Below are positions 1 to 34,961 of a stretch of DNA of 34,961 bases, piece by piece. A model generated the notes under the pieces. That model ran no database searches. It saw only the letters and a list, made by a program, of their open reading frames with translations, and was not told the DNA's origin. The stretch spans positions 1 through 34,961 of the IMG/VR virus record IMGVR_UViG_3300023180_000191; one strand, given 5' to 3'. Positions within the stretch are counted from its first letter, which is position 1. Every line of letters begins with the position of its first letter. This DNA comes from a virus. Made by a program: the position numbers and the translations under genes.

Positions 1-1317
1 CAGCGGACAGTCAAAGAAGCCGGTGACGGAACTACCACGGCTACGGTCCTTGCTGAAGCCCTTATCAAAGAAATATCTAAAGCTACAAGCAAAGGCGTTA
101 CTATACGTAGCGTAAAGGACGAGGTGAATGCAGCTTTACACGAAGTAATAGACTATTTAGAGGCTATCGCCGTAGAGGTTGATGGAGACATGCTTAAAGC
201 AGTTTCTTCTATCAGCTGTAACAACGACGAAGAGCTCGGAGCTATTATCGCTGAGGCCTACGAAAAGGTAGGTAAGAACGGTGTCGTACTTATGGAGACG
301 AGTGAAACTGAAGACACGTACGTAGACGTCGTTGATGGCGCGCAGATTGACTGCGGCCTTACATCCCCACATTTTGTTACAAATACGGAGAAGCACATTG
401 CAGAGCTGGACAACCCATATGTCTTAACTTGCATGTCTGAGATACCTAATATTCGCAAGATCCAAGGTATATTGGAGCATGTTATTAAGAGCAATCGGTC
501 ATTACTTATCGTCGCTCCAGTATCACAGCAAGTAAAGAGCGCTTTGCTTATGAACAAGGTTAAAGGCAATATCAAGGTCAATATTATCGACCCGCCTGGC
601 TTTGGTCCAACAAGAAAAGACGCTATAGAAGACTTAGGCGTACTCACTGGGGCGACGGTATATAACGAAGAGCTTGGAGATGATTTAGATCTCATGAATG
701 TAGACGGTCTTGGTGTCGTAGAGAAGGCGGTGACAGATGATAAGACCACTGTGCTTACATTAAACGACATGACTAACGAGCTTGAAGCTAGGCTTGATGA
801 GCTGCAGGGTCAAATAGCTAAAGAGAAAAATGGATATATCAAAAAGAAACTCGAGCAACGATTGGCTACTCTTTCTGGTAGCGTTGGCGTTATTCGCGTT
901 GGTGCTGGCTCCAAGGTTGCTTTAAAAGAGAAGAAGGATAGGGTGGAGGATGCTATATACGCAACTAAGGCGGCTTTAAAAGAAGGTATCGTACCAGGCG
1001 GCGGCGTGGCATTACTGAACGCATCGAAAGAGATGAATGTGCGATCAGTTGGAGCTGAGATTTTATCTTCGGCTATTAGAGCACCATTCTACACTATCAT
1101 GACTAATGCTGGCTACGATTTAGACGGGTTGCCTGATACTAAGGGTATAGGTGTGAACGTGGTAACTGGAGAAGAGGTTAATATGGTTAATGACGGGATT
1201 GTAGACCCAGTGCTTGTGACCAAGACGGCTCTTAAAAACGCAGTGAGCGTCGCTTTAACTATCATGTCAGCTGATTGTGTAATATCAAATGTAAGAGTAA
1301 ATGAAGGCGATAAATAA
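1..1317 (+). CDS. groEL: Phage chaperonin GroEL (Hsp60), 5' partial
   Basis: The frame is open from base 1, so the 5' end is outside the window; an internal ATG at 124 is not the true start. The ATP-binding signature GDGTTTATVLA starts at base 22, with the Asp matching E. coli D87 at 25-27. The nucleotide-pocket motif DRVEDA (Asp at 949, like D398), the PGGGVAL motif and the Asp of VDPVLVTK (1204, like D495) are all present, so ATPase residues look intact. In the apical domain the substrate/GroES-binding position Y199 is Leu and Y203 is His, while F204 is kept (GLTSPHF). The C-terminus ends soon after the ISNV segment, so the Gly-Gly-Met tail of bacterial GroEL is missing; the 438 visible residues match roughly E. 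coli position 79 onward. It should form a folding ring, probably for phage proteins, with the GroES encoded just downstream and overlapping it. Confidence 0.96.
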   Translation, partial: QRTVKEAGDGTTTATVLAEALIKEISKATSKGVTIRSVKDEVNAALHEVIDYLEAIAVEVDGDMLKAVSSISCNNDEELGAIIAEAYEKVGKNGVVLMETSETEDTYVDVVDGAQIDCGLTSPHFVTNTEKHIAELDNPYVLTCMSEIPNIRKIQGILEHVIKSNRSLLIVAPVSQQVKSALLMNKVKGNIKVNIIDPPGFGPTRKDAIEDLGVLTGATVYNEELGDDLDLMNVDGLGVVEKAVTDDKTTVLTLNDMTNELEARLDELQGQIAKEKNGYIKKKLEQRLATLSGSVGVIRVGAGSKVALKEKKDRVEDAIYATKAALKEGIVPGGGVALLNASKEMNVRSVGAEILSSAIRAPFYTIMTNAGYDLDGLPDTKGIGVNVVTGEEVNMVNDGIVDPVLVTKTALKNAVSVALTIMSADCVISNVRVNEGDK

Positions 1318-1558
1318 CTATGTTGTAATAGAGAAGATTAAGCAATCTGAAAAGAAAATCGCTGGTCTCATCGTTACGCAATCCACCGACACCGAGGCTG
1401 CAATATCTAGAGGTAGAATTATAAGCAGACCTGATGAGTTCGGTAAACTAGAAGAAGGCAGTGTCATTAGGTACTTAACTGGTGCCGGATGGGATATAAG
1501 CCACGAAGAAAAAGTTTATCGAGTAATTAGAGTGGGTGACATTGTAGTAATTGAATGA
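1301..1558 (+). CDS. groES: Phage co-chaperonin GroES
   Basis: This 85-residue protein has the GroES barrel pattern: an N-terminal VVIEKI strand, a mobile-loop-like segment with IAGLIVT matching the GGIVL of bacterial GroES, a central GRIISRP strand, and a closing VGDIVVIE-type strand. Bacterial GroES is about 95-97 residues, so it is slightly short. It starts 17 bases inside the end of groEL in another frame, which implies translational coupling. The gene order groEL-groES is the reverse of the usual bacterial groES-groEL operon. Its job would be to cap the phage GroEL ring, comparable in role to T4 gp31. Sequence similarity is low but the neighbour makes the call firm. Confidence 0.88.
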   Translation: MKAINNYVVIEKIKQSEKKIAGLIVTQSTDTEAAISRGRIISRPDEFGKLEEGSVIRYLTGAGWDISHEEKVYRVIRVGDIVVIE

Positions 1559-1995
1559 GAATCACTGTAGATGACATCAAGGACGCGAAGCTATTTAAAT
1601 ACTACAGATTAGTACGAAAATGGGCTTGTAAGCAGAATAACTTGAAAGACGCGGATTTAGAATTATTGATATATTTAAACGCATTAGAGCGCTTTACAAG
1701 GGATGATTTTATCAATGGTGTATATGCTTATTCATGGGATAAGCAGCGTTGGGAAAGATTACGAAAAGATGGATGGATAGATGTTTGGCGTCACAGGAAC
1801 AGGACAACAATCATGTACTCAGTTTACAAAACCTCGTTTAAGTGTAATCATCTTATAAGTAGAATATACAGGATATTGCTTGGTGAAGAGGATATACCTA
1901 TGACACAAGCCAATGTATTCTACAAAGACAAGTCCTACACGGACAAGGTAATGAACAAAGCTATCGACGATATGATCAAAGATCCCGATAGGTAA
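1555..1995 (+). CDS. Conserved phage protein, winged-helix-like
   Basis: This 146-residue protein starts at an ATGA overlap with the groES stop, so it is probably translated by reinitiation. The middle resembles a winged helix: a helix containing DLELLIYLNAL, a second helix after RFTRDDF, a recognition-like helix with RWERLRKDGWID, then a basic, beta-like wing (RHRNRTTIMYSV). The C-terminal third (YRILLGEEDIP then a helical DKVMNKAIDDM) is typical of a family I recall from Bacteroidota phages, where it has no assigned function. A DNA-binding role, possibly transcriptional, is inference from the fold pattern only; a structural role is the alternative because it sits in a late operon. Confidence 0.72.
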   Translation: MRITVDDIKDAKLFKYYRLVRKWACKQNNLKDADLELLIYLNALERFTRDDFINGVYAYSWDKQRWERLRKDGWIDVWRHRNRTTIMYSVYKTSFKCNHLISRIYRILLGEEDIPMTQANVFYKDKSYTDKVMNKAIDDMIKDPDR

Positions 1996-2006
1996 AACAA
2001 GTAATC

Positions 2007-2180
2007 ATGGCATATAAGCAACCGACCAACAGCTTCAAGAAAATGGCTCAAAGAGCTTACAGACTTGAAGACAAGATGGAAAAAGCCCACGATAAGGGCA
2101 AGTACGGCAAGCGTGACCGTATTGGTAAGCGGCTTTCAAAAGTCGAGAGTAAAATGAGAGGAGGTTGCTGTGGCTATTAA
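2007..2180 (+). CDS. Small basic hypothetical protein
   Basis: A 57-residue frame (ATG 2007 to TAA 2178-2180) fills the gap between the winged-helix-like gene and the holin. It is strongly basic (many Lys/Arg), predicted helical through its middle (AYRLEDKMEKAHDKGKYG), and ends in a CCGY tail. Its last 11 bases overlap the start of the holin gene, and it encodes the holin's ribosome-binding site within its own codons. No family recognised. The tight fit between two genes supports it being real. Confidence 0.62.
   Translation: MAYKQPTNSFKKMAQRAYRLEDKMEKAHDKGKYGKRDRIGKRLSKVESKMRGGCCGY
2159..2164 (+). promoter_or_regulatory. Strong Shine-Dalgarno for the holin GTG start
   Basis: AGGAGG lies 5 bases before the GTG at 2170. 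It fixes this non-ATG start for the holin. Strong SD sites are scarce in this window, so its use for a rare start codon on a lysis gene is notable. Confidence 0.75.
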
Positions 2181-2583
2181 CGGTATAGTAGGGTCATTGT
2201 TCGGTAAAGTTCTTGAAAACGCCGACGACATACTCGACGCCGTTATCACAACGGATAAAGAACGTGAAGAAGCTAAGCTATCGCTTAAGAAGGTACTACT
2301 CCAAGCGGAGAAAGAAGCTTTCGAGCAAGAAGTCCAGGACAGAATCAGCGCTAGAAATCTTTATCAAGACGACGCTATTATTCAAAAAGTTCTCGCGACG
2401 TTATTCACGGTAGCTTACTTCGGTCTCACGTACGTTATGTTCCAATATTTTGTGTTGAACACGGTTGATTTAAGTGAATATGAAATTGGTTTTATATCCA
2501 CTGTGTTCGGCGCTATGAGTGCAAAAGTAAACACCATCATCGACTTTTTCTTTGGTGGATCATCAAGTAAAAACAATAACTAA
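2170..2583 (+). CDS. Holin, 3TM/GTA-type family
   Basis: This 137-residue protein has an amphipathic N-terminal half with the DRISAR motif at about 57-62, a hydrophobic segment at about 72-96 (LATLFTVAYFGLTYVMF), a second at about 104-128 (IGFISTVFGAMSAKV), and a FFFGGSSSK tail. The DR-SAR motif and the F-G-S-S ending match the holin family first described from gene transfer agents (Holin_3TMs). It would oligomerise in the inner membrane and form holes at the end of infection. The start is GTG at 2170, supported by AGGAGG; there is no good ATG nearby in frame. No endolysin is visible in the window, so the rest of the lysis cassette is presumably upstream or elsewhere. Confidence 0.83.
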   Translation: MAINGIVGSLFGKVLENADDILDAVITTDKEREEAKLSLKKVLLQAEKEAFEQEVQDRISARNLYQDDAIIQKVLATLFTVAYFGLTYVMFQYFVLNTVDLSEYEIGFISTVFGAMSAKVNTIIDFFFGGSSSKNNN

Positions 2584-2598
2584 TTTTATTTTATTATG
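2581..2598 (+). promoter_or_regulatory. AT-rich TATTTTATT leader and start codon
   Basis: An 18-base string, TAATTTTATTTTATTATG, ends with the ATG of the next gene. The identical 18 bases recur at 11094-11111, and a close variant precedes 8437. There is no Shine-Dalgarno here. AT-rich leaders without SD are typical of Bacteroidota translation initiation; a promoter function is also possible. Confidence 0.55.
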
Positions 2599-2865
2599 TC
2601 TAAAACAATTGAATTAAACACCGAGGCGGAAAAGATCACTGAACAGGAGTTGAAAGAGCTCCAAGGAGCTGTTAACAGGGTTAACGGACTTCAGTTTGAA
2701 ATCGGTAAGATTGAAACGCAGAAGCACGCTGCATTGCACGCGTTTGCTCAAGCTAATGATGAGATTATATTGTTGCAAAACAAGCTGCAGGAGACCTACG
2801 GCACCTTCGATGTGAGCTTGACCGACGGCACGATTACTCGTCCGGAGGAAAAAGATGAAGAATAA
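2596..2865 (+). CDS. Small coiled-coil conserved phage protein
   Basis: This 89-residue, acidic, mostly helical protein has a heptad-like stretch from ITEQELKELQGAV through FEIGKIETQKHAAL to NDEIILLQNKLQETYG, then a short beta-like end (TFDVSLTDGTI) and a charged tail. Similar small proteins occur upstream of the terminase in other marine and Bacteroidota phages, without known function. It begins after an AT-rich leader and not an SD. Its end overlaps the following gene by 11 bases. A role as an assembly or structural adaptor is only a guess. Confidence 0.7.
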   Translation: MSKTIELNTEAEKITEQELKELQGAVNRVNGLQFEIGKIETQKHAALHAFAQANDEIILLQNKLQETYGTFDVSLTDGTITRPEEKDEE

Positions 2866-3079
2866 TATAATTCGTAAGATCACAATAGGTAAAGACTACA
2901 AGCATGACTCTATGCACTATGCCGTTGGGCAAGAAGTCTATGGTGGTCATAAAATTTGCGATATAATCGAGGAAGAAGATAAGTACAGCGTTTTTATTAA
3001 GAAAGACGACATGGTTATACCATGGAAGGACTTTAACAAAAACATGGCTATATCTATTGAATACAACTTAGAATACTAA
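2855..3079 (+). CDS. Small conserved Bacteroidota-phage protein
   Basis: A 74-residue, beta-rich protein. Recognisable features are the N-terminal RKITIGKDY, the MHYAVGQEVYGGHKI segment, and the C-terminal WKDFNKNMAISIEYN. I recall this pattern from hypothetical proteins of Bacteroidota phages, with no function assigned. GGAGG at 2844-2848 lies 6 bases before the ATG, giving good support for the start inside the end of the previous gene. It shares one base with the next start (TAATG). Confidence 0.7.
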   Translation: MKNNIIRKITIGKDYKHDSMHYAVGQEVYGGHKICDIIEEEDKYSVFIKKDDMVIPWKDFNKNMAISIEYNLEY

Positions 3080-3684
3080 TGAAGTCTCCTTACGATTACG
3101 TAATAAAACCTGTTGGGGATAGATATAACAATAAGGTCCAAGTCGATCCCGGCAAGGACCTTATTTTAAATACAGAAATATCTAATCATCAATACATCAA
3201 TAGGGTGGCTGAAATAGTTTCAGTTCCTATATTGAAGGCCACACATTTACGGGTCGGGCAGAAGGTGGTTGTCCATCATAACATCTTTAGAAGATGGTAC
3301 GACATCAAAGGCCGCGAAAGAAATTCAAGATCTTTCTTAGCAGAAGATAAATACATAGCTCATGAAGAGCAGGTGTATATGTACGAGGATGATGGTAAAT
3401 GGAAATGCATGCCGGGATTCACTTTCGTAAAACCGTTTAAATCCAAAGACGAACTAACCACGGATACTGAACAGCAACTTAAAGGCGTCGTAGTGTATAG
3501 CGACGGCGTTCATAAAATTGGTTCGGTTGTAGGCTTTAGACCAAATATGGAGTTTGAATTCGTACTAGGTGGCAATAGGCTATACAATATAGATAATAGA
3601 TTTATAACGATAGACTATGGACATAAAACAGACGAAGAGGAATATAATCCGCGCTGGGCAGAAAGCAGTGGACGAGTTAATTAA
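3079..3684 (+). CDS. Tandem GroES-like (co-chaperonin-like) protein
   Basis: This 201-residue protein is not a classical GroES but shows its barrel rhythm twice. Copy one (about 40-105) runs RVAEIVSVP, then HLRVGQKVVVHHNIF, a basic loop, and ends EEQVYMY. Copy two (about 135-180) runs LKGVVVYSD, then a gap, MEFEFVLGG, and ends in YNIDNRFITIDYG. In both, a GxV strand, a 'VGQ-VVVHH' strand and a final 'Y-I---I' strand match the order in the GroES encoded 1.5 kb upstream. I recall related proteins in flavobacterial phages, usually unnamed. The fold and any link to the phage GroEL are inference. It starts with a one-base overlap and overlaps the next gene by 68 bases. Confidence 0.68.
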   Translation: MKSPYDYVIKPVGDRYNNKVQVDPGKDLILNTEISNHQYINRVAEIVSVPILKATHLRVGQKVVVHHNIFRRWYDIKGRERNSRSFLAEDKYIAHEEQVYMYEDDGKWKCMPGFTFVKPFKSKDELTTDTEQQLKGVVVYSDGVHKIGSVVGFRPNMEFEFVLGGNRLYNIDNRFITIDYGHKTDEEEYNPRWAESSGRVN

Positions 3685-3892
3685 AGTGGCTGAAGAGGCT
3701 ATCGTTGATTCTGACGATGATATTTCAGCTGACAGACTCAAGAATGCTGCCGCCACGAAGAAGCTTGCTATCTTCGATGCGTTCGAGATCTTAGCTCGGA
3801 TACAGGAAGAAGAGGCTATGCTTAATGAAGAAGAAAGACCAAAAGAAGACAAACCTGTGTTTCGAGGGTTTGCCGAAGGTAGATCTAAATAA
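3617..3892 (+). CDS. Small helical protein, candidate small terminase
   Basis: A 91-residue acidic helical protein directly before the large terminase. The central part (KKLAIFDAFEILARIQEEEAML) and the end (KPVFRGFAEGRSK) match a small protein commonly found immediately upstream of TerL in Bacteroidota phages. The position is that of a terminase small subunit, which recognises phage DNA, but no helix-turn-helix is evident, so this stays a candidate. The ATG at 3617 gives a 68-base overlap with the previous gene; GTG at 3668 or 3686 would remove most of the overlap and is a real alternative. Its stop shares one base with the terL ATG. Confidence 0.66.
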   Translation: MDIKQTKRNIIRAGQKAVDELIKVAEEAIVDSDDDISADRLKNAAATKKLAIFDAFEILARIQEEEAMLNEEERPKEDKPVFRGFAEGRSK

Positions 3893-6117
3893 TGTATAAG
3901 CAAGACTTAGTAAAAGTTATAGAGCCTATTAGGCTTAATACTTTAAACAGGCTTAATAAGAGTAAGAGCTGGGCTTACGGATATAACAAAGAACACGACG
4001 TAGTGGTTATATCTAAAACCGGTCAAATAGGTGAGGTGCTAGATATACAAGGCTTACATATAGCCTTGCCTCTAGCGCCTAAAACCGTATACACCCGTAG
4101 CAAAAATAAAAAAGAGCAGAAGTGGGAGCAGTTCCCTGAAAATCCTGCATTTAAGAATATTAAAACAGTATTCGACTGGCAACAGTTTCCAGAAGAGTTT
4201 CAAGAAAGACATTACGCTTATATAGATGAAGAATTTAGACGTAGAGAAGAAGGGTTTTGGTTTGCCAATAATGGGACACCCACTTGGATACCTGGGTCTT
4301 ACTATATGTATCTCCAGTGGAGCAAAATTGACGTTGGCGCTCCTGACTTCCGCGAAGCGAACAGGTTGTTCTTTATTTTCTGGGAAGCGTGCAAAGCTGA
4401 TTCTCGGAGTTATGGTATGTGCTATCTAAAGAACAGACGATCTGGCTTCTCTTTTATGAGCTCAGCTGAAACCGTTAATTTAGCTACTCTTGCAAGTGAT
4501 TCTAGATTTGGTATCCTATCCAAGTCCGGAGGTGACGCTAAAAAGATGTTCACGGATAAGGTAGTGCCGATAAGTTTGAATTACCCGTTCTTTTTCAAGC
4601 CGATACAGGATGGTATGGACCGTCCTAAGTCGGAGCTTGCGTATCGTGTTCCAGCTAAAAAATTCACTCGAAAGAAGATGAAGGAAAAAGATGCTGTTGA
4701 CGACGTGCAGGGTCTTGACACTACTATCGACTGGAAAAATACTGGAGACAATAGTTATGATGGTGAAAAGCTAGCACTTCTTGTACACGATGAAAGTGGC
4801 AAGTGGGAGAAGCCAGACAACATCAAGAATAACTGGCGGGTAACTAAAACTTGTCTTAGACTTGGTAGCCGAATAGTCGGTAAGTGCATGATGGGTTCTA
4901 CGTCGAACGCTCTTGATAAGGGTGGTCAGAACTTTAAGGATATGTACTACGATTCTGACGTCACTAAGAGAAATAGAAACGGTCAGACGAAGTCTGGCCT
5001 TTACGCGTTATTCATACCCATGGAATGGAACTATGAAGGTTTTATCGATGAGTATGGGTATCCTGTTTTTGAAACGCCTGAAGTTCCTTGCAAAGGACCG
5101 CACGGCGACGATATAGATTATGGCGTCATTGATCACTGGGAAAATGAGGCAGAAGGCTTGAAAGACGACCAAGACGCTTTGAATGAATTTTACAGGCAGT
5201 TCCCTCGCACTGAGGAGCACGCCTTTAGAGACGAGACAAAAAATAGCTTGTTTAATCTTGTAAAGATTTACGAGCAGATTGATTATAACGAAGGAAATAG
5301 AAACTCTAATGTTCTTACCACTGGTAATTTCCAATGGATGAACGGCGTAAAGGACACAATGGTTATATTTAACCCTGACCCTAATGGCAGGTTTAAAGTT
5401 AGTTGGGTTCCAAACGTGCAGATGCAAAATAGAGTTATACTTAAGAATGGAGTGAGGTATCCTGGTAACGAACACGTGGGGGCATTTGGGTGCGACTCGT
5501 ACGATATATCTGGAACCGTAGATAATAGAGGATCAAAAGGTGCTTTGCACGGCTTAACCAAGTTTTCCATGGAAGACGCGCCTGCAAATACCTTCTTTTT
5601 AGAGTATATAGCAAGACCACAAACCGCTGAGATATTTTTTGAAGACGTGTTAATGGCGTTGGTATTTTATGGTATGCCATTGCTGGCTGAGAACAATAAA
5701 CCTAGACTTTTGTATTACTTGCGCAGACGAGGATATAGAGGCTTTAGTATGAATAGGCCAGACAAGGTGTGGAATAAGTTGTCAGTAGCCGAAAAAGAGG
5801 TTGGAGGTATACCAAACTCTAGCGAAGATATAAAACAGGCACACGCGGCCGCTATTGAAATGTATATTAATGACCACGTCGGTTTGACTGAAGATGGATA
5901 TGGTACTATGTATTTTAATGATACGTTAAACGATTGGGCAAGATTTAATATAAACCAAAGAACCAGGCACGACGCTTCTATTAGCTCAGGCTTAGCTATT
6001 ATGGCTTGCAATAGACAGTTATACGCCCCAAACCAGGATCGCGAAAGAGATCCGCTCAACTTAACCATATCTAAATATAATAACACTGGAACGACATCAA
6101 GATTAATAAAAGCATAA
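3892..6117 (+). CDS. terL: Terminase large subunit (TerL)
   Basis: This 741-residue protein is the DNA-packaging motor: an ATPase followed by an RNase-H-like nuclease. The Walker A region is atypical, LKNRRSGFSF with K180, R183, G185 and S187, lacking the classical GKS/T. Walker B is LLVHDES (D300, E301), and the coupling motif is MGSTSN shortly after. The nuclease acidic residues are in FGCDSYD (D535/D538), LLAENNK (E600) and RHDAS (D694). It cuts concatemeric genomes and threads DNA through the portal encoded next. The length is at the upper end of the family but usual for Bacteroidota phages. The ATG shares a base with the previous stop. Confidence 0.95.
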   Translation: MYKQDLVKVIEPIRLNTLNRLNKSKSWAYGYNKEHDVVVISKTGQIGEVLDIQGLHIALPLAPKTVYTRSKNKKEQKWEQFPENPAFKNIKTVFDWQQFPEEFQERHYAYIDEEFRRREEGFWFANNGTPTWIPGSYYMYLQWSKIDVGAPDFREANRLFFIFWEACKADSRSYGMCYLKNRRSGFSFMSSAETVNLATLASDSRFGILSKSGGDAKKMFTDKVVPISLNYPFFFKPIQDGMDRPKSELAYRVPAKKFTRKKMKEKDAVDDVQGLDTTIDWKNTGDNSYDGEKLALLVHDESGKWEKPDNIKNNWRVTKTCLRLGSRIVGKCMMGSTSNALDKGGQNFKDMYYDSDVTKRNRNGQTKSGLYALFIPMEWNYEGFIDEYGYPVFETPEVPCKGPHGDDIDYGVIDHWENEAEGLKDDQDALNEFYRQFPRTEEHAFRDETKNSLFNLVKIYEQIDYNEGNRNSNVLTTGNFQWMNGVKDTMVIFNPDPNGRFKVSWVPNVQMQNRVILKNGVRYPGNEHVGAFGCDSYDISGTVDNRGSKGALHGLTKFSMEDAPANTFFLEYIARPQTAEIFFEDVLMALVFYGMPLLAENNKPRLLYYLRRRGYRGFSMNRPDKVWNKLSVAEKEVGGIPNSSEDIKQAHAAAIEMYINDHVGLTEDGYGTMYFNDTLNDWARFNINQRTRHDASISSGLAIMACNRQLYAPNQDRERDPLNLTISKYNNTGTTSRLIKA

Positions 6118-6118
6118 T

Positions 6119-8413
6119 ATGGCAGAGTCTGTTGTAACTAGCTTTCCGTCGCAAGCGGTTAGTGATATTGAAAAAATGAGCTGGGACTACGGCCTCAAGG
6201 TAGCTAAAGCTATCGAGGGCGAGTGGTTTACCGGTACTACTAACAAATATAACAATAGCTATAATAAGTACCACCAACTTCGCCTCTACGCAAGAGGTGA
6301 ACAATCTATAGATAAGTACAAGAACGAACTTTCTATAAACGGTGACTTAAGCTACTTAAACCTCGATTGGAAACCAGTACCCATTATCTCTAAGTTCGTC
6401 GATATTGTTGTTAACGGCATGTCGCAACGCGCTTATGAGATTAATGCATTTTCTCAGGATAAGCACGGTGTACAACGCCGGACAGCTTATATGGAGTCTA
6501 TGATTAGAGATATGAAGTCGCGTGAGTTTAACGACTTAGCGGCTCAACGTCTCAACATGGACCTTTACGAGAATGATAAAGATAAAGTACCGGGTTCAGA
6601 AGAAGAACTTGCGTTACACATGCAGCTTACGTATAAACAAGCTGTAGAATTAGCAGAAGAGCAAGCTATCAACACGCTGCTTAACGCCAGCGATTACGAC
6701 CTTGTAAGGCGTAGAGTTTTGAACGACCTTACTATCTTAGGTATAGGCGCTACTAAAACTAACTTCAACTATTCAGACGGGGTTACTGTAGAATACGTCG
6801 ACCCTGCTAACTTGGTCTACTCATACACAAAGTCTCCATACTTTGATGACATATACTACGTTGGTGAGGTAAAAGAAATACCTATTAACGAGCTTGTAAA
6901 GGAGTTCCCTAATCTTAGCGAATCAGATATTGAAGAGATTGTGGAGGGTTCTCACGATATTATCAACGTTAGAAATAACAGTGACCGCAATATGGTTCAC
7001 GTGTTGTACTTCAATTACAAGACTCACGCGAACGACGTTTACAAACTTAAGAAGACTGGCTCAGGAGCTGATAAAGTTATACCTAAAGACGACACGTTCA
7101 ATCCACCTGCTGATATGGAGGGTGAATTTAGCCGTTTAGATAGAGTTCTAGAGGTTCTTTATGAAGGAGTAATGGTTTTGGGTGCTAGAAAGCTTTTAAA
7201 GTGGAATATGGCGCCTAATATGATGCGTACGCAATCAGACTTCGGTGAAGTTAAGATGAACTATCAAATCACCGCGCCACATATGTACGATGGTAAGATT
7301 GACTCCCTTGTTAATCGCATCACCGGTTTTGCGGATATGATTCAGCTTACTCACTTGAAAATACAGCAGGTGATGAACCGCATGGTTCCTGACGGTGTGT
7401 ATTTGGACGCTGACGGTTTAGCCGAGATTGATCTTGGTAATGGCACAAGCTACAACCCGCAGGAAGCACTTAATATGTTCTTCCAAACAGGTTCTGTTAT
7501 CGGTAGATCATTTACGTCCGAGGGTGATATGAACCCTGGCAAAGTACCTATCCAGCAAATTCAAAATGGCGCTGGGTCTAACAAGCTTCAGAGCTTAGTT
7601 AGCACTTACAACTACTACTTGCAGATGATCCGTGATGTGACGGGTCTTAATGAAGCTAGAGATGGTAGTATGCCAGACAAAAACGCTCTTGTCGGTATTC
7701 AAAAGCTTGCCGCGGCAAACTCTAATACCGCAACTAGACATATATTGCAGTCGATGCTCTACATAACGGCTGAGGTTGCGGAAAATCTATCGCTTAGAGT
7801 TTCAGATATAATTGAGTACTCTCCAACCAAGCAAGCGTTCATAAGCTCTATAGGTGCTCATAACGTAGCTACGCTTGAGGAAATGGCTGAGTTACACCTT
7901 AGAGACTTCGGTATATTTATCGAACTATTGCCAGACGAAGAAGAAGCGGCTAAATTAGAAAACAACATACAGGTCGCGCTCGGGCAGAAGCTTATAGACT
8001 TGGATGACGCTATTGATGTGCGGCAGATAAGAAACATCAAGCTCGCTAACCAGATGCTTAAGGTTAAGCGCAAGCAGAAAATGGAGCGCGATCAGAAAAT
8101 GCAACAGCAGAATATTCAAGCTCAAGCACAGGCTAACGCTCAAGCGCAGCAAGTGGCAGCTCAAGCTGAAATGCAGAAAGACCAAGCTAAGATGCAGTCA
8201 GAAGTACAACTCGAGCAGACAAAGGCTCAGCTCAAGTCTCAGTACTTGCAGCAAGAGATAGAAGGCAAGATGAAGCTTATGCAATTTGAGTTTGATTTAA
8301 ATTCTAAGATGCAGAAGTCTGAAGCAAGTGACCAAGCAAAGATTAAAAGTTTCGAATCATCAGGTAATGATATAGTTACGGGAGGAGCGAATACACAACG
8401 TTTCCTGCCATAA
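6119..8413 (+). CDS. Portal protein
   Basis: A 764-residue protein immediately after TerL, the standard place for the portal. The N-terminal half has the portal-like KWKP-type region (LNLDWKPVPIISKFVDIVVNGM) and a beta domain with TVEYVDPANLVYSY; the middle has a long helix-rich wing; around 480-530 the DVTGLNEARDGSMP segment is typical of phage portals. The last 120 residues are a Gln/Ala-rich coiled coil that probably forms the barrel inside the head. The ring would be the vertex through which DNA enters and leaves and on which the head assembles with the scaffold encoded next. Confidence 0.9.
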   Translation: MAESVVTSFPSQAVSDIEKMSWDYGLKVAKAIEGEWFTGTTNKYNNSYNKYHQLRLYARGEQSIDKYKNELSINGDLSYLNLDWKPVPIISKFVDIVVNGMSQRAYEINAFSQDKHGVQRRTAYMESMIRDMKSREFNDLAAQRLNMDLYENDKDKVPGSEEELALHMQLTYKQAVELAEEQAINTLLNASDYDLVRRRVLNDLTILGIGATKTNFNYSDGVTVEYVDPANLVYSYTKSPYFDDIYYVGEVKEIPINELVKEFPNLSESDIEEIVEGSHDIINVRNNSDRNMVHVLYFNYKTHANDVYKLKKTGSGADKVIPKDDTFNPPADMEGEFSRLDRVLEVLYEGVMVLGARKLLKWNMAPNMMRTQSDFGEVKMNYQITAPHMYDGKIDSLVNRITGFADMIQLTHLKIQQVMNRMVPDGVYLDADGLAEIDLGNGTSYNPQEALNMFFQTGSVIGRSFTSEGDMNPGKVPIQQIQNGAGSNKLQSLVSTYNYYLQMIRDVTGLNEARDGSMPDKNALVGIQKLAAANSNTATRHILQSMLYITAEVAENLSLRVSDIIEYSPTKQAFISSIGAHNVATLEEMAELHLRDFGIFIELLPDEEEAAKLENNIQVALGQKLIDLDDAIDVRQIRNIKLANQMLKVKRKQKMERDQKMQQQNIQAQAQANAQAQQVAAQAEMQKDQAKMQSEVQLEQTKAQLKSQYLQQEIEGKMKLMQFEFDLNSKMQKSEASDQAKIKSFESSGNDIVTGGANTQRFLP

Positions 8414-8418
8414 GTCAA

Positions 8419-8439
8419 ATTTTATAATATTTTATTATG
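8419..8439 (+). promoter_or_regulatory. AT-rich TATTTTATT leader of the scaffold gene
   Basis: AT-rich stretch ending in ATATTTTATTATG, a variant of the 18-base string found at 2581 and 11094. No Shine-Dalgarno precedes this ATG. Confidence 0.45.
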
Positions 8440-9576
8440 GACCAAAACAAACAAACTGACCTTGAAGAAGTGATTCAAGAGGTGGAAAAAGACCCTAATG
8501 TAACAAAAGTAAAAGTTGCGCCATTTAAAAGTAAACCAGAGGAAACAATCCATAAAGTAGATTTATCTAAACCAATTAACAATGAAACTGAAGAAGACGA
8601 GTCAAACGGACAAGTTGTGGATGAAGGAGATGGAGATACACGAGAGCTCAGTGCAGCCGAGGAAGAAGTACAGCCGGAAGCCGAAGTACAGGAACAACTG
8701 GATGGAGGAGGAGTGACGGAAGAAGCCGAGGTTGTAAATGAAACAGCCGAGGCTAAACTTCCAGAGGGGATTCAAAAGCTTATAGAGTTTATGAACGAGA
8801 CTGGTGGTACGCTCGATGATTACGTTAGACTTAATAGAGATATAAAAACCTTAGATACCTCTGACGTTATTGACGAGTACTACAAAGACACCAAGCCTCA
8901 CTTGACCGCTGAAGAAAGACAATTCCTTATTGAAGAGACTTTCGGTTTTGACGAAGATTTAGACGACGAGAAAGACATTAAAAAGAAGAAGATAGCTCTT
9001 AAAGAACAAGAGGCTGAGGCTCGTAAATACCTTGAAAACCAAAAGAACAGATACTACGAAGAAATCAAGGCCACGGACAACCTTAGTGCTGACCAAAAGA
9101 AGGCCGTAGATTTTTTCAATAGATATAATAAAGAGACTCAAGAGCAGAAAAAACTGTCTGAGGAATTTGCTAACGCGTTTAAGCAGAAGACTAACGAGGT
9201 TTTCAACAGCGGTTTCGAAGGTTTCGATTACCAAGTTGGAGATAAAAAGTTACGCTTCAATGTGAAAAACGCAGAGGAAGTGAAAAATACGCAGATGAGC
9301 ATCAACAATTTCATCGACAAGTTTGCCGGTGAAGACAAAAAAATTCAAGATGCCGTTGGGTACCATAAGAGCCTCTATACAGCAATGAACGCGGATGCTA
9401 TAGCTCAGCATTTCTACGAACAAGGCAGAGCTGATGCTATTAAGGACTCTGTCGCTAAAGCTAAAAACGTTAACACGGACGCTAGGCAAGTGCACGGCGA
9501 AACCAACGTTGGAGGTGTTAGATACAGGGTTGTAGGAGATTCTGCTCGTGATTTCAAAATAAAACGAAAAAGATAA
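8437..9576 (+). CDS. Capsid scaffold-like protein
   Basis: This 379-residue protein lies between portal and major capsid genes, the canonical scaffold position. Residues 1-110 are highly acidic, low in complexity and rich in Glu/Val/Ala repeats, probably disordered. The middle (about 150-260) is predicted long charged helix (KKKIALKEQEAEARKYL and onward). The C-terminus is strongly basic (DFKIKRKR), as expected for a scaffold contact with the capsid protein. The family is not recognised by sequence; the call rests on composition and position. No protease domain was seen. Confidence 0.8.
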   Translation: MDQNKQTDLEEVIQEVEKDPNVTKVKVAPFKSKPEETIHKVDLSKPINNETEEDESNGQVVDEGDGDTRELSAAEEEVQPEAEVQEQLDGGGVTEEAEVVNETAEAKLPEGIQKLIEFMNETGGTLDDYVRLNRDIKTLDTSDVIDEYYKDTKPHLTAEERQFLIEETFGFDEDLDDEKDIKKKKIALKEQEAEARKYLENQKNRYYEEIKATDNLSADQKKAVDFFNRYNKETQEQKKLSEEFANAFKQKTNEVFNSGFEGFDYQVGDKKLRFNVKNAEEVKNTQMSINNFIDKFAGEDKKIQDAVGYHKSLYTAMNADAIAQHFYEQGRADAIKDSVAKAKNVNTDARQVHGETNVGGVRYRVVGDSARDFKIKRKR

Positions 9577-9596
9577 CCCATTAAAATTAAAACAAA

Positions 9597-11045
9597 ATGG
9601 CAATTGTAAACGGAGGAAATTTAAACTCCACCCCATCTGTCAATAAAGTTACGCTTAGCAGCAACTACATTGACTTTACAAGCGCGACCACGAAAGGTTG
9701 GGCTCAACAATACCTTCCTGACTTGATGGAAGAAGAAGCAGAAGTTTTTGGTAATCGTTCTATCTCTGGCTTCCTTGAGATGGTCGGTGCTGAAGAGGCT
9801 ATGACCGCCGACCAGGTAATTTGGTCTGAACAAGGTCGTTTGCATCTTTCTTACCAAGGCGATCAATCTACCAACACGGATAAAATTATCCTTACTGATG
9901 ACATTGATGGCAATAGCATTGATGCCAGCGGCGAAGCGGGCCACGGCGTGCGCGTTGGAGACACGGTCGTCGTTACGTCTAGCACTCACACCGTTAAGTG
10001 TTATGTTAGCGCAGTGACAAATACTCCTGGTACCGAAACAAGCATCACGGTTAAGCCTTACACGCATGCTACTTTAACAGCTGCTTTAGGTAACAGCAAC
10101 GCAGTGCCCTTAAATGTGTTTGTCTTCGGTTCTGAGTTTAAGAAAGGAACGCAAGGACGCACTGACGCTAATCAACCTGGGTTCAAGTCTTTGACCAACT
10201 CGCCTATCATTATGAAGGACTTGTACGAGATCTCTGGGTCTGATGCTTCTCAAATCGGTTGGGTTGAGGTTTCTGGTGAAGAAGGCCAAAATGGTTACTT
10301 GTGGTACTTGAAAGCCGCTGGTGATACTCGTGCTCGTTTCACTGACTACTGCGAAATGACCTTAGTTGAAGCTGAAAAAGCTGCCCCTAGTTCTGGCGCT
10401 ATAGGTGAGGGCATGAAAGGTACTGAAGGTTTGTTCGCCGCTATTGAAGACAGAGGTAATATATCATATGGTGGTCTCAGCCTCACTGAGTTTGACTCAA
10501 TCCTTAAGGAATTTGATAAGCAAGGCGCTATTGAAGAATACATGCTGTTCTTAAATAGAAATGAAGCTCTCGCTGTTGACGACATGCTCGCTGGCCTTCC
10601 CGGAAGCAACACAGGTGCTGGATCTGGTTACGGTGTGTTTGACAACGATCGCGATATGGCTTTAAACTTAGGTTTCACCGGTTTCCGTAGAGGTTCTTAC
10701 GATTTCTACAAGTCCGACTGGAAATACTTGAACGACAAATCTACTCGCGGCGGAATTCTTGACGTCACCGCGGCAAATGGTGGCGCTGATGGCCCTATAA
10801 GCGGAGTTATGGTTCCTGCTGGAACTTCCTCTGTGTATGACCAAAGCCTCGGTCGCAATTTGCGTCGTCCATTCTTGCACGTTCGTTACAGAGCTTCCCA
10901 GATGGATGATCGTCGCTTTAAGACTTGGACCACTGGCTCTGTGGGAGCATCTACGTCTGACCTCGACGCTATGGAAATGCATTTCTTGACTGAGCGTTGC
11001 TTGGTCGTGCAGGGTGCAAATAACTTTATGTTGTTGCAGAAGTAA
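9597..11045 (+). CDS. Major capsid protein
   Basis: This 482-residue protein follows the scaffold candidate. It starts with a helical segment (QYLPDLMEEEAEVFGNRSI), then ISGFLEMVGAEEAM, a feature I associate with HK97-fold capsid proteins of Bacteroidota phages, and continues as mixed alpha/beta with few Cys. Codons are more regular and GC slightly higher than in the neighbours, consistent with strong expression. The start is an ATG after an A-rich leader (AAAATTAAAACAAA) without SD. A strong terminator sits 12 bases after the stop, so the capsid gene ends a transcript, letting the head genes be expressed at a different level from those downstream. Confidence 0.88.
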   Translation: MAIVNGGNLNSTPSVNKVTLSSNYIDFTSATTKGWAQQYLPDLMEEEAEVFGNRSISGFLEMVGAEEAMTADQVIWSEQGRLHLSYQGDQSTNTDKIILTDDIDGNSIDASGEAGHGVRVGDTVVVTSSTHTVKCYVSAVTNTPGTETSITVKPYTHATLTAALGNSNAVPLNVFVFGSEFKKGTQGRTDANQPGFKSLTNSPIIMKDLYEISGSDASQIGWVEVSGEEGQNGYLWYLKAAGDTRARFTDYCEMTLVEAEKAAPSSGAIGEGMKGTEGLFAAIEDRGNISYGGLSLTEFDSILKEFDKQGAIEEYMLFLNRNEALAVDDMLAGLPGSNTGAGSGYGVFDNDRDMALNLGFTGFRRGSYDFYKSDWKYLNDKSTRGGILDVTAANGGADGPISGVMVPAGTSSVYDQSLGRNLRRPFLHVRYRASQMDDRRFKTWTTGSVGASTSDLDAMEMHFLTERCLVVQGANNFMLLQK

Positions 11046-11057
11046 TTATTGTTACGT

Positions 11058-11095
11058 AAAGGGGAGATTCGTCTCCCCTTTATTTTATTTTTTTA
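11058..11095 (+). terminator. Intrinsic terminator with UUCG loop after the capsid gene
   Basis: AAAGGGGAGA (11058-11067) and TCTCCCCTTT (11072-11081) form a perfect 10-bp stem closed by the extra-stable TTCG tetraloop (11068-11071), followed by ATTTTATTTTTTT. This is the clearest terminator in the window. Confidence 0.93.
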
Positions 11096-11111
11096 ATTTT
11101 ATTTTATTATG
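11094..11111 (+). promoter_or_regulatory. AT-rich TATTTTATT leader, second identical copy
   Basis: Identical 18-base string to 2581-2598, ending in the ATG of the gene at 11109. It directly follows the T-run of the terminator, so the two elements are fused and no room is left for an independent classical promoter. Confidence 0.55.
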
Positions 11112-11957
11112 GCACAAAGAAAAACCACTACAACTAAAAATTCTACGGAAAATCAGGATAATTTAGTTAAACAAGAAGTAGAGCAAGTTAGCAAGCCGGT
11201 TGATTATCGAGTATCGCGTGAAGCTCAAAAGCCTTCTTGGGAAATTAAAGATAGATTTTACTATTTAGCAAATGATCTATCGCCTTTGTCTTTTAAACTT
11301 AAGTGTAGAGACATTTATTACTTTGATGAAGACAAAGGTTACGAAAGAGAGTTGCTTTACACTAGAAATCAAAAAACCGTTTTTGTTGACGAGATGAATG
11401 GACCTAAAACGCTTGAGCACGTTGTGTTTAGAAACGGCGTTTTAATGGTGCCTAAAAACTTGCAGACACTTCAAAAATTACTCAGTATATACCATCCATA
11501 TAAGGGTACTGTATACTTTGAAAGAGATGATGTTAAGGTCGCAGCTGACGAGGTTATTAATATAGAATTAGAACTCGAAGCATTAAATGCAGCTGCATCT
11601 ATGGACGTGGAACAAGCTGAAGCTATCATGCGCGTTGAAATAGGTTCGCAAGTTGATCGTATGTCTTCTAAAGAGCTTAAGAGAGACTTGTTCATATTTG
11701 CAAAAAGAAACCCTCTTTTGTTTATAGAACTCATGAACGACGATAACGTTCACCTTAGAAATATAGGCGTAAAAGCAACTGAAAAAGGCGTGATTACTTT
11801 ATCTAGAGATAATAGAACCTTCTCATGGGGCTCTACAAATAGAAAGCTTATGACTGTGCCTTTCGATGAGCATCCTTACTCAGCTTTAGCCGCTTGGTTT
11901 AAAACAGATGAGGGCATGGAGGTTTTAACGTCTATTGAAAAAAGATTAAAAGAATAA
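11109..11957 (+). CDS. Conserved virion-associated candidate
   Basis: A 282-residue protein, first gene after the capsid terminator. The N-terminal 35 residues are low-complexity (Thr/Lys/Gln), then comes a conserved-looking core (SWEIKDRFYYLANDLSPLSF, later GVLMVPKNLQTLQKLLSIY). A helix-rich middle (EVINIELELEALNAA; SSKELKRDLFIFAKRNP) and a compact beta end with FSWGSTNRKLMTVPFDEHP follow. Similar proteins follow the capsid gene in other Bacteroidota phages, but I do not know a function. A head-completion or accessory capsid role is inferred from position only. Confidence 0.66.
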   Translation: MAQRKTTTTKNSTENQDNLVKQEVEQVSKPVDYRVSREAQKPSWEIKDRFYYLANDLSPLSFKLKCRDIYYFDEDKGYERELLYTRNQKTVFVDEMNGPKTLEHVVFRNGVLMVPKNLQTLQKLLSIYHPYKGTVYFERDDVKVAADEVINIELELEALNAAASMDVEQAEAIMRVEIGSQVDRMSSKELKRDLFIFAKRNPLLFIELMNDDNVHLRNIGVKATEKGVITLSRDNRTFSWGSTNRKLMTVPFDEHPYSALAAWFKTDEGMEVLTSIEKRLKE

Positions 11958-11967
11958 ATAAAAAATA

Positions 11968-12225
11968 ATGCGTAGTAATTTACAATCTCCTGCTGGATTC
12001 CATTTAGCGGTATTAGGGCAACATGGCTTTAAATATTTAACTGGAACAGACAGCGCGACCGGCGAATTTGTGGCGATTCAGGCTTTAGTAGACACCGCGG
12101 TTACTGTTACCGTCAAAAAGGGTGATGCTCTTACCGGTATAACTATCCCGGCTGGAATGGCAATCTATGGGCCATTTACAAGTGTTACTTTAACGTCAGG
12201 AACTGCGCTTGCTTACATAGCGTGA
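11968..12225 (+). CDS. Small beta-rich head decoration/fibre candidate
   Basis: An 85-residue protein that is nearly all beta: QALVDTAVTVTV, GDALTGITIPAGMAIYGPF and SVTLTSGTALAYIA look like successive strands. The 'IPAGMAIYGPF-SVTLTSGTALAY' ending is a pattern common in small phage structural proteins placed near the capsid gene. No Cys, few charges. It starts 10 bases after the previous stop behind an A-rich leader. A decoration or head-fibre role is an inference. Confidence 0.62.
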   Translation: MRSNLQSPAGFHLAVLGQHGFKYLTGTDSATGEFVAIQALVDTAVTVTVKKGDALTGITIPAGMAIYGPFTSVTLTSGTALAYIA

Positions 12226-12235
12226 TTTTTTAATA

Positions 12236-13150
12236 ATGCTAGGACTAGGAACAATTATAGGCAAGGCGAGCGATCCAATTAGCATAATTGTGGAGCGCTC
12301 GTCGGCGCCTGGCAAATCCTCATTAGCCGCGTCTTATGAGTACTATTACTATGGGGGCGGGGGCGATGTGCTTCAAGGTGGGTTTAATATAAATACTATT
12401 TATTACCAGACTCTTGCGGATTGGGCTGGATATACTGGTTTAAGACAAGACTTTAATGAACCGTTAAACTCGTTTGACGCCTCGTCGTATAATTATTTTG
12501 ACTCACCATTTTCTAACACTTCATTTAATCAGCCTCTTGATCAATGGGATGTGTCTGGGATTGTTAGTATGCGCAACGCGTTACGGGGTGCATCATATTT
12601 TAACCAAGACATATCTGGATGGGATGTTAGTAATGTAACTGATATGGGTTATATGTTCTATGAGGCATATGCATTTAATCAAAATCTTTCAACTTGGAAC
12701 GTTAGTAATGTAGAAAATATGGGCGTTATGTTTAGGCATGCTCATGCATTCAATGGTAATGTTTCAGGGTGGAACGTTAGTAACGTATCTTTTATGTCTA
12801 GTATGTTTCATGATGCACGTGCATTCAATCAAGATATTTCAACTTGGAATGTAAGTAACGTAACTAATATGTCTCTTATGTTTTTTCAGGCATCTGCATT
12901 CAATCAAGATCTTTCAACGTGGAACATTGGTAGTGTAACCTATATGAGCAATATGTTTAGTGGTTCAGGCATGTCAACGACTAACTATTCTAATACCTTA
13001 ATAGGTTGGGCAGCACAAGCACCAAACATCCAATCAAATGTTCCCCTAGGCGCTTCTGGTATTAGATACAACTCTTCCGCACAATCTGCGAGAAATACAT
13101 TAACAGGCACTTACGGTTGGACTATAACCGACAGTGGCTTAGGATCTTAA
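12236..13150 (+). CDS. BspA-like (DUF285) repeat surface protein
   Basis: A 304-residue protein. Residues 97-246 (bases 12524-12973) are six consecutive 25-residue repeats with consensus FNQ-(D/N)-(I/L)-S-x-W-(D/N)-V-S-N-V-x-x-M-x-x-M-F-x-x-A-x-A; the last is degenerate. This is the BspA-like leucine-rich-type repeat (DUF285), known from bacterial surface lipoproteins and protist proteins. The N-terminal 95 residues contain a YEYYYYGGGGD patch and no signal peptide, so it is not secreted by the usual route and may be a virion surface part. The C-terminal 55 residues (GWAAQAPNIQ; GIRYNSSAQSARNTL; YGWTITDSG) are the family's typical cap. Binding to host glycans or proteins is the likely role, by inference. 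Confidence 0.88.
   Translation: MLGLGTIIGKASDPISIIVERSSAPGKSSLAASYEYYYYGGGGDVLQGGFNINTIYYQTLADWAGYTGLRQDFNEPLNSFDASSYNYFDSPFSNTSFNQPLDQWDVSGIVSMRNALRGASYFNQDISGWDVSNVTDMGYMFYEAYAFNQNLSTWNVSNVENMGVMFRHAHAFNGNVSGWNVSNVSFMSSMFHDARAFNQDISTWNVSNVTNMSLMFFQASAFNQDLSTWNIGSVTYMSNMFSGSGMSTTNYSNTLIGWAAQAPNIQSNVPLGASGIRYNSSAQSARNTLTGTYGWTITDSGLGS
12524..12973 (+). repeat. Six 75-bp in-frame repeats in the DUF285 gene
   Basis: Six tandem units of exactly 75 bp (25 codons) with shared words such as TGGAACGTTAGTAA and GCATTCAATCAAGA. The units are diverged enough to be old but close enough to recombine. Confidence 0.85.
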
Positions 13151-13165
13151 ATTAAAACATTAAAA

Positions 13166-13417
13166 ATGGACGGAACATTCCAAACTTACAAAGCTGAAAC
13201 AGAGCCTAAGTTCTTTTTATGCTACACTACAGCTGATACCTTGACATACTCATACCTAGCATTAGGATCTCAGGTCCAAACAGGTCAAGAGCACTTAGAA
13301 GTTTTTGACACCGAAGAACAACTTGCAGCTGCAGTTGATACTGTAAAGGGTATACAAGGCTGGTACATGCAAGATGAAAATAGAATCCCATCCCCAATAA
13401 ACCCAAACATATCATAA
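13166..13417 (+). CDS. Small hypothetical protein
   Basis: An 83-residue protein with an alpha/beta pattern: FQTYKAETEPKFFLCYTTA, then YLALGSQVQTG, then EHLEVFDTEEQLAAAVDTV and a short tail ending in INPNIS. No family recognised. It sits between the DUF285 repeat gene and another small gene, so it is probably an accessory virion or assembly (chaperone-like) protein for its neighbour; that is a guess from context, as small partners often follow receptor-binding genes. Confidence 0.6.
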   Translation: MDGTFQTYKAETEPKFFLCYTTADTLTYSYLALGSQVQTGQEHLEVFDTEEQLAAAVDTVKGIQGWYMQDENRIPSPINPNIS

Positions 13418-13418
13418 A

Positions 13419-13592
13419 ATGATACCAACTCTTAAAATAATGCTCGATAGAGTTGCCAACTGGTGGATGAATAGACATACCCCAAATAAAGAATATTATC
13501 AGTACAATCTTGGGATGAACGCTTATGACAACGACACAGGAGATTATATAACATTCATTATCGGGTATGACAACCTAAAGCATGATAAATAA
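13419..13592 (+). CDS. Small hypothetical protein
   Basis: A 57-residue frame from ATG 13419 to TAA 13590-13592, beginning one base after the previous stop and overlapping the next gene's start by 11 bases. It is aromatic-rich (RVANWWMNRHTP; EYYQYNLGMNAYDND). No family recognised. It fills what would otherwise be a 160-base gap, and the overlap pattern matches the rest of the operon. Confidence 0.55.
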   Translation: MIPTLKIMLDRVANWWMNRHTPNKEYYQYNLGMNAYDNDTGDYITFIIGYDNLKHDK

Positions 13593-14454
13593 ACTTGTTT
13601 ATAGCCACTGGAGCAAACCTGCCGAAGGAACGCACGTGGGGTTTAACAGTGAAGCTATGTTTATGGCGTCACTATATCTTTCTTTAAGACAGAACGGCAA
13701 ATGGATTAAGAACACGGAGCTTGTAACCGACAAAGCCGGAGAAGAGCTTATCATTAATAAGTATGGTATACCATTCAAGTCCGTTGTGGTAACTATGGAT
13801 GAAATTAACTATATAGATAGTCATCACTGGGCTATTGGCAAGATTGAGGCTTGTAGAAAACAGACCGAGCCATTTATACATGTAGACAATGACGTATTTT
13901 GGTTTAAAAGAATACCTGAGTACATTCTTAAAGCGCAAGCTTGCTTCCAAAATGTTGAAACAGACGGTTTTACGTTTCAGTTTTACGAGGGTATGGCTAA
14001 GAATGCTGGAAAAAATTTTAAAAAGGCCAAACCGTTCGTGGACTATGGTAAAGTAGCAGCAGTGAATTGTGGCATAATGGGGTTTAATGATTTGTCATTT
14101 ATAGAAGAATGGGCGGAACACGCCCATGAGTATATAAATTACTTTGACAACACGGTTTTAGAGCCAGATGCGTTTAAGCTTTCGTCACTTATTTTCGAGC
14201 AGTTTCATTTATACTATTTTTTAAAGCATTACAAATTTGATATAAAATTTGTGGCTGGAGATGATAACCTTGAATGGGTAACAGCTGAAAGATCAAATGA
14301 ACTTGGCTACACTCATCTTATTTCGGGAAGCAAGAGAGGTCACGTAGTTGAAAAAAGACTGTTGAACAGGCTTAAGCACGATTATAATGATTTCTACAAA
14401 AAACTTAAAAAGCTTAACGAAGAAGATGTAACTAAAATAGAGCAGCGGCAATAA
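13582..14454 (+). CDS. DUF6734-like putative glycosyltransferase
   Basis: A 290-residue protein that resembles the DUF6734 family of Bacteroidota, which has a GT-A glycosyltransferase look. Near the N-terminus is LVYSHWSKP; ELVTDKAGEELI (about 46-57) fits the second strand; the key motif is PFIHVDNDVFW (about 97-107) with a DND triad at 102-104 in the place of the metal-binding DxD. Then come AAVNCGIMGFND (about 159-170) and a helical region with FEQFHLYYFLK. The likely reaction is transfer of a sugar from a nucleotide sugar, perhaps onto phage or host surface components, but substrate is unknown. A terminator follows at 14478, ending this block. Confidence 0.72.
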   Translation: MINKLVYSHWSKPAEGTHVGFNSEAMFMASLYLSLRQNGKWIKNTELVTDKAGEELIINKYGIPFKSVVVTMDEINYIDSHHWAIGKIEACRKQTEPFIHVDNDVFWFKRIPEYILKAQACFQNVETDGFTFQFYEGMAKNAGKNFKKAKPFVDYGKVAAVNCGIMGFNDLSFIEEWAEHAHEYINYFDNTVLEPDAFKLSSLIFEQFHLYYFLKHYKFDIKFVAGDDNLEWVTAERSNELGYTHLISGSKRGHVVEKRLLNRLKHDYNDFYKKLKKLNEEDVTKIEQRQ

Positions 14455-14477
14455 CAAGTTAAAAGTCTGCATAAAAT

Positions 14478-14511
14478 AATAACCGTCTACACCAGGCGGT
14501 TATTTTTTTTT
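14478..14511 (+). terminator. Intrinsic terminator after the glycosyltransferase-like gene
   Basis: AATAACCGTCT (14478-14488) pairs with AGGCGGTTATT (14494-14504) in an 11-bp stem with one G-T wobble and a 5-base loop (ACACC), then a run of T to 14511. It separates the block ending with the glycosyltransferase-like gene from the neck and tail block. The following 50 bases (14512-14562) contain no recognised promoter. Confidence 0.9.
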
Positions 14512-14562
14512 GTGCTAACCCGAGGGCATTACGTGTAACTATATAAAAGTAAATAAAAGCGA

Positions 14563-14724
14563 ATGAAGTCAAAAGGATTAGGAGATACAGTCGAAAAAAT
14601 AACTAAAGCCACAGGCATTAAACAGCTCGCTGAATTAGCTGCTGAAGCCATGGGTTATGACGACTGCGGGTGCGATAAAAGAAAGAATTGGCTGAATAAG
14701 CAGTTTCCTTATAAAAAATATTGA
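14563..14724 (+). CDS. Small CGCDKRK protein of Bacteroidota phages
   Basis: A 53-residue frame (ATG 14563 to TGA 14722-14724). It has the arrangement GLGDTVEKITKATGIKQLAE, then DDCGCDKRKNWLNK, then QFPYKKY. This layout is recurrent in very small proteins of Bacteroidota phages, usually unannotated. Two Cys in CGC next to a basic helix suggest a metal or redox contact, but one CxC is not enough for a zinc site unless it multimerises. It starts the transcript after the terminator. Function unknown. Confidence 0.72.
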   Translation: MKSKGLGDTVEKITKATGIKQLAELAAEAMGYDDCGCDKRKNWLNKQFPYKKY

Positions 14725-14725
14725 C

Positions 14726-15436
14726 ATGGCAGTAAACGTAGACGACGTATACCAGAAGGTTTTGGTATTAGCCAATAAAGAACAGAGAGGTTACATCACA
14801 CCTCAAGAGTTCAATAGGTTAGCAAGTAGAGCTCAGCTCGAAATATTCAATAACTATTTTAACGACATTAAGACGGCTTATCATAAAGCTAAAAATGATA
14901 GCAACTACTCCGATGAGCTGGATATGATCTCGGAGAAACTTAATGTGCATAGAAGCTCTTTAAGTAGCACGTTCTCTGCATCAGGCCTTATGACTTTGCA
15001 GTCAGATATAAAACTTTCAACAATACATTATTCGTACCCTACGGGTAGTGGTTATAGAGTAGAGTTTGAAGAAGTTGATGCCGCTGAGTTTAACTTATTG
15101 GTTTCAAATCCGCTTTCTAGACCGACAGCCGATAGACCTATATATACTAGAGTAAACGCTAATACTGTTAAAACTTGGCCTCAGATAGCTGGTGGAACCG
15201 CTTTTTCTTATGAGTTCTACAACAAACCAACTGATCCAAATTGGGCATACGTAGTTGTTAATGGAAAAGCATTATACAACCAAAACGTTTCGTCAGATTT
15301 TGATCTTCATTGGTCAGAAGAAGAAGTATTAGTTAGCAAGATAGCAGAAATGGCTGGTATAACTCTCAATAAGATAGGATTAGCCCAGACCATGTCTCAA
15401 GTTCAACAAAGACAATCCGTAGAAGATAATAACTAA
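14726..15436 (+). CDS. Ring/adaptor (head-tail connector) protein 1
   Basis: A 236-residue protein with the N-terminus VDDVYQKVLVLANKEQRGYITPQEFNRLA, which I recognise from the neck-ring proteins of crAss-like and other Bacteroidota podoviruses. The region RAQLEIFNNYFND follows, then a beta-rich part (RPIYTRVNANTVKTWPQI and YEFYNKPTDPNW). The last part (LHWSEEEVLVSKIAEMAG) is helical. It should sit under the portal and join the head to the tail. It starts 2 bases after the stop of the CGCDKRK gene and overlaps the next by one base. Confidence 0.84.
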   Translation: MAVNVDDVYQKVLVLANKEQRGYITPQEFNRLASRAQLEIFNNYFNDIKTAYHKAKNDSNYSDELDMISEKLNVHRSSLSSTFSASGLMTLQSDIKLSTIHYSYPTGSGYRVEFEEVDAAEFNLLVSNPLSRPTADRPIYTRVNANTVKTWPQIAGGTAFSYEFYNKPTDPNWAYVVVNGKALYNQNVSSDFDLHWSEEEVLVSKIAEMAGITLNKIGLAQTMSQVQQRQSVEDNN

Positions 15437-16707
15437 TGGGACTTTTAACGCAAAACGAGCAGCAGTATTACGATTCAGGTAATTCTGGTAACTACGGCAA
15501 CTATCAGTTTGTATCTTTAAGAGATATTATAACTGGGTTTATGGTCCAGTACGTCGGCGAAAGCAAACTATTGACTAAGGTTAATAGAAACGACGTGCAA
15601 TATCACGCCATGCGTGCAATACAAGAGTTTTCTTATGATACGTTTAAGTCATTTAAAGCGCAGGAAATAACCGTCCCTAACACGCTTAAAATGATATTGC
15701 CTCAAGACTATGTTAACTACACTAAGTTGACTAGGGTTGGAGATGACGGTATCGAGAGGACGTTGTATCCTACCGGAAAGACGTCTAACCCCACGTCTAT
15801 AAAGCAAGACGCTAACGGTGTGTACGAAATAGCTGATAAAGGCGTTAATAGAGTAGTTAATGTGGTTGTAGGTAACGAGGCCGCTTTCGAGGACGGTTAT
15901 AAATTTTCGCTTAGATTCCTAAATGAAGCCACTGGCGCTTTTGAAACTTTATATGTTGAAGCCAATAAAGATGCTGACTCGTTGACTGGGTATGACTCGG
16001 ATAGCTCTCAAAGAATACTTTTTGACATAGCTAATAACGATACGGCATCAACTATCGCCGCTTCAGTAAAAGCCGCTATAAATAAACAAAGTAAATATCA
16101 TACCGCTGTTAGCGAAGGACCTACGGTTACCATAACGTACAACCAAATTGGTGGTAGTAGTTTTTACGAAAACACCACCGTAAGCGCGTTTACGATTACT
16201 ACCGTAGTAGCAGGCTCAAATGGTACTAATAGCGCTCTTGACTTAAATAGCGAATCTACGGCGTGGTCTAGATTTAAATCCACTGATTTTGTTGCGGCAA
16301 CAACAGATGATTTTGAAACTGACGAGTTGTTTTACGACGCTACCGGTAGACGTTACGGCTTAGACCCACAGCACGCTCAAAACAACGGTAGCTTCTATAT
16401 AGATCAGTCTACTGGCTATATTCACTTTGGATCTAATTTAGCTGGCGTTAAAGTTGTGCTTCACTACATAAGTGACGGTTTGGGTACTGATTCGGAGATG
16501 GTGGTACACAAGTTTGCGGAAGAAGCGGTATACAAGTGGATCGCGTATGGTATTATATCGGCTAGAAGCAATATGCCAGAATACGTGGTTCAAAGATTCA
16601 AGAAAGAACGCTTCGCGGCTGCTAGAAAAGCCAAGATAAGATTGTCTAATATTAAGATAGAGGAGTTCGCTCAGGTTCTTAAAGGTCAAAGCAAGCCAAT
16701 AAAATAA
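15436..16707 (+). CDS. Ring/adaptor (head-tail connector) protein 2 with inserted domain
   Basis: A 423-residue protein. The first 110 residues (ISLRDIITGF-like LRDIITGFMVQYVGE; HAMRAIQEFSYDTFK; MILPQDYVNYTKL) and the last 130 (RYGLDPQHAQNNGSFYIDQ; GVKVVLHYISDGLGTDSEMVVHKFAEEAVY; RFKKERFAAARKAKIRLSNIK) form the conserved connector. Between them, about residues 135-280 form an extra domain that looks like an immunoglobulin-like beta sandwich (VNVVVGNEAAF; FSLRFLNEATGAF; TVTITYNQIGG; FTITTVVAGSNG). That insert is not needed for the connector fold and may be a surface decoration. The start shares one base with the previous stop. Confidence 0.8.
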   Translation: MGLLTQNEQQYYDSGNSGNYGNYQFVSLRDIITGFMVQYVGESKLLTKVNRNDVQYHAMRAIQEFSYDTFKSFKAQEITVPNTLKMILPQDYVNYTKLTRVGDDGIERTLYPTGKTSNPTSIKQDANGVYEIADKGVNRVVNVVVGNEAAFEDGYKFSLRFLNEATGAFETLYVEANKDADSLTGYDSDSSQRILFDIANNDTASTIAASVKAAINKQSKYHTAVSEGPTVTITYNQIGGSSFYENTTVSAFTITTVVAGSNGTNSALDLNSESTAWSRFKSTDFVAATTDDFETDELFYDATGRRYGLDPQHAQNNGSFYIDQSTGYIHFGSNLAGVKVVLHYISDGLGTDSEMVVHKFAEEAVYKWIAYGIISARSNMPEYVVQRFKKERFAAARKAKIRLSNIKIEEFAQVLKGQSKPIK

Positions 16708-16713
16708 TATCGC

Positions 16714-19700
16714 ATGCCAGAAATTAAACATACTTTTCTTGCTGGTAAGATGAACAAGGACTTTGATGAAAGACTTGTTCCAAACGGCGAGTATAGAGAC
16801 GCTTACAATATACAAGTAAAAACCTCTGATGGAGGAAACGCTGGTACTGTTCAAAACGTGCTTGGCAATTCCTTAGTGTTCGACGGAGGCTACATGACTA
16901 ACGAAACCGGCACTAGCAGCAGAGTGGTTGCTAGCATACCCGACGAGCAGGCTAACTGCATTTATTTCTTTATATCATCTCCGCCTATTACGACTAATCC
17001 TTCAGCGATTGATGGTGAGATAGTATATAAAGATCTGATAGTAAGACAGAACTCAAATGGCACAACTGATCCTATCGTAACTGATATACACGCGATAGTG
17101 GGGACTGCAGCTGATGCTAAGTCAGGTGGTCTTACCGAAAACGGTCCTTTTGTTACAATATCAGTGGATGACGCAAGCAAGTATAGAAAGGGCATGGAAG
17201 TAAGATTGTTTACTTCATCAGGTGCTTCTTTGCTCGAGCCTAAAACAGTGATAGAGTCCGTAAACACTGTCGCTAACAACATTAGACTTAACAAATGGCA
17301 AGATGCTGATCTTACCACGTGCACTGTCGCGATGTTTATAGCGGAGCAAGTTTTAGAGTTTAGAACTGATACACTTATAACTGGTATTAACATACTTGAG
17401 GATTTTATATTTTGGACTGACAACAAGCACGAGCCTAAAAAAATAAATATAAAAAGGTGTGAAGAAGGGACGGAGAGCTTTTCATCTCACACCAAACTTC
17501 AGTTGAAAAATTTTTCAAATGGAGAACTAAAGAATTTTAGCGAGTTTTATAACGTTAGTGAAGACCGTGATTGGTTGAGACGTGATCATATAACCGTTAT
17601 ACGCAAAGCTCCGCTAAACGCTCCAGTACTGGAAATGTCAAGTACCAGCCGTCACGGGGATACTGAAGTGCCCTTGCAAGACTCCAATTTTATAGAACCT
17701 TCAACTGGTAATTTAACTGGCAAGAGCGAAGGCGATATTATTGTTATTAATTTAGGTTCGCCAAGCGTTTCTATATACAAAAGCGATATAGTATATCTTG
17801 ACTGCGACAATCCATTAGAAGTAGATGTCCCTAAGAGATTAAAGGCTATCGTAGAATCTAAATCAAACTCTGAAATTGCTTGCCGCGTAATATCTATGCC
17901 GGATAATCTTGCGGCTGCCGAAAATGAGTGGACAATATCTCTGCAGGAATCTGAACCTTTGTTTGAGTTTGACTTACCTAGATTTGCATATAGGTATAAA
18001 TATGAAGATAATGAATATTCTTCGTTTTCGCCTTGGACGGAAATAGCTTTTTTACCTAGTCCATTCGATTATTCATCAGCCAAAGGTTATAATCTTGGCA
18101 TGGTGAATAGTCTTAAGCAATTGACCATAAAAGGGTGGATGCAGCCTTTAAGTCAACGGCCTTATGATATTAAAGCTGTAGATATACTTTATAAATCATC
18201 TGGTTCGCCTGTAGTATACGTTATTAAGACAATAACAAGAGGCAAAGATGACGAGTGGGACGGGATACAAAATGCCGCGGGGTCTATTACTTCTGTTGGC
18301 GAAGTCTCTATAACATCTGACTTAATACATAAGGCTGTTCCGTCTAATCAAATTTTAAGAGCGTGGGATAATGTCCCTAGAGCTGCTCTAGCTCAAGAGG
18401 TGACTGGAAATAGACTTTTATACGGCAATTACTTACAGGGTTATGATATTAATAAGCAGATCGGCCTCAACCAAAGCTTAGTTAGCAACATAATTAGTTC
18501 GGATGCAGAAGGTGTTATAACACCTGTTAAATCCGCGAAGTCAATGCGTACGTATAGATTCGGCATCGTGTTTAGTGACGCATACGGTAGAGAAACTCCC
18601 GTAATAGCGATTGGTGCTCACAGGATTACTAGTAGAACCGGCACAATTAGCACGACAAATTCGGATTTATACATACCGAAATCAGAGGCTAGCAACGCTA
18701 ATTCTTTCGCTTTAAGTCAAGTATGGTCTTCTAATGCATACAGTTCAGTACCACCTGCCTGGGCCACTCATTTTAAGTATTACGTTAAAGAAACTTCCGC
18801 TGAATACTACAATCTTGTGATGAGCAGATGGTATAACGCTGAAGACGGTAATGTATGGATCTCGTTCAACTCAGCTGACAGAAACAAGGTCGATGAGGAA
18901 ACATATTTATTGCTTAAAAACGAGCATGGTGACAACAAGGCCGTTGTTGAAAAAGCAAGATACAAAATACTTTCTATAGAAAATGACGCGCCCGACGACA
19001 TTAAAATAGATGAGCGCGTGATGGGCAGGTTCAAGGTTAATACTGATTATACTAACGATAATAACGCTGATAATAATTACACTGATCCTAACTTACAGTC
19101 TTCAATTACGTTCGATTTAGCGCTCGCGCAATGGGAGGGTTTTTCAAGGGAAATAGACTTTAAAGGAACCCCATATGTGAGATTAGTTGGAGACAGTTCG
19201 TCTGACGCGCTTAACGAAGGTAACACGGTTAAAACTAGTTGGGTTAAAATAACAAAATTCATGCCACCAGTCGCAGAATATTTAGGCGTCGCGGCTTCTA
19301 GTGGCAAAATGACAATACAGAAACCGTTTGGCGCGCAAGCCGCTTTACGTCAAGCTTACGCATCACAGTATAACGTTAACGTTCAAAACGTTCAAATATA
19401 TTATTACTTTGAAATAAAAGATAACATTGTTGAAAACAAGCCAGAGTTTGACGGAAAGTTCTTTGTTAAACTAGAGAAAGATGACACGTTAGTTTCAAAA
19501 GTTTTATCTGTAGAAAACGACTCTTCAATATATTATGGCGTTGAAGATGCTTGGCCCATAGGATATATGGACTCAACAGTTGATAACAACCCGGCTGACG
19601 AAGGTCCTAACTCTGGGACAAACGGGTTGTATAATTTCGGTATACACTATATTAGTGACTGGGACACTGGTGAAGTCGCAGGAAGTTTTGATAGATGTAA

Positions 19701-22188
19701 TAACGATACTGGCGCCACAGGCTCGAATAACGTAGGTAAATCTAAAGACTTTTGGGAAGGACACAACTCTAGCGGGGCTAAGATATTCATTGATAAAGCG
19801 TTTATTAGATATAGAGCAACCGATGCAGGTTCGACGTTGACAGGTGACCACACGACTAACGGCGAGGGCGGTTTAAGCGTTGGAGGCGCAGCAAACGGCA
19901 CATACGGTGCTTTATATATAAGTAAAAATAGCGCTGGATGGGGAGAGTTCTCTACGTTTAAAGCTAAATTCAGCACTGTAGGGACGTTGTTTAGATTTAG
20001 AAACGATCCTAATCAAATCGTTTATAAAATTATAGGTGGGATAAAACAAGGTATAAACCACAAGAATCATGCTAAAAATGATCTTTGTAACAACTCATGC
20101 CAAGGCGACCACGCCACGTGTTTGAGGCAAAGCATATACTTTAAGTTCAGAAAAATAGATAGCCAAGGCAACGCGACGAACGAAGGTATCAATACTGCTG
20201 TATTCGATCCACGGGGCCACGTCATGCATAATGGTAGAAATACCATAATGATAGAGACCGTCAAAAGATACGTGCGGACTGAAGATAGGCACGTTGATCC
20301 AGCTTTCGCTGGCGTATTTGAGACTGAACCAAAAGAAAACGTTGATCTTGACTTGTACTACGAAGCATCGGAATCTCTTCCAATGCGCATCACGGAGGAT
20401 ACTATAGATGCTTTCTTGCCTAAAGAATCTAGAATAACGAGCATAGTTAGGAATAATAGTTCCATAAACTTGCTTACAACCGGCGTTGTTAAATCAACAC
20501 ACCAAGAAGGATTCCGTTTGGTTCAAAATGACGTGGATAATACTACTGCATTCAAAGATCTTTTTGAAGAAGATGAGGTAGTGTTTGAGCACCCATCAGG
20601 AATGAAGGTCCACGCAAGAGTGGCTAAAAATATGGCGCTGTCAAATGCGATTCTTAATAATGCAGTTTCTTACACCCTCCCCGCGCAAGGTGCAACTGGT
20701 AGTGACACTATAAATGTTAGTGATAGTAGTTCGTTACAAGTTGGCGATCAGGTATACAACACTAGTATTCCAGTTGGTGCTAAAATAGAAAGCATAGCCG
20801 GTAATGTGGTGACAATAACTGAAACACTTACGTCTAATATATCTTCAGACGTCAGGTTTGTTAGACCGACTGGTTACTATGAGATTTATAAAGATGTGTA
20901 TAAAGATACTGTCGAGCTTTCTTGGCACAACTGTTACAGCTTCGGAAATGGTATAGAATCTGATAGAATAAGAGATGATTTCAATGCTAAGCAAATTGAC
21001 AACGGCGTTACAGTGTCAACTACGTTCACTGATTACGGTGAAGAACGTAGAAAGCACGGTCTCATATATTCTGGTATATATAACTCGAGTTCTGGTATAA
21101 ACGAACTTAATGAGTTCAACCAAGCTGAAAAAATAACTAAAGATTTAAATCCAACATATGGCTCTATTCAAGCTCTTAAGACTAGAGATACTGATGTTGT
21201 TGTATTTACTGAAGATCGTGTACTAAAGGTTCTTTCTAACAAAGACGCTTTGTTTAACGCAGACGGCAACACTAACATTGTGGCTACTGATAGAGTGCTT
21301 GGTCAAGCAGTTCCATTTGGTGGTGATTATGGGATTTCTAACAACCCAGAATCTTTGGTCAAAGACGAGTTCCGTATGTACTTCACAGATCGCGCCAGAG
21401 GAGCTGTTTTAAGACTGTCTAGAGATGGTATTACGCCTATATCGAATGTTGGTATGCGAGATTGGTTTAGAGATAATTTAAAAGACTCTTACAACCTCGT
21501 GGGAACGTGGGATAACGTAAACGGAGAATATAATGTTTCTATACATTATTATCCTGGACAGGGCAAGACGGACAAGACGGTCACGTTTAACGAAGTTGGT
21601 AAAGGTTGGGTATCTTTTAAGTCTTGGGTTGCTGATGCCGGCGCCACTGTAGATGGCATGTTTTTTACGGCTAGCTCACAAATGGACGCGGCTAACCCAG
21701 CCAAGTTATATAAGCACTATGCCGAGAACGCAAGTAGGAACAACTTTTACGGGACGCAGTATGATTCTTCTGTAACAGTGTTACTCAATGATATTCCAGG
21801 TTCTGTAAAATCATTCCAAACGTTAAACTACGAAGGCACTCAAGCAAGAATAAGACAATTAACCCAACAGACGGTTACAGATGCCGCTGGAAACAACGTC
21901 GTAGCAAATGATGGCCAGTACTACAATTTGTCAGATAAAGCTGGATGGTGGTGTGAGTATGTAAATACAAACCTCGAGAGTGGTGAGGTTAGTGAGTTTA
22001 TAGAGAAGGAAGGTAAGTGGTTTAATAACATAACAGGTCAAGCAACTACACTTAGTAATTTAGATACAAACGAGTTTAGCGTACAAGGGTTAGGGTTTGC
22101 GTACGGAATATTTAGCGACGATAGCGGCGCTGATGAAGCTTACAGTGGCTTTATTAGAGAGTATACATTAACAGTACAAGGAGAATAA
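16714..22188 (+). CDS. Tail stabilisation/hub protein (T7 gp12-like role)
   Basis: A 1,824-residue protein. The start MPEIKHTFLAGKMNKDFDER, then LVPNGEYRDAYNIQV, marks the stabilisation protein of Bacteroidota podoviruses. The last third contains the strongly conserved propeller-like block with VVVFTEDRVLKVLSN, GGDYGISNNPESL, MYFTDRARGAVLRLSRDGI and VGTWDNVNGEYNVS. Residues 1319-1382 (bases 20668-20859) are a compact beta insert with the pattern INVSDSSSLQVGDQVYNTSI, PVGAKIESI and VVTITETLTSN, a small domain also seen in fibre proteins. Around bases 20083-20130 there is a Cys-rich patch (CNNSCQGDHATC). The protein probably forms the short tail tube and hub; enlarged relative to T7 gp12. Confidence 0.84.
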   Translation: MPEIKHTFLAGKMNKDFDERLVPNGEYRDAYNIQVKTSDGGNAGTVQNVLGNSLVFDGGYMTNETGTSSRVVASIPDEQANCIYFFISSPPITTNPSAIDGEIVYKDLIVRQNSNGTTDPIVTDIHAIVGTAADAKSGGLTENGPFVTISVDDASKYRKGMEVRLFTSSGASLLEPKTVIESVNTVANNIRLNKWQDADLTTCTVAMFIAEQVLEFRTDTLITGINILEDFIFWTDNKHEPKKINIKRCEEGTESFSSHTKLQLKNFSNGELKNFSEFYNVSEDRDWLRRDHITVIRKAPLNAPVLEMSSTSRHGDTEVPLQDSNFIEPSTGNLTGKSEGDIIVINLGSPSVSIYKSDIVYLDCDNPLEVDVPKRLKAIVESKSNSEIACRVISMPDNLAAAENEWTISLQESEPLFEFDLPRFAYRYKYEDNEYSSFSPWTEIAFLPSPFDYSSAKGYNLGMVNSLKQLTIKGWMQPLSQRPYDIKAVDILYKSSGSPVVYVIKTITRGKDDEWDGIQNAAGSITSVGEVSITSDLIHKAVPSNQILRAWDNVPRAALAQEVTGNRLLYGNYLQGYDINKQIGLNQSLVSNIISSDAEGVITPVKSAKSMRTYRFGIVFSDAYGRETPVIAIGAHRITSRTGTISTTNSDLYIPKSEASNANSFALSQVWSSNAYSSVPPAWATHFKYYVKETSAEYYNLVMSRWYNAEDGNVWISFNSADRNKVDEETYLLLKNEHGDNKAVVEKARYKILSIENDAPDDIKIDERVMGRFKVNTDYTNDNNADNNYTDPNLQSSITFDLALAQWEGFSREIDFKGTPYVRLVGDSSSDALNEGNTVKTSWVKITKFMPPVAEYLGVAASSGKMTIQKPFGAQAALRQAYASQYNVNVQNVQIYYYFEIKDNIVENKPEFDGKFFVKLEKDDTLVSKVLSVENDSSIYYGVEDAWPIGYMDSTVDNNPADEGPNSGTNGLYNFGIHYISDWDTGEVAGSFDRCNNDTGATGSNNVGKSKDFWEGHNSSGAKIFIDKAFIRYRATDAGSTLTGDHTTNGEGGLSVGGAANGTYGALYISKNSAGWGEFSTFKAKFSTVGTLFRFRNDPNQIVYKIIGGIKQGINHKNHAKNDLCNNSCQGDHATCLRQSIYFKFRKIDSQGNATNEGINTAVFDPRGHVMHNGRNTIMIETVKRYVRTEDRHVDPAFAGVFETEPKENVDLDLYYEASESLPMRITEDTIDAFLPKESRITSIVRNNSSINLLTTGVVKSTHQEGFRLVQNDVDNTTAFKDLFEEDEVVFEHPSGMKVHARVAKNMALSNAILNNAVSYTLPAQGATGSDTINVSDSSSLQVGDQVYNTSIPVGAKIESIAGNVVTITETLTSNISSDVRFVRPTGYYEIYKDVYKDTVELSWHNCYSFGNGIESDRIRDDFNAKQIDNGVTVSTTFTDYGEERRKHGLIYSGIYNSSSGINELNEFNQAEKITKDLNPTYGSIQALKTRDTDVVVFTEDRVLKVLSNKDALFNADGNTNIVATDRVLGQAVPFGGDYGISNNPESLVKDEFRMYFTDRARGAVLRLSRDGITPISNVGMRDWFRDNLKDSYNLVGTWDNVNGEYNVSIHYYPGQGKTDKTVTFNEVGKGWVSFKSWVADAGATVDGMFFTASSQMDAANPAKLYKHYAENASRNNFYGTQYDSSVTVLLNDIPGSVKSFQTLNYEGTQARIRQLTQQTVTDAAGNNVVANDGQYYNLSDKAGWWCEYVNTNLESGEVSEFIEKEGKWFNNITGQATTLSNLDTNEFSVQGLGFAYGIFSDDSGADEAYSGFIREYTLTVQGE
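22178..22184 (+). promoter_or_regulatory. Shine-Dalgarno of the 22190 fibre gene
   Basis: AAGGAGA lies 5 bases before ATG 22190 and inside the 3' end of the previous gene, giving support for a start just one base after that gene's stop codon. Confidence 0.6.
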
Positions 22189-22189
22189 T

Positions 22190-23677
22190 ATGTCATATAC
22201 TATTTCTACATATACCAGTATAGAAGAGGATGGCGATAGCGTTGGCGGCGGGACTATAACTAGTCCTGTCGTTTTAACTATAACGCCGAACCCAGGTTAT
22301 GTTGTTTCAGCTAGTGATTTTACCGCTAGTTATGGGTCAAACCCGAATGTTGACAACGTTGTGTTTTCAAACACTACAAGCCCTGGTGTTTTAGGTAATA
22401 CAGTGCAAGCATCAGTCACTCTTAATAACTCTGTTGCTATATCTTCGGCTGATGTGATAATATCAGTTGATATTAACGGCAGCGCCGTATTATGGCAGGA
22501 TGGTTTTGACGATGGAAGCACTGATGATGTTGACGGTGCAGACTCTGCGACCGTAGACGTCGTTGTCGATTTAGATACAGTCGACTCAAACACCACTGTC
22601 AGTATTACGTCTTTAAACGGAAGTTCTGTAGACGGCAATGGAGTGGTGACTAAGACTGGTATAGTTTCTGGAACTTCTATAGCAATAGCTAGAATAGTTG
22701 TTTCTGCTAATGCTTCTCATAAAATAACTGAAGCCGCTTATTTAGATTTTAATAGGTGTCCAACTCATTTAAACGCGGACTTGCTATTTGAGTTAAACCA
22801 AGTCGCGTCGACCATGGATTCAGATGGTAATTTAACTTCACAAACATTTGATTTAGTGTTTACTGGCAATAGAACGTATACTCCTGGTGACGTGTTAGTT
22901 TTAGATATATACAGCGCGGCAAGTCCTATACAAGTATTGCCAAACACTATAATCAGTGTTGATTACGGAAGCGGAGTGATAACTGGTAAAGGTGAAATTA
23001 GGACGATAACGGTTTACGGTAGATCTGACGCCACGTTTAACTTAGACATAAAAAATGTTGCATTAAATACTACGATACCTGATTTTGCTCCATTGACTAA
23101 TAAAACCGTAGATACAGAGCGAGGTCTTCCATACAGGTATTCTAAACATTCTTTCGACGTTAAATTCCCAGCCGGCAGCGGTGAAACATACGACTTGACA
23201 ATATCAGGCAGTGGATCAACGACACTTGGGTCTAATGTTAATAGCTCTAATCTTATAGAGCAATATGGAGATATTGGAATATCGTTTACACACACGAGTT
23301 CAAATAGCTTGACCATAGACTCTTTGACACCATCTTATCATGCTAACGCAGCTGACTATACCGCGCCTGCATTAGCATACTTTGAAAATGTAACACCCAC
23401 TTACTTCGGTAGAAGAGTACCTGTGGAGGTTACTTTTAGCAAGCCTAGCGGTACGTTCACTAAAATAAAAGATCCTGTGTTTGCTAATGACTGGTCGCCA
23501 GCTGTTGGTACGCAAGGAGCTGGTGGTAATGTCATAAGCATAGAAGACGCTACAACGACAATCAACTCGCCAGCCAACACATTCACAGTCAAGTACACAG
23601 TGGTGTTCTATCAATGGGGCACTAGCGACGTTACATTTGATTTAGACTTAGATAACTTAGTAACTTATACTGCATAA
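22190..23677 (+). CDS. Beta-rich tail fibre-like structural protein
   Basis: A 495-residue protein rich in Ser/Thr/Val/Asn with almost no Lys-rich helices. Repeated Ig-like strands are visible: VVLTITPNPGYVVSASDFTAS, VSVD-type runs near 130-200 (VDVVVDLDTVDSNTTVSIT), and a C-terminal part with FTVKYTVVFYQWGTSDVTFD. 'TPNPGY-V-A-DF' is a short bacterial Ig-like motif. It lies between the hub gene and a small virion gene, so a tail fibre, spike or head/tail decoration is likely. No intramolecular chaperone or lyase motif was seen. Confidence 0.7.
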   Translation: MSYTISTYTSIEEDGDSVGGGTITSPVVLTITPNPGYVVSASDFTASYGSNPNVDNVVFSNTTSPGVLGNTVQASVTLNNSVAISSADVIISVDINGSAVLWQDGFDDGSTDDVDGADSATVDVVVDLDTVDSNTTVSITSLNGSSVDGNGVVTKTGIVSGTSIAIARIVVSANASHKITEAAYLDFNRCPTHLNADLLFELNQVASTMDSDGNLTSQTFDLVFTGNRTYTPGDVLVLDIYSAASPIQVLPNTIISVDYGSGVITGKGEIRTITVYGRSDATFNLDIKNVALNTTIPDFAPLTNKTVDTERGLPYRYSKHSFDVKFPAGSGETYDLTISGSGSTTLGSNVNSSNLIEQYGDIGISFTHTSSNSLTIDSLTPSYHANAADYTAPALAYFENVTPTYFGRRVPVEVTFSKPSGTFTKIKDPVFANDWSPAVGTQGAGGNVISIEDATTTINSPANTFTVKYTVVFYQWGTSDVTFDLDLDNLVTYTA

Positions 23678-23678
23678 C

Positions 23679-24041
23679 ATGCCAGATATTTCAATAAAGT
23701 TTCCGAACACGAATATCAACGCCTCTCTTCAGATTGGCGATATTGTGTATTACGTACCAGTATCTACGTCTGGTGGGTTTACTACAAGTTCTAGTAATAT
23801 AGTGGAAATAGGTCCAGTAAAAAAGATACTTGACGGAAGTGAATACACTTACGTTACATGTACTATAGAGTCTTCTACAGAACCGCCATCCACAAGCGAC
23901 TTTATAATGTTTAGCAAAACTAACAAGGTTAATGCTAACTCGGTGCTTGGTTATTACGCTGAGGCTAAGTTTTCTAATAACGATACTAACCACGCGGAGA
24001 TATTTAGCGTGGCATCCGAGATGTTTGAAAGCAGTAAATAA
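23679..24041 (+). CDS. Small beta virion protein
   Basis: A 120-residue protein beginning one base after the previous stop. SLQIGDIVYYVPVST is followed by an IVEIGPVKKIL strand and a closing LGYYAEAKFSNNDTNHAEIFSVASEMF. That ending is recurrent in small Bacteroidota-phage structural proteins near the tail genes. No function is known. Its length and beta character fit a minor tail or decoration component. Confidence 0.66.
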   Translation: MPDISIKFPNTNINASLQIGDIVYYVPVSTSGGFTTSSSNIVEIGPVKKILDGSEYTYVTCTIESSTEPPSTSDFIMFSKTNKVNANSVLGYYAEAKFSNNDTNHAEIFSVASEMFESSK

Positions 24042-24082
24042 GGTGGCTAAAATGTGATTATTTAGCTAAGCAATATAATTTA

Positions 24083-24556
24083 ATGAATAATAATGAGATA
24101 GCAATTAGATTCAGAGAGCAAGTGCTTGATCTAGAAGCTAATTTAAAATCCGTGGCTGACGGTGTAAACATCGTAGCCGGAACCAAAGACAAACCAATAG
24201 TAAACGACAGTGAACTTATACCGATAGAACATTACTTTATGGATGGCGTATATATACGTAAGATGACTATGAAGGAAGGTGTCGCGGTTGTAGGAGCTAT
24301 ACACAAGCATTTGCATATGTGCTTTTTGACAGAAGGACATGTTACTGTAGCTAATGAAGAGGAAGTTGTCGATTACATAGCGCCGTGTATTATCATATCT
24401 ACACCAGGTATAAAAAGAGTTTTGCTGGCTAACGAGGATTCTGTGTGGTATAATATACATCAAAATCCGACTAATACGCAGGACGTCGACAAAATAGAAA
24501 GAAATACGGTGGCTATAAGCTACGAAGAATATGAAAACTATATTAAAAATAAATAA
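24083..24556 (+). CDS. Cupin-fold protein
   Basis: A 157-residue protein with the cupin metal-site pattern HKHLHMCFLTEGHVTV: His74, His76 and His78 with Glu84 in the first conserved motif, and PGIKRVLL plus WYNIHQ (His126) in the second. A cupin usually holds one divalent metal. Related cupins are known in tailed phages near tail genes; their reaction is not established. The frame starts 41 bases after the previous stop, and its stop immediately abuts the next gene. It may modify a carbohydrate or simply use the fold structurally; both are inference. Confidence 0.8.
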   Translation: MNNNEIAIRFREQVLDLEANLKSVADGVNIVAGTKDKPIVNDSELIPIEHYFMDGVYIRKMTMKEGVAVVGAIHKHLHMCFLTEGHVTVANEEEVVDYIAPCIIISTPGIKRVLLANEDSVWYNIHQNPTNTQDVDKIERNTVAISYEEYENYIKNK

Positions 24557-25195
24557 ATGTCATTTGTACTAGCAGGAATAGCAATAGCAGGGGCTACCTT
24601 AGCGGTAGCTGGAGGCACAACTTCAGCTATCATGGCTGGAAAGGCCAAAAAAGAAGCCGCGGCAAAAGCACAAGACGAAAAAGTTAGGATGGATCAATTA
24701 AAAGCACAATATGCTTCACTTGACACGTCTAATCCTTTCCTTAACCAAGAAAACAAGTTCGAAGACTTGACTGTTAACCAGCAACAAGCACAATTCCAAG
24801 CGCAGCAGTTTCAACAGTCACAAGCCAACATACTTGATTCCCTTAGAGGGGCAGCGGGTGGAAGTGGCATAGCTGCATTAGCGCAACAATTAGCTCAGCA
24901 AGGGGATATAGCTAGCCAAAGAGCTTCAGCGACTATAGGTCAGCAAGAAGCTGCGAATCAACGCATGGCGGCACAAGAGGCCGCTAGATTACAGACTGCC
25001 GAAAGACAAGGTGAACTTATATCTAGAAATTTAGAACGAGATCAAGTGGGCACGTTATTAGGTATGAGTCAAAATACCTACGCGGCATACGCTCAAGCCG
25101 AGACCGCCGCGCAACAAGCTCAAATAGATGCTATTTCAGGCATAGGTAGCAACGTTGCTAGTGTTGGTAGTTCTTATATAAACAGTCAAGGTTAA
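24557..25195 (+). CDS. Internal virion protein candidate (Q/A-rich, membrane-active)
   Basis: A 212-residue protein. Residues 1-28 are a hydrophobic, Ala/Gly-rich helix (GIAIAGATLAVAGGTTSAIM), then a charged linker and a long Gln/Ala-rich helical region (FEDLTVNQQQAQFQAQQFQ, GSGIAALAQQLAQQG, ATIGQQEAANQRM). The 'NPF-NQENKFEDLTVNQQQA' and 'GAAG-SGIAALAQ' motifs recur in proteins from many tailed phages and are compatible with a T7 gp14-like ejection protein. It begins right at the cupin stop. Function from position and composition, not from a solved homologue. Confidence 0.75.
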   Translation: MSFVLAGIAIAGATLAVAGGTTSAIMAGKAKKEAAAKAQDEKVRMDQLKAQYASLDTSNPFLNQENKFEDLTVNQQQAQFQAQQFQQSQANILDSLRGAAGGSGIAALAQQLAQQGDIASQRASATIGQQEAANQRMAAQEAARLQTAERQGELISRNLERDQVGTLLGMSQNTYAAYAQAETAAQQAQIDAISGIGSNVASVGSSYINSQG

Positions 25196-25206
25196 AAATA
25201 AAAAAC

Positions 25207-26265
25207 ATGGCAGTAGACACAACACTTATTTCTGGAGCTGGTAGAGCAGCGCAAGCTGAAGTCAGTGGTTTGCTTACAAAAGCTAAAGGAGTAAGTAAAA
25301 TCACTGATGAATTAGTATCTTCCAGCATTGAAGTTTCTGGAGCTATACAGGAAAAGCGCGAAAAAGAAGAGTTAAAAAAACAAGAAGAAGCAAAACAGTA
25401 CGATGAAGCTGTTTCTGTTTTAATGGACAATCAAGGCCACTTAAGCGATGAAGCATTTAAAGTAACGTACGACCGGTTGATGGGCGAAGCTAGAGAAAAC
25501 TTTATAAACGGGGATAAATCAACTAGGGCTATAGAGTTGCGTAAACTTGAAAAGCAAGCGCAAAGTTACGAGGGCTTTGTTGACCAGCGAGAAGCTTATG
25601 CCATAAGTGCTGATGGTGGTATGATCTCCGAAGAGATGTTCGATTTAGAAGGAAATGAAGATGCTAAAGCGCTTAGAGATGCACTAATAGCTCAAGATGC
25701 TAACTTAGAGCTCGACACTAGAGATAATCAATACAAGTTGAAAGTAGGTGATAAATTCTACAACAACTCTCAAATAGAGTCGATGCTTAGGCCGTTCAAA
25801 AAGCCCGTCGAAGCTATAGAGTATATTGCCAAGCTGCAAGCTGGTTACGCTGACAGCGGAGCCAATGGCAGAACTTCTTTTAACGAAAACCAAGTTATGA
25901 CTAACGTTAGAAATACCATTATAAAAAATAATGATTCTAAAACGCTAGCGTACAATCCTATATTAGGTGGTGGCAATGGCAATAGCTTTCATCAAGATCT
26001 TATAGAAGCCCTGCAAAAGGCGACGTATCAAGAGTTTGGCATACAAGCTATCGATGATCCAACACCTGAAGACAACACCATAACAGAAGATGACGCCAAG
26101 AAGTTAGCTAAAGAATTAATCAATAGCAACAAACTTGATGACTACTTAGCGCATTATATAACAAACTCCTTTAAAAAGCAATTTAAAGATTCTAGAGAAG
26201 GAGAAGTAATAGAACCAACAGTAAATACCGACTGGGATTCCACAACAACAACAACGGGTAACTAA
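25207..26265 (+). CDS. Internal virion protein candidate (helical)
   Basis: A 352-residue, mostly helical, charged protein. The first 100 residues look like coiled coil (GAIQEKREKEELKKQEEAKQ), followed by a region with LRKLEKQAQSYEGFVDQREA and a later part with VMTNVRNTIIKNN and GNSFHQDLIEALQKATYQEF. The C-terminus is low-complexity Thr (TTTTTGN). It lies between the Q/A-rich protein and the giant protein, the place where podoviruses keep their ejected proteins. No catalytic motif was found. It starts 12 bases after the previous stop behind an A-rich leader. Confidence 0.68.
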   Translation: MAVDTTLISGAGRAAQAEVSGLLTKAKGVSKITDELVSSSIEVSGAIQEKREKEELKKQEEAKQYDEAVSVLMDNQGHLSDEAFKVTYDRLMGEARENFINGDKSTRAIELRKLEKQAQSYEGFVDQREAYAISADGGMISEEMFDLEGNEDAKALRDALIAQDANLELDTRDNQYKLKVGDKFYNNSQIESMLRPFKKPVEAIEYIAKLQAGYADSGANGRTSFNENQVMTNVRNTIIKNNDSKTLAYNPILGGGNGNSFHQDLIEALQKATYQEFGIQAIDDPTPEDNTITEDDAKKLAKELINSNKLDDYLAHYITNSFKKQFKDSREGEVIEPTVNTDWDSTTTTTGN

Positions 26266-26277
26266 CGAAACAGTAAC

Positions 26278-29200
26278 ATGGAGGTAAAAGAGTATTTAGT
26301 AAACGGTAAGAAGTACAGAGTATCTTCTGACCGAGAGCAAGATTTTTTAGCAAAATTTCCAAACGCACAATTGTTGGGAAAGACAAATGGCTCAGCGGAG
26401 AGCGCGACCGAGGAGTCGAAACCAGCGCAACAACCATCGAAAACAAAGACAGAGGCGGAAAAAATAGAGCAAGATACGGCATTGTCTTCGGAGGATGGTT
26501 CTTTGGATTATGTGACTGCGGCTCTTGAGAAGCATAGACAATATAACGCTACTGAAGAGCAGAGAGCCGAAGCAAAAGCCAGGGCTGAAGAACGCGTTGC
26601 ATATTTAGATAGTGGCAACGCTACAGATATTAAAGCTATAAAGAAAGAAGTTAGAAGTGAAGAAGAAGAAGAAGGTTTCTTTGATAGCATGTGGAAAACT
26701 CTTGAAAGAGGTTTTAGCCTTACTCCAGAGAACGTAGCTCGAGATAAAGAAGCTAAAGAAAGATTAGATGCTAATTTTAAAGAAAAAGGTAAGTTAAGTA
26801 ACGAAGTATATGATTCCTTGCTGGCTGCTCATAATGAAGGATTACCATCTGATCAGCGTATTAGACAGTATGACGACGACGGTAGGATCACTGATAAGTA
26901 CTACGACTGGTTACAAACCATCGATGACGAAACAATACAGCGGACTAAAGTTGAGAAACTCGCTGGTAAATACGAAGACGAGTATTTCGACAAGAACGTC
27001 GAGGAAGAGATGGAGGATAGAGCTGCGTGGCACGGTGCCACTAGAAGCGAGTCCCAAAAACAAGAGGAAGAACTGGCCATGAACGCTATAAGCCAGTTAG
27101 ATGAAGAGAAAGCCAAGCTTATCAAAAGACAAAACGCGCTCGTAAATGGCATGAAAGGCCTGATGCTTAAGTACGACGCGCTTGATTTGTTAAATAGCAA
27201 GTTAGAAGATCTTAATGCACGTATGGAGAAGATAGTTTCTGTGCAGTACAAAGATCAAGAGTCATATAACGCTGCTAACAAAGAGCTTGATGCGCTTAAG
27301 TCTCAATTCACGAAGTTGACTGATGAGTATTTCGCCGGAGGTGGATTACCTCCAGATCAACTTAAAAAAGAGCGCGAATCATATCTTAGGGCGTTTGGTA
27401 GGGTTCAAGACGCTATGGAGGGTTTTAACGGTAAAGAACAAGATCTTAATAAGTATTTAGATGCTATGGGTCGTAATTACGGCTGGAGTGCTAACTTGGC
27501 TATGGGTCTTGCTAGTGGTGGATTGAAGCTTGGAGCTGGATTAGTTCAAGCTTATGAAATGGTTCAGGACGTACCAGCTGACTTATTTAGCGATATGGTC
27601 CCGATGCTTCCTGACTCGCTTAAGCCATACGCATCTTCTATAGAACTCGGTTTAGGTACTCTAGGTAAAGTAGCAACTGGAGATATATACGGTTCTATAG
27701 GACAGCTCGTCACTGGTGAAGACCCAACTAGTGAACTGGTTGATCAATTGTGGGCTTGGGATGCTTCCATTAGCAATAACATGGAGAAGCCAAGTGAATT
27801 TAGTGATATTGAAAACGCTGAAGACTTTGGCGAATGGTTCGGTAATCTTGTTACAACGCAAGCTGCTAACACTGCCGTGACGTTTGGTACTGGCGGGGCT
27901 TCTTTATTTATATTGGGCGCATCTGCGGCGGGCGGTAAGTTTCATGATATAGAGGAAGAAATGCGTGCATACGCTAATCTTCCGGAAGACCACCCAATGC
28001 ATAACTTTAAGTATACTAAGGCTCAGCAGTATTCGGCTGCCATATTGTCTGGTACATTTGAAGGTTTATCAGAGAAAGTAACTCTTGGTCAAGCTAAGTT
28101 CGTCAAGGACATGATGGCGTCTAGCGTGCCAATGCAGCGCGGCTTTAAGAATTTCTTACAAAGAAATTTTTTCACTAAAAGCGGACTGTACAACAACTTT
28201 TACGACCCTATTGAAGAAGGTTTTTCTGAAAGTTTAGCTGAGCTTGGTAATAATATAACGGATAGGTTTGTTATGGGCAAAGATGTTTCTTTGCTCCAAG
28301 GCATGGATGAAAGCTTTGTTAGTGGCTTGTTCATGAGTGGTGTTGTATATAAGTCTCCGCTTATAGGCAAAAACTTAGTTAAGGCTTTCCAATCCTCTGA
28401 CGTATCCGCTGAGATTGCTAGTATAAGCGAAGAACTGCAGCGTAAGACTGGAATACTGAACACGGTAGAGCTTTCTGAGGAAAATAGAAAAGGTATTGAG
28501 GCCGATATTGAAAGTCTCGTGGCTAGACATACAACGCTGGTCAATGAGACCATGAATGGCGTTCAAAACATGGACGCCGAGACTAGAAGTGCTCTCATCA
28601 ATATAGATGTTGAGTTAGCTAGACTTAGACAGTCAAATAAAGATATAGCCGCCGATCCGTCTCTTAGTCAAGAACAAGTACGAGAGCTGCAGCAAAAGAA
28701 CTCTGATCGTATGCAAAGCTTTAAGGCCGCTAAAGATCAGATTATAGCTAAGGCCAACAAGCAGGAAAACTTAGATCAAATAGAAAGATCTACCACTAAA
28801 GCTCAAAAAGATATAGAAAAAATTACTGGAAAGCCAGTCAAGTTTTTTAGAGCAAATAATAAGAATCTACAACAACAAGTAGATGATTTTAAAAAGACAG
28901 AACTAGAGTATATAGAAAACCAGTTAGCTACAAAAAGTGAGCAGCTTAAAAGCGCTGAGGGAGCAGACGCCGCTAAGTTGCGCAGAGAAATAAATCAATT
29001 AGAAAAAGCTAAAGAAGATACTAATTCATACTCACTAGACAATATCGGCGGGGCACAAGGATTTGTATCTGACGTTACTGGTAATATCTTCATAAATACT
29101 GAGCTTTCTGCTGAAACTGGTGGTATAAACGTCGTTAACCACGAGTTAATGCACTCAGTACTTAAGAAAACGCTAGCTGATAATCCTAGAGCTGCTCTCG

Positions 29201-32200
29201 CCATGGGTAAAGCCGTAGACGATTATCTAGATAAAATGGATCTAGACCAGGTTGAAGGAGCCACTATGAAGGCTAGGTTAAAAGCTTATAAAGATTCTCC
29301 TTCTTCCGTCCGAGCAGAAGAAAAGCTTACTTTGTTTTTAGACGCTATAGCTACAGGTGATATTAAGATAAAAAGAACAGGTAACCAAAAGCTTGGTGAC
29401 GCAATGCGTAGGGTTATGCAGTCGGCTGGACTGAAGGATATTCAATTTAACAATGCCGAAGATGTATTTAACTTTATAACTGATTTCCAAGCTTCTAGAA
29501 ACAGCATATTCTTTAACAAAGGAATAGCTAAAGTAGCCCAGGAAGGTGTCAAGGTAGGTAAAGAATTATTAGCCACAGTTGACATAAACGAGCTCATATC
29601 AGCTAAAGGTGAGATAGCCCAGACCGTGATGAAGTCGTCTGCGGCCGATGTTACAGACATGGTTAATGACCTTGGCGGTGCTATGGGCTGGACGAATGAA
29701 ACTTGGAAAGAAGTTGGTGGTAACTTCGCCCTGCAGACAATGCAAGATGAAGGTATGCTTGACCGTCTCATAGCATCTAAGCTTAAAGTGCCAATGAGTC
29801 CAGCTGACACCAGAGAATTTATATCTAAAGTATATGCTGAGCTCGCTAGCCATATCAAGAACTTCAATCCAGAAATAAATGACAGCTTATTTGGTTGGAT
29901 TAATTCTCAGATAGCTAATAAGGCTGGTAACGTTTATAACAGGGAATACAAGGTTACAGAAGAATCTAGAGCTGTTGATATTGACGCAACTACTAGCGAC
30001 GGGGCAGCATTAATCCAAATTGAGGCCGATGCAGACACAGACATGGACCGCATCGACTCGATAACTCTAGGCGACATAACTCAAAAGACAGAAGAGGCAA
30101 GAGACAGATATTCTAAACTACGTAGAGACATTGGTCTTGATGAGGCCATGATGCAAACCGTTAGAAATGCTGTTATAAAAACCTTTGGAACAAAACTTCC
30201 TAGCACTGATAATAAGCAGTTTAAATCAGAGCTTGAAAAAGCTTTTAGAAGAGAGCTGAAAAAGCCTATACAAGATTTAATGGGCACTAGAGAGAATTTT
30301 GAGTTCTTTTTGGTAGACAATTTCGAAGCTATATTCGAAGCATTGCCAGTATCAACGCTTGTTCAGATGGAGCGTAATCTTGAACCATCTAAAAGAATAT
30401 TTACGGAATCAAGACGTATAACAAAACCCACTGAAGTTGATCAATTAATCAGCGAAGGTAAGTTACCTAAAGACACAAACAGACTTTCCGGACCTCAACT
30501 TCATACTAAAAAAGCTACACCAACTTCAGAGCAGGTATTAGCCTTCTTTAGAGGCAAGGACATGGATAATATCCTTGGCTACAAAATAGGTGGATCAACG
30601 CTTGGTACTCGCAAAGACAAACTTGCCATGGAAATTGGCGTTGAGCTAGCGTTTGATGCCACGGCTGAGGTTATACAAAGCCCAGAAGTTAGAGAGAGAA
30701 GGAAAGGTATACTTGAGTTACAAGGTCTTGAAATGGCTGAAAATGATTTAGCTATGGTCAGCAAGGCCATTGACAGAGACCCGAGCATAAAGTTCAGCAA
30801 GGCAGCAACCGCTTCCTTGGCGTTTAGTAGATCTATCAACTCCGAGAACTTGAGCGTTTATTTCTCTAAACTAGACGAATTGCTCGAGGCTAGCAGAAAC
30901 GGTCTGAAGTTGAACAACGTTGGAGCTGTCAAGGCTAAGTTAAAAGAAATATATGGAGATGAGTTATCTTCTAAAGAAATACTTTCTACGGCGAACAAAA
31001 TTGCTAAGTGGGCAAAAGACTATGAGGCTATAGAAGACAAATCTCAAGAGTTTGCCACCAAAGAAATAGATGTACAGAACTACGTTAAGTTTATGTCCGA
31101 ACAAGACGTTCTAGATAAAGGAATATCTGATCTTCTTGGAGATGTTTTACCAGATGGATTTAAATCTATATCGGCACTGTATGGCAATAAAGAAAGAATA
31201 AATAGAGCTAGATCCGCTGCTAGAGGATTGTTTGAAGAACTAGAGCAAAAACTTGGTAGACAAAAAGCCGTGCAACTCATGGTTATGTTGAAGGGTCAAT
31301 ATGCTTCTTCAGCAAAAATAGGGGATGGAAAATTTACCGTTAAAGATGGAGTTGTAATAGAAGGCAAGGGTAAAGTAGGGACTAACAGAGGTCAAGTGTT
31401 TGTGTCTGCCAGTGATTATTACGGCACGTTAGGTATAACAGAGGCTGAAATCAAAGTCGCTAAAGACTCTAGAAAAAACTTTGCTGAAAAATCTTCTAAT
31501 GGCATTAAAGACCAAGACTACGACGGTAGACTTGAACAAGCTAAAGAAGCTAGAGAAGCTACCCAAGCTGTGACCGAATATTATCTTAATGGAATAAAAG
31601 AAGGTTTCCTTGACTACGGTGATTTAGCCATGCTGACAAAAATGTTTGGCTCAAACATGAACTCACCGATGAAAAGAGCAGCTAACCTAGCTTACATAGC
31701 CGTTGGTGTTGAAAACATGGATATTAAAAAGGCTGGTAAAGAAATGGAGTATGAACATATGGTTCCTACTAACGCCAAGATTTATCAGATGATAGACACT
31801 TATCTTCAAGCCGGCAAACTACCAAGCGATTTCTGGGACGATTACGAAGTTGCTATTATACCGAAAACAATGGATAAGGCTCTTATTGCTAATGGCCTTA
31901 GAGATGGTAGCGTGGAAGGTCCATTTAAGCTTGGAGATGAAAACTGGAGACGGTACTATAACAAACTGATGTTTGGCGAGAATGTTGTCGCTATAAGAAA
32001 TATAAAGACTGGAGAGATTATTGGTCAAGATTTCGTCGACGCTAACAACTTGCTGCAGACTGGTAAAATTAACGAAAAAGGCTCTGCCATAATAAATCAA
32101 GTCGCTCTTAAATTTTCTAAAGCCGCTGAAGTAACTCCTCGTGGGATGTCGACTTTTGACTTTGATGAAACCCTCATTATACATGGCAAGAATTTTATTA

Positions 32201-34961
32201 CTGCAACCAAAGGCGATCAGACAATAAAAATTAGCTCTGATCAATGGCCGGTGAAAGGACCGGCTCTTGCTGAAGAAGGATGGGACTTTGACTTTTCTGA
32301 TTTTGCACAAGTGCGTGGCGGAAAAGAAGGTCCTTTCTTGGACAAGATGAGGGAGCGTATACGGCAGTTTGGCGCTAAAGATGTGTTTATACTTACAGCA
32401 AGGCAGCAAGAGGCTGCAATGCCTATACACGAATGGTTAAAATCTAAAGGCATAGATATTCCGTTAGAGAACATAACTGGACTTGGTGATAGTCGTGGAG
32501 AGGCTAAGGCTGAGTGGATGTTAGAGAAGTTTAATGAAGGTTACAACGATATGTACTTTGTTGACGATGCTTTCTCTAACGTCAAGGCTGTTCAAACCGT
32601 GTTCGACCAGTTTGATATTAAAGGAAAGACTGTTCAGGCGTTTATTAAGTTTAGCAAGACGGCAGAGTCTGATTTTAGCAACATACTTGAGCAGGTAAAA
32701 GGCATGCCAGCGGCTAAGCAAATATCCGCTGCGCAAGCTTCAATAATAGGTAGAAGCAAAGGAAGATTCAGATTCTTCGTACCTCCGTCCGCTGAAGACT
32801 TCAAAGGTTTGCTTTACAATTTCCTTGGTAAAGGCAAGGAAGGTGATGCGCAAATGAAGTTCTTCAAGGAAAAACTCCTTGATCCGTTCTCTACCGGTAT
32901 AAGGCAGTTAAATACATACCGCCAGAGAATGTCTGAGGATTACGCTATGCTTAAAAAAGCAGGGCGTGACGTCGTGAAAAGATTCAAGAAGCCTATTGGT
33001 GTTGGAAATTACACTACCGAGCACGCTATAAGGGTTTGGTTATGGCAGGCTAATGGCATTAAAATACCAGGCATAAGTGAGTCTGAAGTGAAAGCTCTGG
33101 TTGCTAAGGTGAACATGGACGAAGACCTCGTGAACTTTGCTATGGTGCTCTCTAATATATCTAGGCAAAAAGAAGGATATGTAAAGCCAAGTGAGTACTG
33201 GACCGCGGGAAGCATTGGGCAAGATCTTGTTGATGCAACTAAAGGAGCGAGAGCAACATTCTTGGCGGAATGGAAGGCCAATAAAGACCTAATATTCTCA
33301 GAGAATAACATGAATAAAATCGAAGCTATATACGGAACTAGATTCCGTGAAGCTCTCGAGGATATTCTTTATCGCATGGAGAACGGTACGAACCGACCTA
33401 AGGGTAACGATAGAGAGGTCAATAGCTTCTTAAACTGGATCAACGGCTCTGTTGGAACGGTCATGTTCTTCAACACTAGATCTGCGTTACTTCAAACACT
33501 GTCGACTGTAAACTTTATAAACTTCGCTGATAACAATATATTTGCTGCGGCTAAGGCGTTTGCTAACCAAAAACAGTTTTGGGCTGATTTTGCGATGCTA
33601 TACAACTCTGACATGCTTAAGCAAAGAAGAGCCGGCACGAAGATTGACGTCAGCGCTGCCGAACTTTCTGAAGCTGCAGCACGTGGTGGAGGCAAGGTTG
33701 AGGCAGTTATATCAAAGCTTCTCGACATTGGTTTTACGCCTACGCAAATCGCGGATAGCTTTGCTATAGCGCTTGGCGGTTCTACCTACTATAGAAACAG
33801 GGTCAATAAATACCTTAAAGAAGGTTTGAGCAAAGCTGAGGCAGAAGCTAAAGCTTTTGAGGACTTCCAAGAAATAGCTGAGGAAACGCAGCAGTCGTCA
33901 AGACCTGACCTTATCTCTAAGCAGCAAGCCGGAACACTTGGTCGTTTGATTCTCGCTTGGCAGAATACGCCTATGCAGATGACACGTTTGACAAAGAAAG
34001 CTTTGTCTGATATTATAAACGGCAGAGGCGATCTTAAGTCTAATATATCTAGAGTCGTTTACTACGGCGTTATGCAGAACATTTTGTTTGGTGCACTGCA
34101 GTCTGGTCTCATGTTCGCGTTGTTTGGTGATGACGACGATGAAGAGGACGAAAAGCGCAAGGCTAATAGAGTTGCCAACGGTGTGCTTGATTCACTGTTG
34201 CGAGGTACTGGTATATATGGTGCAGCAGCAGCAACTCTTAAAAACGTTATACTCAAGTGGGCTGAAGAACACGAAAAAGGTTTCGGCAAGCAAGACTGGA
34301 GTAAGGTTGCGCAGGAGGTTATCAACTTATCACCACCTATGGGTAGCAAGTTACGTAAGGTCATGAACGCTGTTAAGACTTACGAGTACAACGAAGAGAT
34401 GATAGACAAGATGAACTGGAGCCCTAATAACCCAGCTTGGAACGTATTTGGTAATGTTGTCGAAGCCACTGCTAATATACCTTTAGCTAGATTAATGAAC
34501 AAGGCATCAAACATAGAAGTTGCTATGCAAGAAGGTCTTGAGCCTTGGCAAAGAGCAGCGTTAATACTTGGCTGGAGTAAGTGGGATGTTGGAGTTGAAG
34601 ATGCAGAGCTGCAAGAAGCCAGACAAGAAGTCAGAGAGGAAAGAGAAGCTGCTTCAGAAGAACGTAGACAAGAACGCGCAGAAGAGCGTAGACAAGAAAG
34701 AGAAAGAGAGAACGCCGAGCAAGTCGAAGAAAATGAGCGAGACCTAGAGGAAGATAGAGATAGAGGTGTCCCAGAAGAAGAGTTAAGATGCGCTCACGTC
34801 AAGGACAATGGCGAGCGTTGCGGCAAAACACCACTTGAAGGTAAATCTTTCTGTACTATTCACGAGCGAGTGCCGCAAGGCAACGAAGAGAAGCAATGCT
34901 CTCACATAAAAGCTGACGGAAAACGTTGCAAGGTTAAGACTAAAAATGAGTCTGGATTGTG
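26278..34961 (+). CDS. Giant polyvalent inner-virion protein, 3' partial
   Basis: The frame stays open from ATG 26278 to the window end: over 2,894 residues. The start is a conserved short motif (VNGKKYRV then FLAKFPNAQLLG) followed by acidic linker. Around 520-660 are small-residue hydrophobic and 'EEGFSESLAELGNNI' stretches typical of large polyvalent phage proteins. Residues 955-959 are HELMH, a zinc metallopeptidase site, with E1014/E1015 as third-ligand candidates. Residues 1826-1830 are EHMVP. Residues 1958-2100 are a HAD phosphatase: D1961/D1963/T1965, T2040, K2077, D2096/D2097. Near 2538-2567 are QQSSRPD and NTPMQ, then a TM segment about 2594-2617. An Arg/Glu-rich coiled coil precedes CCCH repeats at 2838-2895. 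It is probably ejected with the DNA. Confidence 0.88.
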   Translation, partial: MEVKEYLVNGKKYRVSSDREQDFLAKFPNAQLLGKTNGSAESATEESKPAQQPSKTKTEAEKIEQDTALSSEDGSLDYVTAALEKHRQYNATEEQRAEAKARAEERVAYLDSGNATDIKAIKKEVRSEEEEEGFFDSMWKTLERGFSLTPENVARDKEAKERLDANFKEKGKLSNEVYDSLLAAHNEGLPSDQRIRQYDDDGRITDKYYDWLQTIDDETIQRTKVEKLAGKYEDEYFDKNVEEEMEDRAAWHGATRSESQKQEEELAMNAISQLDEEKAKLIKRQNALVNGMKGLMLKYDALDLLNSKLEDLNARMEKIVSVQYKDQESYNAANKELDALKSQFTKLTDEYFAGGGLPPDQLKKERESYLRAFGRVQDAMEGFNGKEQDLNKYLDAMGRNYGWSANLAMGLASGGLKLGAGLVQAYEMVQDVPADLFSDMVPMLPDSLKPYASSIELGLGTLGKVATGDIYGSIGQLVTGEDPTSELVDQLWAWDASISNNMEKPSEFSDIENAEDFGEWFGNLVTTQAANTAVTFGTGGASLFILGASAAGGKFHDIEEEMRAYANLPEDHPMHNFKYTKAQQYSAAILSGTFEGLSEKVTLGQAKFVKDMMASSVPMQRGFKNFLQRNFFTKSGLYNNFYDPIEEGFSESLAELGNNITDRFVMGKDVSLLQGMDESFVSGLFMSGVVYKSPLIGKNLVKAFQSSDVSAEIASISEELQRKTGILNTVELSEENRKGIEADIESLVARHTTLVNETMNGVQNMDAETRSALINIDVELARLRQSNKDIAADPSLSQEQVRELQQKNSDRMQSFKAAKDQIIAKANKQENLDQIERSTTKAQKDIEKITGKPVKFFRANNKNLQQQVDDFKKTELEYIENQLATKSEQLKSAEGADAAKLRREINQLEKAKEDTNSYSLDNIGGAQGFVSDVTGNIFINTELSAETGGINVVNHELMHSVLKKTLADNPRAALAMGKAVDDYLDKMDLDQVEGATMKARLKAYKDSPSSVRAEEKLTLFLDAIATGDIKIKRTGNQKLGDAMRRVMQSAGLKDIQFNNAEDVFNFITDFQASRNSIFFNKGIAKVAQEGVKVGKELLATVDINELISAKGEIAQTVMKSSAADVTDMVNDLGGAMGWTNETWKEVGGNFALQTMQDEGMLDRLIASKLKVPMSPADTREFISKVYAELASHIKNFNPEINDSLFGWINSQIANKAGNVYNREYKVTEESRAVDIDATTSDGAALIQIEADADTDMDRIDSITLGDITQKTEEARDRYSKLRRDIGLDEAMMQTVRNAVIKTFGTKLPSTDNKQFKSELEKAFRRELKKPIQDLMGTRENFEFFLVDNFEAIFEALPVSTLVQMERNLEPSKRIFTESRRITKPTEVDQLISEGKLPKDTNRLSGPQLHTKKATPTSEQVLAFFRGKDMDNILGYKIGGSTLGTRKDKLAMEIGVELAFDATAEVIQSPEVRERRKGILELQGLEMAENDLAMVSKAIDRDPSIKFSKAATASLAFSRSINSENLSVYFSKLDELLEASRNGLKLNNVGAVKAKLKEIYGDELSSKEILSTANKIAKWAKDYEAIEDKSQEFATKEIDVQNYVKFMSEQDVLDKGISDLLGDVLPDGFKSISALYGNKERINRARSAARGLFEELEQKLGRQKAVQLMVMLKGQYASSAKIGDGKFTVKDGVVIEGKGKVGTNRGQVFVSASDYYGTLGITEAEIKVAKDSRKNFAEKSSNGIKDQDYDGRLEQAKEAREATQAVTEYYLNGIKEGFLDYGDLAMLTKMFGSNMNSPMKRAANLAYIAVGVENMDIKKAGKEMEYEHMVPTNAKIYQMIDTYLQAGKLPSDFWDDYEVAIIPKTMDKALIANGLRDGSVEGPFKLGDENWRRYYNKLMFGENVVAIRNIKTGEIIGQDFVDANNLLQTGKINEKGSAIINQVALKFSKAAEVTPRGMSTFDFDETLIIHGKNFITATKGDQTIKISSDQWPVKGPALAEEGWDFDFSDFAQVRGGKEGPFLDKMRERIRQFGAKDVFILTARQQEAAMPIHEWLKSKGIDIPLENITGLGDSRGEAKAEWMLEKFNEGYNDMYFVDDAFSNVKAVQTVFDQFDIKGKTVQAFIKFSKTAESDFSNILEQVKGMPAAKQISAAQASIIGRSKGRFRFFVPPSAEDFKGLLYNFLGKGKEGDAQMKFFKEKLLDPFSTGIRQLNTYRQRMSEDYAMLKKAGRDVVKRFKKPIGVGNYTTEHAIRVWLWQANGIKIPGISESEVKALVAKVNMDEDLVNFAMVLSNISRQKEGYVKPSEYWTAGSIGQDLVDATKGARATFLAEWKANKDLIFSENNMNKIEAIYGTRFREALEDILYRMENGTNRPKGNDREVNSFLNWINGSVGTVMFFNTRSALLQTLSTVNFINFADNNIFAAAKAFANQKQFWADFAMLYNSDMLKQRRAGTKIDVSAAELSEAAARGGGKVEAVISKLLDIGFTPTQIADSFAIALGGSTYYRNRVNKYLKEGLSKAEAEAKAFEDFQEIAEETQQSSRPDLISKQQAGTLGRLILAWQNTPMQMTRLTKKALSDIINGRGDLKSNISRVVYYGVMQNILFGALQSGLMFALFGDDDDEEDEKRKANRVANGVLDSLLRGTGIYGAAAATLKNVILKWAEEHEKGFGKQDWSKVAQEVINLSPPMGSKLRKVMNAVKTYEYNEEMIDKMNWSPNNPAWNVFGNVVEATANIPLARLMNKASNIEVAMQEGLEPWQRAALILGWSKWDVGVEDAELQEARQEVREEREAASEERRQERAEERRQERERENAEQVEENERDLEEDRDRGVPEEELRCAHVKDNGERCGKTPLEGKSFCTIHERVPQGNEEKQCSHIKADGKRCKVKTKNESGL
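32152..32583 (+). other. HAD-type phosphatase domain within the giant protein
   Basis: All four HAD motifs are in order: STFDFDETL (nucleophile D1961, acid D1963, T1965), VFILTAR (T2040), a Lys in RGEAKAEWM (K2077), and YFVDDAF (D2096/D2097). Spacing between motifs I and IV (about 135 residues) fits a small HAD fold without a large cap. A phosphatase or nucleotidase activity is likely; the substrate is not. Confidence 0.85.
34789..34961 (+). repeat. Tandem zinc-binding CCCH repeats, second one cut
   Basis: Repeat 1 has C2838, C2848, C2859 and H2862. Repeat 2 has C2874 and C2884 at the same spacing, and the window ends inside codon 2895 (TG-), exactly where the third Cys is expected. Period is 36 residues. 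The C-x(9)-C-x(10)-C-x2-H layout matches a small zinc-binding motif found in phage proteins. Confidence 0.75.

Follow-up and report, generated by a model that had tools for sequence, protein, structure and literature searches.

A giant modular protein family of marine phages, probably virion cargo, joins a zincin-like site to a predicted Pnkp-like phosphatase

The window analyzed here, the whole of a 34,961-nt virus record, ends in a gene for a giant protein of a new family within the known class of polyvalent proteins. Its members combine a Pnkp-like phosphatase, in some cases with a kinase nested inside it, with a CCCH tail and a short motif that is a candidate for marking module junctions. 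The same design, with swappable parts, recurs in well over a hundred related marine viruses and is probably a toolkit injected into bacteria. We lean slightly toward the full set of properties that this implies, namely a protein that is virion cargo, ejected, modular and enzymatically active.

The frame opens with an ATG 12 bases past the preceding stop and comprises 2,894 stop-free codons, still open at the record end. Because the window is the entire record, the stop cannot be read, and the C-terminal 209 aa, used as a query to extend beyond position 34961, retrieved no relative. The frame is intact, and relatives are complete as single ORFs, in agreement with the sequence-only reading, in which a single giant phage protein closes a virion block. 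That reading had also placed its motifs correctly (HELMH at 955-959, EHMVP at 1826-1830, DFDETL at 1961, LTAR at 2039 and the CCCH tail from 2838), and, given the residues invariant across relatives, we take these motifs not to be chance. The gene, its virion-type neighbors and the regions of the protein are as follows.

16714..22188, + strand: muzzle (tail) protein of the crAss/Pachyviridae type (PF25731, E 8e-16; phrog_14478; phi18:3 gp114)
24557..25195, + strand: small virion-type protein upstream, whose homologues precede the giant gene in most relatives
26278..34959, + strand: giant protein gene, probably of the virion; single open frame, 2,894 codons up to the record end, where its 3′ part is truncated
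27604..28824, + strand: N-terminal region, aa 443-849 common with phi18:3 gp123 and aa 476-935 with Gundel_1 gp074 (small-set blastp, E 7e-13 and 2e-14)
29059..29475, + strand: zincin-like metallopeptidase core, aa 928-1066, with HELMH at 955-959 and third ligand E1015 (invariant residues; M78 matches in relatives; moderate-confidence model)
29641..29964, + strand: tentative sigma-factor region-2-like helical domain, aa 1122-1229 (pLDDT about 90; sigma-factor structure matches)
30097..30804, + strand: conserved domain with a confident model, aa 1274-1509, ending at a KFSKA motif (pLDDT about 85-95)
30790..30804, + strand: junction motif 1, KFSKA; homology of 23 relatives ends at aa 1510
30823..30831, + strand: FSR junction motif, aa 1516-1518
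31624..32106, + strand: EH..P module, aa 1783-1943, with conserved E1826, H1827, P1830, D1866 and R1892, common to 44 relatives
32110..32124, + strand: junction motif 2, KFSKA, before the HAD; homology of 56 relatives starts at aa 1943
32122..32628, + strand: predicted Pnkp-like HAD phosphatase module, aa 1949-2117, with D1961, D1963, T2040, K2084 and D2096 (invariants; T4 Pnkp 3′-phosphatase Z 12.3)
32644..34632, + strand: conserved C-terminal domain, aa 2123-2785; even distant members share about 50% identity here
32647..32661, + strand: junction motif 3, KFSKT, from the HAD to the C-terminal domain, kept in relatives without the HAD
34069..34125, + strand: weak hydrophobic segment, aa 2598-2616 (hydropathy, mean KD 1.45)
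34789..34959, + strand: C-terminal CCCH zinc units (DUF5763-like), one complete, the second cut by the record end

Family scans by the C-terminal domain and by the HAD domain gave at least 80 loci each. Among the loci collected were at least 142 complete giant frames of 1,808-4,311 aa (about 140 relatives on independent viral contigs), a figure that includes some genes fetched twice as well as Cellulophaga phage phi18:3 and Tenacibaculum phage Gundel_1; with repeats removed and cut frames counted in, 145 giant frames were available. To avoid selection bias, co-occurrence was counted only in the 68 complete giants found by the C-terminus alone, where HExxH was present in 67, the HAD motif in 58 and both in 57, the HExxH always lying 785-1,133 residues N-terminal of the HAD. 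The combination of zincin site and HAD is therefore an inherited architecture, real as first read but not unique to the window. Around it, modules have been gained, lost and swapped among relatives. Marine virus contigs often carry the family, and the deposited phages searched contained distant relatives only (phi18:3 and Gundel_1). None of the cultured phages found has the full form with both zincin and HAD. No near-identical phage was found in the annotated phage collection, nor any relative of the C-terminal domain in the bacterial genomes searched. Neither Pfam nor NCBIfam has a model covering the family; the giant protein weakly matched DUF2608 in Pfam and a polynucleotide kinase in PHROGs, and had no match in NCBIfam.

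Upstream of the giant gene lie GroEL/GroES, terminase, portal, capsid, ring and muzzle genes. The terminase, portal, capsid, two ring and muzzle genes stand in the same order as in phi18:3, and most of these virion-block genes also match Gundel_1 (Pachyviridae), so that the gene set, as distinct from any formal family rank, is of the Pachyviridae type. Homologues of the small upstream protein were found at 134 loci, all on the same strand as the giant gene and at a median of 1.6 kb before its start. For phi18:3, MS/MS proteomics notes cover gp99, gp104, gp112-115, gp120, gp121 and gp123, among them the portal, capsid, ring and muzzle proteins and the terminal giant protein gp123. As the gene order is phi18:3-like and gp123 shares aa 443-849, the virion location is well supported, and the homology argues that the giant protein is very likely virion cargo. 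Gp123 occupies the same place among the virion genes but has neither the HExxH nor the HAD motif, and the MS evidence therefore covers the scaffold and not the modules. Gundel_1 gp074 likewise shares the place and the N-terminal region, with an HEFGH of its own, a weak GNAT match and no HAD motif. Analogy with the crAss001 cargo, the N4 virion RNA polymerase (vRNAP) and T7 proteins makes ejection likely.

Three other loci of the window deserve mention. A DUF285 repeat protein (Mycoplasma-type, E 1e-62; 12236-13150) lies within the virion block and is possibly a head/tail decoration or an adhesin, a DUF6734 gene (13582-14454) is found between the capsid and ring genes, and a phage GroEL (5′ cut) and GroES pair (1-1558) precedes the terminase.

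Homology between giants begins or ends at [KRQ]FS[KR], of which the window has copies at 1506, 1946 and 2125. Because a first motif statistic counted inherited copies and was inflated, breakpoint tests were used. A dereplicated set of 103 giants gave 1,047 breakpoint clusters among distant pairs, of which 122 fell within 20 aa of an FS[KR] (52 expected) and 41 near a YS[KR] (18 expected), while permuted or substituted tripeptides gave 0.6-1.2x the expected number. In close pairs, identity changed sharply at 11 places no more than 8 aa from [FY]S[KR], against 1.1 expected (about 10x), with controls near expectation; the breakpoint and transition counts are not fully independent, and many lie at the HAD border. 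The short motif [FY]S[KR] is thus where homology breakpoints and recent module swaps are concentrated, which is a new observation. One recent swap of a module is seen between the giants of two loci (L005 and L006), which are near-identical along most of the chain and diverge in a middle stretch bounded by FSK motifs.

The motif need not be a protease site: it could simply mark the borders of modules, either as a flexible linker or as a scar of recombination. This explanation is about evenly balanced against the others, and a linker is at least as likely as a protease site, attractive as the latter is. The motif is enriched at borders unevenly across members, many of which have few FS[KR] sites or none, and one conserved copy sits at the junction of the HAD and the C-terminal domain, where it is kept even if the HAD is absent or non-adjacent (L003, L004, L057). 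A mere scar fits less well with a protein-level motif kept over divergent DNA, with permuted tripeptides at expectation, which suggests selection at the protein level. Cleavage by the zincin at [FY]S[KR], as far as these sequence patterns bear on it, would be doubtful.

The residues H955, E956, H959 and E1015 of the zincin-like core are invariant in 32 relatives. The giant protein thus has a conserved HExxH with a downstream Glu ligand, an arrangement that fits the definition of polyvalent MPTases in the available text of Iyer et al. 2017 (PMC5512222), and Peptidase_M78 matches were obtained in 2 relatives (E 1e-4). The block was modeled with a pLDDT of about 60-80, and no zincin was among the structural matches listed; of the metallopeptidase first proposed, the conserved site held and the zincin fold was not recovered. 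A profile of the block gave only weak Nop56-type coiled-coil matches in the PDB, which were taken as spurious. The site is thus supported by its invariant residues, and a zincin fold and activity are putative.

Self-processing of the giant chain by this putative zincin, as already proposed for polyvalent proteins in the same available text (PMC5512222), is a possibility to which we give slightly less than even weight. It is unlikely that the action of the zincin would be confined to the producing cell, where it would trim the chain no later than the packaging step, in the way inferred for P1 DdrB. That protein undergoes processing ahead of packaging, and the conserved FS[KR] junction ahead of the C-terminal domain would permit the removal of that domain, but the N4 vRNAP, which also bears a zincin, is packaged uncut (PMC5512222, available text for both). 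That the N4 protein keeps its zincin in this state counts against self-cutting after delivery as well.

Across 51 sequences, the HAD module keeps D1961, D1963, T1965, K2084 and D2096 without exception, and in its LTAR the residue T2040 is nearly invariant. The model of aa 1640-2175 had a mean pLDDT of 81.6, with about 90 over most of the HAD, and combined motifs I-IV with a Rossmannoid fold. The full HAD signature read at 1961-2097 is hence real and folds as a HAD phosphatase in the predicted structure. Against the T4 Pnkp 3′-phosphatase, the VIA re-alignment gave Z 12.3 (rmsd 2.4, 127 residues aligned). The best five structural rows were all Pnkp phosphatases (T4 Pnkp and bacterial Pnkp1, Z 11.4-12.3) and other HADs reached at most 10.6, a modest margin of 0.8-1.7 Z units. 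Foldseek values were weak, the best (E 0.02) being to Ceg4, a HAD effector of Legionella; the several domains in the model may be the reason. The HAD profile had no match among PDB sequences up to E 0.1. The window matched the polynucleotide kinase family phrog_415 at E 0.008.

Six relatives (L025, L037, L057, L070, L072 and L082) carry a P-loop kinase (AAA_33/zeta-toxin-like, best E 3e-13) inside the HAD, inserted between motif I and LTAR to form a nested kinase-phosphatase; the window member has no P-loop kinase motif and so no fused 5′-kinase. T4 polynucleotide kinase-phosphatase and bacterial Pnkp1 are alike in HAD fold and motifs and, for these six relatives, in the kinase, but here the phosphatase is part of a giant, probably virion-borne protein and the kinase, if any, is nested within the HAD. 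Both the Pnkp structural matches and the nested kinase point to nucleic-acid end healing. The HAD is probably catalytically active, and it may, at about even chances, act on nucleic-acid ends. The nested kinase could also be a zeta-toxin-like sugar kinase and not an end-healing enzyme, the use of zeta-like kinases being noted for polyvalent proteins in the available part of PMC5512222. There is little reason to prefer a phosphotyrosine or small-molecule phosphatase directed at host signaling, like the bacterial effectors Lem4 and Ceg4: although Ceg4 ranked first in Foldseek and Lem4 reached Z 9.4, the Pnkp phosphatases scored higher in Z (11.4-12.3) and a kinase is nested in this very domain in relatives.

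The block of aa 928-1510, common to at least 20 relatives and stopping at 1510, also contains the helical domain at aa 1122-1229. All solved-structure rows listed for this domain were sigma factors, the best with a Z of 8.4 (rmsd 2.8, 92 aligned) that is within the common range for helical matches, and sigma factors recurred among its BFVD matches. Sigma70_r2 scored 13.5 bits in one relative (L026), under the cut-off of 24, and E 0.08 in 1 of 19 members. The domain, present in 40 of the 145 giants, is kept as tentative because the profile-profile comparison failed (hhalign against the phages' own stand-alone sigma factors, probability 0.1%), and true sigma homology, as suggested by the model, is possible but not favored. 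Several relatives (G003, G006, G009, G019, G020 and G025; L168-L175) encode a separate, stand-alone sigma factor that is about 250 aa long and scores over the Sigma70_r2 cut-off.

The EHMVP motif was found where it had been read, in an enzyme-like module in which H1827 and R1892 are invariant in 38 relatives. The proposed C-terminal membrane segment corresponds only to a weak hydrophobic peak at 2598-2616 (mean KD 1.45). As for the CCCH repeats, one unit is complete (C2838, C2848, C2859 and H2862) and the second is cut at the record end; DUF5763 scored under the Pfam cut-off in the window and over it in one relative (L064, E 4e-8). Of the complete relatives, 48 have two units, and in these the final CxxH is placed one residue ahead of the stop and 36-48 residues after the first. 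The window protein is accordingly nearly complete, with an expected end near residue 2,899-2,911, and its frame is probably short by some 5-15 residues.

We propose that the protein would be cargo inside the virion of a marine phage that has a short tail and resembles phi18:3, serving as an injected tool chain. Its conserved end regions (about 443-935 and 2123-2785) would provide for packaging and exit via the tail, and the middle of the chain would hold swappable modules. Once inside the cell, the chain would most likely be cut by its own zincin at the inter-module linkers, which would free the modules, and the HAD would most likely work on nucleic-acid 3′ ends as a phosphatase of the Pnkp type, mending DNA or tRNA that host nucleases have broken. 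A mainly structural, T7 gp16-like ejection-conduit protein, in which the zincin and HAD would be relics or would aid packing or folding and would do nothing in the cell, seems improbable to us. It would account for conservation being strongest in the C-terminal domain (about 50% identity) and in the region common with gp123, itself devoid of both enzyme motifs, but not for modules that are gained, lost and swapped, or for catalytic residues invariant over 32 and 51 diverse members while identity elsewhere falls to about 20-30%. An assembly or frameshift chimera of separate genes, which the sequence-only reading had named as its refuter, is ruled out for practical purposes by about 140 intact ORFs with the same order on independent contigs and by one unbroken alignment to a relative (L026; 1,926 columns without a break of frame, aa 804-2693, 49%), and nothing was found in its favor.

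With the HAD, the HExxH site and further modules in one ORF, the protein has the several unrelated domains on one polypeptide by which polyvalent proteins are defined. It resembles those described by Iyer et al. (PMC5512222, in the text available) in its disparate enzymes, zincin-like peptidase and late virion gene context, and injection and self-processing were proposed there as here. In the available main text of that study, 'phosphatase', 'polynucleotide kinase', 'sigma factor' and an FSR/FSK motif do not occur, and HAD only as the verb. The N4 vRNAP and P1 DdrB are also large packaged zincin proteins, but with different payloads (RNA polymerase and a ParB-like domain, respectively). Phage crAss001, which has a muzzle tail protein, carries the large virion cargo proteins gp45, gp46, gp47, gp49 and gp50 (PMC10172136). 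These are likewise large and from a muzzle-tailed phage, and the three largest are RNA-polymerase-related; no enzyme domain shared with the giant protein of the window was detected.

Embedded zincins have been proposed to release polyvalent proteins, and the available text of PMC5512222 names no cleavage signal; here a candidate signal arises from comparative data. In its most far-reaching form, the proposal would have a large marine phage lineage deliver a self-cutting polyprotein, with [FY]S[KR] as both recombination and zincin cut site, that releases a Pnkp-type end-healing enzyme together with a sigma-like factor right at the onset of infection; we consider it highly unlikely that all of this holds together. 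If true, a virion-borne Pnkp-like phosphatase would allow nuclease damage to be repaired before any gene is expressed, and would give the phage a counter, within the first minutes, to anticodon nucleases or DNA-cutting defenses.
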